From: Exiguobacterium sp. J17977
Lineage (GTDB): Bacteria; Bacillota; Bacilli; Exiguobacteriales; Exiguobacteriaceae
Direction: 5' to 3'
DNA: 64,000 bases
NCBI RefSeq assembly: GCF_018616375.1
Contig: NZ_JAEQBB010000005.1
Coordinates: 62,001-126,000, forward strand
Part shown: positions 1-64,000 of the stretch, piece after piece
Layout of the letters: the number at the start of each line of letters is the position of its first letter
Numbering within the stretch: the first letter of the stretch is position 1
The notes under the pieces: model-generated
The model's input: only the letters and a program-made list of their open reading frames with translations
What the model was told of the DNA's origin: nothing
Databases searched by the model: none
Program-made: the position numbers and the translations under genes

Positions 1-387
1 GAGTCGGATACGTTCCTTCGCGGTTTCCTCGGACGCATGCTCTTCTCAGGCGAAGAAGTCATGAAGAAAGCATCTGTCCTCTCAGGGGGAGAGAAAGTAC
101 GTTGCATGCTCTCGAAAATGATGCTGTCGAACTCGAACGTCCTCGTCCTCGACGATCCGACGAATCACTTGGACCTCGAGTCGATCACAGCGCTCAACAA
201 CGGGCTCGAGACGTTCAAAGGCGTACTCCTCTTCAGCTCGCATGACCATCAGCTCATCTCAACGATTGCCACGCGCATCATCGAAGTGACGCCGAACGGG
301 ATTGTCGACAAAGAAGCGACGTATGACGAGTTCCTCGAGAACGAATCGCTCCAACAACAAGTCGAATCACTCTATCAGAACGCATAA
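1..387 (+). CDS. ABC-F family ATPase, C-terminal part (YkpA/YbiT-like), cut by the window edge
   Basis: This is the last 128 residues of an ABC-F protein. The frame is open from base 1, so the start lies upstream. It shows the second ATP-binding domain: the signature motif LSGGEKVRCMLSKMML, the Walker B LVLDDPTNHLDLES and the switch histidine in SSHDHQ. ABC-F proteins are soluble, have no membrane domain and act on the ribosome E site. The long conserved stretch around the signature is the form seen in the B. subtilis YkpA / E. coli YbiT subgroup, whose job is less clear than that of antibiotic-resistance ABC-Fs. The gene ends at a strong shared terminator. Confidence 0.9.
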   Translation, partial: ESDTFLRGFLGRMLFSGEEVMKKASVLSGGEKVRCMLSKMMLSNSNVLVLDDPTNHLDLESITALNNGLETFKGVLLFSSHDHQLISTIATRIIEVTPNGIVDKEATYDEFLENESLQQQVESLYQNA

Positions 388-390
388 GAA

Positions 391-420
391 AAACGATCGG
401 CCGCGGCCGATCGTTTTTTA
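391..420. terminator. Bidirectional terminator
   Basis: A perfect 13-bp inverted repeat (AAACGATCGGCCG and its complement) is followed by a T-run on the plus strand and by TTTTTC on the minus strand. It lies between the converging ABC-F and lipoprotein genes. Confidence 0.9.
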
Positions 421-1167
421 TTTGACCTCGACGGTCTCCATGATGTGTTCATGGATGTCGTGTCCTTTTGTCACATGGACTTGAACGTTATACGTACCGG
501 CCTCAGGGAATGTATGCTCACCCGCATAGTTTCCGCCTTCCGTTTCTTCGAGTTTCACCCACTCGTGTTTGTCTGCACCGTCTTTAAACACTTCAAGTTG
601 AACATCCGCACCTGTCAACGCCTCATGCTCAATCTCGACGTTCACGGTGAACGGTTGGGCTTCCTCGGCGACCGCTTGTGTCGGGTCGAGGACGATGTCC
701 GCTCCGGCGTGATGGTGATGATCTTCTTCAGCCTCTGCTTCCGCCGCTGTCTCTGGATGACCGACCGTCACGTTCATCGTCGGCATCGTATGCATCGACC
801 GAGCCGTTACATGCACTTGAACCGTATAGACCGCTTCTTCGGCAAACGACGTCTCCACCTCATATACGCCGTCTTCTGTGAGCGTCGCTTTTGTCATCTC
901 GCTCTCTTCCTTGGCACCGTTCTTCCAGACTTCGAACTTAATTTCGTCGGCGTCATCGACCGCTTTCCCGTCTTGTGTGACGCGAACCGCCAATGTGACC
1001 GCCTCGTCTTTATCGGCTGTCGCCGGCACGTTCAATTCTGCTTCTACCGGCTCCATCGATGGCGTGGTCTCGGCGCTTTTTGTTGTCTCATCTGTCCCGC
1101 ACGCTCCGAGAACGAATAGACCGACCAGTCCAAACGTTACACCCAATCGTTTCATCATGTTGTTCAT
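418..1167 (-). CDS. Lipoprotein with two YtkA-like domains and a His-rich linker
   Basis: The 249-aa protein has a lipoprotein signal: a short basic N-terminus, a hydrophobic core and the lipobox LGAC with Cys23 as the expected lipidated residue. Two similar beta-sandwich repeats follow (about residues 45-135 and 155-249), each ending in a Y-x-V-Q-V-H-V-T strand, as in the YtkA-like family. Between them is an acidic linker with HHHH. Histidine, methionine and aspartate are frequent (e.g. SMHTMPTM, HDIHEHIME), which suggests binding of a metal such as copper or zinc outside the membrane; that is inference. The start is supported by an AGGGGG site. The gene stands alone and converges on the ABC-F gene. 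Confidence 0.75.
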   Translation of the reverse strand: MNNMMKRLGVTFGLVGLFVLGACGTDETTKSAETTPSMEPVEAELNVPATADKDEAVTLAVRVTQDGKAVDDADEIKFEVWKNGAKEESEMTKATLTEDGVYEVETSFAEEAVYTVQVHVTARSMHTMPTMNVTVGHPETAAEAEAEEDHHHHAGADIVLDPTQAVAEEAQPFTVNVEIEHEALTGADVQLEVFKDGADKHEWVKLEETEGGNYAGEHTFPEAGTYNVQVHVTKGHDIHEHIMETVEVK

Positions 1168-1362
1168 ATTGAATCCCCCTATTCAATCGCTTACATTCTT
1201 CACACATTGTTCATGATAGCACCCTTTTTTCGGAAATGTGTGAGGATTGTGTGATATTTTCCGAGTTTACCACTCATAAATTGAACACAAATTTTGAGAG
1301 ATATTATCCAAAAAATCCTTTGCCTTATTTTAGGATTGGACGATGTTTGCCATCAAAAGGGG

Positions 1363-1379
1363 GTATATAAAATATATAC
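1363..1379. promoter_or_regulatory. AT-rich inverted repeat upstream of the deacetylase
   Basis: GTATATA-AAA-TATATAC is a perfect 7-bp inverted repeat in the 278-bp gap 1168-1445, about 70 bases before the deacetylase start. It could be an operator or part of a promoter. I found no convincing -35/-10 pair to anchor it, and I recognise nothing else in this gap. Confidence 0.3.
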
Positions 1380-1445
1380 ACAGCTCAATATATGGAAAGC
1401 CTTAACATCAAGATACATACACCCAAGAATGGAGGCGAAACCAAA

Positions 1446-2462
1446 ATGAAGAGCAGGTTCGTACGTGTGTTAATGGCCTTGTTGATCATGTTGGCACCGT
1501 TAGTCGCTTATCCAAAATCGGCCGATGCCGCCGCGTCGAAATTCATCACGAGCGTGAACACGACGAGTAAAGTCGTTGCGTTGACGTTCGATGACGGAGC
1601 GGATGGTGCGAATACGAATAAGATTTTGGACATACTTGCCAAGAATAATGTCAAAGCCACTTTCTTTTTGACTGGATCGGGCGCCAATAACCATCCCCAA
1701 TACATCAAAAACATCGCCGCTAAAGGTCACCAATTCGGTAACCATTCGTATACCCATCCAGACTTCACAAAGTTGACCGCCACGCAGATGAAATCGGAAC
1801 TCGATCGGACGGAAGCGAAAGTCAAATCGATTACCGGTAAAACAACAAAACCAATTTTCCGGGCCCCATTCGGCGCCGTTAACAGCGCCGTGTTGAGCGG
1901 GGTCGGTGCTGCCGGCTACGGATACACGATTCAATGGAACATCGATACCGTCGACTGGAAAGGTGTCACCGCTAGCCAAATCAATACGAAAGTACAAGCG
2001 AATATCAAACCGGGCTCCATCGTCTTGATGCACACCGGTGCCGGCGCTCCGGGCACACCGCTCGCCTTGCCGACGATGATTTCGCAATTGAAAGCGAAAG
2101 GCTACAAATTCGTCACCGTCTCGCAGTTGCTCGCTTACCAAAACACATCTACTAGTAAAACGTATACCGTCAAATCAGGTGATACGCTCTATAGCATCGC
2201 TCGTGCTTACGGCGTCACTGTCTCAGCCCTTGCCGCCGCCAACAAAATCACGAACTACAACTTGATTTATGTCGGACAAGTGCTCGTCATCCCAGGTACG
2301 ACCACAACTCCGACAACCGTTAAATACACCGTCAAATCGGGCGATACGCTCTATAAGATCGCAACGATGTATAATACGACCGTCGCCAAGATTGCCGCCG
2401 CCAACAATATTACGAACACGAGCTTGATTTACGTCGGGCAAGTGCTCACGATTCCACGTTGA
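1446..2462 (+). CDS. Secreted polysaccharide deacetylase (NodB domain) with two LysM repeats
   Basis: The 338-aa exported enzyme probably removes acetyl groups from peptidoglycan or a related amino-sugar polymer. A signal peptide ends near ADAAA. The NodB domain follows (about residues 30-215) with the carbohydrate esterase 4 motifs: TFDDG (catalytic Asp and metal Asp), NHSYTH (two metal histidines) and RAPFG. Two LysM modules close the protein, each [10 protein letters not shown]...GQVL.IP, and should hold it on the cell wall. I chose ATG 1446 over the upstream in-frame ATG at 1392 because it follows GGAGG at good spacing and begins the signal peptide. A terminator follows. Confidence 0.9.
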
Positions 2463-2466
2463 ACGC

Positions 2467-2500
2467 AAAAGAGATGATGCCGCGGCATCATCTCTTTTTT
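2467..2500. terminator. Bidirectional terminator
   Basis: A perfect 16-bp inverted repeat (AAAAGAGATGATGCCG and complement) ends in a T-run on the plus strand and in A-rich sequence usable on the minus strand. It is shared by the deacetylase gene and aceA. Confidence 0.9.
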
Positions 2501-2502
2501 AT

Positions 2503-3777
2503 TTACTTCACTTCAAACTGCTCGGCCTCGGTCGATCCGGCCAGTGCCGTCGTTGACGACTGGCCTCCGGAAATGACGAGTGACACTTCATCAAAGTACC
2601 CGGTTCCGACTTCGCGCTGGTGACGTGTCGCCGTATAACCATGCTGCTCCGCCGAGAATTCAGCTTGCTGCAACTCGGAATAGGCAGCCATCCCGCGGTC
2701 TTTGTATCCGCGTGCGAGTTCGAACATCCCGAAGTTGAGCGAGTGGAAGCCCGCGAGCGTGACGAATTGGAACTTATACCCCATCGCACCGATCTCTTGT
2801 TGGAACGTTGCGATTTCCTCGTCCGACAGCTTCTTCTTCCAGTTGAACGAAGGTGAGCAGTTGTAAGCGAGCAGTTTGCCCGGATATTTCGCGTGAATCG
2901 CATTTGCGAATTGACGTGCCTCGTCCAAATCGGGCTCGGACGTCTCGCACCAGACGAGGTCAGCATACGGTGCATAGGCCAGACCGCGCGCGATGGCCTG
3001 CTCGATGCCTGCCTCGGTGCGGTAAAACCCTTCCGGTGTCCGGTCGCCGATGATGAACGGATGATCGATTGGGTCGATGTCGCTCGTAATCAAATTCGCC
3101 GCGTGGGCGTCTGTCCGGGCGACGATCACCGTCGACACCCCCATGACGTCTGCCGCGAGTCTTGCGGCAATCAAGTTTTTCACAGCTGTCTGTGTCGGTA
3201 GCAACACTTTCCCGCCGAGATGTCCGCACTTCTTCTCCGACGACAGTTGATCCTCAAGATGGACACCGGCTGCCCCCGCCTCAATCATCGCTTTCGTCAA
3301 TTCAAATACGTTGAGCACACCGCCGAAACCTGCCTCCATGTCAGCGACGATCGGGGCGAACCAATGCGTATCGCCTTTTCCTTCCGCCGTTTGGATTTGG
3401 TCGGCGCGTTGAAGCGCCTGATTGATTCGTTTGACGACGCTCGGCACCGAGTTGGCCGGATACAGGCTTTGGTCCGGATACATGTGTCCCGACAAGTTCG
3501 CGTCGGCGGCAACTTGCCAACCGCTCAAATAGATGGCCTCCAGACCAGCCTTTACTTGCTGGATGGCCTGGTTCCCCGTCAACGCCCCGAGCGCGTGGAC
3601 GTAGTCCCGCTCATGAAGCAGATTCCACAACCGCTCTGCCCCTTTTGTCGCGAGCGTATGTTCAATCAATACCGATCCCCGAAGTCGCATCACGTCTTCC
3701 ACTCCGTATGGACGTTCGACCCCATCAAATCGTTCCGACTGTATCATTTCCTCAATTTGTGCGTGTTGTTCGTTCAT
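2503..3777 (-). CDS. aceA: Isocitrate lyase
   Basis: The enzyme cleaves isocitrate to glyoxylate and succinate, the first step of the glyoxylate shunt. The 424-aa length is typical. It carries the family signature KKCGH with the catalytic Cys, the metal-site segment [10 protein letters not shown], and the substrate region [15 protein letters not shown] 3777 is preferred over ATG 3783: AGGAGG lies 7 bases before the former and only 1 before the latter. It is downstream of glcB and the 98-aa gene on the same strand. A 60-bp gap containing the TGTTATATAACA palindrome precedes it, so it may also have its own regulated promoter. Confidence 0.97.
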
Positions 3778-3819
3778 ATCCATTCCTCCTGTATTATATT
3801 AATTTTATTTTTAATCATT

Positions 3820-3831
3820 TGTTATATAACA
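3820..3831. promoter_or_regulatory. Candidate operator TGTTATATAACA upstream of aceA
   Basis: A perfect 12-bp palindrome lies 43 bases before the aceA start. It overlaps a possible -10 (TATATA) for aceA. The same 12 bases occur upstream of the alanine symporter gene, and two 11/12 copies lie upstream of glcB. A shared repressor is inferred; the regulator is not known. Confidence 0.5.
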
Positions 3832-3843
3832 GATAGTGCGTGC

Positions 3844-4140
3844 TTAATCCAAGTATGCGCAGCACTCGAGCGCCGACTTGAAGGACGAGTGTTCCATGCC
3901 GCAGCACCGACAGACGTTCTCTTCATCACGTTCTTCCGGTTTGCGGAACACGACGACTTCTTCGACTGGCTCTCTCATGATTTGAAGAGATCCGTCGGCC
4001 CGATCGAGGACGAGGCGCATCAAGTCGTTCCCGTAGACGAACGCCGTATTGGCGAGCATCGCTGTCGATTCCCCTGAGATGATGCGACGGACGACCCAAC
4101 GTTCAATTAACTGTTCGCTTTCGATTTTTTTCGTTGTCAT
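3844..4140 (-). CDS. Uncharacterised 98-aa Cys-rich protein between glcB and aceA
   Basis: I do not recognise this family. It starts at ATG 4140, which overlaps the glcB stop as ATGA, and a GGAGGA site lies inside the end of glcB, so it should be translationally coupled. The N-terminal two thirds are mixed charged and hydrophobic; the C-terminus has a Cys cluster, CRCCGMEHSSFKSALECC, that could bind zinc or an iron-sulfur cluster. No signal peptide or membrane segment is visible. Its place between the two glyoxylate-shunt enzymes suggests a role tied to that pathway, but this is inference from position only. Confidence 0.75.
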   Translation of the reverse strand: MTTKKIESEQLIERWVVRRIISGESTAMLANTAFVYGNDLMRLVLDRADGSLQIMREPVEEVVVFRKPEERDEENVCRCCGMEHSSFKSALECCAYLD

Positions 4141-6320
4141 AATGATGCTCCTCCTTTTAAATTCGGTGCTATCGTCACTTGTTGTAAAAACTGTCGACGC
4201 CGCCGGTGCAAAATCGGTTCCGTATATCCGTTCGGCGACACGTCGCCTTCGAACACTAAATCTTTCGCCGCTTGATAGGCGATCGAACCCTCCACGTCAG
4301 GCGTCATCGGACGATAATGTGGGTCCGACGCGTTCTGCGCGTCGACGACACCGGCCATCCGGACGAGCGTCGCTTCCACTTGCTCTCGGCTACAGACGCC
4401 ATGATACAACCAGTTGGCCACGTGCTGACTCGAGATGCGGAGCGTCGCCCGGTCTTCCATTAAGCCGACATGATGAATATCGGGCACTTTCGAGCAGCCG
4501 ACACCTTGTTCGACCCAACGGACGACATACCCGAGCAAGCCTTGCAAGTTATTCTCGAGCTCCTCGTTCACGTCTTCGTCCGTGTAGTCTCGCGTGGCAA
4601 GTGGAATCTCAAGCAACCGACTCCGTTCCATCACATGATCGAACGAACGAGCGGTTACTTCACGTTGGACGTCAAAGGCGTCGACTTGATGGTAATGGAT
4701 TGTATGAAGCGTGGCCGCCGTCGGTGATGGGACCCAGGCCGTCGTCGCCCCGGATCGGACATGATTGATTTTTTCGCGCATCATTTCGCCCATACGGTCC
4801 GGCATGGCCCACATTCCTTTCCCGATTTGTCCGCTTCGGTGGAATCCGGCGTCGAGTCCGACCCGGACGTTCGACCGTTCATACGCGTCGAGCCAAGCCG
4901 AGGCTTTCATCTCACCTTTTCGGCGCATCGGTCCGAGCGTGAGCGAGGAGTGAATCTCATCCCCGGTCCGATCGAGAAAGCCTGTATTGATAAAGACGAT
5001 GCGCTCTTTCACTCGTTCAATGCAGTTCTTTAAATTGAGCGACGTCCGACGCTCCTCGTCCATCACACCGACTTTAATCGTGTGACGCGGCAGCTCGAGC
5101 ACATCTTCAATCGCGTCGAACAAATCGTTCGTGAAGGCGACTTCTTTCGAGCCATGCATTTTCGGTTTGACGATATAGATCGAACGTTCGCGAGAATTTT
5201 GTCTAGCGTCGAGATGACGGCTCGAGATGAGCGCTGTGAAAATCCCGTCCAGGATGCCTTCCGGTACTTCACGCCCTGCCTCATCAAGCATCAAATCTGT
5301 CGTCATCAAGTGTCCGACGTTGCGAATGAATAAGAGCGATCGGCCCGGTAGTGTGACTTCACGTCCTTCCGGTCCGATATAGTGTCGGTCCGGGTTCAAC
5401 TTCCGTGTGAGTCGTCTCCCGCCTTTCGTGAATGTCGCCTCGAGTGTCCCGTCCATGAGACCGAGCCAGTTCGAGTAGAGCTGGACCTTCTCTTCGGCGC
5501 ACACGGCTGCGACCGAGTCCTCACAGTCGATGATGGCCGATAACGCTGATTCGAGCTCGATATCGACAAGTCCCGCTCGATCGGTTTGTCCGATTGGATG
5601 GTTCCGGTCAAACTTCAGCTCGACGTGAATCCCGTTGTGGACGAGCAGGAGCTTCTTCGGATCACTCGCCTCCCCAACATAGCCGACGAGACAGTCGTCT
5701 TGAAACGAGACGCGCTCCCCATTGATGATGGCATACGGCCTGCTCTCTGACACGAGATAGCCGTCCGCTTCCGCATGCGAACTGTCTCGGAGCGGGAACG
5801 TGTCGTCGAGAAACTGTTTGGCGTAGGCGATGACCTTCGCCCCCCGTTCCGGATTATATCCAGCCGTCGACTCCTCGTCCGTGTCGATGACGTCCGTCCC
5901 GTACAAAGCGTCGTACAAGCTGCCCCAGCGAGCATTCGCCGCGTTCAACGCATAGCGCGCATTATCGAGCGGGACAACGAGTTGCGGACCAGCCTGCACG
6001 ATTTCTGCGTCGACGTTCGTGACGTCGATCGTAAAGTCGGAAACGATTGGCTCGATGTAGTTAATGTCTTGCAAAAACTGCTCGTATTGGTGCTGATCGA
6101 AGGTTGGACCATGTTCCTTGTACCAGTCCTGTAACAGTCGTTCGTATGCTTCTCGTTCTCGCAACAATGCCTCATTCCGTTCCGTGAAATCGTCTAAAAT
6201 TTGACCGACCCCATCCCAAAACTCTTGCTGTGAAGCCTCTTCGGGCAACACCCGCTCGGCAATCAAGTCGACAAGCGCACGATGGACACGATATGTGCCG
6301 ATGCTTACGTATTGTTCCAA
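4137..6320 (-). CDS. glcB: Malate synthase G
   Basis: The enzyme condenses glyoxylate with acetyl-CoA to malate, the second glyoxylate-shunt step. At 727 aa it is the long G form, not the short A form. Diagnostic blocks are present: NVGHLM, KPKMHGSKEVAFTNDLF, and the C-terminal GVGCSKVPDIHHVGLMED with the catalytic Asp and nearby Cys. The start appears to be TTG at 6320: AGGGAGG lies about 10 bases upstream and no in-frame ATG fits. An out-of-frame ATG-TGA sits between the site and the TTG. Two near-copies of TGTTATATAACA lie in its promoter. It heads the run glcB, 98-aa gene, aceA. Confidence 0.95.
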   Translation of the reverse strand: MEQYVSIGTYRVHRALVDLIAERVLPEEASQQEFWDGVGQILDDFTERNEALLREREAYERLLQDWYKEHGPTFDQHQYEQFLQDINYIEPIVSDFTIDVTNVDAEIVQAGPQLVVPLDNARYALNAANARWGSLYDALYGTDVIDTDEESTAGYNPERGAKVIAYAKQFLDDTFPLRDSSHAEADGYLVSESRPYAIINGERVSFQDDCLVGYVGEASDPKKLLLVHNGIHVELKFDRNHPIGQTDRAGLVDIELESALSAIIDCEDSVAAVCAEEKVQLYSNWLGLMDGTLEATFTKGGRRLTRKLNPDRHYIGPEGREVTLPGRSLLFIRNVGHLMTTDLMLDEAGREVPEGILDGIFTALISSRHLDARQNSRERSIYIVKPKMHGSKEVAFTNDLFDAIEDVLELPRHTIKVGVMDEERRTSLNLKNCIERVKERIVFINTGFLDRTGDEIHSSLTLGPMRRKGEMKASAWLDAYERSNVRVGLDAGFHRSGQIGKGMWAMPDRMGEMMREKINHVRSGATTAWVPSPTAATLHTIHYHQVDAFDVQREVTARSFDHVMERSRLLEIPLATRDYTDEDVNEELENNLQGLLGYVVRWVEQGVGCSKVPDIHHVGLMEDRATLRISSQHVANWLYHGVCSREQVEATLVRMAGVVDAQNASDPHYRPMTPDVEGSIAYQAAKDLVFEGDVSPNGYTEPILHRRRRQFLQQVTIAPNLKGGASL

Positions 6321-6343
6321 GCCGTCACATCCTCCCTTTTAAT

Positions 6344-6355
6344 TGTTATATATCA
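6344..6355. promoter_or_regulatory. Candidate operator (11/12 match), proximal to glcB
   Basis: TGTTATATATCA matches the palindrome TGTTATATAACA at 11 of 12 positions and lies 24 bases before the glcB start, downstream of the predicted transcription start. Its centre is 30 bp, about three helical turns, from the next copy. Confidence 0.4.
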
Positions 6356-6364
6356 GTTGAATAT

Positions 6365-6394
6365 AATATAGACTATTATATAACAGTTTGACAA
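6365..6394 (-). promoter_or_regulatory. Predicted glcB promoter overlapping a divergent marR -35
   Basis: On the minus strand, TTGTCA (6394-6389) and TATATT (6370-6365) are 18 bp apart. The same bases on the plus strand read TTGACA (6388-6393), a consensus -35 for the MarR gene, with a weaker TTTTAT 17 bp on. Divergent promoters therefore share this point, and the operator copy 6374-6385 sits in the glcB spacer. Confidence 0.5.
6374..6385. promoter_or_regulatory. Candidate operator (11/12 match) inside the glcB promoter spacer
   Basis: TATTATATAACA matches TGTTATATAACA at 11 of 12 positions. It lies between the predicted -35 and -10 of glcB and beside the -35 of the MarR gene, as expected for repression and autoregulation. 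Confidence 0.45.
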
Positions 6395-6501
6395 CAGTTT
6401 TTTTGAATCTTTTTATTTGCCTTCTCTCTCAAAACCGATTACGATACATTGTGTGACCTATCAACGATTGATTCATCAATTAGTTTTAAGGAGGATGTCT
6501 C

Positions 6502-6948
6502 ATGCGCGACGCCTGTTCGCTCAGCGACGAAATCCTTTACCACGTCATCACCGTACAAAAAGAACTCGCCCAACTGTTCGATACGGAAATGGACGGACTC
6601 AGTTCGACCCGCTTCGACATTTTGAGCAATTTGCATCACGTCGGACCGTTACGTCAACGTGAACTGCAACAACGGGTCGGAGTCGACCATGCCGCCATCA
6701 CGCGTCACTTGAAACAACTCGAGACACAGGGCTTAATCATGCGCGAACGATGTCTTCAAGACAATCGGGTCATCTTTGTCGATTTGACGGATGACGGTCG
6801 CGAACGGATTGCACATTGGACCGAGCAAAAGAAGTGCTTATCGGACCGACTTTTTGTAAACATGAAGGTAGAGGATCAACAACAGCTACTCGAATTGTTA
6901 AATACATTACAAACCAACATTCAACACGAAAGGAAGACCCTTATATGA
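6502..6948 (+). CDS. MarR family transcriptional regulator
   Basis: The 148-aa protein has the MarR winged-helix fold: a recognition region around RQRELQQRVGVDHAAITRHLKQLE and the wing motif QDNRVIFVDLTDDG, which matches the family pattern D-x-R-x-x-x-V-x-L-T. Two or more cysteines (near residues 5, 86 and 109) could sense oxidants, but this is only possible. GGAGG lies 7 bases before ATG 6502. Its stop overlaps the next start as ATGA, making an operon with a nitroreductase. The divergent intergenic region contains two palindrome copies, so it is the best local candidate to regulate itself, the nitroreductase and glcB. Confidence 0.9.
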   Translation: MRDACSLSDEILYHVITVQKELAQLFDTEMDGLSSTRFDILSNLHHVGPLRQRELQQRVGVDHAAITRHLKQLETQGLIMRERCLQDNRVIFVDLTDDGRERIAHWTEQKKCLSDRLFVNMKVEDQQQLLELLNTLQTNIQHERKTLI

Positions 6949-7580
6949 ACACGACTACACAAAAAGACTTTATGGAGATCGTCAAAGGACGCCGCTCGAT
7001 TCGCATCTATGATGAGAACGTCAAAATCTCGAAAGAAGAGATGACACAAATCTTGGAGGAAGCGACGACGGCTCCGTCTTCACTCAACCTACAACCGTGG
7101 CGCTTCGTCGTCATCGATAGCGCGGAAGGCAAAGACACGCTCCTCCCGCTCGCAAGCTTCAACAAACGCCAAGTCGAGACGTCATCTGCCGTCATCGCCA
7201 TCTTCGCCGATTATCAAATGGCCGATTACACAGAAGAGATTTTCGATACGGCCGTTGAACGTGGCCTCATGCCTCCAGACGTCCGCGACCGCCAAGTCGA
7301 CATGATTACAGGCATTTTCAAAGACGCGCCGAAAGAATCGATCAAAGACAGCATCTTGCTCGACTCAGGTCTCGTCGCGATGCAGCTCATGCTCGTCGCC
7401 CGCGCCCACGGCTACGACACGAACCCGATCGGTGGCTACGACAAAGCGAACATCGCGGAAGCGTTCGGCCTCGAGAAAGAGCGCTACCTTCCGGTCATGC
7501 TCCTCTCAATCGGAAAAGCCGCGGAAGACGGTTATCAATCGGTCCGCTTCCCAATCGACCGCATCACCGACTGGAAATAA
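6945..7580 (+). CDS. Nitroreductase family oxidoreductase (FMN)
   Basis: The 211-aa protein belongs to the FMN-dependent nitroreductase family, which reduces nitro groups, quinones or flavins with NAD(P)H. The N-terminal RRSIRIYDE phosphate-binding segment, the SSLNLQPWRFVV block and the C-terminal GIGK-like turn (LLSIGKAAEDG) are typical. ATG 6945 overlaps the stop of the MarR gene (ATGA), so I use it and not the upstream in-frame start. MarR-controlled nitroreductases often respond to quinone or electrophile stress; here that is inference. A strong terminator follows. Confidence 0.9.
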   Translation: MNTTTQKDFMEIVKGRRSIRIYDENVKISKEEMTQILEEATTAPSSLNLQPWRFVVIDSAEGKDTLLPLASFNKRQVETSSAVIAIFADYQMADYTEEIFDTAVERGLMPPDVRDRQVDMITGIFKDAPKESIKDSILLDSGLVAMQLMLVARAHGYDTNPIGGYDKANIAEAFGLEKERYLPVMLLSIGKAAEDGYQSVRFPIDRITDWK

Positions 7581-7582
7581 GC

Positions 7583-7617
7583 AAAAGCTCAAGCGCCTCG
7601 GCGCTTGAGCTTTTTTT
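7583..7617. terminator. Bidirectional terminator
   Basis: A 15-bp stem (AAAAGCTCAAGCGCC paired with its complement, 2-base centre) ends in a seven-T run and separates two converging nitroreductase genes. Confidence 0.9.
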
Positions 7618-8278
7618 ATCCGATGTATTTGACGACCTCGTTAAAATCGCGGCGAGTCTTCGGCGCGAAGTCACGGGCCCGATGTCCGAACGCGACCATG
7701 ACCGAGAGCGACCAGGCGCCTCGTTCCATGACGCCTTCCGAAATCAACAATTCGTCAATCTCAGCTTGATTGAACCCTTCAATCGGGCATGAATCGACAC
7801 CGATTTGGGCGGCGGCCGTCATCATGTTGCCGAGCGGGATGTACGTCTGACGTTTAATCCACTCTTGGAACACACGCTCGTCGTCCAACAATCGATAATC
7901 TTGTTCTTGGAACTCACGGACACGTTTTACGCGAAGGGCGTATTCGTCTTCCGTCCGCCCTTGGACGTCCGTGACGATGTGACGGATATAGTCCGAATCG
8001 TAGCGCATCGCTTCAGGCGTCCGCGCCAAAATCAACACGAAATGGCTTGCCGTCAACGCTTGTCCTTGCGCGCCCCAAGCATGGTCTTTAATCTTTTGGA
8101 GCAAGTCTTCGCGACGAACGACGACGAACTGCCACGGCTCGAAACCGAACGAACTCGGTGACAAACGGCCCGTCTCCAAGATGAACTCGAAATCTTCCTC
8201 ATCGATTTTTCGGTCCGCGTCGAACTCTTTCGTCGCTTGACGCCAACGATACGCGTCTAAAATATCTTCTTTTTTCAC
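7616..8278 (-). CDS. NAD(P)H-dependent nitroreductase (NfsB/YfkO-like)
   Basis: This 220-aa FMN nitroreductase is only distantly like the one next door. It has the opening YRWRQATKEFD, the block SPSSFGFEPWQFVVV, the segment GNMMTAAAQIGVDSCPIEGF and a C-terminal MVAFGHR turn, all typical of the NfsB/YfkO group that reduces nitroaromatics and quinones. The longest frame begins at TTG 8302 and overlaps the upstream methyltransferase, but GTG 8278 gives the usual family start (M-K-K-E-D) and follows GGGGAG at 9 bases, so I prefer it. Confidence 0.88.
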   Translation of the reverse strand: MKKEDILDAYRWRQATKEFDADRKIDEEDFEFILETGRLSPSSFGFEPWQFVVVRREDLLQKIKDHAWGAQGQALTASHFVLILARTPEAMRYDSDYIRHIVTDVQGRTEDEYALRVKRVREFQEQDYRLLDDERVFQEWIKRQTYIPLGNMMTAAAQIGVDSCPIEGFNQAEIDELLISEGVMERGAWSLSVMVAFGHRARDFAPKTRRDFNEVVKYIG

Positions 8279-8295
8279 GATTCTCCACTCCCCAT

Positions 8296-8907
8296 TCACC
8301 AAGATGACTCCATCATATCAAAACGATAAATGAGAAAGCGCTCATGAAGATTCTTCAATGGTAATCGGACATCCTGTACGTAGCGAAACGGCGTCTCATC
8401 GTTCAGAAAATGTAAGTACTCATCGGCTGGATAATAGAGGATGAGGTCGACCGGACGCGGCGTTCGCTCGACCGAGTCGATGATGTTCGCGACGACCTGG
8501 CGGAACACGTTCACCGAGAAAGGGTTAAAGAAGTAGAAACGGTTCGCCTCAACGGGCACCTCGAACTGTTCGGCGTAGCCGCGAACGAGCTGAACACTGC
8601 CACGCGTCCGATGTTTCTTGGCATAGTTCATCCAATTCGCAAGCGCCGCCTCGTGGAAGCCCCCGTCCATCTCGACACCGATGGCCCGGACCCGAAACGT
8701 ATAGGCGAGATAAAACGGGAGCCGCCCCTTCCCCGAACCGAAATCGACGACCGTGTCCGTAGCGGCGAGCGGGTAGGCGTCGCGCAACAAGTCGAGCGCC
8801 TCATATGGGGTCGGTTCATAGCGATGGTATTCAGCCGAGGCCGGGAATCCTTGTTGCGGTTTCGCCGTCTCGATTTGAAGCAATCGTTCATAGTCTTGTT
8901 CAGTCAT
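8296..8907 (-). CDS. SAM-dependent methyltransferase
   Basis: The 203-aa protein is a class I methyltransferase by motif I, VVDFGSGKGRLPFYLA (about residues 53-68), followed by an acidic residue at the end of strand 2 (GVEMD). FFNPF takes the place of the usual motif IV and may shape the active site. The substrate cannot be told from sequence. AAGGACAG precedes ATG 8907. It is followed within a few bases by the nitroreductase, so the two are probably co-transcribed. Confidence 0.8.
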   Translation of the reverse strand: MTEQDYERLLQIETAKPQQGFPASAEYHRYEPTPYEALDLLRDAYPLAATDTVVDFGSGKGRLPFYLAYTFRVRAIGVEMDGGFHEAALANWMNYAKKHRTRGSVQLVRGYAEQFEVPVEANRFYFFNPFSVNVFRQVVANIIDSVERTPRPVDLILYYPADEYLHFLNDETPFRYVQDVRLPLKNLHERFLIYRFDMMESSW

Positions 8908-9074
8908 AAATCTGTCCTTTCTTAGATGGCGCTCTATTTACAGGCGGCAGACAATTTCCTCAGAAATCACAGCATCCTCAACGACATAAATTTGTACCTA
9001 TAAATTTATCATATTCTGTCTCGAAAATGTGTCATAATACTTTTGTTATCCCCCACATAAAGGAGTAGAGCAAC

Positions 9075-9947
9075 ATGCAACATTATTTAGCCATCGATAT
9101 TGGTGGCACTAGTATCAAATACGGAGTCGTCCAAGCCGACGGCAACCTCCTGTCGAACAAACACGTCCCAACCCCAGCGACGTGGGACGACCTGCTTGAT
9201 CAAGTCGATGTGATTTTTAACGAAGCTACCGTCGAGGCCCCGCTCGACGGAATCGCCTTCAGTGCGCCCGGCTCCGTCGACTCGACGACCGGTGTGATTC
9301 ATGGCATCAGCGCATTGCCGTATATCCATAACCGTCCGTTTCTACAGGCGTTCGAACACCGTTATGACTTACCGGTCACCGTCTTGAACGATGCCAATGC
9401 GGCAGCACTCGCAGAAGGATGGAACGGTGCCGCCGCATCCGCGAAACGCTACGCGACCGTGGTCATCGGAACCGGCATCGGCGGAGCGTTCGTCGACTCG
9501 AACGTCCTTATGGTCGGGTCGCACTTCCACGGCGGTGAGTTCGGTTATTGGATTCTCGACCCGTCTCTCCCCCATCCAGACGGGACGTGGAGTAAGATTG
9601 GCGCCACCGCCACTCTCGTCAAGCGTTGCAGCGAACAGCTCGGTCGTCCGCTCACCGGAAAAGACGTGTTCGCGCTTCAAACCAATCCGGTCATCCAAAC
9701 GGAATTAGAGCGCTTCTATCGCTGGAACGCGATTGGCATGTACAATCTTCAATTCGGACTCGACCCGGAACGGATTCTAATCGGTGGTGGCATCAGTCGC
9801 CGTCCGGAAGTCCGGGACGGCATCAAGCGCCACTTGGATGCACTCTGTGACGCGTTCGGGACGTTCCGCATCGACATCGAGACATGTGCCCATTTCAACG
9901 AGGCCAACTTAATCGGTGCCGCACGGTTTCATATGTTGACGAAGTGA
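9075..9947 (+). CDS. ROK family sugar kinase lacking the zinc motif
   Basis: The 290-aa protein has the ROK/actin-fold ATP motifs: DIGGTSIKYGVV at the N-terminus, the catalytic Asp in VLNDANAAALAEG, and the phosphate loop VIGTGIGGAFV. The usual ROK zinc motif C-x-C-G-x-x-G-C is missing; at its place are the residues HGGEFGYWIL. That pattern occurs in beta-glucoside kinases and similar ROK members, so glucose, a beta-glucoside or another hexose is possible. AAGGAG precedes ATG 9075. Upstream, ATAAATTT occurs twice within about 25 bp and might be an operator. Confidence 0.85.
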   Translation: MQHYLAIDIGGTSIKYGVVQADGNLLSNKHVPTPATWDDLLDQVDVIFNEATVEAPLDGIAFSAPGSVDSTTGVIHGISALPYIHNRPFLQAFEHRYDLPVTVLNDANAAALAEGWNGAAASAKRYATVVIGTGIGGAFVDSNVLMVGSHFHGGEFGYWILDPSLPHPDGTWSKIGATATLVKRCSEQLGRPLTGKDVFALQTNPVIQTELERFYRWNAIGMYNLQFGLDPERILIGGGISRRPEVRDGIKRHLDALCDAFGTFRIDIETCAHFNEANLIGAARFHMLTK

Positions 9948-9948
9948 A

Positions 9949-9990
9949 AAAAGGGTTTCCACCACGAGTCTGTGATGGAAACCCTTTTAT
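9949..9990. terminator. Bidirectional terminator
   Basis: AAAAGGGTTTCCA pairs with TGGAAACCCTTTT across a 14-base loop. It lies between the converging ROK kinase and the 164-aa gene and overlaps the latter's last codons. Confidence 0.8.
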
Positions 9991-10481
9991 TGCGCGAGGC
10001 GGTCTTCATGGAGATGATGATACACCTCGTCTCGAATCGCTGCGAGCGTACGATCATGGACAATCATATGTTCCCGAATCGTCCGGTTGACACGCTCGTT
10101 AATCTGTCCGGCCTCCAAGTATCGATCCAACACGGGAAGGCTGAAGTCATCAATCGGCAAATAGGCGATGGGAATCACGGCGGATCCCGATTTCACAGAG
10201 ACTTGCACGCCGTTCACTTCTGGAAAGAAATAAGATTCATAATACGGTTCGACGACCAATTCTGCTTGCGCCGCATCCCGGACTTCCGGAATCGTCGTGG
10301 GCAATGCGATGAAATACACCATTTGATCGAACGAGAATGAGACATCTTTCAATGAGACACCGAGCGTCGCAGCATGGCGTCGCGCTAGGTTGCCGGTCAC
10401 GAAACGATAACACGGTTGACTCGTCAATAAAATCGAACCGATAAAGGCGACAGTCATCATCATGACGCTAAATTCGGTCAT
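9987..10481 (-). CDS. Uncharacterised 164-aa membrane-anchored protein paired with a diguanylate cyclase
   Basis: I do not recognise the family. The N-terminus has one hydrophobic segment (about residues 5-24), then a soluble region of about 140 residues rich in aromatic and acidic residues. ATG 10481 overlaps the stop of the upstream GGDEF gene (ATGA) and follows a GGAAGGGG site, so the two are translationally coupled. The coupling suggests it senses or relays a signal for the cyclase, but no effector motif for c-di-GMP (PilZ or EAL) is visible. Confidence 0.7.
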   Translation of the reverse strand: MTEFSVMMMTVAFIGSILLTSQPCYRFVTGNLARRHAATLGVSLKDVSFSFDQMVYFIALPTTIPEVRDAAQAELVVEPYYESYFFPEVNGVQVSVKSGSAVIPIAYLPIDDFSLPVLDRYLEAGQINERVNRTIREHMIVHDRTLAAIRDEVYHHLHEDRLAQ

Positions 10482-11995
10482 AGCGGCACCCCTTCCCAAC
10501 GACAAACTTGGTTTTTCCCTTTTGATTTGGCTATGTAGAGGGCTTGATCAGCACACTCAATCAACTGTTCGAGGGACTGTTCGTGAAGCGTGTGCTTCGA
10601 TGCCACACCGAAACTGAGCGTCAACTGCCCGCCCGGCTGTCGCTCTCCATTTAAAAAGTTCGTCTTGAGCACGGCGCTGCGGATCGTTTCCGCCACTTGG
10701 GCCGCCTCAACCTCGTCAAACTGCGGCAACAGGACGACAAACTCTTCGCCACCGAACCGATAGGCCATCTGTTCATCCGGCACGCTTCGTCGAATGACAC
10801 TCGCGAGTCGCGTCAATAACTCGTTTCCGGCCAAATGACCGTTCGTATCGTTGTAGTGCTTGAAATGGTCGATATCCATGACAATGAGTGACAGCTCGTC
10901 CGTTTCGCACTCCCGGAACAAAACGTCCAAATCTTGTTCGAATGAGCGATGGTTTTTCAGACGCGTCAAACCGTCACGAAGTGCCAACGTCTCGATGCGC
11001 TGGTACAACATCGTTTGATGGAGCGCGAGCGAGGCTTGCTCCGCAATCGGGCGGACACTGTCAATCTTTTGAGGGGTGATTGGCTTTTTATTGACGACGT
11101 TATCGATGACGAGGAGTCCGTAAGGGATGCCTTGATGGTGGAGCGGAAAAATCGTGCACTCATCCATTTGTAAATCGGTATGTAGCATCCGCAGCACCGG
11201 GTCGTCAGTGATGCTCGCATAGACATGGAGCGGTCGTCCTGAATCGAGCGTCTGTTTGAACAGGTGGTTGCTATGAAACGGGATCGTCATCTTTCGAATC
11301 CGTTCGTTCAACTGTTCATCGTGCGTCGAGTCCGTCTCCTTCTCATCAATCAGTCCTTGAAGGTCAATGTGTTGTTTAGTAATTTCTTCCCAAATCTGAA
11401 AGCCGTCTTCTGGATTCATCGGTCCCGTGCCCATGACTCCGTAAATACTATCTTTTTCTAAATCTGCGAAGAAGATAATCGACCGGTTGAATCCGAGCCC
11501 GTGCCCGGCTGTCACCGATGTCAAAATCGTTTGCAGCAACCGGTCCGGATCGAGCGTGTCTTGCATCGTAAAGCTGACTTCTCGAAACACGTTCAATTGG
11601 CGAGAACTCGCCGTCAGCATCCGTAACCGTCCCGACCGCTCTCGCTTCAACTGTTTGACGTAGCCGAAGAGCAATGCGGCGCCTAATCCGAAAAAGATGT
11701 AACTGAGTAACAAGGGGAACGACAACGTCCCGGATTGGCTGTACACCAAGAGCCATCCGACCAAAATGGCTGTCATCATGCCTTTCCAGTGAAAGCAGAC
11801 GAGTCCCGTCATAATCAATAACAGTACGGACCAATGCAAATCATAAAAGTCGAACAACACCCCGTGCCAAATCACGACGAGACTGCTCGTCCCGGCCAGT
11901 AGCCAGCGATTCAGGGCGGGGGTCGTCATCAATCGGAGGACGTTGAGGACGATGGTGATTAGGACGATGCCGCCAATCAATAAGCCATAAACCAT
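10478..11995 (-). CDS. Membrane diguanylate cyclase with GAF-like sensor and GGDEF domain
   Basis: The 505-aa protein has about four membrane helices (residues 1-125), a GAF-like domain (about 150-330) and a C-terminal GGDEF domain (about 345-505). The active-site motif is RFGGEEF, a form compatible with c-di-GMP synthesis, and the upstream metal/substrate block MDIDHFKHYNDTNGH is intact. I do not see the RxxD inhibitory site at its usual spacing, so product inhibition may be absent. ATG 11995 is preferred to the long N-terminal extension because GAGGGG lies just before it and the first helix starts there. Stop overlaps the next gene. Confidence 0.9.
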   Translation of the reverse strand: MVYGLLIGGIVLITIVLNVLRLMTTPALNRWLLAGTSSLVVIWHGVLFDFYDLHWSVLLLIMTGLVCFHWKGMMTAILVGWLLVYSQSGTLSFPLLLSYIFFGLGAALLFGYVKQLKRERSGRLRMLTASSRQLNVFREVSFTMQDTLDPDRLLQTILTSVTAGHGLGFNRSIIFFADLEKDSIYGVMGTGPMNPEDGFQIWEEITKQHIDLQGLIDEKETDSTHDEQLNERIRKMTIPFHSNHLFKQTLDSGRPLHVYASITDDPVLRMLHTDLQMDECTIFPLHHQGIPYGLLVIDNVVNKKPITPQKIDSVRPIAEQASLALHQTMLYQRIETLALRDGLTRLKNHRSFEQDLDVLFRECETDELSLIVMDIDHFKHYNDTNGHLAGNELLTRLASVIRRSVPDEQMAYRFGGEEFVVLLPQFDEVEAAQVAETIRSAVLKTNFLNGERQPGGQLTLSFGVASKHTLHEQSLEQLIECADQALYIAKSKGKNQVCRWEGVPL

Positions 11996-12197
11996 GGTTA
12001 CCCCTCGTTTCATTGAATCATCTATACATTTGATTATAAATCGAATCGTTGAAGGCGGGACCGGATTTGTCCAATCACTGACCAAACTTTTAACTTCCTT
12101 GAAGGATTTTCCATAAGATGTCGAACGTCTTTAACTCGACCTCTCGTATGAGTGATTTCACATAATCCTTTCGTTTACTTTAGTGGAGTAACGTGGA

Positions 12198-12671
12198 ATG
12201 ATGGAATTAACTATCCCATTTAAGCGAGGTGGAAGCGTGACCCGTACCGAACATCTAGAAGCTACACGGATTTTACAACATCTATTTAACGCGTCTTCCT
12301 TCGTCGGAATCGACTTCGGTTCCGGCCCAAACCATCATCTACTCTACTTTAAACGAGACGGCGACGAGTCATGGCTCTCGATTGAAGGACCCTGGTACGT
12401 CCATTCATCCGGTCCGTCGTTCAACGAAGATGAACAACTCCAACACCTCGTCGGACTGCGCCGTGAACGCGTCCGCTCCGTCCGTTTGACAGAAGACACC
12501 CCCAACCTTGAACTGACATTTGAATCTGGATCGGTTTTGTTTGTGAACGGCTATCATGAGCAGTACGAGAGTTGGCAGGCCGGGGACGCCCGCCCGCTCG
12601 GAGGCGAACACTTTTTACTCGTCGCCATGCCTCAAGGAGACTTGGCCGTCTTCGCGGAAGATGACGTCTGA
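12198..12671 (+). CDS. Uncharacterised 157-aa soluble protein
   Basis: No family recognised. The protein is acidic with no signal peptide or membrane segment; it has alternating hydrophobic patterns (VGIDFG, NHHLLYF, LELTFESGSVLFVNG) suggesting a mostly beta fold. ATG 12198 follows GGAG at 9 bases. A GTG at 12237 also follows a GAGGTGG site and would give 144 aa, so the start is uncertain. Its stop overlaps the start of a 30-codon membrane ORF (TGATG). Confidence 0.65.
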   Translation: MMELTIPFKRGGSVTRTEHLEATRILQHLFNASSFVGIDFGSGPNHHLLYFKRDGDESWLSIEGPWYVHSSGPSFNEDEQLQHLVGLRRERVRSVRLTEDTPNLELTFESGSVLFVNGYHEQYESWQAGDARPLGGEHFLLVAMPQGDLAVFAEDDV

Positions 12672-12761
12672 TGGCAGCCTGGACAGAGATTCTCACGTAT
12701 ATGTTGATTGCCGGTGGCGTCAGTCTCGCCATCATCGTCTTGCGAAAAGTCACGAAGTCAT

Positions 12762-12763
<2 letters not shown>
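12671..12763 (+). CDS. Small membrane protein, 30 aa
   Basis: ATG 12671 overlaps the preceding stop (TGATG), and the ORF runs into a strong terminator. The peptide is one predicted transmembrane helix (MLIAGGVSLAIIVL) flanked by MAAWTEILTY and a basic tail RKVTKS. Translational coupling, a clear helix and the positive-inside tail support a real gene, though it is too short for statistics. Function unknown. Confidence 0.55.
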
Positions 12764-16124
<3,361 letters not shown>

Positions 16125-16130
16125 TTAGAT

Positions 16131-16181
16131 AAAAAGAAAAACCTAAATGAACGCACACGTGAGGTGTCGTCATTTAGGTTT
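16131..16181 (-). terminator. Attenuator terminator before bglP
   Basis: On the minus strand a 12-bp stem (AAACCTAAATGA arms at 16139-16150 and 16170-16181) is followed by a T-rich tail (16138-16131). Its 5' arm overlaps the RAT, so LicT binding would prevent it forming. Confidence 0.9.
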
Positions 16182-16205
16182 GGCCTGCTTCATCAGTAAC
16201 CATCC
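16177..16205 (-). promoter_or_regulatory. LicT-type RAT (ribonucleic antiterminator) before bglP
   Basis: The minus strand reads GGATGGTTACTG then GCAGGCCAAACC, matching the BglG/LicT RAT pattern (GGAT-GTTACTG...GCAGGCAAAACC). It starts immediately after the licT stop and overlaps the terminator stem. Confidence 0.9.
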
Positions 16206-17057
16206 TTAGGATCGTCGTTCTTTCATTAAGTTTTCGATATGAATCATCATATACAACCGCTCATCGGTTGAGACCTCATAATTGTACTTCGTGGCGATTA
16301 GGCCGGCGATTTTCTCGACACACTCGTAAGCGTCCGGATAGCGCAGCTTCACCATCTCGAACAGCGTCTCGTCGCCGCCCGGTTTAATCTGCTCACCAGA
16401 GGCAAGTCGTTGGACGAAATACTTCAAATGGGTCAAGAATCGTGAGTAGGCGTATGATTCTTCATCCAAATCAATTTGAAAGTGGTACGTGATGATGGTG
16501 AGGATCGCTTGGGTGGCGCGTGTCATCTCGGTGACGAGATGCAAATTTTCGCCTTTGGCGCCCGACATCGTCGCGTTGACGAGATGGAGCGCGATGGCGA
16601 CCGCCTCGTCTTCGTCTAATTTGACGTCATGGCGTTCGTTGATGAGGGCGACCGCTTCTTTCCCGATGGTGAACTCGGGTCCGTAAAATCGTTTCACTTC
16701 CCAAACGAGCGGGTTTCGAATGATGATTCCATCCCGATACCGACTGAGGGCGAAATGGATGTGGTCGGCGAGGGTCACATATAGCGAATCATGGACCGAC
16801 TTCTCAAGCCGCGTCTCCGCCAACTTGACAATCTCTTTGACCGTATCCATCTCCGCCGCCGGCATCTCATTCAAAAAATGAACGAACCGTTCGTGGCTCT
16901 CTTTACTCTCGAGCGTAAAGACTTTTTCAATCCGCGCTTGATCAATCGCATCACCTGGACGTTTTTGAAACGCAATCCCCCGTCCCATGACGACTTGCTC
17001 TTGACCGTTCGCTTGAATGGCCACGACGTTGTTGTTGAACACTTTTGAAATCTGCAT
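16206..17057 (-). CDS. licT: Transcription antiterminator of the BglG family, LicT-type
   Basis: The 283-aa RNA-binding protein has the CAT domain (residues 1-57: SKVFNNNVVA, MGRGIAF) and two PTS regulation domains. The four regulatory histidines are visible in LADHIHFA and ALHLVNA (PRD1), and FLTHLKYF and MIHIENL (PRD2). In this family HPr phosphorylation activates and the cognate EII phosphorylation inactivates the protein. It is the first gene of the beta-glucoside operon and has its own RAT, so it is autoregulated. The Shine-Dalgarno GGAGG is rather far (12 bases) from ATG 17057. Confidence 0.95.
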   Translation of the reverse strand: MQISKVFNNNVVAIQANGQEQVVMGRGIAFQKRPGDAIDQARIEKVFTLESKESHERFVHFLNEMPAAEMDTVKEIVKLAETRLEKSVHDSLYVTLADHIHFALSRYRDGIIIRNPLVWEVKRFYGPEFTIGKEAVALINERHDVKLDEDEAVAIALHLVNATMSGAKGENLHLVTEMTRATQAILTIITYHFQIDLDEESYAYSRFLTHLKYFVQRLASGEQIKPGGDETLFEMVKLRYPDAYECVEKIAGLIATKYNYEVSTDERLYMMIHIENLMKERRS

Positions 17058-17091
17058 GGAATCAATTCACCTCCGCTCAAGTTCGAGTGAA

Positions 17092-17154
17092 AAGAAAAAA
17101 ACCTAAATTCACACCGGTCCGCCCAATTTGGATGATCGGCATCAATTTAGGTTT
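17092..17154 (-). terminator. Attenuator terminator before licT
   Basis: Arms AAACCTAAATT (17099-17109) and its complement (17144-17154) form an 11-bp stem on the minus strand, followed by TTTTTTTCTTTT. The stem overlaps the upstream RAT. Confidence 0.9.
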
Positions 17155-17179
17155 TGCCTGCTTGACCAGTAACAATCCC
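17150..17179 (-). promoter_or_regulatory. LicT-type RAT before licT
   Basis: The minus strand reads GGGATTGTTACTG...GCAGGCAAAACC, an almost exact match to the LicT RAT consensus, about 20 bases after the predicted transcription start. Confidence 0.92.
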
Positions 17180-17206
17180 AAAATGGATTTTCTTCTTCTC
17201 GCTACT

Positions 17207-17235
17207 AGCATACTCCCTTGAAATCTTGACGTCAA
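17207..17235 (-). promoter_or_regulatory. Predicted promoter of the licT-bglP-bglH operon
   Basis: TTGACG (17235-17230) and TATGCT (17212-17207) on the minus strand are spaced by exactly 17 bp and lie just upstream of the RAT. Confidence 0.75.
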
Positions 17236-17243
17236 CATAAAAA

Positions 17244-17258
17244 TAAAACGCTTACACC
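17244..17258. promoter_or_regulatory. Candidate cre site (CcpA) upstream of licT
   Basis: GGTGTAAGCGTTTTA on the minus strand matches the cre pattern WTGNAANCGNWNNCW with two mismatches. It lies just upstream of the predicted -35. Confidence 0.4.
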
Positions 17259-17268
17259 GTGACCGTTT

Positions 17269-18009
17269 TCACTCGAACAGGATGCGTTGCATCCGTTCCG
17301 GTGCCGCTAGAAAGTCACGCATGACACGGACGTGCTCAAGTTCGTCGAACGTCGTCGGCTGAAGTCCCGTCTCGACTTGGAGGATGTCGGCGTCAGGATA
17401 CGACATGAGAATCGGCGAATGGGTCGCGATGATGAATTGACTACCCGACTGGACGAGTTCATGCATCCGCGCGAGCATCGTCAACTGTCGCATCGGGGAC
17501 AAGGCGGCCTCGGGCTCGTCCAATATATAGAGCCCGCCATCCCGGAAACGATGGAGCATGAGCGACAAGAACGCCTCTCCGTGCGATTGCTCATGGAGCG
17601 ATCGACCGCCGTAGGACGCATAGAACCGTTCCGGGTCGGGAGACGTCCGGGCAATCTCATCCACATAGCTCGACAGTTGATACGCCGTCTCGGCCCTGAG
17701 GAAAAATCCGTCTTTTGGCCGGTAAGCGCCCCGAATCGGACGGAGCGCCTCGAACAACGGGCTATGCGTTGCCTCGGTCTCGAAGCGGAACGTCGTCGCC
17801 CCACCTTCCGGATTAAATCCGGCGGCGATGGCCATCCCTTCGACCAACGTTGATTTTCCGCTCCCATTCTCGCCGACCAAGAACGTGACCGGCTTCGTCA
17901 GCGTCAGTTCATCAAACCCATCAAAAATCGGTAGCGAGAACGGATAGCCGGGTTGTTCGATGCGATCCCGTTCCAAGCGAACGCCCCGCAAAAATAAGTT
18001 TAGTCCCAT
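17269..18009 (-). CDS. AAA family ATPase (SMC/ABC-like, COG3910-type)
   Basis: The 246-aa soluble ATPase has the Walker A GENGSGKST (about residues 45-53), an ABC-like signature region EQSHGEAFLSL, the Walker B LYILDEPEAALSP and a switch His in ATHSP. This layout fits stand-alone ABC/SMC-type ATPases of unknown role. ATG 18009 overlaps the histidine kinase stop by 10 bases, so it is probably the third gene of the two-component operon; a TTG at 18018 is an alternative. Its link with the sensor is not understood. Confidence 0.85.
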   Translation of the reverse strand: MGLNLFLRGVRLERDRIEQPGYPFSLPIFDGFDELTLTKPVTFLVGENGSGKSTLVEGMAIAAGFNPEGGATTFRFETEATHSPLFEALRPIRGAYRPKDGFFLRAETAYQLSSYVDEIARTSPDPERFYASYGGRSLHEQSHGEAFLSLMLHRFRDGGLYILDEPEAALSPMRQLTMLARMHELVQSGSQFIIATHSPILMSYPDADILQVETGLQPTTFDELEHVRVMRDFLAAPERMQRILFE

Positions 18010-19271
18010 TCGATCCAAAACAGCGCCCCCTCTCTCGACTCAATCCCGTATGACAGCCCTTGTGCCTCGAGCAACAGCTTATTGATAGCCAGACCAAGGC
18101 CGTGCCCGTTCGAACGGTCGCCTTTCACATACATGTCCCAGATGTTGGCGCGCATCGATTCTGTGATGCCCGGTCCGTCATCCTCGATTTCAAGCCGTCG
18201 CTCAGTGAGCCTGATTGTAATCACACCGCCAATCGGACTCGCATGATATGCGTTCTGAAGAAAGTTCGACAGGATGCGCTCCATCGCCAACCGGTCCGCC
18301 TGAACGACCGCATCCTCGACGAGTTCAAGTGTGACCGTCACTTGCTTGTGCCGGAACCATTCCTCCATCCTGGCGACGGTCGCTTCAATCAATTCATTCA
18401 TGTGGACGGACTCAATCGTGAGCGCCAGCTTGCCTGCCGACAATTTCGAGTACTCGAGCATCTGGGTCACGAGCCGGTCGATGCGATCGACCTCCTCGGT
18501 CATACTGCGTCCCGTCGCGGCCACATCTTCTTGTTTGACGACACCGAGCTCGAGCATCTCCGCCTCGTTTCGAACGATGGCGAGCGGGGTGCGGACGTCG
18601 TGTGTGATTCCGGAGATGAACGTGTTTTGCAGTCGCTCTTTCTCTTCGAGCGACGTGTTCATTTGACGGACGGCTTCCGTCAAATCACCAATCTCGTCAT
18701 CGGTGACCGGTGGCAATGTGAAATCATGCCGACCCGACATGATGGACGCGGTTGCCTGTTTCAGCTCGATAAGTGGGGATGTCAAACGCCGCCCCATCCA
18801 ATATGTGACACCGACGGCGACAAGGAGCGCGAGTAAAAAGCCGCTGCCGAGAATGACGTATATTTGGCGAAACTGAGGATTCGACAGCGGGACAGGTGCA
18901 TACGTCACGATTTGAACATCGCCTTCTTCCCGCAGGAACGTCAATAGCCGCATCCCGTTCACGCTGACCTCGTCCCGTTCGGACAATGCGTCCGGGTCAA
19001 TCATCGGCGTCATCTGCCGACGCATCCTGCCTCCTCGCTCAAGATTGACCGCCTCCCCGTCCTGAAACACGAGGACATCAAGCTGTCCGGGGATGCCGCG
19101 TCCATCCACGAGAGCCTCGTAGACGATATCTGCCTCACGCGCTAATTGATCATAGCTCTCCGTCTCAGCGAAACGCCCAATCAATAGCGACGTCAGGCCG
19201 AACGTGAGCAACGCCATGACGACGAGCGGAAGGATTGCCGTCCAGAGCAGTTTCTTCATCAAACGGCTCAT
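18000..19271 (-). CDS. Two-component sensor histidine kinase
   Basis: The 423-aa kinase has two membrane helices (about residues 8-30 and 140-162) around a sensor loop of about 110 residues, a HAMP linker, the H-box FISGITHDVRTPLA with the phospho-His, an N-box NFLQNAYHASP and the G-boxes DDGPGI and GHGLGLAI. It partners the response regulator upstream; their start and stop overlap (ATGA), which fixes ATG 19271. The ligand is unknown. The divergent DUF2680-like gene is a likely target. Confidence 0.92.
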   Translation of the reverse strand: MSRLMKKLLWTAILPLVVMALLTFGLTSLLIGRFAETESYDQLAREADIVYEALVDGRGIPGQLDVLVFQDGEAVNLERGGRMRRQMTPMIDPDALSERDEVSVNGMRLLTFLREEGDVQIVTYAPVPLSNPQFRQIYVILGSGFLLALLVAVGVTYWMGRRLTSPLIELKQATASIMSGRHDFTLPPVTDDEIGDLTEAVRQMNTSLEEKERLQNTFISGITHDVRTPLAIVRNEAEMLELGVVKQEDVAATGRSMTEEVDRIDRLVTQMLEYSKLSAGKLALTIESVHMNELIEATVARMEEWFRHKQVTVTLELVEDAVVQADRLAMERILSNFLQNAYHASPIGGVITIRLTERRLEIEDDGPGITESMRANIWDMYVKGDRSNGHGLGLAINKLLLEAQGLSYGIESREGALFWIEWD

Positions 19272-19918
19272 CGGACTTCCTCCAAGCGATACCCGACACG
19301 GTGCACCGTCTTCAGTTGCCGCTTCATCGTCGGTGATTTGTCGCGCAACTGTTTGACGTGCGTATCGACCGTCCGCGTATCCCCGGCGAACGTGTAATCC
19401 CACACCTCGTCGAGTAGACGGTTGCGATCGAGCGCTTCTCCGCTATGCTTCAAAAAGAAAAGTAACAACTCATATTCTTTATTGGTCATCCGAATCGCTT
19501 GCCCGGCGTCGGTCACCGTGCGTGAACGTGCGTCCACCGTCATGTCGCCGAACGAAATCTCGTCCGTCTGTTTGACGAGACGCTTCAGGCGAATCTCGAG
19601 TTCTTTTAACACGATCGGTTTGACCAAATAATCGTCAGCCCCGAGCTCGAGGCCGAACACACGGTCATCCGCCTCTCCTCGTGCCGTCGCCAAGATGATG
19701 GCCGGTCGCGGCTTGAGCGTCTTCAATTTCGGAATGAGGGTCCACCCTTCCCCGTCCGGCAGACGAACGTCGAGCAGGACCGCATCGAACGGTTGCTCGA
19801 GCTGTCGCTTCGCCTCGGCGAGCGTGCCGGCCACAGTGACATGAAACCCTGCGTACGTTAAAAAGCGGGCGAGCCCGTCCGCTAGTTTCGGTTCATCTTC
19901 GACTACGAGTACGTTCAT
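19268..19918 (-). CDS. OmpR-family response regulator
   Basis: The 216-aa regulator has a receiver domain (residues 1-115: acidic pocket EDE, phospho-Asp in VLLDVRLPDG, Lys in YLVKP) and a winged-helix DNA-binding domain (about 125-216: MTNKEYELLLFFLKH, DTRTVDTHVKQLRDK). ATG 19918 follows GGAGG at 8 bases; the longer frame upstream runs through the promoter region and is not used. Repeats in the divergent promoter may be its binding site. Confidence 0.95.
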   Translation of the reverse strand: MNVLVVEDEPKLADGLARFLTYAGFHVTVAGTLAEAKRQLEQPFDAVLLDVRLPDGEGWTLIPKLKTLKPRPAIILATARGEADDRVFGLELGADDYLVKPIVLKELEIRLKRLVKQTDEISFGDMTVDARSRTVTDAGQAIRMTNKEYELLLFFLKHSGEALDRNRLLDEVWDYTFAGDTRTVDTHVKQLRDKSPTMKRQLKTVHRVGYRLEEVR

Positions 19919-19982
19919 CTTTATCGCCTCCACTCTCATTATATCGCATCGTGAAACGAACCCATCATTTCCCAAAGACAAT

Positions 19983-20009
19983 TTGCAGAAACCTTGCAAC
20001 TCCCTCACA
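19983..20009. promoter_or_regulatory. Three 11-bp-spaced repeats, candidate OmpR-type operator
   Basis: TTGCA (19983-19987), TTGCA (19994-19998) and TCACA (20005-20009) recur at exactly 11 bp in the 142-bp region between the response regulator and the DUF2680-like gene. OmpR-family regulators bind direct repeats on one helix face, so this is a reasonable inferred site. Confidence 0.4.
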
Positions 20010-20060
20010 ACTTTTGAACGTCCCCGACCTACACTTGAAGTAGTAAAGGAGGAGATTAAT

Positions 20061-20630
20061 ATGAATTCATCTAAATTAGCCATCGCCTTGGCCGGCCTAC
20101 TGGCCGTCTCAGGAACCGGCGTCTATGCCGCCACGAACGATACGACAACGACCGACGGAACGGAAACGACGACCCAATGCGAACGCGGAGAACGCGGTGA
20201 GCGGGGTATGTTCGGTGACCGGGCAGCCGGTCAGGCCGCTTTGCTCGAGGCGCTCGGGTTGACCGAAGCTGATGTGGAAGCAGCGCGCGAAGAAGGACAA
20301 TCGCTTCCTGAACTCGCGGAAGAAACAGGGATCACCATCGAACAGTTCATCGAGGCGATTATCACTTCTCATGAAGCGAAACTTGACGCAGCCGTCGAAT
20401 CCGGTGACTTGACGCAAGATGAGGCCGACGCGATTCTTGCCGACCATGAAGAACGTTTTGCTGACGTCACGAGTTACGACGACTTAGGCGACATGCGCGG
20501 CTTTGGCGGTGGACGTCACGGAGGCGGGCATGGCCCTCATCACGGTGGTCAATTCGGTGGCCCGAACCAAGATGAGGACACACCTGCAGCTGATGATAAC
20601 GTCGACAATCAGAGCACCAATTCACTGTAA
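20061..20630 (+). CDS. Secreted DUF2680/YckD-like protein with Gly/His-rich tail
   Basis: The 189-aa protein has a signal peptide (cleavage near VYAATN), an Arg/Glu-rich stretch CERGERGERG, a helical core (about residues 55-135) with the repeated pattern of DUF2680/YckD-like proteins (LLEALGLTEADVEAA, LDAAVESGDLTQDEADAIL), and a tail rich in Gly and His (GRHGGGHGPHHGGQFGG). The tail could bind metal. AAGGAGG precedes ATG 20061. It is transcribed divergently from a two-component system and may report on or buffer an envelope signal; that is inference. Confidence 0.75.
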   Translation: MNSSKLAIALAGLLAVSGTGVYAATNDTTTTDGTETTTQCERGERGERGMFGDRAAGQAALLEALGLTEADVEAAREEGQSLPELAEETGITIEQFIEAIITSHEAKLDAAVESGDLTQDEADAILADHEERFADVTSYDDLGDMRGFGGGRHGGGHGPHHGGQFGGPNQDEDTPAADDNVDNQSTNSL

Positions 20631-20633
20631 GCA

Positions 20634-20662
20634 AAAAGGCAACCGCGAGGTTGCCTTTTCAT
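20634..20662. terminator. Bidirectional terminator
   Basis: AAAAGGCAACC-GCGA-GGTTGCCTTTT: an 11-bp stem with a tetraloop between converging genes. Confidence 0.9.
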
Positions 20663-21366
20663 ATGGCCAATAACAATAACGCGTATCCGATGAGCCCGAC
20701 AGCGAACGCACGAAAGCTGCTGTCCCGTTCTTCTGGCAGCTCTTCTTTCATGACGTTCAAAATAATACCGCCGGCCAAGAACGCGACAATCATCGACAGC
20801 GTCACTTCATGGAGCGCTGAAAATGCGCCGACGCCCCACCCGGCAAGCACGGCCAACGACAACCACAATCGGCCTCGCCTGTCGTACGACTCCTGATGGT
20901 GATGCCTCAGCCCCTGGTCGACCGTGATGAAATGAATCCCCAATGCGACAAAGTAGAGTGTCATTGCCCATGCCGTATCGAACTCGCTCTCCGCGAGCAC
21001 ATAGCCAATGCTGAAGTTGTAGACGATGAACAGCGCCATGTGAATCCAAAACACGTTACCGTTGCCACGTTGTTTCATTTGCGTGGCCAATCGCTCCAAA
21101 CCATAGAACACGGCCAGACCGAGCATGCTGACGACAAGGATATGATTCTCGATTGAAGCGAACAGGCCGCTCTCGAGATGTCCTTCGAGTTCTTGTTGAT
21201 ATTCGTTCAGTTCAGGCAAGAGATGAAGAAACACATACGCGACGGCGACTCCGCCGGCGAGTGACAGAAACCGGCTCCGCGGCGTCTCGCGCACGTGAAT
21301 CAACTGTCCTGAAAAGTAGTGAATCAAGGCAAATCCGATGGCGAACAATAAACTTAACCAAAACAT
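20659..21366 (-). CDS. ZIP-like membrane transporter
   Basis: The 235-aa protein has about seven to eight membrane helices. HLLPEL in an early helix and SALHEVTL in a later one place His and Glu in the membrane as in ZIP-family metal transporters, and a His-rich loop DQGLRHHHQES lies between. Substrate is probably a divalent metal such as zinc, but this is inferred. GGAGGTG precedes ATG 21366. It lies 89 bases downstream of the MutS2 paralog, and I see no terminator between them. Confidence 0.7.
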   Translation of the reverse strand: MFWLSLLFAIGFALIHYFSGQLIHVRETPRSRFLSLAGGVAVAYVFLHLLPELNEYQQELEGHLESGLFASIENHILVVSMLGLAVFYGLERLATQMKQRGNGNVFWIHMALFIVYNFSIGYVLAESEFDTAWAMTLYFVALGIHFITVDQGLRHHHQESYDRRGRLWLSLAVLAGWGVGAFSALHEVTLSMIVAFLAGGIILNVMKEELPEERDSSFRAFAVGLIGYALLLLAI

Positions 21367-21455
21367 CCAGTCACCTCCGACACGTTACCCGTAAGCCGAA
21401 CTGCTGTGATGACTCCCGGTCCTTGTTCCTTACCCGAGTGTCCTGCCGGATACAC

Positions 21456-23366
21456 TCATTCGCCTCGTTCGGCCCGTTGTCGCGCCCGAATCTCTTTCTC
21501 GACGCGACGGAGCGCCTTCTTCGAACCGCGGGCAAAGTCGTGGGCTTCTTTCCGGTCCCGGTAATCGACGAATAACGTTTCCAGGTCATAACCAGCTGGA
21601 TACAAGTCGAGCGCTTTCGCCTCGCGTCGAACTCGACGGAGCGGGTGCTCACTGAAGACACCGTCGACATACACGGTGACTTGGCGCAACGATTCGTCCA
21701 TCGCATAGACGAGACCAACTTGATCCGTCTCGAGCAGGCGGACCCGGTCACCTTTCGCTAGCATTTGGTCAGGTTCGACGACAGGACGGACGACTTCTTG
21801 TGTCAGGCGCGTCGCATCAAGGAGCGACTGGTCATACGTCTTGTCGTGCATATAGCGGGCCGCCTGCTTCAAAATCGATTCGGGCAATTTCATTTTCCGG
21901 GCAATGAACAAGGCGTTGCTGTCGCCGGACTGCCCAATCAACAGCCGATACTTCGGTTCGAGCGTGTCCGGGTCGAACTGCATGGCCGCGTTCATGAAGT
22001 CCGGATGCGTCTCCGAATACGCTTTGATTTCCCCGTAATGGGTCGAGGCGACGACGAGACAGCCGCGCTTGTATGCCTCTTCTAAAATCGCGATGGCGAG
22101 GGCAGCTCCCTCGTTCGGCTCCGTCCCGCTTCCGATTTCATCGAATAATAGTAATGATCGCTTCCCTGCCTTCTGCATGATGCTCGCCACGTTATGCATG
22201 TGGGCCGAGAACGTGCTGAGCGCCGACCCCATATCCTGGTTGTCCCCGATGTCGACGAATACGTCGTCAAACGTCGAGATGTCTGTGTCCGGATGGGCCG
22301 GGATATGAAGTCCGCTCATCGTCATCAAACTGAGCAGACCGATCGTCTTCAAGACGACCGTCTTCCCGCCGGCGTTCGGTCCGGTGATAATCAGACCGCG
22401 GTACGTGTCCCCGAGCGAGAAGTCGAGCGGGACCGCCCGTTCGAGGAGCGGATGGCGGACTTGTTTCAAACGGATGTTTCCGACACCGTTCACGCGCGGG
22501 GCGATGCCGTCGATGGCTTGGCTATACTTCCCTTTCGCGAACACCATGTCGTATTGGGCGATGACGTCGAGTGTCGCCTCGATGGTCGGCAACGCCTCCG
22601 CCACCATGCCGGTGAGTGTGGCGAGCACTTGATAGATTTCGACCGCTTCCTCTGTCCGTTTGACGACGAGTTCCGCGTTCAGCTTCGCCACCGCTTCCGG
22701 TTCGATGAACACGGTCGTGCCGCGGCTCGACGTGTCGACGATTGTCCCGGCGACTTTGTGCTTATACGAAGCTTTGATTGGAATCGTGAATCGGTCTTGT
22801 TTCTTCGTCACAAAGCCGTCTTGAATCGCTTCCCGGTTCGCAGCGCTCTTTAAGAACTTGCTCAATCGCTCCTCAATCCGTCCTTCGAGAATGTCGATTT
22901 GTTTGCGGACTCGTTTCAACTCTTTGGACGCCTCGTCGACGACACGTCCCCCGCGAATCGATTGGATAATATCTTCCTCGATATTGCGCCACTCGCTCAT
23001 CTCTCCGGCGTAAAGGGATAACAGCGGTGCAAAGAACGCCTGCTCGGCCATGAACCGCTTCAGTTTCCGGGCACCCCGGAAAAATTCGGCGACGGCTTCG
23101 AGTTCGCTCGCCTCGAGTTGGAGGCCCCGGCTGATTTTACCGATGAGCGGTTCCATATCGGATACCCCGATAAAGGGAACGTGTGACGTCGCGTCAAGAA
23201 TCGCGCGTGCTTCCGACGTCTCTTGGAGCCGTTTTTTCACCGTTTGCAAATGGCTCGTCGGACGCTGGTTTCGCAACAAATTGCGTCCGAATCCGCTGAT
23301 GCAGTAGCGTTCAACGTGTTGAATCAAGTCGTTATATTGTAGTTTGTCTAATGTTTGTTCATTCAT
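21456..23366 (-). CDS. MutS2-type ATPase paralog without Smr domain
   Basis: The 636-aa protein has the MutS2 core and clamp helices (about residues 1-300), the ATPase domain with Walker A GPNAGGKT (330-337), Walker B LLLFDEIGSGT (406-416) and STHYGEIK, then a KOW-like beta module (about 536-580: AKGDRVRLLETDQVGLV). Standard MutS2 is about 780 aa and ends with an Smr nuclease domain; here the protein stops after a short basic helix. MutS2 of B. subtilis acts on collided ribosomes, so a ribosome-linked role is possible and is supported by the unusual leader. AAGGAGA precedes ATG 23366. Confidence 0.88.
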   Translation of the reverse strand: MNEQTLDKLQYNDLIQHVERYCISGFGRNLLRNQRPTSHLQTVKKRLQETSEARAILDATSHVPFIGVSDMEPLIGKISRGLQLEASELEAVAEFFRGARKLKRFMAEQAFFAPLLSLYAGEMSEWRNIEEDIIQSIRGGRVVDEASKELKRVRKQIDILEGRIEERLSKFLKSAANREAIQDGFVTKKQDRFTIPIKASYKHKVAGTIVDTSSRGTTVFIEPEAVAKLNAELVVKRTEEAVEIYQVLATLTGMVAEALPTIEATLDVIAQYDMVFAKGKYSQAIDGIAPRVNGVGNIRLKQVRHPLLERAVPLDFSLGDTYRGLIITGPNAGGKTVVLKTIGLLSLMTMSGLHIPAHPDTDISTFDDVFVDIGDNQDMGSALSTFSAHMHNVASIMQKAGKRSLLLFDEIGSGTEPNEGAALAIAILEEAYKRGCLVVASTHYGEIKAYSETHPDFMNAAMQFDPDTLEPKYRLLIGQSGDSNALFIARKMKLPESILKQAARYMHDKTYDQSLLDATRLTQEVVRPVVEPDQMLAKGDRVRLLETDQVGLVYAMDESLRQVTVYVDGVFSEHPLRRVRREAKALDLYPAGYDLETLFVDYRDRKEAHDFARGSKKALRRVEKEIRARQRAERGE

Positions 23367-23412
23367 GATGGAGTCTCCTTATTTTATGATGGAGATACCG
23401 CGCAAACAAAAA

Positions 23413-23436
23413 GCGTCGGCCGATGACGACCAACGC
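23413..23436 (-). terminator. Intrinsic terminator-like hairpin in the MutS2-paralog leader
   Basis: A 10-bp stem with two G-T wobbles and loop TCAT is followed on the minus strand by CTTTTT-free of other structure (T-run 23412-23408). It lies 47 bases before the start codon. Confidence 0.6.
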
Positions 23437-23536
23437 AAAAAGACAGACCGGTGTCTGGCAGTTTATGAAGGGCGGTATCTGTAACAGAACATGATGGCAT
23501 GACAAAAAGACGTGTCATCCAACATTTTTCAGTTCG

Positions 23537-23566
23537 TTAGGCAGATACAACCTCACTCATTAACAT
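23537..23566 (-). CDS. Putative leader peptide, 9 aa, upstream of the MutS2 paralog
   Basis: The ORF encodes MLMSEVVSA then TAA. AGAAAGGTG lies just upstream: 4 bases from ATG 23566 and 10 from the in-frame ATG 23560. It begins about 24 bases after the predicted transcription start and precedes the hairpin series, the usual position of a leader peptide in translational-stalling attenuation. Too short for codon statistics. Confidence 0.4.
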   Translation of the reverse strand: MLMSEVVSA

Positions 23567-23596
23567 GCAACACCTTTCTCATTCAGTTTCGCCCTA

Positions 23597-23625
23597 ACTA
23601 TACAACAGATTTTCGAAGAAGTAAA
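23597..23625 (-). promoter_or_regulatory. Predicted promoter of the MutS2-paralog leader
   Basis: TTTACT (23625-23620) and TATAGT (23602-23597) on the minus strand, with a 17-bp spacer. Confidence 0.65.
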
Positions 23626-23631
23626 ATTTCT

Positions 23632-23646
23632 AGAGAACGCTTTCAA
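23632..23646. promoter_or_regulatory. Cre site (CcpA) between the divergent MutS2-paralog and PTS promoters
   Basis: TTGAAAGCGTTCTCT on the minus strand matches WTGNAANCGNWNNCW at every fixed position. It lies 9 bp upstream of the PTS operon -35 and just upstream of the MutS2-paralog -35, so it may act on either. Confidence 0.7.
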
Positions 23647-23654
23647 ATTAGGTC

Positions 23655-23683
23655 TTGATATCTATACATCGGCATGCTATCTT
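23655..23683 (+). promoter_or_regulatory. Predicted promoter of the IIA-glcT-nagP operon
   Basis: TTGATA (23655-23660) and TATCTT (23678-23683) with a 17-bp spacer, followed within 25 bases by the RAT. Confidence 0.7.
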
Positions 23684-23707
23684 GAGGGTGACGAAACGAA
23701 TAATGAT

Positions 23708-23737
23708 CACATGTGACTGATTCGATCAGGCATGGGG
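23708..23737 (+). promoter_or_regulatory. GlcT-type RAT in the PTS operon leader
   Basis: The core TGACTGATTCGATCAGGCAT closely follows the ptsG RAT of Bacillus as I remember it, and differs from the two LicT RATs of this window. It overlaps the 5' arm of the following terminator. Confidence 0.8.
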
Positions 23738-23790
23738 TAAGACGAAAGGCTCACGCCACCCGTCTATACTCCATGCCTGTTTTGTTTTTT
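23727..23790 (+). terminator. Attenuator terminator of the PTS operon
   Basis: CAGGCATGG (23727-23735) pairs with CCATGCCTG (23771-23779), with an inner GACG/CGTC stem, followed by TTTTGTTTTTT. GlcT bound to the RAT would block it. Confidence 0.9.
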
Positions 23791-23825
23791 CACAATCATT
23801 TTTCAAGCGAAAGGATGATTTGAAT

Positions 23826-24314
23826 ATGTTATTGAATAAGTGGATGAAGAGACATACACTGACACTTTATGCACCCATGGAAGGAGACATCATTCCACTT
23901 GAGAAAGTGACCGACCCTGTCTTCAGCGAGAAAATGATGGGCGACGGGATTGCCATTATGCCTACGAACGGAACCGTGGTCGCCCCGGCTGATGGGACCA
24001 TCGTCCAAGTCGCACCGACGAAGCATGCCATCGGGCTCCGTTCGGGAGACGGAGCTGAAATTTTGATTCATGTCGGACTGGATACGGTCGAGCTTGCGGG
24101 AAGCCCGTTCGATGTCTATGTCAAAGTCGGTGACACGGTCACGACTGGACAGCCACTCTTGACGGCCGACTTGGAACAAATCCGGCAAGCCGGAAAAGAC
24201 ACGGTCACCCCAATGGTCATCACGAACGGAGGCGCTTTGGAACAGCCATACGCGTTCCATGCAGGTGGCCCATCGCTTCCTGGAAAGACCGTCGTCGCTC
24301 AAGCGGAACAATGA
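23826..24314 (+). CDS. PTS glucose-family IIA component (stand-alone)
   Basis: The 162-aa protein carries phosphate from HPr to the IIB domain. It has the IIA-Glc fold motifs: APMEGDIIPLEKV, MGDGIAIMP, HAIGLRSGDGAE (first active-site His) and [12 protein letters not shown] (phospho-His). It is free-standing, whereas B. subtilis PtsG carries IIA at its C-terminus. ATG 23826 lies 10 bases after AAAGGA; a TTG at 23820 is in frame. It is the first gene of the operon with the antiterminator and the IICB permease and could also serve other IIA-less permeases. Confidence 0.92.
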   Translation: MLLNKWMKRHTLTLYAPMEGDIIPLEKVTDPVFSEKMMGDGIAIMPTNGTVVAPADGTIVQVAPTKHAIGLRSGDGAEILIHVGLDTVELAGSPFDVYVKVGDTVTTGQPLLTADLEQIRQAGKDTVTPMVITNGGALEQPYAFHAGGPSLPGKTVVAQAEQ

Positions 24315-24333
24315 CTCCTCGATAGGAGGACAC

Positions 24334-25182
24334 ATGTTAAAAATCAAAAAGATTCTAAACAACAACGCGGTCATCGTCTCAGACGAGGGTGAAGAGAAAA
24401 TCGCCATCGGACCGGGCGTCGCATTCAAGAAGGCACGCAACGATATCGTCAATCCGCATAAAGTTGAAAAACTGTTCGTCATGTCGGAGAACGATAAATT
24501 TCAACAACTACTGACGCGGATTCCAATCGAGCACTTCACGATTTCAGAAGAAATCATTTCGCATGCGGAAAAACGGCTCGAGACGACGTTCAACGAACAC
24601 ATCCATATCGTCCTTACCGATCACATCTCGTTCGCCATCGAACGCGAGCAAGAAGGCATCTCGCTCCGGAACAAACTGTTGAACGAGATTAAGATTTTAT
24701 ATCGCAACGAGTACGAGATCGGACTATGGGCGCTTCACCTCATCGAGGATAAACTCGGCGTCAAGATGCCGAAAGATGAGGCGGCCTTCATCGCGCTCCA
24801 CATCCATACACTAAAAGTGAAGGGAGGTGATTTACGCAAGACGGTCAAACAGACGACAATCGTACGTGACATGATTCAATCGATTTCGAGACGACTCGAT
24901 CTATCTATAGAAGAAGATGACTTATCCTATCAACGCTTATTAACTCATTTACGATTCGTCATGGATCGGGTCAACCATTACGATCACCATACGATCGACG
25001 AAGATATGCTTCTCATGATTCAAACGAAGTTCTCGTCGGCCTATGCATGTGCGTCTGACGTCGCCAACGAAATGGAAGACTTATACGGCATCGTCTTGCC
25101 CGAATCAGAGCTTGGTTATATCACGCTCCACATTCAACGCCTGCAAGATCAACACCATCAAAAAGGAGGACATTCACAATGA
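24334..25182 (+). CDS. glcT: Transcription antiterminator, GlcT-type
   Basis: The 282-aa BglG-family protein has the CAT RNA-binding domain (ILNNNAVIVSD, IGPGVAFKK) and two PRDs with histidines in LTDHISFA and ALHIHTL (PRD1), LLTHLRFV and TLHIQRL (PRD2). It resembles GlcT more than LicT, in keeping with the ptsG-like RAT upstream. It should let RNA polymerase pass the leader terminator when the cognate sugar is being transported. ATG 24334 follows AGGAGG; the longer frame overlaps the IIA gene and is not used. Stop overlaps the next start (ATGA). Confidence 0.92.
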   Translation: MLKIKKILNNNAVIVSDEGEEKIAIGPGVAFKKARNDIVNPHKVEKLFVMSENDKFQQLLTRIPIEHFTISEEIISHAEKRLETTFNEHIHIVLTDHISFAIEREQEGISLRNKLLNEIKILYRNEYEIGLWALHLIEDKLGVKMPKDEAAFIALHIHTLKVKGGDLRKTVKQTTIVRDMIQSISRRLDLSIEEDDLSYQRLLTHLRFVMDRVNHYDHHTIDEDMLLMIQTKFSSAYACASDVANEMEDLYGIVLPESELGYITLHIQRLQDQHHQKGGHSQ

Positions 25183-26666
25183 TGAACTTTTTACAACGTC
25201 TCGGACGTTCCCTCATGTTGCCAGTTGCCGTACTTCCTGCAGCTGCCATTCTCATGGGGATTGGTTACTGGATTGATCCCGTCGGCTGGGGTTCTGAAAA
25301 CATCGCCGCCGCATTCTTGATCAAAGCCGGTGCAGCCATTATCGATAACATTCCAATTCTCTTCGCAGTCGGGGTCGCCCTCGGAATGGCGAAAAACCGT
25401 GATGGCTCAGCCGCTCTAAGCGGACTTGTCGCCTTCCTCACGGTCACGACGCTCTTGTCTTCGGCTACCGTCGCCTTGTTCCAAGGTATCGACGTCGAAG
25501 CCGTCAACCCAGCATTCGGTAAAATTGCCAACGCGTTCGTCGGGATCTTGTCAGGGATCGTCGCCGCTCAAATGTACAACCGCTTTAGCCATGTGAAGCT
25601 TCCAGACGCGCTCGCTTTCTTCAGTGGTAAGCGTCTCGTCCCGATCATGACAGCGTTCGCGATGATTCTCGTCTCGGTCGCCCTCTACTTCGTCTGGCCG
25701 GTCGTGTACACTGGACTCGTCGGATTCGGGGAAACTATCTCGAAAATGGGCGCATTCGGTGCCGGCCTTTACGGCTTCTTCAACCGCTTGTTGATCCCGA
25801 CAGGTCTGCACCACGCTTTGAACTCGGTATTCTGGTTCGATGTGGCCGGTATCAATGACATCGGTAACTTCTGGTCAGGTGAAGGCGAGAAAGGGATTAC
25901 TGGACGCTATCAAGCCGGGTTCTTCCCGATTATGATGTTCGGTCTTCCGGCAGCAGCCCTCGCGATGTACCATACCGCGAAAACGAAACGGAAGAAACAA
26001 GCGGCCTCGCTTCTTCTTGCCGCGGCGTTCGCATCGTTCTTCACAGGTGTCACGGAACCGCTCGAATTCTCGTTCATGTTCCTCGCACCAGTTCTTTACC
26101 TCGTCCACGCGGTATTGACAGGGATCTCCCTCTTTGTCGCGGCGACGTTCCAATGGACGGCCGGATTCGGCTTCAGTGCCGGTCTTGTCGACTTTGTCCT
26201 CAGCTCACGGTTACCGCTCGCGAACCAGCCGTACATGTTGCTCGTTCAAGGTCTCGTCTTCGGTGCCATCTACTACGTCATCTTCCGCTTCATGATCGTC
26301 AAGCTCAACTTGGCAACGCCAGGCCGTGAGTCAGACGAAGCGGTTGACGCGGTCGCAACGGAAACGACTCCTGAAGGCGAAACGAAGACGGCTCCAGTCG
26401 CTGCCGGCGGTCAATATTCAGCGATGGCAGCGATGATTTACGATGGTCTCGGTGGCGATCAAAACGTCACAGGCATCGAATCGTGCGTCACGCGCCTTCG
26501 TGTCGATGTGAAAGACATGGATACGGTCGACCAAGCCCAAATCAAGAAAGCAGGCATCCCTGGTATCAAGGTTGTCAGCCCGAACCACATTCAAGTCATC
26601 GTCGGAACGAACGTCCAATTCGTCCTCGAAGAGATTGAAAAACTCCGGAGCCATCGCGCCGGGTAA
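25179..26666 (+). CDS. nagP: PTS transporter IICB, N-acetylglucosamine type
   Basis: The 495-aa permease has a IIC domain of about ten helices (residues 1-385) and a C-terminal IIB domain (about 410-490) with the phospho-Cys in ESCVTRLRVDV. Blocks such as GFFNRLLIPTGLHHALN and FWFDVAGINDIGNFW, and the closing LATPGRE, resemble NagP of B. subtilis more than PtsG, so GlcNAc is the likelier substrate, although the RAT and antiterminator are of the glucose type. Its IIA is supplied by the first gene. A strong terminator follows. Confidence 0.88.
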   Translation: MMNFLQRLGRSLMLPVAVLPAAAILMGIGYWIDPVGWGSENIAAAFLIKAGAAIIDNIPILFAVGVALGMAKNRDGSAALSGLVAFLTVTTLLSSATVALFQGIDVEAVNPAFGKIANAFVGILSGIVAAQMYNRFSHVKLPDALAFFSGKRLVPIMTAFAMILVSVALYFVWPVVYTGLVGFGETISKMGAFGAGLYGFFNRLLIPTGLHHALNSVFWFDVAGINDIGNFWSGEGEKGITGRYQAGFFPIMMFGLPAAALAMYHTAKTKRKKQAASLLLAAAFASFFTGVTEPLEFSFMFLAPVLYLVHAVLTGISLFVAATFQWTAGFGFSAGLVDFVLSSRLPLANQPYMLLVQGLVFGAIYYVIFRFMIVKLNLATPGRESDEAVDAVATETTPEGETKTAPVAAGGQYSAMAAMIYDGLGGDQNVTGIESCVTRLRVDVKDMDTVDQAQIKKAGIPGIKVVSPNHIQVIVGTNVQFVLEEIEKLRSHRAG

Positions 26667-26672
26667 CTGACG

Positions 26673-26703
26673 AAAGCCACCTCGCGCGCGAGGTGGCTTT
26701 TTA
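26673..26703. terminator. Bidirectional terminator
   Basis: A perfect 28-bp palindrome (AAAGCCACCTCGCG and complement) followed by TT, between nagP and htpX. Confidence 0.9.
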
Positions 26704-27585
26704 CATGCTCCGCAGTCTGGCAATCCGTTCAGCCGGGTTCGGGTGCGTCGAGAACAGACCGCTCAGCTTTTTCTTGAGCGGGTCTGAAAAGTAGAGCGAC
26801 GCCGAGGCACGTGAGGCTTCCTTCACCGGTGTCTGGATATTGGCGATTTTCTCGAGCGCCGATGCGAGCGCATCCGGATTACGCGTCAATTCGGCCCCGC
26901 TCGCGTCCGCCAAAAACTCACGATTCCTTGAGATGGCCAAGTTAACGAGCGTGGCAATGAGCGGTGCGAGAATCAACAACACGAGCCCGACAATCATAAA
27001 AATCGGGTTTTGGTTGTTGTCGCGGCGGCCGCCGACGCTCCGGAAGAACAGCATCCGCGACCCGATATCACTCATGATGGCGATGACCGAGACGAGGGCG
27101 AGCGTCACTGTCGCCAGTCGTACATCGTAATTTTTGATATGAGCGACTTCATGGGCGATGACGCCCTCGACTTCTTCTCGCGTCAACTGGTCGAGCAGTC
27201 CGGTCGTCACGGCGACAGCTGCCTTTTCTGGTTTCAGGCCGGTCGCGAACGCGTTCGGTGACGCATCGTTGATGATGAAGATGCGCGGCATCGGGACACG
27301 CGCGACCATCGCCATATTCTCGACGGTGTGCCAGAGAAACCGGTGCTGGTCGACCGAAGTGATCTCTTGGGCGTGGTTCATTTTCATGACGATGTTCGTG
27401 CTCGACATGATGACGATTCCGATATAAAACAGCGAGAACACCGGCGTGAAGATGAGGCCTGGGAGCGGGTCACCATAATTCAAATACGAGATGACCACCC
27501 CGACGCCTAAGACGAGAAGGACGAATCCGGCCACGATGAACACGGTCTTGATTTTATTTTTGCGAATCTGTTCATATAAAATCAT
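26701..27585 (-). CDS. htpX: Membrane zinc metalloprotease HtpX
   Basis: The 294-aa M48 peptidase degrades misfolded membrane proteins. It has two N-terminal membrane helices, the catalytic motif HEVAH (in VEGVIAHEVAHIKN), two further helices, and the third zinc ligand in NREFLADASGAEL; the C-terminus has STHPNPAERIARL. ATG 27585 follows GGAG at 8 bases, while GTG 27594 overlaps that site. It is the second gene of a lemA-htpX pair, a common arrangement. Confidence 0.95.
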   Translation of the reverse strand: MILYEQIRKNKIKTVFIVAGFVLLVLGVGVVISYLNYGDPLPGLIFTPVFSLFYIGIVIMSSTNIVMKMNHAQEITSVDQHRFLWHTVENMAMVARVPMPRIFIINDASPNAFATGLKPEKAAVAVTTGLLDQLTREEVEGVIAHEVAHIKNYDVRLATVTLALVSVIAIMSDIGSRMLFFRSVGGRRDNNQNPIFMIVGLVLLILAPLIATLVNLAISRNREFLADASGAELTRNPDALASALEKIANIQTPVKEASRASASLYFSDPLKKKLSGLFSTHPNPAERIARLRSM

Positions 27586-27603
27586 CGTCGCCACTCCAAT
27601 CCA

Positions 27604-28152
27604 TTAGAATGAAACACGCACGTTTTCGCGTTCTTCTTCACGAGCTTCGAGCATGTCGCGTTTTTCGAAGTTGTGAACGGAGGCGATGATGTTCGTCGGG
27701 ACCGATTCGACTTTCGTGTTATATTTCATGACCGTATTGTTATACAACTGTCGTGAGTAGGCGACTTTATTTTCGGTCTGCGTCAGTTCTTCTTGGAGCA
27801 TCTTAAAGTTCTCGTTCGCTTTCAAATCTGGATATGCCTCACGGAGAGCGAATAAGTTTTTCAGCGCACCGCTCAATTGATCGTTCACTTCCATCTGTTC
27901 TTGACGGCTCGTCTTCGATCCGAGCTGATTCCGGAGCTCGACGACTTTCGCGAGCGTCTCTTGCTCGTGTTTGGCATAACCTTTCACCGTTTCGACCAAG
28001 TTTGGAATCAAATCGTAACGCCGTTTCAACTGTACATCAATCTGTGCCCACGCCTCGTCGACCCAGTTTCGATATTTGACAAGTCCGTTGTACATCGAGA
28101 AATAGACGAACGCCAAGACAACGATAATCCCAATTGCGATAATCCAACCCAT
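27604..28152 (-). CDS. lemA: LemA family protein
   Basis: The 182-aa protein has one N-terminal membrane helix and then a long helical region with the family core YDLIPNLVETVKGYAKHE, an ELRNQL segment and YNNTVMKYNTKVESVPTNI. It is next to htpX, 18 bases upstream. LemA proteins are thought to act at the membrane surface; the precise role is unknown. GAGGTG precedes ATG 28152. Confidence 0.93.
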   Translation of the reverse strand: MGWIIAIGIIVVLAFVYFSMYNGLVKYRNWVDEAWAQIDVQLKRRYDLIPNLVETVKGYAKHEQETLAKVVELRNQLGSKTSRQEQMEVNDQLSGALKNLFALREAYPDLKANENFKMLQEELTQTENKVAYSRQLYNNTVMKYNTKVESVPTNIIASVHNFEKRDMLEAREEERENVRVSF

Positions 28153-28289
28153 TTCGACACCTCATTTCATGATTTTCTCCTGTATTAATTCCCTCTCGTC
28201 GTATACCATAAGCATAACTTAGGAAAATATAGTAAATGATTCATATCTACAGTGAGCTTCCTCACGATTTCATACAAAGGAGTGTCACG

Positions 28290-28718
28290 ATGTCGATTCC
28301 ATCTATCGTCGTCGCTGTGAAGGCAGTGATTGTGCAAGACGACCGGCTCCTTATCATTAAACGGGCAACCGATGATGAAGTCCATCCTGGCACGTGGGAG
28401 CTTGTCGGCGGCAAGCTCGATTTTGGCGAGACGCTCGAACAGGCGCTAGAACGGGAAGTATTCGAAGAAACTGGGCTACGCGTAACGGTTCAACACTTAC
28501 TGTACGCCACGACATTTTTGACCGACTCGAATCGTCAAGTCGTCCTGATGACGTACTGGGCTCATCCCGTCGCAACAACCATCACTCTCTCTGAAGAGCA
28601 TAGTGATGCCAGATGGGTGACGGCTGATGAAGCACGACAGATGTTACTTCAACCGATTCTCGATGATTTAAATTCACATGACGTATGGACCTTGATTCAA
28701 ACAAAAACAATCAACTGA
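28290..28718 (+). CDS. Nudix hydrolase
   Basis: The 142-aa protein has a complete Nudix box: G-(5)-E-(7)-REVFEETGL within GGKLDFGETLEQALEREV. It hydrolyses a nucleoside diphosphate linked to another group; the substrate cannot be told. ATG 28290 follows AAAGGAG; the frame extends upstream but without a ribosome site. Fourteen bases separate it from the M20 peptidase, so they are probably co-transcribed. Confidence 0.92.
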   Translation: MSIPSIVVAVKAVIVQDDRLLIIKRATDDEVHPGTWELVGGKLDFGETLEQALEREVFEETGLRVTVQHLLYATTFLTDSNRQVVLMTYWAHPVATTITLSEEHSDARWVTADEARQMLLQPILDDLNSHDVWTLIQTKTIN

Positions 28719-28732
28719 CAGGAGTGCTTGCT

Positions 28733-29917
28733 ATGCTTGTGACTGACCTCGATTCCCGATTGACTGAATTATACGAAGAGATGGTGTCGCTTCGACGCCA
28801 CTTCCACCAACATCCCGAACTCTCGTTTGAAGAACGGGAGACACCGCGGACGATTGCGGCCTATTTACGTGAGCTCGGGCTCGACGTGCGCGAACACGTC
28901 GGCGGCAACGGTGTCGTCGGACGAATTCAGGGCGGAGACGGTCCGACCATCGCGTTTCGGGCCGACTTCGATGCGTTACCGATTCAAGATTTAAAAGACG
29001 TTCCGTATCGCTCAAAAGTGAACGGCTCGATGCACGCCTGCGGCCATGATGCCCATACGGCGACGTTGCTCGTCTTGGCGAAAGCCCTTACGGAAATCGA
29101 TCTTCCCGGAGATGTCGTCCTCATCCATCAGTTCGCGGAAGAGCTCGCACCAGGCGGGGCCAAACCGATGATTGAAGACGGCTGCCTCGACGGGGTCGAC
29201 TATATTTATGGTTCTCATATTTGGACGCCACTTCCATTCGGCACGGTTGGTGTGAAGACCGGACCAATCATGGCGGCGGCCGACCGGTTCGAACTGACCG
29301 TCAAAGGCAAGGGAGGTCACGGAGCCATCCCGCAACACACGGTCGATGCCGTCATGGTCGGAACCAATATCGTCAGCCAGTTGCAACAAGTCATCAGCCG
29401 TCGCATCGACCCGCTCGAACCGGCCGTCTTGACCGTCGGGACGTTCGTCGCCGGTCAGGCGTTCAACGTCATCGCCGACGAGGCGAAGCTGTCCGGCACG
29501 GTACGGACGTTCACCCCGGAGACACAGACGCGCATCATCGCCGAGATGGAGCGCACCATCGCCCACATCTGTTCGGCGAGTGAGGCACATTATGAGCTCG
29601 AGTACATTCGCGGTTATCCCGCTGTCATCAACCATGCGACCGAGACGGATCATGTGCGTCGCAGTGCCGCGCGTGTCGTCGGGACGAATGGTGTCATCGA
29701 GATGGCACCGCTCATGGTCGGAGAAGATTTCGCCTACTATATGCAACACGTCCCCGGCAGTTTCTTTTTCACAGGGGCCGGCAATCCGGAAGTCGGTGCC
29801 ATCTTCCCGCACCATCACCCCCGGTTCGATGTCGATGAACGAGCGATGTTGCATACTGCCCGCATCCTCATACAGGCGGCGTTCGAGACATGGAACATGC
29901 ACAAAAAAGAAGACTGA
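28733..29917 (+). CDS. M20 family amidohydrolase (N-acyl-amino acid/hippurate hydrolase type)
   Basis: The 394-aa metallopeptidase has the M20D motifs: RRHFHQHPELSFEE, the catalytic region FRADFDALPIQ, the metal-binding MHACGHDAHTA, the general base Glu in FAEELAPGGAK, and GGHGAIPQHTVD in the lid domain. Family members deacylate N-acyl amino acids. ATG 28733 follows AGGAG at 8 bases; the longer frame overlaps the Nudix gene. Confidence 0.92.
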   Translation: MLVTDLDSRLTELYEEMVSLRRHFHQHPELSFEERETPRTIAAYLRELGLDVREHVGGNGVVGRIQGGDGPTIAFRADFDALPIQDLKDVPYRSKVNGSMHACGHDAHTATLLVLAKALTEIDLPGDVVLIHQFAEELAPGGAKPMIEDGCLDGVDYIYGSHIWTPLPFGTVGVKTGPIMAAADRFELTVKGKGGHGAIPQHTVDAVMVGTNIVSQLQQVISRRIDPLEPAVLTVGTFVAGQAFNVIADEAKLSGTVRTFTPETQTRIIAEMERTIAHICSASEAHYELEYIRGYPAVINHATETDHVRRSAARVVGTNGVIEMAPLMVGEDFAYYMQHVPGSFFFTGAGNPEVGAIFPHHHPRFDVDERAMLHTARILIQAAFETWNMHKKED

Positions 29918-29936
29918 CGCCGCGCGTCAGTCTTCT
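29903..29936 (-). terminator. Terminator overlapping the convergent gene ends
   Basis: AGAAGACTGACGC (29908-29920) pairs with its complement (29924-29936). On the minus strand it is followed by TTTTTTG, so it fits the CNNM gene; on the plus strand the tail is poor in T. Confidence 0.75.
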
Positions 29937-31252
29937 TCTGTTTGATCAGTTAGCATCGACACGAGTACTTGGTCGACACGTTTTCCGTCCATATCGACGA
30001 CCTCGAACCGGAGTCCGTACGCCTCGACGACATCCCCCCGTTTCGGGAAGTCGCCGAGCGAATAAATGACGAGACCGGCGAGCGTGTGATAGGAATTGCG
30101 TCCTTCATCGAAACGATTGTCTCGAATCCCGAAGGTCCGCTTCAAATCCTCGATGCCGAGCAAACCGTCGGCCAAATACGAGCCGTCTTCACGGCGCACG
30201 ACTTCCGGTGTCTCTTCTTCAATCATCACTTCGCCGACGATTTCTTCCAAAATATCGAACAACGTGACCATTCCAAGGAACCCACCATACTCATCGAGCA
30301 CGAAGGCGATCTCGACGCCATTTTTTTGCATCATCTGCAAGACTTGGCTCGCTTCTCGCTGTTTTGGCACGACGAGCGGTTGTTTGATTCGTTTCAAAAT
30401 TTGCGAGGGCTCCCGAAGCGTCGGTAACGTCAAAATATCACGGACATCGATATAACCCACGAATTCATCGAGCGTATCGCGACCGACCGGGAGCTTATTG
30501 TGTTTACTCTCATAAATCGATTTCTTGATATCGTCCATATCATCTTCGAGGTCGACCCATTCGAGCGTCGTCCGCGGCTGCATCAACTCATAAATCAACT
30601 GGTCATGGAACGCGAAGACGCGCTCGACCTGTTGCACTTCTTCGTGGGCGAACGCCCCTTGTTGGGCCCCTTCGAACAAGAGTTGTTTAATCTCGAGCTC
30701 TGTCTCGCCACTCGATTGCTCCGCTTTCAAGCCGAGCAATTTAAAGAGGAACAAAGTCGATTTCGATAAAATCCAAATGAACGGTCGCATCACTTTGCTG
30801 AACACGTCCAGCGCTGGAATGATGGCCATCGTCACTTTTTCCGGTGCCACGAGGGCAATTCGTTTCGGCACGAGCTCACCAATGATGAGCGACAAGTACG
30901 TGATGAGCGTGACCACGACGACGTAACCGACGGTCGGTGCGTATTGGGCACTCATTCCGAGCTCCGCGAACAATTCGCCGAGCGGTGCCGAGAAACGCGC
31001 ACCCCCGTAGGCCCCGTTAATGATCCCGATTAACGTGATTCCGACTTGAACCGTCGATAACAGGTCGGTCGGATCTTTTGAATACTTGAGTGCAATCTCT
31101 GCGCTCCGTTTGCCTCGGTTCGCTTCGACCTCGAGTTTGGCCGGTTTAGACGAGATAAGCGCGATTTCCGTCATCGCGAAAATCCCGTTCAACACAATCA
31201 AGAATAAAACAATCAGTAAATCGATTACTATGGAAGAATCCACCGTTTTCAT
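29927..31252 (-). CDS. CNNM/CBS-domain membrane protein (hemolysin C family)
   Basis: The 441-aa protein has an N-terminal CNNM membrane domain of about four helices (residues 1-190), two CBS domains (about 205-335) and a C-terminal CorC/HlyC domain (about 350-430). Relatives take part in magnesium or other cation export, and the label hemolysin is historical. The start is uncertain: ATG 31252 is only 2 bases from GAGG, while GTG 31240 is 11 bases from it. Gene stands alone. Confidence 0.88.
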   Translation of the reverse strand: MKTVDSSIVIDLLIVLFLIVLNGIFAMTEIALISSKPAKLEVEANRGKRSAEIALKYSKDPTDLLSTVQVGITLIGIINGAYGGARFSAPLGELFAELGMSAQYAPTVGYVVVVTLITYLSLIIGELVPKRIALVAPEKVTMAIIPALDVFSKVMRPFIWILSKSTLFLFKLLGLKAEQSSGETELEIKQLLFEGAQQGAFAHEEVQQVERVFAFHDQLIYELMQPRTTLEWVDLEDDMDDIKKSIYESKHNKLPVGRDTLDEFVGYIDVRDILTLPTLREPSQILKRIKQPLVVPKQREASQVLQMMQKNGVEIAFVLDEYGGFLGMVTLFDILEEIVGEVMIEEETPEVVRREDGSYLADGLLGIEDLKRTFGIRDNRFDEGRNSYHTLAGLVIYSLGDFPKRGDVVEAYGLRFEVVDMDGKRVDQVLVSMLTDQTEED

Positions 31253-31330
31253 CACCTCTACGTATATTTCGTACTGCTTCCCTCTCTATCCTATCAGAGA
31301 TTCGTTATCCACCTGTACCCGTTTTGCTCA

Positions 31331-31361
31331 AGAAAAAAGCCACTTCAACGTGAAGTCGCTT
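31331..31361 (-). terminator. Terminator after the DMT gene
   Basis: AAGC-G-ACTTCA pairs with TGAAGT-G-GCTT on the minus strand, ending in TTTTTT; the stem lies in the last codons. Confidence 0.75.
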
Positions 31362-31821
31362 CGTTTGAGCTTTCTTGCTGAAGTGCCGTGGCTTGTGACT
31401 GTTTGAATACGATGACACCGAGCAACAGCACCATCAGTCCGATGACCTGACCCGGTGATAGTGATAACTGGGGCATTCCGAACGCGCCTGTTAAATCGAC
31501 ACCGAGTGCCCAAATCAATTGAGAGACGAGAATGATCGACACGGATAAAGTAGGTCCGAGCAATTGAATGCTTCGCATGACACAGAAGACGACACCGACA
31601 CCGAGCAAACCGCCGAGCGCGTAAATCGGAGAGATGTCTAACAACCCTTGCAGATTACCACCAAATAGAACAAGCGGCACGAGCGAACCGAGCAATCCGA
31701 CGATAAAGACAAGTACCGTCGTCGCCCAGGCTCCCAAATAAACGTTCATTTTTGCATTAACTGCCGCTTGGACACTAATGAATGCCCCGGCCACTGCCGA
31801 ACAGATGATTCCTAATATCAT
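31345..31821 (-). CDS. DMT-family small transporter (DUF606/YdcZ-like), second copy
   Basis: The 158-aa protein has five predicted membrane helices with the family features AGAFISVQAAVNAKM at the N-terminus, LGGLLGVGVVF mid-way and GQVIGLMVLLLGVIVF near the end. Substrate unknown. GGAGG precedes ATG 31821. It is the third gene of DMT-Crp-DMT, 11 bases after the regulator; two short DMT proteins may pair to make a full transporter. Confidence 0.82.
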   Translation of the reverse strand: MILGIICSAVAGAFISVQAAVNAKMNVYLGAWATTVLVFIVGLLGSLVPLVLFGGNLQGLLDISPIYALGGLLGVGVVFCVMRSIQLLGPTLSVSIILVSQLIWALGVDLTGAFGMPQLSLSPGQVIGLMVLLLGVIVFKQSQATALQQESSNEATSR

Positions 31822-31832
31822 GAACTGCCTCC

Positions 31833-32504
31833 TTATTCGTACAACATGCCATTGGCACGTTCTTTTAATCGAGTCGCATCTAAAATCGTCACTTTCGTTC
31901 TCGTTTTCTCAACAAGTCCCTCGTTTGCGAACGCTTGTAACGTCCGGTTCAAGTGGCGATAGCTCGTTCCTAGCCATTCCGCGACTTCTTTTCGCTTCAA
32001 CTGACTCATCTCATCTTGGAACAACGCATTCCCTGATTCGCTGAGTGAGACGAGATAACCCGCCAACCGTTCTTCGAGCGTCGACATGAGATGGTTCGAT
32101 GAGGCGTTCGCCTCGATGAACAATTTCTCAGACACGCCGCGAAGAAGGTGCTCCGTAAATTCAATCGTCCGATTATGTGTGCGCAATATGTCAAACGGGA
32201 TGCGCAGACACGTCACCGGGCCGACCGTCTCGACCGTGTGAAGCACGTTGCGTCCGCTTGCATATTCGATATCCCCAATCAACGTCGGGGCCATCTTTAA
32301 GCGTAGCAAGCGCAACTTGCCTTCCTCACTTAACGTATAGATTTTGACACGTCCCGACAACACGACGAAGAGTGACTCAATCGGGCTGCCATTTGTGCAG
32401 AGCATCGCCCCGGACGGATAAGTCACAATCGTCGACGCCTCTAACGTTTGCCCTGAAAACAGATGGGCCCATCCTAAGCGATGTAACGCTGCTTCTACTT
32501 TCAT
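31833..32504 (-). CDS. Crp/Fnr-family transcriptional regulator (YeiL-like)
   Basis: The 223-aa regulator has a cyclic-nucleotide-binding-like domain (about residues 15-120, SGRVKIYTLSEEGKLRLL) and a helix-turn-helix (about 165-190, KRKEVAEWLGTSYRHLNRTLQAF). No FNR-type Cys cluster is present. ATG 32504 follows AAGGAGG; the longer frame overlaps the DMT gene. Position between two DUF606 transporters suggests it controls them. The effector is unknown. Confidence 0.88.
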   Translation of the reverse strand: MKVEAALHRLGWAHLFSGQTLEASTIVTYPSGAMLCTNGSPIESLFVVLSGRVKIYTLSEEGKLRLLRLKMAPTLIGDIEYASGRNVLHTVETVGPVTCLRIPFDILRTHNRTIEFTEHLLRGVSEKLFIEANASSNHLMSTLEERLAGYLVSLSESGNALFQDEMSQLKRKEVAEWLGTSYRHLNRTLQAFANEGLVEKTRTKVTILDATRLKERANGMLYE

Positions 32505-32515
32505 CTGGCTCCTCC

Positions 32516-32941
32516 TTACGTGAACGTGTAAATCCCAATCCCGATGACCATCAACGCGAGCCCCATGATTTGACCTTGGTTGACCGGTTTCTGTTTCACC
32601 CCGAACCATCCGTTCACATCAATCAAGAACGCTCCAATCAATTGGGCGACGAGCAAGACACAGATGGCCCATGTGACACCGAGCTGTTGAATGGCTGTCA
32701 ATTCCCCGAAGACGACGAAGACTCCGAACAAACCGCCGAGGCTGTAATACCAGGGCACGCGCCGAAACGCCGTCAAATCCGCATCCCGTTTGAACGCATA
32801 AATGAGGAGCGCAAGCACGAGCCCGACGAGATGAACGACCGTGACTGACAACCAGGCGCCGACCGCGTAACCGAGCTTAGCGTTAAAAATACCTTGCAAC
32901 GCGATGAACGTGCCCGAGAGCACGGCAAATAAAATTCCCAA
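32516..32941 (-). CDS. DMT-family small transporter (DUF606/YdcZ-like), first copy
   Basis: The 141-aa protein has five predicted membrane helices, with LSGTFIALQGIFNAKL at the N-terminus and GQIMGLALMVIGIGIY at the end, homologous to the second copy. Starts with TTG 32941, 8 bases after GGAGG; no ATG fits. First gene of the DMT-Crp-DMT cluster. Confidence 0.82.
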   Translation of the reverse strand: MGILFAVLSGTFIALQGIFNAKLGYAVGAWLSVTVVHLVGLVLALLIYAFKRDADLTAFRRVPWYYSLGGLFGVFVVFGELTAIQQLGVTWAICVLLVAQLIGAFLIDVNGWFGVKQKPVNQGQIMGLALMVIGIGIYTFT

Positions 32942-33010
32942 ACAATTCCCCTCCTATCTCCTCGTCTGACTGTACGTGAGATGGAACGCTTTGAAAAGGA
33001 CATATGTCCG

Positions 33011-33049
33011 AAAAAAAGACAGCTTAGAAATGATTCCTAAGCTGTCTTT
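33011..33049 (-). terminator. Terminator of the DJ-1/PfpI gene
   Basis: A 13-bp stem (AAAGACAGCTTAG arms, 9-base loop) followed by seven T on the minus strand. Confidence 0.88.
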
Positions 33050-33053
33050 ACGA

Positions 33054-33713
33054 TTATCCAAGCAATTTGACGATTTCTTCGCCTACTTTTTCAGATGACT
33101 GCGGGTTCTGACCCGTGACAAGGCGCTCGTCCACGGCTACGTTGACGGCCCAGTTGTCAGCGTTATCGAACTTCCCGCCGTTCTCGCGCATCGCTGATTC
33201 AAGTAGGAACGGAACCGCTGAGTCGAGCTGCATCTCGCGCTCTTCTGCGTCCGTGAATCCTGTCACGCGCTTGTCCTTGACGAGCGGCTCCCCGTTGCTC
33301 AACTTGACGTTGACGAGACCGACCGGGCCATGACAGACGGCCGCGACGACGTTTCCACCTTCATACGTGTCACGGATGACACGCTGTAGCGTCTCACTGT
33401 TCGGGAAGTCGACGACTGTCCCATGCCCACCCGGAAGGAAAACCGCGTCATACGTGTCATCCGCCACTTGATCAAGTCGGGCTGTATCTTTCAATAGATG
33501 TTGCGTATCCAACACCTCTTGCGGCAATTCGCCCTCTAAGCTGTTCGCATCGATTGGCACGTCTCCACCTTCGATGCTCGCCACCGTGACTTTATAGCCT
33601 TGCTTCTCGAATTGAAGATACGGCGCAGCGAATTCCTCGAGCCACAGCCCTGTCGCGTGACCGTTCTCTAATTGATCGGCAGACGTCGTGACAATCAGTA
33701 CATGTTTAGACAT
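33054..33713 (-). CDS. DJ-1/PfpI family protein (class I glutamine amidotransferase-like)
   Basis: The 219-aa protein has the family nucleophile Cys in VAAVCHGPVG and the preceding LPGGHGTVVDF; a Glu near GLWLEEFAAP completes the usual set. The length and motifs resemble Hsp31-type DJ-1 members that act as chaperones or glyoxalases against methylglyoxal. Since methylglyoxal synthase is elsewhere in the window, a glyoxalase role is possible but not shown. Confidence 0.88.
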   Translation of the reverse strand: MSKHVLIVTTSADQLENGHATGLWLEEFAAPYLQFEKQGYKVTVASIEGGDVPIDANSLEGELPQEVLDTQHLLKDTARLDQVADDTYDAVFLPGGHGTVVDFPNSETLQRVIRDTYEGGNVVAAVCHGPVGLVNVKLSNGEPLVKDKRVTGFTDAEEREMQLDSAVPFLLESAMRENGGKFDNADNWAVNVAVDERLVTGQNPQSSEKVGEEIVKLLG

Positions 33714-34084
33714 TGAAAATTCCTCCTTCTAAATTAAGCATACGAAAGAGTTGTTCCCGCTCTGGTCCCATTCAAACCTCTGGACCTGCGACGTCGGTCT
33801 TTTTTTGACCTGGTCCGATTTTGGAAATGGCGTCCGCCTGCCAATCATCTATACTCATCACATAATGGCAGAAGGGAACGATTGTAATGAGATACGTACT
33901 CGATTGGGGATTTCTCGCCGTCGCCGTCTTGATTTTGTTACTCGTGATGAGTAGTGGGCTGTGAACGATGTTTAGGTTGGATTCACGGAGCTGTCACAAG
34001 GATGACTGTTTGAAGCTATGGTTGAATCGGGAACAAATCTACTGTTGCCCTATCGCTACCGTTACTTCAGAAAGGATGTTGAAT
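33714..34084. other. 371-bp region between two divergent genes, with one small ORF
   Basis: It separates the DJ-1 gene (minus) from glycerol dehydrogenase (plus). Besides the 25-codon ORF at 33887 and a TATACT at about 33850, I see no clear terminator, repeat or operator. Confidence 0.4.
33887..33964 (+). CDS. Small membrane peptide, 25 aa
   Basis: ATG 33887 follows GAAGGGA at about 9 bases. The peptide is a single hydrophobic helix (WGFLAVAVLILLLVMSSGL) after MRYVLD. The ribosome site and helix support it, but it is short and could be chance. Function unknown. Confidence 0.4.
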   Translation: MRYVLDWGFLAVAVLILLLVMSSGL

Positions 34085-35188
34085 ATGTCAGAACGTGTAT
34101 TTATCAGTCCAGCCAAGTACGTGCAAGGCAAGAATACAATCGATCGGATTGGGGACCATGTCGGTCACTTCGGGTCACAGGCACTGCTCATCGCCGATGA
34201 CATCGTCTGGCGCTTGATCGGCGAGCGGGTGACCGATTCACTTAAAGCGAGCGGTGTCAACGCGGAGAAGGCCGATTTCGTCGGAGAGGCTTCTCGTCAC
34301 GAGATTGAACGGATTGCCAAAGCGGCCGCGGAGAGCCACACCGCCGTCGTCATCGGGATGGGTGGCGGCAAAACGCTCGATACGGCTAAAGCCGTCGCTG
34401 ACGAACTAGACGCCCGCATCGTGATTGTGCCGACCATCGCTTCGACGGATGCGCCGACGAGTGCTCTCTCCGTCATCTATACGGATGAAGGGAACTTTGA
34501 AACGTATCGATTCTACAAAAAGAATCCAGATTTGGTCCTCGTCGACACGAAACTGATTGCTGAGGCCCCAGCCCGTTTCCTCGCCTCAGGAATTGCCGAC
34601 GCGCTTGCGACATGGGTCGAGGTTCGGAGCGTCCTCGCGTTTGGCGGAAAAACGATGGCGGGCGGTGTCCCGACCATTGCCGCAGAGGCGATTGCCAAAC
34701 GCTGTGAAGAAGTGCTATTCGATTACGGGATTCTAGCTTACGAATCCGTAAAAGCCAAAGTCGTCACGCCGGCACTCGAGTCTGTCGTTGAAGCGAACAC
34801 ACTCTTGAGCGGTCTCGGATTCGAGAGCGGAGGACTCGCCGCAGCTCACGCCATCCATAACGGCTTCACGGCCTTGCATGGCGACATTCACCACTTGACG
34901 CACGGCGAAAAAGTCGCCTTTGGCACACTCGTTCAACTCGCCCTCGAAGGCCGGACGCAGGAAGAGTTCGACCGTTACGTCGCCCTCTATATGGCGCTCG
35001 ATTTGCCAGTCACGCTTGAAGATGTGAAGTTGAAAGATGCTTCCCGCGAGGATATCTTAAAAGTTGGCCAAGCCGCGACCGCAGAAGGCGAGACGATTCA
35101 CAGCGGATTCGATGTGACCCCGGAACAAGTTGCCGATGCCATCATCGCAGCCGACCGCTACGCCCGCCTGTATCAAAGTAAACGTTAA
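34085..35188 (+). CDS. gldA: Glycerol dehydrogenase
   Basis: The NAD-dependent, metal-containing enzyme oxidises glycerol to dihydroxyacetone. The 367-aa protein has the nucleotide motif [25 protein letters not shown], and the metal ligands Asp in GIADALATW, His in [10 protein letters not shown] and His in [13 protein letters not shown] 34085 follows AAAGGATG; the extended frame upstream lacks a site. The gene stands alone. Confidence 0.95.
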
Positions 35189-35197
35189 GTAAACACA

Positions 35198-35238
35198 GAA
35201 CGAGGAACGGCTAGTTGAGCCGTTCCTCGTTCGTTTGT
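35198..35238. terminator. Terminator between gldA and a convergent membrane gene
   Basis: GAACGAGGAACGGCT pairs with its complement across AGTTG; the T-tail is weak (GTTTGTTT). It overlaps the end of the minus-strand gene. Confidence 0.7.
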
Positions 35239-35681
35239 TTACGGGAGACAAAGGAAAGCGCCACTCCGAGTGCCATACAACTGACCGTCAAGACGAAAAA
35301 CGTCAATTGGTTCGCATAAATGATATTCGTGAACTGATTCCATCCTGACGCATAGGCCTCGTTCTCAGAAGCACGGATGCCCGCGCGGAGCGAAGCGGCC
35401 TGCCCAACGTTAATATAGAGACCGACTCCTGCCATGACGAGACTGCCCATCACGAGACCGATTCGCGCCAAACGGTGCACCGACGCGACGGTGCGCCAGG
35501 CGAGCCGAACCGTGATCCACATGAACAACAGGACGAACGGCCAACCGACAAGCAAGACGAGCACGTACGGATTCCCCTCGCCCGCTGGTTGCGTATAGTC
35601 GGCGGTCATCGTCTCACCGAGTTTAAAGAGCACGAACGTAATGAGCGTGATGATGAACCACGCTTTAATTAATTTATCCAT
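35211..35681 (-). CDS. Uncharacterised 156-aa membrane protein
   Basis: No family recognised. Four predicted membrane helices: about residues 5-22, 40-62, 72-92 and 122-146, with a soluble loop of about 30 residues between the third and fourth that contains GIRASENEAYASGW. GAGGTG precedes ATG 35681. It lies 61 bases downstream of another small membrane protein gene with a terminator between them. Confidence 0.7.
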   Translation of the reverse strand: MDKLIKAWFIITLITFVLFKLGETMTADYTQPAGEGNPYVLVLLVGWPFVLLFMWITVRLAWRTVASVHRLARIGLVMGSLVMAGVGLYINVGQAASLRAGIRASENEAYASGWNQFTNIIYANQLTFFVLTVSCMALGVALSFVSRKQTNEERLN

Positions 35682-35705
35682 GACAACACCTCATCCTCAG
35701 TATAG

Positions 35706-35738
35706 CAAAAAAACACCATGCGCTTTCGCGCATGGTGT
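35706..35738 (-). terminator. Terminator after the 72-aa gene
   Basis: ACACCATGCGC-TTTC-GCGCATGGTGT, 11-bp stem with tetraloop, followed by seven T on the minus strand. Confidence 0.92.
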
Positions 35739-35742
35739 CCGG

Positions 35743-35961
35743 TCAAGCTTTCGGACGAACGGCATAGTAAATCAAGATGACGAGCCACGTCCAGACGCCG
35801 GTGAAGATCCCGATAATTCCGATGATGAAGAATCCGAGGGGAATCATCGATTTCGTCCGATTGTAATCTTTCCACATACTCGATAGCCCTTTGATGTTGA
35901 AATACAAAAAGGCAAAGAATAGGACAAGCAGTAACAATGGTAAACCAAAAATGAGTTCCAT
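35743..35961 (-). CDS. Uncharacterised 72-aa membrane protein
   Basis: Two predicted membrane helices (about residues 4-21 and 42-66) joined by a basic loop KGLSSMWKDYNRTKS. AAAGGAG precedes ATG 35961 at 9 bases and a strong terminator follows, which supports a real gene. No function assigned. Upstream, CGATACACTTATCGTGTA contains a short inverted repeat. Confidence 0.7.
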   Translation of the reverse strand: MELIFGLPLLLLVLFFAFLYFNIKGLSSMWKDYNRTKSMIPLGFFIIGIIGIFTGVWTWLVILIYYAVRPKA

Positions 35962-36169
35962 ATGTGCTCACTCCTTTCGATACTTCGATCCATCTCTTCC
36001 CTACACGATAAGTGTATCGTTTTTGGATTGCCGGCACATCGGGCTCAGGCAGTACACACTTCAGGTCAAGAGACGGAGACGATTTATCTCTTATTCCCTG
36101 ATTCGTTATCTTTTCATCATTTGAAAAAAAGGGAAAAGAGAAGCACCGACTTAAAAGGAGGTCATCGTT

Positions 36170-37009
36170 ATGAAACTCATCCGTGTGCTCCTCGTCCTGT
36201 TGCTCATCTTTCCCGTCATATCCACTTCCGCCGCAACCTCATCACCCCAGCCAGGCTACACGATTAAAACAACAAAACTATACTGGCGGGCCATGCAATC
36301 GTCCCCGGTCGCCAAGACGTTGTCTACGAACACACCTGTACGATATTCCATTTATAATCGCAGTTGGTCGAACGTCTATATCGACGGCACGCGCTACTAT
36401 ACCCCGTCGAGCAACTTGAAAGCCGGCATCCCAAAACTGGCGCCTGCGGAACGGATTCGACTCGTCAATAAACAAAACGGCCTCTCGAGCACCTATCGTT
36501 CGCGGCAACTTGTCACGTTGACCATTCCGACCGTTTACGCCAAAGGAAGCGAGCGAACCCTCATGGCCGCTGAAGCGGCTCATGCACTAGCGCGTCTCTA
36601 TTACGCCGGGCGAAAAGAAGGCCACACGTTGTATGCCCTCAGCGCCTATCGCTCTTACACCAGTCAGAAATCACTCTACACGTATTGGGTCAACACGCGT
36701 GGCACGGCATACGCCTCAAAATATGTCGCCCGTCCTGGATATAGCGAACATCAGACCGGACTCGCTGTCGATATGACGAGTGCGCGGATGCAGATGGGAC
36801 TCTATGCCTCGTTCGACCAGACCCCGGAAGGCAAATGGATGCTCCAACAGGCACACCGTTACGGTTTTATCGTCCGCTATCCGAAAGGCAAAGAAAAAAT
36901 CACCGGCTACAACTACGAGCCATGGCATCTCCGGTACGTCGGTGTGAAAGAAGCGACGACGATGAAACAACAAAATTGGACGTTCGAGGAGTGGTGGGCC
37001 GAACGTTGA
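36170..37009 (+). CDS. Secreted D-alanyl-D-alanine carboxypeptidase, VanY type
   Basis: The 279-aa exported zinc peptidase trims D-Ala from peptidoglycan stem peptides. A signal peptide (to about STSAA) is followed by an SH3-like segment (about residues 28-85) and the M15B/VanY domain: ALSAYRSYTSQ, PGYSEHQTGLAVDM (metal His and Asp), and EPWHLRYVG (catalytic Glu and metal His). AAAGGAGG precedes ATG 36170. Single gene. Confidence 0.92.
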   Translation: MKLIRVLLVLLLIFPVISTSAATSSPQPGYTIKTTKLYWRAMQSSPVAKTLSTNTPVRYSIYNRSWSNVYIDGTRYYTPSSNLKAGIPKLAPAERIRLVNKQNGLSSTYRSRQLVTLTIPTVYAKGSERTLMAAEAAHALARLYYAGRKEGHTLYALSAYRSYTSQKSLYTYWVNTRGTAYASKYVARPGYSEHQTGLAVDMTSARMQMGLYASFDQTPEGKWMLQQAHRYGFIVRYPKGKEKITGYNYEPWHLRYVGVKEATTMKQQNWTFEEWWAER

Positions 37010-37087
37010 CGCGAGCATCTCGGGCGAAGCATCAATCGTGTTCCATGTATAATGAACGCGTACGATATCGCAGAGGAGGACATGTGT

Positions 37088-37423
37088 ATGTGGATTGTCA
37101 TGAACAAACTAGACGTTGAAAAAGGGAAGATTGAGGCGGTCACCGCTCGTTTCCAAACGACGAAAGGCATCGAGTCGATGGAGGGGTTCGTCCGGATGCA
37201 AGTGTTGACGGATACATCGGATGAGATGAAAGATCAGGTCGTCATCATGACGACCTGGCGCGACGCGGCGAGCTTTGAGAATTGGCGCGATAGCGGTGCG
37301 TATAAACATGCCCACAAAAAACGGGACGACGGCACTTCTGAAGTGAAGCCCATCGTCCTCGGAAACACGGTCACTCAATATGAGGTCGCCATCGAGCACG
37401 GCGCCTCAACCGATGACGTATAA
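37088..37423 (+). CDS. Antibiotic biosynthesis monooxygenase-fold protein (HmoA/IsdG-like)
   Basis: The 111-aa protein has the ABM ferredoxin-like fold: MWIVMNKLDVEKGK at the N-terminus, MEGFVRMQVL mid-way, then VVIMTTWRDAASFENW and a His in AYKHAHKK. HmoA/HmoB and IsdG relatives degrade heme; the Trp and His here are compatible but do not prove it. ATG 37088 follows GGAGG at 8 bases; upstream in-frame starts lack a site. The 3' end overlaps the convergent CBS gene by 18 bases. Confidence 0.82.
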   Translation: MWIVMNKLDVEKGKIEAVTARFQTTKGIESMEGFVRMQVLTDTSDEMKDQVVIMTTWRDAASFENWRDSGAYKHAHKKRDDGTSEVKPIVLGNTVTQYEVAIEHGASTDDV

Positions 37424-38107
37424 AATATCTTGTGGTCGGATAATCCCGAGTAACGGTTCATCTTCTTGTCCCGTCTCGGTAATGAGCAAGGCATCGAGAC
37501 GAACGCCGTCCTTCATACTGATGAAATGATGGTGCGCCTCGATGACCGACGTCTCTTGCGCGATAAACCGATACCGCCGCAGGTGCGGGTCGTGTTGGAG
37601 TACGTGCTTGACTTGAACGCCTTCGAGTGACACATGCGGCCCGTCGACCGTTTCGGCGAGCCAACTGGTCACTCCTTTTTTCGTCAACAGTCCACGCCAC
37701 GATCCGTCTTGGTTATAGACGGGGAACTGCGAATAATTCTTGTCTCGAATCTCGCCGAGCACGGCGACGAGCGAATCGTCAGCGTCGAACGTCGTCACGA
37801 TTTTACGGAACAGCGGGATGACTTGACGCGGATGGAGCAGTTCTTTCTCCACTTCGAGAATCAAATTGACGATTGAGTCATGCGGTTCGGCGATGATGAA
37901 GTCCGGCTCCCGCCGTTCGTGGACGATGGCATTCCGCAATTGACTCATTTGATGTAAATCTTCCTTATATCGGTCGATAATCGGATTGTGTTTGGCGAGA
38001 CGGTTGACCATGTTACTGAAACTGAAATGCTGGCCGTCCCCCATCTCTCGGCTCAAATAGTCTTCAATCCGGTGATACGATGCGATAAATTCTTCAGCTC
38101 GACTCAT
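37406..38107 (-). CDS. CBS-domain protein with an N-terminal helical domain
   Basis: The 233-aa protein begins with a helical domain of about 75 residues ending in QMSQLRNAIVHER, a sequence like HEPN/DUF4145-type helices, followed by a CBS pair (about residues 85-230: PVYNQDGSWRGLLTKKG and the last GIIRPQDIL). CBS pairs bind adenine nucleotides, in some relatives c-di-AMP. Function unknown. The 3' overlap with the neighbouring gene is real in both frames. Confidence 0.78.
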   Translation of the reverse strand: MSRAEEFIASYHRIEDYLSREMGDGQHFSFSNMVNRLAKHNPIIDRYKEDLHQMSQLRNAIVHERREPDFIIAEPHDSIVNLILEVEKELLHPRQVIPLFRKIVTTFDADDSLVAVLGEIRDKNYSQFPVYNQDGSWRGLLTKKGVTSWLAETVDGPHVSLEGVQVKHVLQHDPHLRRYRFIAQETSVIEAHHHFISMKDGVRLDALLITETGQEDEPLLGIIRPQDILYVIG

Positions 38108-38218
38108 ACATTCACGCTCCTTATCGCCTTTATATACCCTATTTTTTTAGTTTCGAGCAGGAAAGCGTGACCCAATCTCGAATCCACATTAAATCATCTA
38201 TGAAATGGAGGAGGTCTC

Positions 38219-38947
38219 ATGGCAACCCCGGTCTCACAAATGACACCGATTCCGAATAAGGACGCCTTCCGTTCCGGCATGCGTGCCGGTATTCCGGTCG
38301 CCGTCGGCTATATCCCGATCGCCATCGCCTTCGGTCTGCTTGCGAAATCATTCGATATGCCGAACATCATCACGCTTGCCATGTCCTTATTCATCTTTGC
38401 CGGTGCCAGTCAGTTCATCGGTGTTCAGTTGATTATGGCCGGTTCGATGTATTGGGAGATTGTCTTGACGACGTTCATCTTGAACTTGCGGCACTTCCTC
38501 ATGTCGGCGTCATTGTCCCAGCGTCTCGAGACGACCTCGAATCGGTTTCTGGCCGCCATCGCGTTCGGTGTGACCGACGAGACGTTCAGTGTCGCCTCGA
38601 CACGCGATGAGTCGACACGCGGCCACTTTGTGCTCGGGTTAAACCTGATCGCCTTCTTGGCTTGGAACGTCGGGACATGGATTGGCGTCTTTCTCGCCTT
38701 CGGGCTGCCCGCCTCGGTTCAAACGAGTATGGGCATCGCCTTGTACGCCATGTTCATCGGCCTACTCGTCCCATCACTCACCCGCAAACCGGTCATCGTC
38801 GTGGCGGCAATCGCCGTCCTGACACAAGCCGTCCTCTACTTCGGTGTCTCCCCATTGATTCCACTGTCGTCCGGCTTGAGCATCATCTTGGCCACGATTG
38901 TCGCAGCCGGAATCGGCGCTTTCTTATACAAGGAGGATGAGGCATGA
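38219..38947 (+). CDS. azlC: Branched-chain amino acid exporter subunit AzlC
   Basis: The 242-aa membrane protein has the family motifs GYIPIAIAFGLLA, FAGASQF and LNLRHFLMSASL. With AzlD it forms an exporter for branched-chain amino acids. GGAGGAGG precedes ATG 38219. The stop overlaps azlD (ATGA). Note there is no local AzlB or leucine-responsive regulator. Confidence 0.93.
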   Translation: MATPVSQMTPIPNKDAFRSGMRAGIPVAVGYIPIAIAFGLLAKSFDMPNIITLAMSLFIFAGASQFIGVQLIMAGSMYWEIVLTTFILNLRHFLMSASLSQRLETTSNRFLAAIAFGVTDETFSVASTRDESTRGHFVLGLNLIAFLAWNVGTWIGVFLAFGLPASVQTSMGIALYAMFIGLLVPSLTRKPVIVVAAIAVLTQAVLYFGVSPLIPLSSGLSIILATIVAAGIGAFLYKEDEA

Positions 38948-39246
38948 TTAGTCTGTTTTTGCTCGTCCTTGCCATGGCGTTCTTCACATACATTCCGCGA
39001 CTCGTTCCGTTGCTGTGGCTCCGGGACGTCAAGTTGCCGCCGCTCTTGAAGCGTTTCTTACTGTTCACGCCTTATGCGGTGCTCGCCAGCTTGATTTTCC
39101 CGGGCATATTAAGTGCGACGAACAGTCTCACGTCCGCCTTAGCGGGTGGCGCGGTCGCCGCAGCGCTCGCCTTACTCCGGGCCAACTTGATGCTCGTCGT
39201 CATTGGCGGTATCGCCGGGGTGTATCTCGTTGAGACGCTCCTCTAA
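38944..39246 (+). CDS. azlD: Branched-chain amino acid exporter subunit AzlD
   Basis: The 100-aa membrane protein has three to four helices and the family pattern TYIPRLVPLLWL and PPLLKRFLLFTPYAVLASL. It is coupled to azlC by an ATGA overlap. Confidence 0.93.
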   Translation: MISLFLLVLAMAFFTYIPRLVPLLWLRDVKLPPLLKRFLLFTPYAVLASLIFPGILSATNSLTSALAGGAVAAALALLRANLMLVVIGGIAGVYLVETLL

Positions 39247-39247
39247 C

Positions 39248-39285
39248 AAACAAGTCCGCCCAAATTGGGCGGACTTGTTTGTTTA
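39248..39285. terminator. Bidirectional terminator
   Basis: A perfect 16-bp stem (AAACAAGTCCGCCCAA and complement) between azlD and the HD-GYP gene. Confidence 0.88.
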
Positions 39286-40761
39286 GGCAGAGACGGCCTG
39301 ACGTCGTAATTGAACGAACACGTCGACGAATGCGGCATCCCACTGGGTACCACGTCCGCTCTCGAGAATCGACAGTGCCTTTTCGACCGGCATCCCTGTC
39401 CGATACGGACGATCCGATGTCATGGCGTCATACGCGTCCGCAATCGCCATGATGCGACCGAAGAGCGGGATCCCTTCCCCGACCAATCCATCCGGATAGC
39501 CGCGCCCATCGATCCGTTCGTGATGAGACCGGACCCCGGCCATAATCGGTTGCAAGGAATCGGGCAAAGCGATTTGATTCAGAATGTGAATGCCGATGGT
39601 CGGGTGCTCTTGAATTTGGGCGAACTCGTGGTCCGTCAACTTCCCTTCTTTCAACAGCACATCATCCCGAATCCCGATTTTTCCGATATCGTGCAGCAAC
39701 GCCGATTTGCGGAGCAGTTCAATCTGTTCGTTCGGCAACTGGAGTGCCTGCGCCAACTCGACGGAATAGGCGGCCACCCGCTCAGAATGTCCGGCCGTAT
39801 ACGAATCGCGGGCATCGAGCGTCGCGGCGAACAACACAAACAAACTATTCAGTAGCTGCTCGTTTTCCTTGTCCCGATACGTAACGTTCGTCACCATCTG
39901 GTTGAAGCCGGTGACGAGTTGGGCGAATTCATCGGAGTAAGGGTTGTCGATGGCGTCAAACCGTCCGGCATCCAATGCGGCGACCCCTTCGGTCAAGGCC
40001 CCGATTGGACGTTTGATGTTGTCATACAACAAAAAACTACTGAACGTCGCCACTCCGATGATGACGACCAAAATCAAAGCCGCCCACTGCCAATACGCAT
40101 CGGCCTGTTCTACCGTCGACAGCTGCACCCCAGACGCCAGAATGAACAAGGCGACGGGGAATACCCCGATGACGAGCATGCTAATCAACAACTTCGTCCG
40201 GACGCTGATGGACCGATACGTCGCTTGCAACGGGCGCTGATATAGGCGTTGGCTCATCTCCTGTAACTGGAGCAACATCGGTTCCACCGACCGGTACGTC
40301 AAAAAGAATTCGATGAGCGCGTGTAAGATAGCAATCAAGATGGCGCCGAACGCCGCTAGCCCAATCAACCGATATGGAAGGTCAATCCAGCCTTGATGAA
40401 TGGCAAACGCCGTCAAACTCATCGCTGGAACGGATAACCCGAATAAGTGCGGACCAAGAATCCGCCTCACCGTCAACGTCGGAAAATGACTCGTCTGATT
40501 GAACGCCTGTTGCAACGCCTCATAGGTCGGTGCATCCGTATGGAACACGTGATAGATAGGACGAATATGACGCCGATAGAGGAGTAATTCAAGCCCAATC
40601 ATCGTCATGCCCGACATCCCCATGATGACGGCCAAGATGAGCATCTCGGCCTGGGACAGACTGAGCGTTTGAAAAATGAACAGTCCCCCGACCCCGAACA
40701 CGGCGATGCCTGATCCCCATATGTAGTTCATGATGAGCGTACGTTGAAACTGTTTGAACAT
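39283..40761 (-). CDS. Membrane HD-GYP domain phosphodiesterase
   Basis: The 492-aa protein has about six membrane helices in two groups (residues 10-160 and 190-255), a HAMP-like linker (about 260-310) and a C-terminal HD-GYP domain with LHDIGKIGI and HHERIDGRGYPDGL. This family hydrolyses c-di-GMP and can oppose the diguanylate cyclase at 10.5 kb. Metal-binding residues look intact. GGGGTG precedes ATG 40761. Single gene. Confidence 0.9.
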   Translation of the reverse strand: MFKQFQRTLIMNYIWGSGIAVFGVGGLFIFQTLSLSQAEMLILAVIMGMSGMTMIGLELLLYRRHIRPIYHVFHTDAPTYEALQQAFNQTSHFPTLTVRRILGPHLFGLSVPAMSLTAFAIHQGWIDLPYRLIGLAAFGAILIAILHALIEFFLTYRSVEPMLLQLQEMSQRLYQRPLQATYRSISVRTKLLISMLVIGVFPVALFILASGVQLSTVEQADAYWQWAALILVVIIGVATFSSFLLYDNIKRPIGALTEGVAALDAGRFDAIDNPYSDEFAQLVTGFNQMVTNVTYRDKENEQLLNSLFVLFAATLDARDSYTAGHSERVAAYSVELAQALQLPNEQIELLRKSALLHDIGKIGIRDDVLLKEGKLTDHEFAQIQEHPTIGIHILNQIALPDSLQPIMAGVRSHHERIDGRGYPDGLVGEGIPLFGRIMAIADAYDAMTSDRPYRTGMPVEKALSILESGRGTQWDAAFVDVFVQLRRQAVSA

Positions 40762-40831
40762 ATATATGTCACCCCTGCCTTCTTGCCGATCTGTTTCTTA
40801 TTATATCGACAAAAGTGACACTATTTTACAG

Positions 40832-40866
40832 CAAAACAAAACGGGCCCCTATACAGGGACCCGTCA
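40832..40866 (-). terminator. Terminator after the TM-repeat gene
   Basis: ACGGG-T-CCCT pairs with AGGG-G-CCCGT on the minus strand, then TTTTGTTTTG. Confidence 0.85.
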
Positions 40867-40873
40867 TTCACTG

Positions 40874-42661
40874 TTATGGACGAAGTGGACCTTCGTTGTC
40901 ATCCAATGAACGGTTATCTTGATCTGGTGTGATATTGTCATGGAACGGGTTCGGTTCTGGGCCGTCTACGTTCGTCACATCAGATTGTGGAGCTTGGGGA
41001 CGATTCGTTTCACGCTTCAACTCTTGTTTCGTTTGATTCGCTTCACGTTTCGACTGTTCCCCACCTTGTTTCGCCTGTTGCTTCGCAGCTTCGGCTTCTT
41101 GATTCATCTGTGCTTTTTCTTGCTCGAGACCTTCTTTCGATACTTCTGTCTCATCAATTCGTTTCTCCGCTTTCTTCAAATAGCGAGCTGCTGTCTCGCG
41201 TCCACCAAGACCGAAGGCAAGACCGAAGGCGAGGGCAACTGCACCGAGGATGAGCAAGAATGCCGTATTGACAATCATTGGCGCAATGCCGAGTTGGCTG
41301 ATGGCCATGAAGAAGGCGATTCCAAGAATCGCGTACTTCGCGACGTGGCGCAAGACGCTCGGTTGGCCAGCTCCATCTACGAGCACGCTACCGACGAGAC
41401 GCTCTGCCATGTTCGCAAGCCAGAAACCGACCGCCAAGATGACGATGGCTGCGATGACCATTGGCAAGTATGCGAAGATTGCCGTTGCGAGCGAAGCCAT
41501 AAAGTCGAGGTTAGCGACTTGAAGTGCTTCTGATACGAACAACAAGATGATGATGATTTGAACAATCGTACCGATGACTTGTGCAATCGATGTCGATGAC
41601 GTTGAGCGGCCACCGAGACCCATTTTGCTAGCGAGTGAGTTGACGCCCAAGTTCTCAAGGAGAGACACGACGACACCTTTCAACCACTTGGCAATGAACA
41701 CACCGGCGAGAATCAAGACGATGGCCACGATGATGTTCGGAATCATCGCCAAGACGTCATTGAGCATCGAGATGGCTGGATCCGAAATTCCGCGAATATC
41801 AAGTGCTTCGAGCGCTGAAATCGTGACCGGAATCATAATCAAGATGAAGACGATTGTACCAACCGCTTTCGCAAGACTAGAACCTTTCACGTAGTCAGCT
41901 AAGTGAAGTTTCTCGGCGAAGCGGTTAAGACCTGCCGCTTCCAAGAATTTCGTCAAGATGTCACGGACGATTTTCGCAACGATATAACCAATCGCGAAGA
42001 TGAGAGCCGCAGCGACAAGTTTCGGGATGAAGGCAAGGAAACTGTTCAACAAGTCTTCAAACGGTCCGCTGATGCCTTGCAAGCCAAGCGCATCAAGTAC
42101 AGCCGGAAGAGCTAACAATAAAACAAGATAGAAGACGATATTGGCGACCGTGTCGACCCATTTCGTCTGATTGACGCTTGTCGACTCTTGGCCTGTCTTC
42201 TCCATCAACTTGTTCAAGTTGAGGCGATGACCTGCCATTTGAATCCCTTTCTTCAAGAGCGTGGCGATAATCCAAGCGACGAGCAGGATGAGACCCGCTT
42301 TGATAACGCCTGTAATCAAGCCAGAGAAGCCTGCGTAGATTTGGCTGAACGGTTGAGCAACAGCCGGTACGTTCAAGAATTCAAAGATAATTAAGAATGC
42401 GAGAAGCAGTACGCCGAAGAAGACGACTTTCGCGATGATGCGTTCAGGTGTCCACCGCTTTTCCTCTCTTCCAGGCTTTCCAGGTTCACCTTCTTGTTTC
42501 ACCCCTACACGATCATCAAGGCGTGCTTTGCGAAGCGCTTTACGCGTCACGTTTTCAAGAACTTTCGCCAAAATGAATCCGACGACAAGAATGACCAAGG
42601 CAAGCAAAAGCTCAGGCAGCCATGACATGAACGTGTTGAAGTTATAAGTAGTATCGTTCAT
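40874..42661 (-). CDS. Mechanosensitive-channel-like TM-repeat protein (CmpX-like)
   Basis: The 595-aa protein has about ten helices arranged as repeats of the conserved TM helix seen in MscS-type and CmpX proteins, each with the pattern I-x-x-A-x-L-I-L-x-x-G-x-x-x-A-K (e.g. LVILVVGFILAKVLENV, IVAIVLILAGVFIAKW, VIAAIVILAVGFWLA), and ends with GAVALAFGLAFGLGGRETA, the MscS pore-like segment. A charged, Gln/Lys-rich tail of about 95 residues is predicted coiled/disordered. GGAGG precedes ATG 42661. A sigma-B-like promoter lies upstream. Confidence 0.82.
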   Translation of the reverse strand: MNDTTYNFNTFMSWLPELLLALVILVVGFILAKVLENVTRKALRKARLDDRVGVKQEGEPGKPGREEKRWTPERIIAKVVFFGVLLLAFLIIFEFLNVPAVAQPFSQIYAGFSGLITGVIKAGLILLVAWIIATLLKKGIQMAGHRLNLNKLMEKTGQESTSVNQTKWVDTVANIVFYLVLLLALPAVLDALGLQGISGPFEDLLNSFLAFIPKLVAAALIFAIGYIVAKIVRDILTKFLEAAGLNRFAEKLHLADYVKGSSLAKAVGTIVFILIMIPVTISALEALDIRGISDPAISMLNDVLAMIPNIIVAIVLILAGVFIAKWLKGVVVSLLENLGVNSLASKMGLGGRSTSSTSIAQVIGTIVQIIIILLFVSEALQVANLDFMASLATAIFAYLPMVIAAIVILAVGFWLANMAERLVGSVLVDGAGQPSVLRHVAKYAILGIAFFMAISQLGIAPMIVNTAFLLILGAVALAFGLAFGLGGRETAARYLKKAEKRIDETEVSKEGLEQEKAQMNQEAEAAKQQAKQGGEQSKREANQTKQELKRETNRPQAPQSDVTNVDGPEPNPFHDNITPDQDNRSLDDNEGPLRP

Positions 42662-42720
42662 TTAACATCTTCCTCCAATCTCTTTTTGAAATGATTTCAT
42701 TTATTTGACTCTTTGTATAA

Positions 42721-42746
42721 ATACCAACATTTACATCTGCCTAAAC
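42721..42746 (-). promoter_or_regulatory. Candidate sigma-B-type promoter of the TM-repeat gene
   Basis: GTTTAG (42746-42741) and TGGTAT (42726-42721) on the minus strand, 14 bp apart, each match GTTTAA/GGGTAT at 5 of 6 positions. It lies in the 223-bp divergent gap with mgsA. Confidence 0.5.
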
Positions 42747-42884
42747 CTCGCCATTTCCTATTCCTCTATAAATGATTCTCGGGAAAATGTTTTTTAGAAA
42801 ATGTTTCTATAAGAAAGAAGTCGTGTCTTTCTCAGACAAATGTGATACGAATTAAAAGAAGAAGTCTTTTGAGGAGGAATCAAG

Positions 42885-43298
42885 ATGAATATCGCTCTGA
42901 TTGCCCACGATAAGAAAAAAGATGATTTGATTGTGCTTGTGAAAGCGTACGCGCAAGTGTTGAAACACCATCAATTATTCGCGACCGGCACGACTGGAAA
43001 GCGCGTCGCCGAGGCGACCGGTTTACCGGTCCATTGTTTTCAATCCGGCCCGCTTGGCGGGGACCAAGAGATTGGCGCCGCCGTCGCACGCGGCGAGATG
43101 AACATGATTATTTTCTTCCGTGACCCGCTGACGGCCCAGCCGCACGAGCCTGATGTGAGCGCCTTGATGCGTCTCTGTGACGTGTATTCCATCCCGTTGG
43201 CGACGAATATGGGAAGCAGTGAGATTCTTATCCGCAGCATCGAACAAGGTGATTTCGAGTCATTGACGCTATCGCATAACGACCCACCCCCGGAATAA
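42885..43298 (+). CDS. mgsA: Methylglyoxal synthase
   Basis: The 137-aa enzyme converts dihydroxyacetone phosphate to methylglyoxal and phosphate, relieving sugar-phosphate stress. It has [12 protein letters not shown], the phosphate-binding ATGTTG and the catalytic Asp in [11 protein letters not shown], plus a His in [17 protein letters not shown] precedes ATG 42885. The downstream DUF1129-like gene follows after 27 bases. Confidence 0.95.
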
Positions 43299-43325
43299 TC
43301 CAACTATGAGAAGAGAGGAATTTTT

Positions 43326-44198
43326 CTGAAACCACACGTATCGAACGACCCGGTCGTTCAACAGTTTTACGATCAAGTCCGAACGCACTTGTACGACCTG
43401 CTCCATGACGAGACGAAAGCCGATCGCCTGCTCGACAGTCTAGCGGGCTATATTCGACAAGCCGAAAAGAATGGACAGTCGCTCGACGGGCTGACCAAAC
43501 AAGACCCGAAAGACTATGCCGTATTCTTAATCGAACAACCGACGACGAACGAGGAGTATCGCCGTCGCTACCATACGATGATTGAGGCGTCAGAAGAATT
43601 GAAAGCACATGAGAAAATTCAAGCAAATCGGGAATTCGACTGGGCCATCGATCGACTCAACGACGTCCAGGTCAAGCTTCAAGATGTCGAGATGCGAGAC
43701 GTATCCTTTTTGGCCTATACAAAAATCGAGGCGATCAAATCGTCGCGTCGCGTCTGGAATCAATTCGGTTGGCTGCTCGGTATGATTTTAGCGTTCGCCT
43801 ATGCGAATTTATTGCTCGTCATGGATGACGTGTTCAGTTTGCGCTTATTCACGGCTCCGGCCACGCCTTATCCGCTCGACTATTTCGGGTTTGTGCTCCC
43901 GGTGTTATTGACGGGTGCCGTGTTCGGACTTTTGACGCGATTCCGTCATCACTTTCAGACGTTAGGACGACGGATTTTGTTCGCCTTGCTCATCATTGCC
44001 GTGTACGTCGGATTCGTGTTGTTGACTCAACCCATCCTGTTCTCACTCGGGTGGTCGTTCTTGATTCAATTGACGCCTGTGTATGCACTCATCCTGCTCG
44101 CGATCAGTGGATTCATGGCCATGTGGACACTCGTCGAGTTCGTTTGGAAGAACACGCGATGCCATCTCGGAAACGAAACATTGATGATTTATTATTGA
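43326..44198 (+). CDS. DUF1129-like membrane protein, probable CTG start
   Basis: About 290 aa: a soluble, acidic N-terminal half with helical pattern and a C-terminal half of about four membrane helices (from residue 150). It resembles DUF1129-type proteins. The start is unusual. No ATG or GTG fits: GAGAGG lies 7 bases before CTG 43326, and the first TTG (43389) has no ribosome site. An out-of-frame ATG at 43306 gives only MRREEFF before a TGA that overlaps the CTG. So either CTG is used, a frameshift joins them, or an error is present. Confidence 0.65.
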   Translation: MKPHVSNDPVVQQFYDQVRTHLYDLLHDETKADRLLDSLAGYIRQAEKNGQSLDGLTKQDPKDYAVFLIEQPTTNEEYRRRYHTMIEASEELKAHEKIQANREFDWAIDRLNDVQVKLQDVEMRDVSFLAYTKIEAIKSSRRVWNQFGWLLGMILAFAYANLLLVMDDVFSLRLFTAPATPYPLDYFGFVLPVLLTGAVFGLLTRFRHHFQTLGRRILFALLIIAVYVGFVLLTQPILFSLGWSFLIQLTPVYALILLAISGFMAMWTLVEFVWKNTRCHLGNETLMIYY

Positions 44199-44200
44199 TG

Positions 44201-44231
44201 ACGCCATTCTCGCCTTGAGATGGCGTTTTTT
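44201..44231 (+). terminator. Terminator after the DUF1129-like gene
   Basis: ACGCCA-TTCTC...GAGA-TGGCGT forms a 10-bp stem with one bulge, followed by TTTTTT. Confidence 0.82.
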
Positions 44232-44257
44232 GTTTGAACCTTTGCGAGAACGGAAAT
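44232..44257 (+). promoter_or_regulatory. Candidate sigma-B-type promoter of the YflT-type pair
   Basis: GTTTGA (44232-44237) and GGAAAT (44252-44257) with 14 bp between match GTTTAA/GGGTAT at 5/6 and 4/6. It sits directly after the terminator and 55 bases before the first stress gene. Confidence 0.5.
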
Positions 44258-44311
44258 TACTAATAGCGTGACGTCGATTTAACAAATAAACGATTACGAA
44301 GGAGGCACAAC

Positions 44312-44827
44312 ATGTCGGATCGCAAAATCATTGGGTTATTCCATAACGAGCAAGAAGTCATGGATAAGGTGAATGAACTCAAACAAGCTGGGGAAGCAGA
44401 GAAAAACATGCACGTCGTAGCCAAGCGGGACGGGGAAATTTCTGCCTTGCGCTATCATACCGATGTGAACGCCGAATCGGGGATTCGTGATGTCAACTGG
44501 TTGGATCGCGTGAAAGCGTTCCTTCACGGAAGCGATCGCATTCGCGATGAGTTGCGGAACATGGGGCTTAGTGACGCGGAGGCGGAAGAGTATTACACGT
44601 CCATTGACGCCGGCAAACTGTTGCTTTACGTCGATAAGCATTCGTACGACCGCTATCCAAACATGTATAAAAAAGATAGTGAGCTCGACCATGACAAAGG
44701 GGAAGAAGCGGACGGCATCGCTTTCGATGCGAAACCGTTCAATGATCATGACGAAGAACCGCGCGGTACGAAAGAGGACCCAATCGTCCGCGGACATTCT
44801 GGCTTAGAGGACCATCGCCGACTATAA
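44312..44827 (+). CDS. YflT-domain general stress protein, first copy
   Basis: The 171-aa soluble protein has a YflT/17M-type domain (about residues 3-115: IIGLFHNEQEVMDKVNELK, LRNMGLSDAEAEEYYTSIDAGKLLLYVD) and an acidic, charged tail with DGIAFDAKPFND. In B. subtilis this family is controlled by sigma-B, matching the upstream site. GAAGGAGG precedes ATG 44312. The function of the family is unknown. Thirteen bases separate it from the second copy. Confidence 0.85.
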   Translation: MSDRKIIGLFHNEQEVMDKVNELKQAGEAEKNMHVVAKRDGEISALRYHTDVNAESGIRDVNWLDRVKAFLHGSDRIRDELRNMGLSDAEAEEYYTSIDAGKLLLYVDKHSYDRYPNMYKKDSELDHDKGEEADGIAFDAKPFNDHDEEPRGTKEDPIVRGHSGLEDHRRL

Positions 44828-44840
44828 GGAGGAAAACGAG

Positions 44841-45539
44841 ATGAGTGAGAAACGATTCATCAGCATGTATGACACGCAAGACGCGGCACTCGGCAAAGTT
44901 GAGGAGTTGCGGGCGAAAGGCTATAAAGACTCGGACATCTACGTCGTTGCCAAACACGAAGATAACGTCTCGATTTTACGTCGTCAAACGGACGTCCATA
45001 CTGAAGCGTCGCACCATACAGGATGGTTCGATAAAGTCCGGGCGTTCTTGAGTGGACATGAGGATGTCCATGCAGGACTCCGGAACATGGGCTTGAGCGA
45101 AGAAGAGGTCAACCGTCACTATAGCGATGTCGAGGCCGGAAAAATCTTGATTTATGTGGACGAAGATTTCGAACGTCGCCACAATGAAGGACTGACGGTC
45201 GATTCGAAGCCATATAACGATACAAGACACGATACGAGCCATCAGGGCCACCATACGGCTGACGGTCTCGAAATCGATTCGACTCCATATAATGATCCAA
45301 ATCGTTCGACCGATGGCACGGGCCGATCTGATCGTTCGCCTGCTTCCGACGGCTTGGAAATCGATTCTAAACCGTACAATGAATCGGTCGGTGATAATCC
45401 GAACCGGGCCGTCGATCCTGAACAGGATCGTTTGGACAAAGAGTCCGATATCAACGACCGCGAGAACAAATTGCGCGGACTTGACGATCGGGCACTTCGT
45501 AACGACTACGAAGACCCAGACAATATCCGTCGCTTCTAA
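44841..45539 (+). CDS. YflT-domain general stress protein, second copy, with repeated tail motif
   Basis: The 232-aa paralog has the same N-terminal domain (about residues 3-112) and a long disordered tail. The tail repeats a 12-residue motif three times: LTVDSKPYNDT, DGLEIDSTPYND and DGLEIDSKPYNE, with a fourth in the first copy (DGIAFDAKPFND). Spacing is about 30 to 40 residues, joined by Asp/His/Ser-rich linkers. The repetition suggests a binding peptide for a partner. A strong terminator follows. Confidence 0.85.
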   Translation: MSEKRFISMYDTQDAALGKVEELRAKGYKDSDIYVVAKHEDNVSILRRQTDVHTEASHHTGWFDKVRAFLSGHEDVHAGLRNMGLSEEEVNRHYSDVEAGKILIYVDEDFERRHNEGLTVDSKPYNDTRHDTSHQGHHTADGLEIDSTPYNDPNRSTDGTGRSDRSPASDGLEIDSKPYNESVGDNPNRAVDPEQDRLDKESDINDRENKLRGLDDRALRNDYEDPDNIRRF

Positions 45540-45544
45540 TACGT

Positions 45545-45575
45545 AAAAAAACCTGACCGCGGTCAGGTTTTTTTG
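45545..45575. terminator. Bidirectional terminator
   Basis: A palindrome of 14-bp arms (AAAAAAACCTGACC and complement) with T-runs on both strands between converging genes. Confidence 0.92.
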
Positions 45576-46538
45576 TTACGTCAATCGATTCTTCGGCTCG
45601 TCCCCGTCGAGCACGTTCATGATGGCTTCCCGATTGAGCGCCATCATCGCAAGCCGCGTCTTAATCGAGGCGCTGCCGATATGCGGGAGCGTCGTCACGT
45701 TCGGGAGCGTCAAGAGGGGATGGTCCATCGCCACCGGTTCTTTGGCGAACACATCGAGACCGGCCGCCCAAATCCGCTGTTCGCTTAACGCCTCGTATAA
45801 CGCTGTCTCATCGACAATCTCGCCACGGGCGACATTGATGAAGATGGCAGTGGATTTCATTTTAGCGAACTGTTCCGCCCCTAGCATCCCACGCGTCTCC
45901 TCGGTGAGGGGCGCGAGGACGATGACGAAATCGGATTGTTCGAGCAGTTCATCGAGTTCCGCATAAACGAACCCATACATCGATTCCGATTCATGGCGTC
46001 GCGTCCGGTTATGATATAACACGTCCATATCAAAACCTCTGGCGCGGCGCGCGACCGCCTCGCCAATCCGACCCATTCCGATAATCCCGAGCTTGGCCCG
46101 ATACAAGTCCATGCCGACATAGCCCATCGGCGTCCACGACTTCCATTCCCCGGCCCGTAAATCACGCTCTGCTTCCCCAAGCCGGCGTGCCGTCATCATC
46201 ATCAGTCCGAAGGCGAGGTCGGCCGTCGTCTCGGTCAACACGTCCGGCGTGTTCGTCACGATGATGCCGCGTGCTTTGGCCGCCTCGATATCAATATTGT
46301 TATAGCCGACCGCCAAGTTCGAGATGACCTCAAGATTTGGAGCCTGTTCAATCAATTCACGATCCACCGTGTCACTTAGCATCGTCCAAAGCGCATGTGC
46401 CGATGCCGCTTCTTCCACTAACACGTCGCGCGGGACACTCTTCGCTTCTTCCTCCCACATCCGGACCTCGTACTTGTCGCGCAGCGGTGCCACAGCCTCT
46501 TCCGGTAATCGTCTCGTAATATAAATTCGTTTCTTCAT
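45576..46538 (-). CDS. D-isomer-specific 2-hydroxyacid dehydrogenase (glyoxylate/hydroxypyruvate reductase type)
   Basis: The 320-aa protein has the NAD(P) motif GIIGMGRIG, the catalytic Arg in INVARGEI, Glu in VFAKEPVAMDHPL and His in LPHIGSAS, the D-2-hydroxyacid dehydrogenase set. Substrate may be glyoxylate, hydroxypyruvate or 2-ketogluconate. A role in draining glyoxylate alongside the shunt at 3-6 kb is possible but not shown by position. GGGGG precedes ATG 46538. Confidence 0.88.
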   Translation of the reverse strand: MKKRIYITRRLPEEAVAPLRDKYEVRMWEEEAKSVPRDVLVEEAASAHALWTMLSDTVDRELIEQAPNLEVISNLAVGYNNIDIEAAKARGIIVTNTPDVLTETTADLAFGLMMMTARRLGEAERDLRAGEWKSWTPMGYVGMDLYRAKLGIIGMGRIGEAVARRARGFDMDVLYHNRTRRHESESMYGFVYAELDELLEQSDFVIVLAPLTEETRGMLGAEQFAKMKSTAIFINVARGEIVDETALYEALSEQRIWAAGLDVFAKEPVAMDHPLLTLPNVTTLPHIGSASIKTRLAMMALNREAIMNVLDGDEPKNRLT

Positions 46539-46588
46539 GTCGTTTCCCCCTTTTGTCTCGTCTCGACCAGTGTATCAAACCGGTTCGA

Positions 46589-47731
46589 TCAAGACTTGTT
46601 TTTCGTCACTGGATTTTGTTCCATGAACTTTTCGAACAACGAGCCGAAGTCGCTGTCGAGCAGTTGCTCGATTGTTTTCGATGAATCCATCGCGTTCCGA
46701 TAAGCGACTTCGTTGATGGCGAGGCCGATTGCCCACGTGATGCCTGAGGCGACAGTCGCATTGATGACGCTCGCCGCCGCGTTCGCTCCCGGGAAGAACT
46801 TCATGACGTTCAGTAGAATCGTCTTCGAAAGCGCCCGGCCGATTTGCGGGATGATGGTGCTGCCGATTAATGTCTTCAACATATCGTCGTTCGCTTTCAC
46901 GCCCCAGTAGCGAAACAAATGAACGCTCATCGTCACTTGAATCGGTGTGAGCGCGATCGCATCGGCGAACGGGAGCGGTACAGCAGCGGCCGTTCCGGCA
47001 CTGGCGACATAACCCGAGATGATTCGGTTCGCCTTCTTCCGCTTCAATTTGAGCATCGCCTCACTCTCGGCATGAATCTCCATGAGCAGTCCCTCTTGGA
47101 GCGAATGGTCGAGCTGTTCGACCGACCACGTGACGAGACGCTCCCAATCGAGATGGGCCCGTAATTCCGGGTCGTTCAATAGCTCGTCGGCGACGCTGAC
47201 TTGGAACACAGCCTCTTCGGGCACCACATCCACGAGTTCCTGTCGGAGAGCCGCGAGCTCATCCACATCGACTTGGTCGATTTGTGTCAACAGGACAGCG
47301 ACCGATGTCGCTTCGTTCAACTGTTTGATGAGCGCCCGGTCGAGCGGGGTGACCCGTTTCATCGAGGCGTTGATGACGTACCAGACAAGATGAATCTGTT
47401 CGGCCGCCCCTTTCGTCTGGGCCCGCTCGACGAAACCGATGACTTCATCGGCATATGCTTGCTGCCGGTCGCTCCCAATCTCATATCCTTCACTGTCATA
47501 GAGCACGATTGAAATCTCATCACTCATGAACTGATGAATCCCTCGCGTCACCGGCTCACCGGCGGCCACTTTCGTCAAGTCGCGGCCGAACACGTGGTTG
47601 ACGACGGAACTCTTGCCTGATCCGGTCGCTCCCGCGATGAAGATATTCGGTTTTTTGACTTTTCCGCGCAAGCGGTCGAGCTCTTCCTTCAAATCGTACG
47701 TATCAAAATTGAATGGGGTCTGTTTATCCAT
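46589..47731 (-). CDS. GTPase with C-terminal hydrophobic domain (DUF697-like), second of a pair
   Basis: The 380-aa protein has G1 GATGSGKS (residues 34-41), a G2-like GEPVTRGIHQF, G3 DSEGYE and G4 TQID, followed by a helical region with two or three hydrophobic segments (GYVASAGTAAAVPLPFADAIAL, GITWAIGLAINEV), as in DUF697-type GTPases that contact membrane. It follows the first GTPase by 12 bases. No function is known; ESBs resemble the partner, so they probably work together. Confidence 0.8.
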   Translation of the reverse strand: MDKQTPFNFDTYDLKEELDRLRGKVKKPNIFIAGATGSGKSSVVNHVFGRDLTKVAAGEPVTRGIHQFMSDEISIVLYDSEGYEIGSDRQQAYADEVIGFVERAQTKGAAEQIHLVWYVINASMKRVTPLDRALIKQLNEATSVAVLLTQIDQVDVDELAALRQELVDVVPEEAVFQVSVADELLNDPELRAHLDWERLVTWSVEQLDHSLQEGLLMEIHAESEAMLKLKRKKANRIISGYVASAGTAAAVPLPFADAIALTPIQVTMSVHLFRYWGVKANDDMLKTLIGSTIIPQIGRALSKTILLNVMKFFPGANAAASVINATVASGITWAIGLAINEVAYRNAMDSSKTIEQLLDSDFGSLFEKFMEQNPVTKNKS

Positions 47732-47743
47732 GTCCGTTCCTCC

Positions 47744-48862
47744 TCATTGATTGAGCGTCCGGCCGAGCCGTCGCATCTCTTCCTCGAATCCGCGGTGCAC
47801 GTCCAGCTCAATCGTCTGTTTGACCAGCTCATACTGCTGATTGACGGCTTTCTTGATGCCACGCTCCGCCGTTCTCCGTTTGAACGCCCAGTAAATGAAA
47901 TGGACGCCCGGAATCATGCCGAGCACCATCTTTCGGACGGTCCGGTTGAATGAATAGTCAAACCCGAGCTCGACCCGACGTGTTTTAAAGACGAGGTCGG
48001 ACGGGGCGCCGACGAGCGGATAACGTTCCATCAATTGAATATAATGCCGCACGCCTTGGGCCATCGCCGCCTCTGTCGTCTCAGCGGCCGCTTCGAGCGT
48101 GCGTTCCAAGTCCTTTTCGATTTGGCGGGCTTTCCAGCTGATCATCACTTGCGGAGTGATCATGCGAATCGTCTCAGCCGAACGATAGCTCCGGGCACGC
48201 CACGCCTCCAACTCGGTCAACAAATGATGCGTCAAGTTGTCCGGCAGTTTTCGTTCGACGTCTTTCCAAAGGTTGGTCCGATTGCGTTGCCATACCGCTT
48301 CATAACCGATGTGCGGCACGACTTGTCCGCCGAGCAATTTCTTTTCGACGCTGTTGACGCGAATCATCGCATCTCGCGAGATGTCGAGTTCGCGCATGAG
48401 CACGTCCTCCATCGCTTCTGCCTTCTCGACGCTCATCGCACTGTCCGGGTTATAGTTCGTCAAGATAATCGTGACGTTGCTTCGCTTCGCGTAGAGCGGT
48501 TTGAGAATCGATTCGAGTTCGTACGCCTCGACGCGCCCCGAGTTGATCGAGAGTAAATAATAGATCGTATGGAACCAGTCGGCGATATCGAGCGCGCCTT
48601 CCCGCTTGTTGACGATGGAGAGGACCGCTTCGTGCCATTCGTCGGACCGGTCCGCTTCGAGTCCCCACGTATCGAAGAAACGGAACAGAATCCCGCGCTC
48701 GAGGTCGTAATATTCATATTCGTGAAGCCCTTCGGCCGTCACCGGGCTGCCGGCACGTGACTCGGCGACGTCACGCCCGTAGATGTAATTTAAAAAAGCG
48801 CTCTTCCCGACCCCGGTCTTCCCCGCGATCAAAATGTTCGAGACAAGCCCCGTGTTGTCCAT
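47744..48862 (-). CDS. GTPase-like protein, first of a tandem pair
   Basis: The 372-aa protein shares with its neighbour the opening IAGKTGVGKS (G1 residues 14-21), the residues NYIYGRD and GSPVT, and a G3 FDTWGLE. The G4 is degenerate: TNYNPD replaces N/T-K/Q-x-D, so nucleotide specificity may differ. A long helical region (about 210-290) and a short hydrophobic segment LGMIPGVHFIYWAF near the end suggest membrane contact. ATG 48862 lies in the divergent gap with the VOC gene. Confidence 0.78.
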   Translation of the reverse strand: MDNTGLVSNILIAGKTGVGKSAFLNYIYGRDVAESRAGSPVTAEGLHEYEYYDLERGILFRFFDTWGLEADRSDEWHEAVLSIVNKREGALDIADWFHTIYYLLSINSGRVEAYELESILKPLYAKRSNVTIILTNYNPDSAMSVEKAEAMEDVLMRELDISRDAMIRVNSVEKKLLGGQVVPHIGYEAVWQRNRTNLWKDVERKLPDNLTHHLLTELEAWRARSYRSAETIRMITPQVMISWKARQIEKDLERTLEAAAETTEAAMAQGVRHYIQLMERYPLVGAPSDLVFKTRRVELGFDYSFNRTVRKMVLGMIPGVHFIYWAFKRRTAERGIKKAVNQQYELVKQTIELDVHRGFEEEMRRLGRTLNQ

Positions 48863-48943
48863 ATGGTTCCCCCTGCATTCGTTATATAATAACCATTATA
48901 CTAAACGGACACATTTGAAACGTCCGACGGAAGGATGAGACCG

Positions 48944-49330
48944 ATGCTGCATCATGTCGAACTGTACGTTTCCGATTTAAATAAGAGCCTGAACGCGTGG
49001 GACTGGCTTCTCACCGAGCTCGGCTATACCGTGTACCAACAATGGGAATCCGGGCGCAGTTACCGCTTTAGTGACACGTATCTCGTCTTCGTCCAGACCG
49101 AACTCGACTATCTCGAACCGCCCTATCACCGCAAACGGACCGGATTGAACCATCTCGCCTTTCATGCCGAATCATTGGAGCAGCTCGAGCGGTTGCGTCC
49201 AGAACTCCCACGCCACGGCTTCATGGAACTCTATGCCGACCGCTTCCCGTATGCCGGTGGTCCAAACTACATCGCCCTTTATTTTGAAGACCCAGACCGG
49301 ATGAAAGTCGAACTCGTGGCAACGATGTGA
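48944..49330 (+). CDS. VOC-superfamily (glyoxalase/bleomycin resistance-like) protein
   Basis: The 128-aa protein has two beta-alpha-beta-beta-beta modules with metal-ligand-like His/Glu: LHHVELYVSDL at the start, LNHLAFHAESL in the middle and DPDRMKVELVA at the end. Substrate unknown. ATG 48944 is preferred over ATG 48935: GGAAGG is 9 bases from the former and touches the latter. Confidence 0.85.
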   Translation: MLHHVELYVSDLNKSLNAWDWLLTELGYTVYQQWESGRSYRFSDTYLVFVQTELDYLEPPYHRKRTGLNHLAFHAESLEQLERLRPELPRHGFMELYADRFPYAGGPNYIALYFEDPDRMKVELVATM

Positions 49331-49348
49331 ACGATTACATTGTTACCC

Positions 49349-49384
49349 TTTAAAAGTTTGTGAAAACAATTGCAAACTTTTAAA
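49349..49384. promoter_or_regulatory. Inverted repeat over the focA -35, candidate FNR/Rex-like operator
   Basis: TTTAAAAGTTTG (49349-49360) and its exact complement (49373-49384) are separated by TGAAAACAATTG. Inside is TTGTGAAAACAATTGCAAA, which partly resembles Rex or FNR sites (5' half good, 3' half degenerate). A promoter TTGCAA (49370-49375), 17 bp, TAGACT (49393-49398) overlaps the right arm. Confidence 0.45.
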
Positions 49385-49426
49385 AGACCTCCTAGACTTA
49401 AGTTGTCTAAAGGAGGCCGTGTTCAA

Positions 49427-50227
49427 ATGGAAAAACAAGCTGTCGAGTATATGGAAGAAACCGCCTATAAAAAAGCGACGCTGTTGCGTCATGCGTTCGG
49501 TCACTACGCACTCCGCTCCATCGTCGCCGGGTTTCTAATCGGGATTGGGGTCGTGTTTGCCTTTTCGGTCGGTAACATGTTCATCGATGTGCCCGGGACG
49601 ATGCTGTTCGCTGGGATGAGTTTCTCGGTCGCGCTCGTCTTTATCGTCTGGATGGGCGGCGAGCTGTTCACGAGCAACACGATGTATTTGTATACGGGCG
49701 CGAAACGCGGACGTGTCGACTGGCGTGATTTGACGGCCGTCTGGGGCATCAGTTGGATCGGTAACCTCGTCGGTGCACTGTTCCTCGTCGGACTCGTCAT
49801 CGGGGCCCACAGCATGGGTGACGTCGACGCCGACCACCTGTTGTCGGTCGTCGCTACGAAAAAGATGGGCGGTGAGGCGTTAGCGATTTTCTTGAAAGGG
49901 ATATTGTGTAACATCCTCGTCTGTATCGCCATCTTCATGCCGCTGAAAACGAAGAACGATGTCGCCAAAATCATGCTGACGATGCTCCCGGTCGTCGTCT
50001 TTTTTGCCGCCGGCTTCGAGCACTCGATTGCCAATATGGGCATCTTCGGGCTTGCGCTCTATTATGTGCCATCCGAGGCGATTAACATCGGTCTCGCGCT
50101 GCATAACCTCATCTTTGCCACGCTCGGCAATATCGTGGGTGGCGCCTTGTTCGTTGCCGGGACGTACGTCCATTTGAACGCCAAGCCGACCGAAACGAAA
50201 GTCGAATCGATTCGTCAGAACGCATAA
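49427..50227 (+). CDS. Formate/nitrite transporter family channel
   Basis: The 266-aa membrane protein of six to seven helices belongs to the FNT family (FocA/NirC/YrhG). Family signatures include GELFTSNTMYL and GFEHSIANM. It could carry formate, nitrite or acetate; no formate dehydrogenase or nitrite reductase is nearby to decide. ATG 49427 lies 10 bases after AAAGGAGG. An inverted repeat over the -35 suggests redox or oxygen control. Confidence 0.9.
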   Translation: MEKQAVEYMEETAYKKATLLRHAFGHYALRSIVAGFLIGIGVVFAFSVGNMFIDVPGTMLFAGMSFSVALVFIVWMGGELFTSNTMYLYTGAKRGRVDWRDLTAVWGISWIGNLVGALFLVGLVIGAHSMGDVDADHLLSVVATKKMGGEALAIFLKGILCNILVCIAIFMPLKTKNDVAKIMLTMLPVVVFFAAGFEHSIANMGIFGLALYYVPSEAINIGLALHNLIFATLGNIVGGALFVAGTYVHLNAKPTETKVESIRQNA

Positions 50228-50262
50228 AAAAGACAGGGGCCCCGATGCGCAGGGCCCCTGTT
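50225..50262 (-). terminator. Terminator after the symporter gene
   Basis: ACAGGGGCCC pairs with GGGCCCCTGT; the minus strand continues with TTTTTTATG. On the plus strand the T-tail is poor, but it may still help the FNT gene. Confidence 0.8.
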
Positions 50263-50280
50263 GTTGCTTATATGTTGAGA

Positions 50281-51744
50281 TTAACCTTTTGTCGTATCGG
50301 CAGCAGCCGCTTGGACCGCACCTTGTGCAACTTCTTCTTCTTCGACGTCCCAACATTCCGTGTTCTCAATCCCGAGTTTACGGGCCGAGAAGCGTGGGTT
50401 GAGGCCTTGGGCGCGCTGCTCTTCGTAGTCACGAAGGACTTTGAAGGCGACGCCACCGAGTAACGTGATGGCTGCGATGTTGATTAACGTCATACCGGCC
50501 ATGAACAAGTCAGCCAAGCTCCAGACGAAGCCGAGACTTGCGACTGCTCCGATGAAGACGAACGCCATTGTCGCAAGGCGGAAACCGAGAACTGCGTTTT
50601 TGCTCTTCTTGATGAACTCGATGTTTGTTTCACCGTAGTAGTAGCTACCTGCGATTGAACTGAAGGCGAACAAGAAGACACTGACAGCTACGAACGCTGG
50701 CGCCCATGATCCGATTTGTTCGCTCAATGCGTTTTGAAGCATAACGATTCCTTCTCCGTTACCGGCAGCATAGCTGTCTGAGAGGAGGATGATGGCTGCT
50801 GTTGCCGTACAGACGATCAACGTGTCCAAGAAGACGCCGAGCGCTTGAAGGAAACCTTGTTTCGCTGGGTGTGAAACTTCAGCGGCTGCTGCCGCGTTTG
50901 GTGCCGAACCCATACCTGCTTCGTTCGAGAAGAGACCGCGACGTACACCCATCGAGATGGCTGCTCCGACCGATCCACCGAACGCTTGCTCAAGGCCGAA
51001 TGCGCTCTGGAAGATTAATGCAAAGACGCCTGGGATTTCTGTGATGTTGACGACGACGACATAACCTGCGATGGCCAAATATAATCCAGCCATAATTGGT
51101 ACAACAATCGCTGAGAAGTTCGCGACACGGTGCACACCACCGAAGATAACCAATCCAGTCAAGACGACAAGGATGGCACCACCGACGACAGCGTCGATGC
51201 CGAACGCGTTATCAAACGCGGCTGCGATTGTGTTCGATTGAACCGAGTTGAAGATGAGACCGAACGTCACCGCGATCAAGACGGCGAAGACGATACCAAG
51301 GGCCCGGTTGTTGAGTCCTTTTTCAATGTAGTATGCTGGACCGCCACGGTATGCGACGTCATCTTTTACTTTATATACTTGAGCGAGCGTGCTCTCAATC
51401 ATCGCAGTCGCTCCACCGAGAAGCGCGACGATCCACATCCAGAAGACTGCTCCTGGTCCACCGACCGTCACGGCGACGGTGACACCGGCCAAGTTACCAG
51501 TCCCGATACGCGTGGCCGCACCGATGAAGAACGATTTCATTGAACTGATGCTCTTGCTGTCTGTGGCCTCTGGTTTTTCAGTAACGACCCGGAACATTTC
51601 TTTTAAGTAACGGAACTGCATAAAGCGTGTCCTCACTGTAAAGTAAATCCCGGCTCCTACGAGCGCGACGATTAACACGTACGTCCATAAGATGTTGTTC
51701 ATGTAATCGACGCTTCCTTGTAACATGCTTTGCACGGCTTCCAT
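50281..51744 (-). CDS. alsT: Sodium:alanine/glycine symporter (AGCS family)
   Basis: The 487-aa permease has the AGCS blocks GTGNLAGVTVAV, FWMWIVALLGGATAMIESTLAQ, YRGGPAYYI and GLFSNEAGMGSAPNAAAAA. It imports alanine or glycine with Na+ (or H+). The C-terminal 70 residues are soluble and acidic. GGGAGG precedes ATG 51744. Its long promoter region holds a cre-like site and the exact palindrome TGTTATATAACA found upstream of aceA. Confidence 0.95.
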   Translation of the reverse strand: MEAVQSMLQGSVDYMNNILWTYVLIVALVGAGIYFTVRTRFMQFRYLKEMFRVVTEKPEATDSKSISSMKSFFIGAATRIGTGNLAGVTVAVTVGGPGAVFWMWIVALLGGATAMIESTLAQVYKVKDDVAYRGGPAYYIEKGLNNRALGIVFAVLIAVTFGLIFNSVQSNTIAAAFDNAFGIDAVVGGAILVVLTGLVIFGGVHRVANFSAIVVPIMAGLYLAIAGYVVVVNITEIPGVFALIFQSAFGLEQAFGGSVGAAISMGVRRGLFSNEAGMGSAPNAAAAAEVSHPAKQGFLQALGVFLDTLIVCTATAAIILLSDSYAAGNGEGIVMLQNALSEQIGSWAPAFVAVSVFLFAFSSIAGSYYYGETNIEFIKKSKNAVLGFRLATMAFVFIGAVASLGFVWSLADLFMAGMTLINIAAITLLGGVAFKVLRDYEEQRAQGLNPRFSARKLGIENTECWDVEEEEVAQGAVQAAAADTTKG

Positions 51745-51809
51745 AAATAAGTTCCTCCCTGTTGTGTGAATCTAAAGTTGTTCAAAATTTTATGATGTCT
51801 TAGTTCTGA

Positions 51810-51837
51810 ATTATACAAAGATTCTGACAATTAGCAA
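51810..51837 (-). promoter_or_regulatory. Predicted alsT promoter
   Basis: TTGCTA (51837-51832) and TATAAT (51815-51810) on the minus strand, 16 bp apart. The transcript would have a leader of about 55 bases. Confidence 0.6.
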
Positions 51838-51873
51838 TAATTTTTTTATAGGTCAGTTCACACAAATTTCATA

Positions 51874-51885
51874 TGTTATATAACA
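51874..51885. promoter_or_regulatory. Candidate operator TGTTATATAACA upstream of alsT
   Basis: Identical over 12 bases to the aceA copy. It is centred about 77 bp upstream of the predicted transcription start, a place more usual for activation or looping than for direct blocking. Confidence 0.45.
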
Positions 51886-51905
51886 AAAGTTGAGTCATAG
51901 CTTTA

Positions 51906-51920
51906 TTTAAAGCGCTTACA
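51906..51920. promoter_or_regulatory. Candidate cre site upstream of alsT
   Basis: TTTAAAGCGCTTACA matches the cre pattern with one mismatch on either strand. It lies about 110 bp from the predicted start. Confidence 0.45.
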
Positions 51921-52057
51921 AAGTCTTTTTAAAGAAATAAAAAATCTTTATTTACCTGACTTTTTTTGATGTCCTCATTCAACTTGTTTCAAACTATTCG
52001 CTTTGTGAATAGGTTTTAATGTGTAGAAAGTATCAATTTCACTTCCTATTTGGGAAA

Positions 52058-52087
52058 TAAAAAAACAGTCGCTCATTGAGCGGCTGC
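52058..52087 (-). terminator. Terminator after the 55-aa gene
   Basis: CAG-C-CGCTCA and TGAGCG-A-CTG pair on the minus strand, followed by seven T. Confidence 0.88.
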
Positions 52088-52089
52088 TT

Positions 52090-52257
52090 TTAAACGCCTG
52101 TCCGTTTCTTCTGGTTGTTTGGCTTCTTCGTCAACTGGTTCGTCAACGGTTTTTGCTTCGTCCCACGAAGTCCTGTCGGCACTTTCGTCTCGTTCTGTTT
52201 CTTCTCGGCGAGCTTTTGCTTCATCGCCTCTTGGAAACTTAATTTCTTTTCAGTCAT
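52090..52257 (-). CDS. Small basic protein, 55 aa, downstream of ywbE
   Basis: ATG 52257 follows GGAGGTG inside the end of ywbE and lies one base after its stop. The peptide is Lys/Gln-rich (MTEKKLSFQEAMKQKL..., ...KKPNNQKKRTGV), with no hydrophobic segment, and probably binds RNA or another acidic partner. Translation signals and a following terminator support a real gene. Family not recognised. Confidence 0.7.
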   Translation of the reverse strand: MTEKKLSFQEAMKQKLAEKKQNETKVPTGLRGTKQKPLTNQLTKKPNNQKKRTGV

Positions 52258-52258
52258 G

Positions 52259-52462
52259 TCATTCACCTCCAGCTTCGATCACTTTCACCCGACCGACCTG
52301 TCCATCGCTTAAGCGTACTTTAATGCCGTGCGGGTGACGCGGCGAGTTCGTCAAAATGTCTTTGACGACGCCTGACGTCAACTTCCCACTCCGCTGATCT
52401 TGTTTTAGGACAATCTGGACGTGGAGCCCTGGGCGAATGTCCGCGCGTTTCGTGCCATCCAT
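52259..52462 (-). CDS. ywbE: YwbE family protein (DUF2196)
   Basis: The 67-aa protein closely follows the YwbE pattern: RADIRPGLHVQIVLKQDQR, SGKLTSGVVKDILTNS, HPHGIKVRLSDGQVGRV. The fold is a KOW/SH3-like barrel; the function is unknown. ATG 52462 follows AAGGGG. First gene of a two-gene unit with the 55-aa protein. Confidence 0.92.
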   Translation of the reverse strand: MDGTKRADIRPGLHVQIVLKQDQRSGKLTSGVVKDILTNSPRHPHGIKVRLSDGQVGRVKVIEAGGE

Positions 52463-52526
52463 ACCCGACACCCCTTTCCGTATAGTCAACCTCTATCATA
52501 TGCTCTTTTCCCGCGTTTGTCACAAT

Positions 52527-52859
52527 CTATTCCACGATGCCGATTTGACCGACCGTCCTCGTCAAATAACTTTGATCGGTCCTGAATCGGTTCGTCGCCT
52601 TCCCCCAAGCCGTCTCGACCTCGACGTGGCCTCGTTCGAACGAAATTGACAAAATCACTCGCCCTGCCTCATTCTGCAGTCGGGCCAGTCCTTTCAGCGC
52701 ATGAAAGGCACGGGTCAAATCCCGTGCGAATTGGACATACGCCTCCGTCCGGACCGTCTCGCTGACTTGCGCATGGATAAGTCGTAACGTGTCGCGTGAC
52801 GCTTTCGTGATGACGAACTCGAATGTCGTCTCATCGTTCCCCATTTCGATGTGATGCAT
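52527..52859 (-). CDS. Uncharacterised 110-aa soluble protein
   Basis: No family recognised. The protein starts MHHIEMGNDETTFEFVITKAS and shows an alpha/beta pattern with a central helix (AYVQFARDLTRAFHALKGLARLQ) and alternating strands. AGGAGG precedes ATG 52859. It lies 64 bases upstream of ywbE on the same strand with no clear terminator between, so they may be co-transcribed. Confidence 0.65.
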   Translation of the reverse strand: MHHIEMGNDETTFEFVITKASRDTLRLIHAQVSETVRTEAYVQFARDLTRAFHALKGLARLQNEAGRVILSISFERGHVEVETAWGKATNRFRTDQSYLTRTVGQIGIVE

Positions 52860-52872
52860 GTTCCTACCTCCT

Positions 52873-52902
52873 AAAAAGACACCTTCGCCGTGAAGGTGTC
52901 TT
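52873..52902 (-). terminator. Terminator after the GH13 gene
   Basis: AGACACCTTC-ACGGC-GAAGGTGTCT, 10-bp stem, then TTTTT on the minus strand. Confidence 0.9.
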
Positions 52903-52906
52903 CTCT

Positions 52907-54604
52907 TTATAAGCGGTACAGTCTTGCTTCGAACGGCCGCAACATAAACGTGTCCGTCTCAATCGTCTCCGGGTCCATCTCATTCGTTAGAACGAGCGTC
53001 GCCTCGTCGAGTCCGGACAGCGTCGTCTCGGCAGGGTTCGCCGTCAAGTTGACGATGACATAAAACGTCTGTTCTTTGAACGTACGCTCATAGGCGAACA
53101 CTTGCAGATGGTCCGGCAACAAATCGCGGTAACTGCCGTATGTGAACGTGTCTTCCGTCCGACGAAGACGAATCATCGCCTTATAAAACGACAGAATCGA
53201 ATGGGCATCTTTCGATTGGGCGTCGACGTTGAGCGTCTCGTACTCCCCATGAATCGGCATCCAAGGCGTCGCCGTCGAGAAACCAGCGTTCGGTGACGCG
53301 TCCCATTGAATCGGAGTACGAACGTTGTCGCGTGATGTTCCCCATACTTGTTGCATCGAATCGATTTCGCTCATTCCGTTGGCAATCCGTTCGAAGTATT
53401 CATTTTTCGTCGCCACGTCGTCATAGTCATGAATCGATGGCAGTGGCACGTTCTTCATGCCGATTTCCTGCCCTTGATAGATGAACGGTGTCCCGTGCAT
53501 GAAGAAATACATCATGCCGAGGGCGGTTGCGCTCTCCCGCCAATAGTGGTTCTCATCGCCGACGAGCGAGACGGCACGGACCATGTCATGGTTCTCGATA
53601 TAGAGGGCGTTCCACCCCGTCTCGAGCAGGCCTTGTTGCCATTTGTCAAAAATGCGCTTCAGCTCGACGACATCGAGCGGCGCCAGACGTGATTGCCGCA
53701 TGATATCGACATGGTCGAAATGGAACGCCATGTTCATCGCCCCGTTCTCCGGCCCCATCCATAGGTCAGCCGCCTCTGGCTCAATCCCGTTCGTCTCGCC
53801 GACCGTCATAATATCGTAATTGGCGAACGTCGCTTGTTTCATCTCTTGGAGATAGTCGTGGATGCCATCGATGTTCGAATACATCGAGAACGCCGTGACG
53901 TGCGGTTTCCCGTCTGGGGACGGCAACATTGTCTCGGTCGGCATCTTCTTGATGTGACTGATCGCGTCGACCCGGAATCCGTCGATGCCTTTGTCAAGCC
54001 ACCAGTTGATCATATCGTAGACGGCGTCGCGCACGTCTTCATTTTCCCAGTTCAAGTCGGGCTGCTTTTTGGAGAAGACGTGCAAATAATATTGCTCGGT
54101 CGTCTCGTCGTATTCCCACGCCGAACCGCCAAAGATGCTCGCCCAGTTGTTCGGCGGACCCCCATCCTTCCCGTCGCGCCAGATGTACCAGTCGCGTTTC
54201 GGGTCGTCTTTCGAGCGTTTCGACTCGACGAACCACGGGTGCTCATCGGACGTATGGTTGACGACGAGGTCCAAGAGCAGCTTCATGCCACGTGCATGGA
54301 CGGCTTTGAGCAAGGCGTCAAAGTCTTCCATCGTCCCAAACTCTTCCATGATGTCTTGATAGTCCGAGATGTCATAGCCGTTGTCATCGTTCGGGGACTT
54401 GTACATCGGACATAACCAAATCACATCGATGCCAAGGTCTTCTAAGTAATCGAGCTTCTCAATGACACCGCGGAGATCCCCAATCCCGTCTCCGTTCGAA
54501 TCTTTAAAGCTGCGCGGATAAATCTGATACGCGATCGCTTCTTTCCACCACGTACGGGTGACCGTCTTCTTCTTTATTCGTTGTCTACTGACCATCGACT
54601 CCAT
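52907..54604 (-). CDS. GH13 alpha-glucosidase (oligo-1,6-glucosidase type)
   Basis: The 565-aa cytoplasmic enzyme cleaves alpha-glucosides such as isomaltose or sucrose/trehalulose-type sugars. It has the conserved regions: DLVVNHTSDEHPWF, GFRVDAI (nucleophile Asp), MTVGETNG (acid/base Glu) and ALYIENHDMVR (transition-state Asp). ATG 54604 follows AGGAGG at 9 bases; the longer frame carries a poorly supported extension. A cre site upstream suggests glucose repression. No transporter is adjacent. Confidence 0.93.
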   Translation of the reverse strand: MESMVSRQRIKKKTVTRTWWKEAIAYQIYPRSFKDSNGDGIGDLRGVIEKLDYLEDLGIDVIWLCPMYKSPNDDNGYDISDYQDIMEEFGTMEDFDALLKAVHARGMKLLLDLVVNHTSDEHPWFVESKRSKDDPKRDWYIWRDGKDGGPPNNWASIFGGSAWEYDETTEQYYLHVFSKKQPDLNWENEDVRDAVYDMINWWLDKGIDGFRVDAISHIKKMPTETMLPSPDGKPHVTAFSMYSNIDGIHDYLQEMKQATFANYDIMTVGETNGIEPEAADLWMGPENGAMNMAFHFDHVDIMRQSRLAPLDVVELKRIFDKWQQGLLETGWNALYIENHDMVRAVSLVGDENHYWRESATALGMMYFFMHGTPFIYQGQEIGMKNVPLPSIHDYDDVATKNEYFERIANGMSEIDSMQQVWGTSRDNVRTPIQWDASPNAGFSTATPWMPIHGEYETLNVDAQSKDAHSILSFYKAMIRLRRTEDTFTYGSYRDLLPDHLQVFAYERTFKEQTFYVIVNLTANPAETTLSGLDEATLVLTNEMDPETIETDTFMLRPFEARLYRL

Positions 54605-54696
54605 ATGCCGTTGCCTCCTACATCTCATCATTTATATTCTATATACTTGAACAGCAATACCTGTTTTGAGCTGAATCTAATCCTACAATAGCACTT

Positions 54697-54711
54697 GTGC
54701 AAGCGTTTGCA
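54697..54711. promoter_or_regulatory. Cre site (CcpA) upstream of the GH13 gene
   Basis: GTGCAAGCGTTTGCA matches WTGNAANCGNWNNCW with one mismatch at the first W. It lies 93 bp upstream of the start. Confidence 0.65.
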
Positions 54712-54723
54712 AATAATGATATA

Positions 54724-54752
54724 TAAAAAAATGCAGTCCGGAGACTACATTT
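54724..54752 (-). terminator. Terminator after the esterase gene
   Basis: AATG-T-AGTC-TCC-GGACT-GCATT on the minus strand with a following run of seven T. Confidence 0.82.
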
Positions 54753-55500
54753 TGGGGGCCGTCGCAACTTGTTCACAGAAGGCGCTGATGACGTCCGCCA
54801 ACCGCTCCCGGTCATGGTCCATCGTCGCCACATGATACGACTGTTCGAGCACTTCCCGTTGTTTCGGGGCTTGAACGGTCTCGTATAACCAGATCGAATC
54901 TTCGGGCGGCACAACGTTGTCGATGGCGGAGTGGATGACACACGTCGGCACGTTCACCTCGGCCGCCATCGGTCGCACTTCCTCGATAAGCGCGAGCAGT
55001 TCACGAATGGCTGACGTCGGAACTTTATCGTAGACAATTTCATACACACCTGGTGCACAGATATCCGGTTCGTCTTCATCGATGAAACGACAGACATCAT
55101 CTGTGGCGTGACAGGCATAGCCTGGGACCGACAACGCCGCGTTGATGGTGACGATCGCATCGGCCTGCCCGGCCAAAGCGGCCTTCATCGCCAGCGTCCC
55201 GCCCATGGACTGCCCGGCAACGATGACGTGTCGACATCGCTCACGCAAGAGACGGATACCGGCTTCCATCGACTCATACCAGCAGCGACGTGTCGATTGC
55301 CGGAACTCTTCCGGGTCCGTCCCATGTCCTTTGAGCCGCGGTGCGAAGACGGTGAATCCTTTCTCCATCAAGGCGATCCCGACGTCACGCACACTTTGAG
55401 GCGTCCCGTTAAAGCCATGGCACAACAAGATGCCGATATCATTTCCTTCATAATAAAACGCGCCCGCTCCCGGGATGACCGGATAAGTAATTGTCGTCAT
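54745..55500 (-). CDS. Alpha/beta hydrolase, carboxylesterase Est30-like
   Basis: The 251-aa protein has the nucleophile elbow GQSMGGT (Ser), the acid Asp in SAIDNVVPPE and the catalytic His in SYHVATMDHD, with the oxyanion-loop HGFNGTPQSVRD. Length and motifs fit the Est30/YvaK-type monoacylglycerol lipase/carboxylesterase family. GGAGG-like site precedes ATG 55500. Confidence 0.9.
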   Translation of the reverse strand: MTTITYPVIPGAGAFYYEGNDIGILLCHGFNGTPQSVRDVGIALMEKGFTVFAPRLKGHGTDPEEFRQSTRRCWYESMEAGIRLLRERCRHVIVAGQSMGGTLAMKAALAGQADAIVTINAALSVPGYACHATDDVCRFIDEDEPDICAPGVYEIVYDKVPTSAIRELLALIEEVRPMAAEVNVPTCVIHSAIDNVVPPEDSIWLYETVQAPKQREVLEQSYHVATMDHDRERLADVISAFCEQVATAPKM

Positions 55501-55886
55501 TCGTTTCCTCCCTATTTAATCCGCAGTTAACCGATACACTTAGTTGTATTAATGAATTGTAAGAGTTGCAACACGTCGCGTCAACCCGATTGCCTACTTG
55601 CTCAGTTCTCTTCATGTCTGTAATCAAACTGTAATATGAACTTCTCATTAAGTGGATTGAGTTCTGACGTCTGCTTGGTTATGTTTAACATGTAGTTGAA
55701 AAGTTGGTAAATGATAGTGAAATCCGTCAAACGATGGGGGAAGTACGATTATGTCTTCCTGGCGTCAAGTCGAGTAATGTAAGCGCTATCATTTTTTTTG
55801 GATTAAGGGGGCATCCGCTCAAGCAAGTGACCACACGAACTGGGACATCGTATCGGCCATCTACATAATCAAAGGGAGACTAACAC
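55501..55886. other. 386-bp promoter region upstream of the secreted nuclease
   Basis: It contains a perfect cre match at 55777 and two 11-bp-spaced T-T-x-A-x-A elements, TTAACA (55685-55690) and TTGAAA (55696-55701), that weakly resemble a PhoP box. No ORF with a ribosome site is seen, and no clear -35/-10 pair. Confidence 0.4.
55777..55791. promoter_or_regulatory. Cre site (CcpA) upstream of the secreted nuclease
   Basis: ATGTAAGCGCTATCA matches the cre pattern at every fixed position, 96 bp before the nuclease start. Confidence 0.65.
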
Positions 55887-58800
55887 ATGGGGAAACCACA
55901 AGCACGTTCATTCAAACAAATGACCGGCCTCGCCTTATCAGCCGGACTCATCGTCAGCAGCATGACGCCGATCGCGGCAAACGTACACGCAGAGACGTTG
56001 AACGCTTCAGACCTATTCATCTCGGAATACGTTGAAGGGTCTAGTAACAACAAAGCCATCGAATTGTTCAATGGAACGAATGCGGCCATCGACCTCTCGG
56101 CCTATAAACTTGAATTGTATGCGAACGGAGCGGCCACTCCAGGCACGACGCTCAACTTGACAGGTACGCTTCAACCAGGTGGCACATACGTCATCGTCAA
56201 CGGCAGTGCGAACGATGCCTTGAAAGCAAAATCGAACACGACGAGCGGTGTGACGAACTTTAACGGCGACGACACGCTCGTCTTGAAAAAAGGAGACACG
56301 GTGCTCGACGTCTTCGGTCAAGTCGGATTCGACCCGGGCACGAAATGGGGAACGACGGTCGCCACGGTGGACCAGTCGTTAGTCCGTAAAGATACGGTGA
56401 CGACTGGCGATACGAACGGTGCGGATGCGTTCGACCCGGCCGTTGAATGGAACACACAACCAATCGATACGTTCACGAACCTCGGATCGCACACGTTCCA
56501 AGGCGTCGTCTACGGCGATGGCGGTACGGTCGAACCACCGGCTCCGGTCACTCCGATTTCAATCAGTGACGCCCGGTCGAAAGCCGAAGGCGAAACCGTC
56601 ACGATTAAAGGTGTCGTCACAGCGAAGCTGGCCAATACGATTTCGATTCAAGATGCGACAGGCGGCCTCTCGGTCCGTCCGACGTCACTCGCCGTCAACG
56701 TCGGTGATGAAGTCGTCGTCACGGGTGCCATCGGTTCGTACCGCGAACTCCTTCAATTGAACAGCGCCGTCGTCGTCTCGAAACAAGCGGCGAGCGTCCC
56801 AGCAGCGCAAGTCCTTACCGGCGAACAAATCAACGAGGACGTCGAGTCGGAACTCGTCACCGTGAAGAACGTTAAACTCTCGGGCAGCGGGCAAAACTTG
56901 ACGGCGACGGACGGAACGAAAGAATTCGTCGTCCGTGACGAGCGCGGCATTCTCGATTTGCAGACGGACGTCAACTACTCGTCAATCACGGGAATCGTGC
57001 AACAGTTCGATAACACGTATCAAATCATCCCGCGCGACGTGTCTGACACGGTCATCGATGCGTCGGTACTCCGTCCGGCAACAGCGAAGCCAGGTGCGGG
57101 CACGTTCGTCGGTCCACAAGACGTGACGCTCTCGACGACGACAGCCGGCGCTCAGATTTACTACACGCTCGACGGGTCGGACCCGAAAGTCAACGGCACG
57201 CTCTATACGTCACCCGTCCGCATCGACGAGACGAAGACGCTCAAAGTCGCCGTCAAATCAGGTGATGCGTTCAGCGCCGTGACGACGTTCGACTATAAAA
57301 TCACGGACAAAATCCGCATCCATGACATTCAAGGCGCGAGCCACACGTCACCGATGAACGGACAGACTGTTGAAGGCGTCGAAGGCGTCGTCACGTACTC
57401 GTTCGTGTCGATGGGCACGACGTACTACTATATCCAAACACCGGACATGGAAGCAGACCAAGATGCACGCACTTCGGAAGGAATCATCTTGTATGGCGGC
57501 CGTTCAATCGCGGGCATCCAGGTCGGTGACCTCGTCAGCGTGAAAGGTCTCGTCAGCGAGTACGCCATCGAAGGCTACAGCGACCGTCAACAGACGGATA
57601 TGAAGATGACGCAAATCGATACGCGCAACGGCAGCGTCAACGTCGTCAAGAGCGGTGTCGCACTCCCGACGCCAGTGAAAATCGACGCATCGAACTTGCC
57701 GACCGAATTCATCGACAGCGACGCCCTCGCCGTCTTCAACCCGGACAAAGACGCCATCGACTTCTGGGAGAGCCTTGAAGGGATGCGCGTCGAGACAGGT
57801 AACCTCAAATCGGTCTCACCGCAACAGAACGGCGACCTCGTGACCGTGCTCGAAGCAACACCGACCGAGACGTTCAACGGCGGGATTCTGTTGAAAAAAG
57901 ACGATGCCAACCCGGAACGGATTCAATTCCGTCTCGAGCCGAACGCGGCCGCCCGTGATTTCGATGTCGCGACCGGTGACCGCTTCAACGGCCCGATCGT
58001 CGGTGTCGTCGGATACTCGTACGGCAACTACAAGATTCAAGCAGGTCTTGATGAGATGAAAGCGGCCTTCGTCAAAGGCGATGCCAAGCGTGAGACGACG
58101 TTCATCGAAGCTGAAGAGGACAAGTTGACGATCGCCTCTTACAACCTCGAGAACTTCTCAAACAACGTCAAAGAGACGTCAGATGAGAAAGCCCTCAAAC
58201 TCGCGAAAGCGTTCGTTGAAGAGTTGAACAGCCCTGACATCATCGGCGTGACCGAAGTCCAAGATAACAACGGCCAAGGCACAGGCGATTCGGCGGCTGA
58301 CCAAAGCTACCAGCGCTTGATTGATAACATTGTCGTCGTCGGCGGAAAAACGTATAAATACGTCAATATCGATCCTGAGAACAACAAAGACGGCGGTGCG
58401 CCGAACGCCAACATCCGAGTCGGCTTCCTCTACGACCCGGAACGCGTCTCGCTCACAGAAGGCATCCCTGCTGGTGACGCGACGACAGCTGTCGGTTATG
58501 AAAACGGCAAATTGACGCATAACCCGGGACGGATTGAGCCGCTCGACCCAGCGTTCAACAGCTCACGCAAACCGCTCGCAGCCCAGTTCGACTTCCAAGG
58601 CGAGAACGTCGTCGTCATCGCCAACCACTGGAACTCAAAAGGTGGCGACACAGGTTTCTTCGGCTCACAACAGCCGGTCGTGCTCGGCAGTGAAGTACAG
58701 CGTAAGAAAATCGCGCAACTCGTCCACAATTTCGTGGCGGACGTGAAAGCGGACAATCCGGATGCGAACGTCGTCGCACTCGGTGACTTCAACGACTTCG

Positions 58801-59393
58801 AATTCTCGGATGCGATGCAAATCTTCAAAGGCGATTTGATGACGAACATGGTCGAGAAAGTCCCAGCTATCGACCGTTACTCGTACGTCTATCAAGGAAA
58901 CTCACAAGTGCTCGACCATATCCTCGTGTCGAACCGGTTAGCGGCGACGACCGAAATCGATATGATTCACGTCAACGCTGACTTCACGGAAATGTCGGGC
59001 CGCGCCAGTGACCACGATCCGGTCCTCGCACAAATCGACCTCACTCCAGAGCCGGAAGTGGAATTGACGCGTTACACGGTCGAGAATAACCCGGCTGCAC
59101 GCCTTGTCCTTCAAGAAGACTTCATCGGCGTGACGATTGGCAAAGGCACGAACTTCAAGAACGGCATCTTCGTACGCGGCGCCTACACGGAATTGACAGG
59201 TGATCCGCTTAAAAACATCGTCGTTCAAGTGAAACCGAAAGAAGCCGGTGCCATCATCGACTTCGACGGCGCAACTGTGAAAGAAGTCGTGGTAGATGGA
59301 ACAAACTTGGCTGAAATCCGTGGCGCAGAGAATGTGAAACGAATCAGCTACACGAAAGGCGCATCCGCTAACACGGTCGTCATCAAAAAATAA
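55887..59393 (+). CDS. Large secreted multi-domain nuclease (ExeM/NucH-like)
   Basis: The 1168-aa exported protein probably degrades extracellular DNA. A signal peptide ends near VHAETL. Then: lamin-tail domain (about residues 37-180, FISEYVEGSSNNKAIELFN), OB-fold domain (about 220-390), chitobiase-like C-terminal/FN3 domain (about 395-475, IYYTLDGSDPKVNGTLY), second OB region (about 480-735) and an endonuclease/exonuclease/phosphatase domain (about 745-1065) with ASYNLENFS, VTEVQDN, NHWNSKGGD, LGDFNDF and SDHDPV. A beta tail ends it. No LPXTG anchor is seen. GGGAG precedes ATG 55887. Confidence 0.9.
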   Translation: MGKPQARSFKQMTGLALSAGLIVSSMTPIAANVHAETLNASDLFISEYVEGSSNNKAIELFNGTNAAIDLSAYKLELYANGAATPGTTLNLTGTLQPGGTYVIVNGSANDALKAKSNTTSGVTNFNGDDTLVLKKGDTVLDVFGQVGFDPGTKWGTTVATVDQSLVRKDTVTTGDTNGADAFDPAVEWNTQPIDTFTNLGSHTFQGVVYGDGGTVEPPAPVTPISISDARSKAEGETVTIKGVVTAKLANTISIQDATGGLSVRPTSLAVNVGDEVVVTGAIGSYRELLQLNSAVVVSKQAASVPAAQVLTGEQINEDVESELVTVKNVKLSGSGQNLTATDGTKEFVVRDERGILDLQTDVNYSSITGIVQQFDNTYQIIPRDVSDTVIDASVLRPATAKPGAGTFVGPQDVTLSTTTAGAQIYYTLDGSDPKVNGTLYTSPVRIDETKTLKVAVKSGDAFSAVTTFDYKITDKIRIHDIQGASHTSPMNGQTVEGVEGVVTYSFVSMGTTYYYIQTPDMEADQDARTSEGIILYGGRSIAGIQVGDLVSVKGLVSEYAIEGYSDRQQTDMKMTQIDTRNGSVNVVKSGVALPTPVKIDASNLPTEFIDSDALAVFNPDKDAIDFWESLEGMRVETGNLKSVSPQQNGDLVTVLEATPTETFNGGILLKKDDANPERIQFRLEPNAAARDFDVATGDRFNGPIVGVVGYSYGNYKIQAGLDEMKAAFVKGDAKRETTFIEAEEDKLTIASYNLENFSNNVKETSDEKALKLAKAFVEELNSPDIIGVTEVQDNNGQGTGDSAADQSYQRLIDNIVVVGGKTYKYVNIDPENNKDGGAPNANIRVGFLYDPERVSLTEGIPAGDATTAVGYENGKLTHNPGRIEPLDPAFNSSRKPLAAQFDFQGENVVVIANHWNSKGGDTGFFGSQQPVVLGSEVQRKKIAQLVHNFVADVKADNPDANVVALGDFNDFEFSDAMQIFKGDLMTNMVEKVPAIDRYSYVYQGNSQVLDHILVSNRLAATTEIDMIHVNADFTEMSGRASDHDPVLAQIDLTPEPEVELTRYTVENNPAARLVLQEDFIGVTIGKGTNFKNGIFVRGAYTELTGDPLKNIVVQVKPKEAGAIIDFDGATVKEVVVDGTNLAEIRGAENVKRISYTKGASANTVVIKK

Positions 59394-59407
59394 CGATTGA
59401 ATCGAAT

Positions 59408-59448
59408 ACGCAAGCCGCAGACAGATTGTCTGCGGCCTTTTGCGTTTT
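59408..59448 (+). terminator. Terminator after the nuclease gene
   Basis: GCCGCAGACA-GAT-TGTCTGCGGC with an outer ACGCAA/TTGCGT pair, then TTTT. Confidence 0.85.
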
Positions 59449-59503
59449 CATTCGTGAAATTCGGGGATTAAGAAGAAGATGCTGATTATCGGAGGATGAC
59501 GTC

Positions 59504-60709
59504 ATGGAGATGCACAACGGGAATTTATATTGGCCGACCACAGAATCGGAACAAATCGTCTTACAAAAACCAATCAAGAAAGAGCGCTACGACGTACTTG
59601 TCATCGGCGCGGGCATGTCCGGGACGCTGACAGCCTATACGCTTCACAAGGACGGTGTCGATTTCGCCGTCATCGACCAAGGGAAAGTCGGAGCCGGGAG
59701 TACGGCCGCGAACACAGGGCTCATTCAATACTCGAACGACATTATGTTGCACGAACTGGCCGAGCAAATCGGTGAAGAGGACGCGGTCCGCTTCTATCAG
59801 CTGTGTGCCGAGGCGGTGGATGCGCTCGACGAGGTCGCCGGGACGGTCGACGCCAAAGACGTCTACATCCGGCGTGATAGTCTTTGTTTCGCCAGCAGCG
59901 AGGCAGATGTCTCCAAATTGAAACGGGAGTATGAGATGCTGACGAAACACGGACTCGCGGCCGAATGGCTCGACCGGGAGGCGTTACAAGAACGCTATCC
60001 GTTCGATAAACCGGCCGGCTTGATTACGAACGGCGATGCCGAGGTCAATCCGCTCACGCTCAGCCGTCAGGTCGTCCGCTACTTGTCGACCCAAAACGTG
60101 CCGATCTTCGAAGAGACGGACGTCACAGAAGTCGTCGCCGACGGAGACGACTGGCTCGTCTTGACTCCCGCAGGAACGTTCAAAGCGGGCCACGTCATCT
60201 TTGCGACCGGCTATCGCCCAGCCCCGCTCCTCGACACCCATCGGATCGAACTCAACCGTTCTTATGCGATTGCGACGAATCCCGTTCCTGACTTCGACGA
60301 GTGGGAAGGTCAGGCGCTCATTTGGGAGACGAAACGGCCGTACCTCTATTTACGGACGACCGTCGACGGCCGCATCATCGCCGGCGGACTCGATGAAGAA
60401 AAAGCAGAGACCCCGCATAGCGAGGCACTCATTCAAAAACGGGCCGAGCGGTTGCGCCAAGAAGTCGAGGCTTTGTTCCCGATGTATGATTTGACAGTTG
60501 AATACACGTGGGTGGCCCTGTTCGGTGAGTCAATCGACCAGCTACCCTTTATTGGGGAACATCCGGACCGTCCGAACCTCTACTATTTACTCGGATATGG
60601 GGGCAACGGCACGGTCTACAGCATGTTAGGTTCTAAAATCTTGAGCGAGTTGGTCCGCGGCATCGACAATCCAGATGCTCGAATCGTACGATTAAATCGG
60701 ACACGTTAA
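59504..60709 (+). CDS. FAD-dependent oxidoreductase (DAO/OrdL-type)
   Basis: The 401-aa protein has the dinucleotide motif VLVIGAGMSGTLTAYTL, the block GAGSTAANTGLIQYS, an ATGYR motif and the C-terminal GYGGNG. It belongs to the D-amino-acid-oxidase-like superfamily (sarcosine/glycine oxidase-like). Substrate unknown. GGAGG precedes ATG 59504 at 8 bases. Confidence 0.9.
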   Translation: MEMHNGNLYWPTTESEQIVLQKPIKKERYDVLVIGAGMSGTLTAYTLHKDGVDFAVIDQGKVGAGSTAANTGLIQYSNDIMLHELAEQIGEEDAVRFYQLCAEAVDALDEVAGTVDAKDVYIRRDSLCFASSEADVSKLKREYEMLTKHGLAAEWLDREALQERYPFDKPAGLITNGDAEVNPLTLSRQVVRYLSTQNVPIFEETDVTEVVADGDDWLVLTPAGTFKAGHVIFATGYRPAPLLDTHRIELNRSYAIATNPVPDFDEWEGQALIWETKRPYLYLRTTVDGRIIAGGLDEEKAETPHSEALIQKRAERLRQEVEALFPMYDLTVEYTWVALFGESIDQLPFIGEHPDRPNLYYLLGYGGNGTVYSMLGSKILSELVRGIDNPDARIVRLNRTR

Positions 60710-60735
60710 TCCCCTGACATCAGGGGATTTTTTAT
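60708..60735 (+). terminator. Terminator after the FAD oxidoreductase gene
   Basis: AATCCCCTG-ACAT-CAGGGGATT, 9-bp stem with tetraloop, followed by TTTT. Confidence 0.9.
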
Positions 60736-60758
60736 ACATACACATTGGAGTGAGTGAA

Positions 60759-61421
60759 ATGACAACAAAACAAAAACCAAAATGGGTGTATCGGCTGAGG
60801 CGCGCTCTTCTCTTCATCCCCGCCATCGCCTTGACCGTCTACGTCTGGCCGCACGAGCCAGCCGAAGAAACGACCGACGAAACCGTCACGCAAGCAGAGG
60901 CGACAGAGGATGAACGACGTTACACGATTGAAACGAGACAAGCTGTGACAGAAGATGAGGCCGTCCGCTATACGTATGATATCGTGGTCCACGGACAACC
61001 TGACGTCGAGACGCTCCAGTCCATCAGTCAGGATGTCATGGACGAGGTGACGGCGCGCGATACGTTCCAAGCCGCCCTCCTCCGCTTTTATGATCACGAA
61101 GCCTATATCGGTACCGAATCGCCACTCGGCGAAGCCGTATTCGCCCCTGAAGGCGATTGGAGCCTGGCGGACACGGTCCAACCCGGCGCCTATGAAGAGA
61201 TGTCGTTCGGCTGGCAGTTAAAAGAGAAGGAATGGGACACACAACTGTCAGATGAAGAAGCACGCGTTTGGCAAGCCTGGAATCGCGTCTACGAGGCCGA
61301 GCAATCGGACGACCCTGACTTGAAAGCGAAAGTGACCCGTACCGTCTCAACGAAATATGATCTCAATCCCGAAACGGTCCAACGTATCGTCTTGAAGCAA
61401 AGTGTCTGGGCCGCATTATAA
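60759..61421 (+). CDS. Uncharacterised 220-aa membrane-anchored protein
   Basis: No family recognised. One N-terminal membrane helix (about residues 14-30, ALLFIPAIALTVYVW) follows a basic head, then an acidic outer region with long helices. ATG 60759 is 8 bases from GGAG; GTG 60750 overlaps that site. Likely exposed outside the membrane. Confidence 0.7.
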   Translation: MTTKQKPKWVYRLRRALLFIPAIALTVYVWPHEPAEETTDETVTQAEATEDERRYTIETRQAVTEDEAVRYTYDIVVHGQPDVETLQSISQDVMDEVTARDTFQAALLRFYDHEAYIGTESPLGEAVFAPEGDWSLADTVQPGAYEEMSFGWQLKEKEWDTQLSDEEARVWQAWNRVYEAEQSDDPDLKAKVTRTVSTKYDLNPETVQRIVLKQSVWAAL

Positions 61422-61531
61422 CCTGATTCATCCAAAAAGATAGTACGATTTTTCCTTTCTTTGGCTAAATATATAATTGTATACTAATTGTATACATGTA
61501 ACCGTTGAACGGTCGGAGAAAGGAAGACGTT

Positions 61532-63616
61532 ATGAAACGATGGATACTTTTATGCCTGCTTCTGGTTATGATTGGGGCGACTTTGACGCCGCGACAGGTC
61601 GACGCCGCATCAAGTTCACCTTATGAGGTGAGTGCACCTACTGGCACGACGCTTTATCAATTTGTCGGAAAGACGCTCAAGCCAAAAGGAACGTTGCGCG
61701 CGGCGAAGCGGTTCAAGGCGCTCAGTACGTCCGGTCACTACTATAAGATTCAAGACGGAAAAACCATCTACTACGTAAAAAAGCAAGCCGTCACACTAGT
61801 GGCGACGAACTTGTCGCTGACGACGTTTTCCGGTTCGACCTACTCCCGGCTGACGCACGAGTATATGCGCTCGCTCACCCGGGGACAGACGCCTTACTAT
61901 TACGATGAGTTGACCGCCAAGACGGCCATCGCCCGGGCCGATGCCGCCATGAAGGGGAACTGGTATATTCCGTCCCCTCCCTATCAGTTGCGTGTCCCGA
62001 ACATCGATACATATCGGTTTGATGCCAGCGTCCCTGCGGTCGATTCGACGTCGTTCAAGTTTCAAATCCATTATTTCACGACGTTGAACCAGTTGACGCA
62101 AGCGTATGCCGCCACCGGACGAGATGATTATCTCCGCTACGGGAAGCGGATTGTCACGAGTTGGACCAAGCAGTATCCGGCCGCGAATTATACACGCTAC
62201 CGCTGGCCGTATCACGACCATGGCACCGCCATCCGGACGTTCCATTTGCTCAACTTCTGGAATGAATTCCGTTCGTCCGCGGTCAACACCGACCCGGCCT
62301 TCTCACAGCTGTTCGCCAAGACACTATATGAACACGCGACACTGCTGGCGACGCCGAGTTTTTATAAGCCGAACAACAATCACGGCATGTTCCAAGATAT
62401 GGCCTTGACCGCCGTCGCGGAGACGCATAGGAGCTTCTATCGTTCCTCGGCCTGGCGCTCGCTCGCGACGAACCGGCTCACGCAGCAGTTGAACCACAGC
62501 TTGAGCACGGACGGGGTCCATCTCGAACACTCGCCGTTCTATCAAATCTATCTATATGACACGCTCGCCCGGTTCAACGACTGGGCGGCCGCCAACCGCT
62601 TCGCCCTATCGAGCCGGATGCGTGACGTCAAAGATATGCCGAGCGCGCTGACGTATATGTTGAAACCGAATGGGACCCTGCCGATGTTCGGCGACACCCC
62701 GTCCATCACGCACCGGACGGACGCGATTCCGTATATCGAGCGCTATCCGCATCTAAATTATGCGATGACGCAAGGACAGTCGGGGACCCAACCGTCGACA
62801 CGGGTCGGCAAGCTATCGAACCAGTACGCCTTCTTCCGCCAACATTGGGGCGGGGCCTCTGGTCCGTTCCGGGATGCGGTCCAAGTGATGATGACGGCTG
62901 GCTATCATAGCAACATCCATAAGCACGCCGACGATTTGTCGATCGACCTGTACGGCTACGGCCGCGACTTTATCGTCGAGAGCGGACGTTACGCTTATAC
63001 GAACCGTCCCGAACGTAGCGCCGTCATGCAGGCCGCGGCGCATAACACCGTCCATGTGGTGGGTAAGAATTTCAACTTGACGTCGAGCAACTTGCGGCGA
63101 AGCCAAATCACATCGGTCGGGGCCGCGTCGACGCAATGGACGGCCGCCGGAACGAGCGGGCTGCTCGGAAACGGGATGACGCACACCCGTCGTCTCGCCT
63201 ACGACCGTGATGGGACGGTGCTCGTCTACGATGACATCACCAGTCCGACGACGACCTCGTTCGTCCAGCGGTTCCATCTCGGGACCGGCTTGAACCGCGT
63301 CTCGAGCGGCAGCCGTCACGCCATGTATAAAGACAACGAGAACCGATCGATTCATCTGTTGCAACTTGACGTCGGCTCGACGCCGAAAGTCGCCGTCGGC
63401 GCAAGTTATGTGTCGTATCGTGACTATGACTGGCAACGTCGCAATCAAGTCGTGACGACAAAGCGTGGCAAGGAAGTCGAGTATTTGACGCTGATCCATA
63501 TCGGCGAAAAGACGACCAAAATCACGTCCGCCACAGTCCAGACGACGTCGCGCCACTACGTCGTGCGCTACAAACTGTCGGACGGCACGACGAAAACGCT
63601 ATCGATGTTACGCTAA
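61532..63616 (+). CDS. Secreted heparinase II/III-like polysaccharide lyase
   Basis: The 694-aa exported protein has a signal peptide (to about QVDAAS), an SH3-like N-terminal module (about residues 40-95), an alpha-helical toroid (about 110-400, NNNHGMFQDMAL, GVHLEHSPFYQIY) and a heparinase II/III-like beta domain (about 430-690, NIHKHADDLSIDLYGYG, ESGRYAY, HNTVHVVG). The conserved His/Tyr/Asn set suggests beta-elimination of a uronic-acid polymer. AAAGGAAG precedes ATG 61532. No uptake system is adjacent. Confidence 0.85.
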   Translation: MKRWILLCLLLVMIGATLTPRQVDAASSSPYEVSAPTGTTLYQFVGKTLKPKGTLRAAKRFKALSTSGHYYKIQDGKTIYYVKKQAVTLVATNLSLTTFSGSTYSRLTHEYMRSLTRGQTPYYYDELTAKTAIARADAAMKGNWYIPSPPYQLRVPNIDTYRFDASVPAVDSTSFKFQIHYFTTLNQLTQAYAATGRDDYLRYGKRIVTSWTKQYPAANYTRYRWPYHDHGTAIRTFHLLNFWNEFRSSAVNTDPAFSQLFAKTLYEHATLLATPSFYKPNNNHGMFQDMALTAVAETHRSFYRSSAWRSLATNRLTQQLNHSLSTDGVHLEHSPFYQIYLYDTLARFNDWAAANRFALSSRMRDVKDMPSALTYMLKPNGTLPMFGDTPSITHRTDAIPYIERYPHLNYAMTQGQSGTQPSTRVGKLSNQYAFFRQHWGGASGPFRDAVQVMMTAGYHSNIHKHADDLSIDLYGYGRDFIVESGRYAYTNRPERSAVMQAAAHNTVHVVGKNFNLTSSNLRRSQITSVGAASTQWTAAGTSGLLGNGMTHTRRLAYDRDGTVLVYDDITSPTTTSFVQRFHLGTGLNRVSSGSRHAMYKDNENRSIHLLQLDVGSTPKVAVGASYVSYRDYDWQRRNQVVTTKRGKEVEYLTLIHIGEKTTKITSATVQTTSRHYVVRYKLSDGTTKTLSMLR

Positions 63617-63645
63617 CCTCCATTTTAAAAATGGGGGTTTTTTCT
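63615..63645 (+). terminator. Terminator after the lyase gene
   Basis: AACCTCCATT pairs with AATGGGGGTT (one G-T pair) over TTAAA, then TTTTTT. Confidence 0.88.
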
Positions 63646-63725
63646 CGGTCGGTTAGGGAAAACTCGTACAGTAGGCCAAAATGTGGCTTACGGTGTGTGC
63701 GCATACTTAAAGGGGAGGCAATAAC

Positions 63726-64000
63726 ATGGGGAACAAGAAAGAAGAACAGTTAAAACAACATACGATTGATAACGAGCAGCAAGCCGGGCTCACGACGAAC
63801 CAAGGGCTGAAGATGGCAGAGGACGAATTCTCGCTCAAAGCCGGACGTCGTGGACCGACACTGATCGAGGATTTCCATTTCCGCGAGAAGATGACGCACT
63901 TCGACCACGAGCGGATTCCTGAACGCATCGTGCACGCACGCGGCGTCGGGGCGCACGGGGAGTTTCAAGTGTATGAGTCGCTCGCCGACTATACGAAAGC
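63726..64000 (+). CDS. katE: Catalase, N-terminal part, cut by the window edge
   Basis: The first 91 residues match heme catalases: [31 protein letters not shown] then [12 protein letters not shown]. The catalytic His is in IVHARG. The N-terminal segment with [12 protein letters not shown] resembles B. subtilis KatE-type large catalases. GGGGAGG precedes ATG 63726. The gene continues outside the window. Confidence 0.95.

Follow-up and report, generated by a model that had tools for sequence, protein, structure and literature searches.

A conserved uORF leader with the wiring of a ribosome-responsive attenuator precedes a Smr-less MutS2 paralog in Exiguobacterium and other Bacillales

By layout, the leader described here resembles that of the ABCF resistance gene vmlR of B. 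subtilis, in which a short upstream open reading frame (uORF) lies in an anti-antiterminator stem together with a middle hairpin and an intrinsic terminator, and in which a hairpin sequesters the Shine-Dalgarno sequence (SD) and an alternative pairing frees it (PMC9226507). The two differ in uORF and gene: the vmlR uORF has three codons (MIN) and precedes an ABCF gene (PMC9226507), whereas the uORF here has seven, commonly (M/V)SxVxSx, and precedes a gene of the MutS2 family. The cplR leader of C. difficile likewise combines a short uORF, a terminator, SD sequestration and drug induction, but its uORF reads MRI and its SD is held in the terminator stem itself (PMC10201436). A parallel for the regulated gene is hflXr of Listeria (lmo0762, rli80), which encodes a drug-induced relative of a ribosome-splitting factor, is under ribosome-mediated attenuation and has another copy of the factor beside it; it differs in its 14-aa uORF with an RLR macrolide motif, in its product, the GTPase HflX, and in acting by transcription attenuation (PMC6310831). 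The uORFC-6-1 motif is a candidate uORF attenuator ahead of the ribosome-rescue gene hflX in Bacillales; its peptide is Arg-Leu-Arg and its gene a different one, and the term 'mutS' is absent from the main text of that report (PMC8632094). MutS2 of B. subtilis is an ATP-driven enzyme that splits stalled ribosomes; its Walker B mutant is erythromycin-sensitive, and its Smr mutants are only modestly so (PMC10897456).

The window analysed here, the whole 64,000-nt stretch of DNA from Exiguobacterium sp. J17977, carries a MutS2-paralog gene on its minus strand behind a leader of about 225 nt. The original prediction had read this leader, from its promoter-like site to the gene, as a ribosome-sensing attenuator. 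Its features, in window coordinates, are as follows.

23597..23625, minus strand: promoter-like site TTTACT-17-TATAGT, with 9/12 consensus matches
23577..23571, minus strand: SD of the uORF, AAAGGTG
23566..23537, minus strand: uORF of 9 codons, MLMSEVVSA, with stop codon TAA at 23539..23537
23560, minus strand: second ATG, opening the 7-codon form MSEVVSA, the part common to other genera
23542..23548, minus strand: strand 1, GTATCTG, within the uORF; pairs with strand 2 (the corresponding stem was counted in 43 relatives)
23499..23518, minus strand: hairpin ATGACA...TGTCAT inside the strand 1:2 stem
23472..23481, minus strand: strand 2, CAGATACCGC, whose partner is strand 1 or strand 3
23437..23457 (stem 23457..23444), minus strand: T1, a weak and doubtful terminator-like hairpin of 5 bp with a U-run
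23408..23436 (hairpin 23436..23413), minus strand: T2, a strong intrinsic terminator with a 10-bp stem, 7 G-C, then TTTTTGTTTG
23393..23401, minus strand: strand 3, GCGGTATCT, which pairs with strand 2
23395..23391, minus strand: UCUCC overlapping the end of strand 3, able to pair with the gene SD
23375..23380, minus strand: SD of the MutS2-paralog gene, AAGGAG
21456..23366, minus strand: MutS2 paralog of 636 aa, with core/clamp and ATPase domains, a predicted beta-barrel C-domain and no Smr

Most of the elements first proposed for this leader are indeed there. The promoter-like site is present, and its TATAGT is invariant in all 14 Exiguobacterium leaders of alignment A3; promoter-like sites as such are not rare, with 4 found against 2.7 expected in 2.9 kb on both strands. 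The first hairpin is there as well. The proposed 9-codon ORF has its own SD, but the ORF shared across genera is the one of 7 codons. Of the two GC-rich hairpins with T-runs, T2 stands and recurs in 13 Exiguobacterium relatives, whereas T1, with its 5 bp, is doubtful; terminator-like sites number 6 in the region against 2.8 expected. T1 is unsupported as a functional terminator, its 5' arm sitting in an upstream stem in the free fold of the window leader. In that fold the arm, CAGACACC (23444-23457), pairs with the uORF SD region GGUGU (23571-23577), a modelled long-range contact that may also tune uORF translation. The leader as a whole folds at -75.1 kcal/mol (z -4.75), a value equalled by none of 200 shuffles.

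The enclosing 9-bp pair of the original prediction is perfect, joins AGATACCGC (23480..23472) to GCGGTATCT (23401..23393), ends 12 nt before AAGGAG, and reaches p<=0.05 against shuffles in 11 of 13 other Exiguobacterium leaders (0.066 in the other two). Because it can form only once the terminators have been transcribed, it comes too late for termination and may act only on translation, through release of the SD. What had been overlooked is that strand 1, GTATCTG (23548..23542), is complementary to CAGATAC of strand 2 (23481..23475). Since strand 2 can thus pair with either neighbour, the pairings 1:2 and 2:3 are mutually exclusive.

Upstream of this gene, at 23700-23810 on the plus strand of the window, a stem with a U-run (AGGCATGG...CCATGCCT GTTTTGTTTTTT) lies ahead of divergent genes that by eye encode PTS IIA, a BglG-type antiterminator and PTS IIBC; this stem is possibly a RAT-type antitermination site.

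The original prediction had staked itself in part on conservation of the ORF and the stems in relatives, and both are found. A uORF of 6-9 codons with an SD and Ser as codon 2 lies upstream of 78 of 80 named orthologs from Bacillales. These 80 loci, the best of 140 found and with many close relatives among them, comprise 13 from Exiguobacterium and 67 from other genera (Bacillus, Priestia, Lysinibacillus, Oceanobacillus, Paenibacillus, Sporosarcina, Peribacillus and others). The same rule (start plus Ser codon, 6-9 codons, SD) is satisfied by 1.6% of block shuffles and 0/80 reverse strands; as it was written after the motif had already been seen, 78/80 is no blind test. The strict peptide (M/V)S-x-V-x-(S/T)-x-stop occurs at 59 of these best 80 of 140 loci, namely the 13 from Exiguobacterium and 46 others, among which VSAVGSK (18), VSAVVSK (9) and VSAVGSN (5) are commonest. 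Both MSEVVSA-stop and the two ATGs of the MLMSEVVSA reading are kept in 14/14 Exiguobacterium leaders (A3), and ten relatives (Peribacillus, Psychrobacillus and others) have peptides of the type MSxVG(I/M)(N/S), such as MSGVGIN and MSEVGMN. Altered peptides were seen in 10 of the 78 (L071, L078, L082, L087, L092, L099, L101, L103, L113 and L122); in L087, L103 and L113 one additional base shifts the frame of the uORF, so the peptide is not strictly kept. L085 encodes VSAVVSK with an SD falling outside the uORF rule, and L109 has no recognisable uORF. Among loci beyond the 80, VSV-stop is found at L021, and at L040 the ORF starts with TTG and ends in SLVVSSK.

A second clade of short MutS2 proteins has a seven-codon leader peptide of its own, xxxxVLN-stop, present in 10 of 11 rows (among them L028, L044 and L047-L054; L046 is without it), a count that has no separate shuffle control. 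Reading of the leaders of two further short paralogs (L043 and L045) gave no uORF of either kind. At seven canonical mutS2 loci neither kind was seen (0/7 under the 6-9-codon rule), and one of them, L027, has MSFA-stop far upstream. With these uORFs before the Smr-less paralogs and neither kind at the seven canonical loci, the leader tracks the Smr-less paralogs and not mutS2 as such.

The stems were followed in A2, an alignment of 43 of the 56 A-type (Bacillus-type) leaders; outside it are 7 leaders of >420 nt, L137 (418 nt), and L078, L082, L092, L099 and L101 (8-codon uORF). The 1:2 hairpin over the uORF has 92.1% of cells paired in A2, against 44-48% when slid, and 11 of its pairs show double changes; none of 500 shuffles equalled the hairpin on any of the five measures. 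Helices 3-5, the inner part of the hairpin, hold ten of these 11, and one double change involves the last base of the uORF stop codon, where in 4 rows TAG becomes TAA and the partner base changes too. The strand 1 core shows no double change in A2, and in 15/43 rows this core is one pair short. The stem is interrupted by bulges, and as a single-sequence feature it reaches p<=0.05 in 0/13 Exiguobacterium, 1/56 A-type, 0/10 Peribacillus-type and 8/10 VLN leaders. Given these weak single-sequence statistics, the case for 1:2 is made by the A2 covariation, the fold of the whole leader and the masking described below. Among leaders of the VLN clade, pairing between GTTCTTAAC in the uORF and a downstream GTTAAGAAC is present in 10/10, the same 8 of them at p<=0.05.

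The 2:3 pairing is carried by 92.8% of cells in A2, against 36-50% when slid, and is significant in single sequences (p<=0.05) in 11/13 Exiguobacterium, 43/56 A-type, 0/10 Peribacillus-type and 0/10 VLN leaders. Within the Bacillus group it is too invariant for covariation, and none was found. Between the groups it reads AGATACCGC/GCGGTATCT (Exiguobacterium) versus GAAGATACCTAC/GTAGGTATCTTC (Bacillus), and by our reading the pairing appears to be kept, with two adjacent pairs differing on both sides. The terminator is paired in 99.7% of A2 cells, and a hairpin (<= -7 kcal/mol) with a U-run lies between uORF and gene in 79/79 leaders scanned. The terminator loop and 5' arm contain GGUAUC, whose complementarity to strand 2 holds in 94.2% of cells, against 6-57% when slid, with one double change that 18/500 shuffles matched. 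Pairing of strand 3 with the SD holds in 90.0% of cells and shows no covariation; because a 2-column slide scores 93.2%, the slide test says nothing about it.

The consequences of these pairings for a stalled ribosome can be followed in silico. To mimic a ribosome stalled near codon 3, positions -14 to +22 of the uORF were barred from pairing. In the 43 A2 leaders this mask took the probability of 1:2 from 0.93 to 0.00 and that of 2:3 from 0.01 to 0.67 (0.19 with a control mask), the latter exceeding 0.5 in 31/43 masked, none free and 8 under the control mask; on average, the unpaired probability of the SD rose from 0.14 to 0.47 (control 0.17). In 14 Exiguobacterium leaders masking took 2:3 from 0.00 to 0.68 (control 0.00; above 0.5 in 9/14) and the unpaired SD from 0.23 to 0.39; the window's own leader ranks with the weaker ones, 2:3 reaching 0.37 and the unpaired SD going from 0.17 to 0.30. 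By another measure of the SD, applied to 79 leaders, a rise of >0.2 was seen in 26/56 A-type leaders (8 with the control mask), 5/13 from Exiguobacterium (control 0) and 0/10 of the Peribacillus type.

The same mask bears on the terminator in a transcript ending just past GGUAUC, where pairing of strand 2 with the terminator, P(2:T), was 0.00 in the free leader, 0.79 under the mask, 0.04 under the control mask and 0.38 under a start-region mask; in A2 it exceeded 0.3 in 39/43 masked leaders, in none free, in 1 under the control mask and in 21 with the start-region mask only. Once the 3' arm of the terminator emerges, the terminator wins and the antiterminator vanishes. Antitermination at equilibrium was rejected, the main terminator hairpin still forming with the uORF masked; only extended versions of the terminator dropped, by 0.2-0.3 (L110, L119, L120 and L123), and L102 lost its second hairpin. 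As the terminator stays formed at equilibrium and wins when its 3' arm is out, any antitermination must be kinetic; polymerase pausing could perhaps help, as in vmlR (PMC9226507). In three Exiguobacterium leaders the pairing of strand 2 with T2 was weak, at most 0.16, and gave no clear antiterminator, so that for the window translational release is better supported than antitermination.

These last observations, together with a main terminator that does not respond to masking at equilibrium when 2:3 and SD exposure do, lend weight to a purely translational attenuator of the ermC type, in which a stall frees the SD through 2:3 and the terminator either damps expression without being regulated or marks where a separate small RNA ends. 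Plain terminator loops, however, need no conservation, whereas the GGUAUC of this loop and 5' arm is conserved, is complementary to strand 2 and is paired with it only when the uORF is masked. We consider the purely translational account rather unlikely.

The reading that we prefer, and that is very probably correct, is that a ribosome-mediated attenuator of the vmlR/ermC type governs the Smr-less MutS2 paralog, whose product would be an inducible ribosome-splitting or rescue ATPase. That the leader is a ribosome-responsive attenuator we hold with high confidence on comparative sequence grounds: the uORF and hairpin are conserved, and the wiring is that of vmlR (PMC9226507), which upholds what had been predicted. 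With translation of the uORF either completed or absent, strands 1 and 2 would pair as an anti-antiterminator, RNA polymerase would halt at the terminator, and in read-through RNA the strand 3 region would mask the gene SD. In the ON state, we infer, a ribosome arrested on the uORF would cover strand 1, a drug at the peptidyl-transferase centre being the most likely cause; a ribosome stalled with its P site anywhere from codon 1 to 7 should reach that strand. The freed strand 2 is predicted, in Bacillus-type leaders, to delay the terminator via its 5' arm, and would next pair with strand 3 and so free the gene SD. The fMet-Ser start of the uORF would fit drugs that halt the ribosome during the first bonds and depend little on context, which is what has been proposed for the MIN, MR[I/M] and MAGN uORFs (PMC10201436), and the frame-shifted uORFs agree with such stalling. 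It would also suit chloramphenicol-like drugs, which favour a penultimate Ala and, less so, Ser or Thr (PMC11832420), Ser2 being penultimate with codon 3 in the P site.

The downstream protein was rightly named a relative of MutS2. It matches the NCBIfam mutS2 model at E 3.2e-175 over residues 2-512 and has a MutS V ATPase domain (PF00488, 6.5e-36) whose Walker motifs, GPNAGGKT and DEIGSGT, are invariant in 21 rows; the match to MutS III is sub-threshold. Canonical MutS2 (YshD in B. subtilis) is encoded in the same genome on a different contig, with 784 aa and an Smr domain. The paralog differs from B. subtilis MutS2 in its length of 631-638 aa (30 orthologs read), in having no Smr (absent in Pfam scans of the window protein and three orthologs) and in a different conserved tail. 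This tail (window 21456-21760) is helical, stands in place of Smr, carries the motifs LYP-YDL--LF and RK--HD--RGSKKA, and has no convincing Pfam match. KOW gave no Pfam match; a five-strand barrel is predicted at 540-582 with a pLDDT of about 85, in a structure model of mediocre overall quality (mean pLDDT 74, pTM 0.61) with some poorly modelled parts in the ATPase region. Among solved structures MutS2 comes closest both in sequence and in fold, the best PDB profile match being B. subtilis MutS2 (8qpp and 7qv3, the latter on a collided disome). In an unrooted tree of 54 proteins the group of the window has 35 rows, 8 canonical MutS2 proteins form their own branch (100/100), and 11 further short paralogs attach between the two. 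At E<=1e-150 the paralog is present in 19/19 Exiguobacterium genomes examined and in 1/19 genomes of the sister genus, where the copy has two in-frame stops. This sole sister-genus copy found (L020, G033:C5:45540-47438) has TGA and TAG in frame behind a leader that by eye seems intact, with an MSGVVSA uORF and the strands; the gene is perhaps decaying or mis-sequenced. The paralog tree also departs from the genera, with two Priestia groups and with two Metabacillus and two Cytobacillus rows that fall apart; such discordance hints at horizontal transfer, as for resistance genes.

By analogy with HflXr and with MutS2, we infer an activity on ribosomes: the product is most likely an antibiotic-induced ribosome-rescue ATPase that would not need the Smr collision sensor, the paralog standing to MutS2 as HflXr to HflX, and we have moderate confidence that it is a resistance or rescue factor. 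The regulator could be as we describe and the protein an anti-recombination or DNA-repair MutS-like factor instead, as membership of the MutS family and the name of the matching NCBIfam model, 'endonuclease MutS2', might suggest. We find this improbable, for the best profile match is to MutS2, which is known to be ribosome-bound, control by translating ribosomes fits a translation target, and MutS2 itself is without the MutS mismatch domains (PMC10897456).

In the genomes searched, the leader is associated with this one gene. A covariance model of the domain from uORF to strand 2, built from 28 of the 43 A2 leaders and run in Infernal with stricter filters, found the element in 9/398 Bacilli genomes, each time upstream of the paralog by coordinates, and gave one antisense echo; by this model the element is present in the genome of L039, a cut locus that was not part of the uORF reading. 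The model fails on the Exiguobacterium form of the leader, so that this form counts as divergent and is tied to the rest through its peptide, layout and gene instead of a model score; the model also misses G033, G038, G040, G094 and G131, whose paralogs are at least 45% identical. A search with the uORF pattern matched 8/398 genomes, in 5 of them just upstream of the paralog by coordinates; the other 3 matches lack a start codon at the proper position, are not followed by GATACC within 200 nt, and resemble chance hits. The leader is present once in its own genome, with no second copy, and the plasmid collection returned 16 records, all at <60% identity.

Biosynthetic attenuators have the same leader layout, and an amino-acid-starvation attenuator or T-box-like control might be imagined in place of drug sensing. 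This is very improbable: the uORF mixes codons for S, V, G, K and N and contains no stretch of a single regulatory codon, the window and ten relatives gave no Rfam match at gathering scores, and the gene is not biosynthetic. That this is an ordinary long leader whose stems and ORF arose by chance, as terminator- and promoter-like sites do in the region, is scarcely credible and is refuted by conservation and covariation across many genera.

The kind of attenuator is known; in the literature searched, neither its control of a MutS2-family gene, nor either peptide family, nor the RNA element turned up. In the open-licence literature we found no report of leader control of a MutS2-family gene (for the broader searches, among the matches listed), and the peptides MSAVGSK, VSAVGSK and MSEVVSA were absent (AVGSK occurs in one unrelated paper); as only open-licence papers were covered, such absence is no proof.

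The leader links a family of ribosome-collision proteins with the regulatory logic of inducible resistance genes. If this is true, MutS2 would be a further ribosome factor, beside HflX and ABCF, to have a drug-induced paralog; an intrinsic resistance or rescue gene would have gone uncounted in many soil Bacilli; and the conserved peptides would provide new sensors for peptidyl-transferase inhibitors. In a broader form, which we believe about as much as we doubt, Smr-less MutS2 proteins would be new and widespread inducible rescue or resistance ATPases of Bacilli, acting on drug-stalled ribosomes without a collision sensor and controlled by seven-codon attenuators that fall into at least two families, (M/V)SxVxSx* and xxxxVLN*, with peptides that may represent drug-stalling contexts not yet described.
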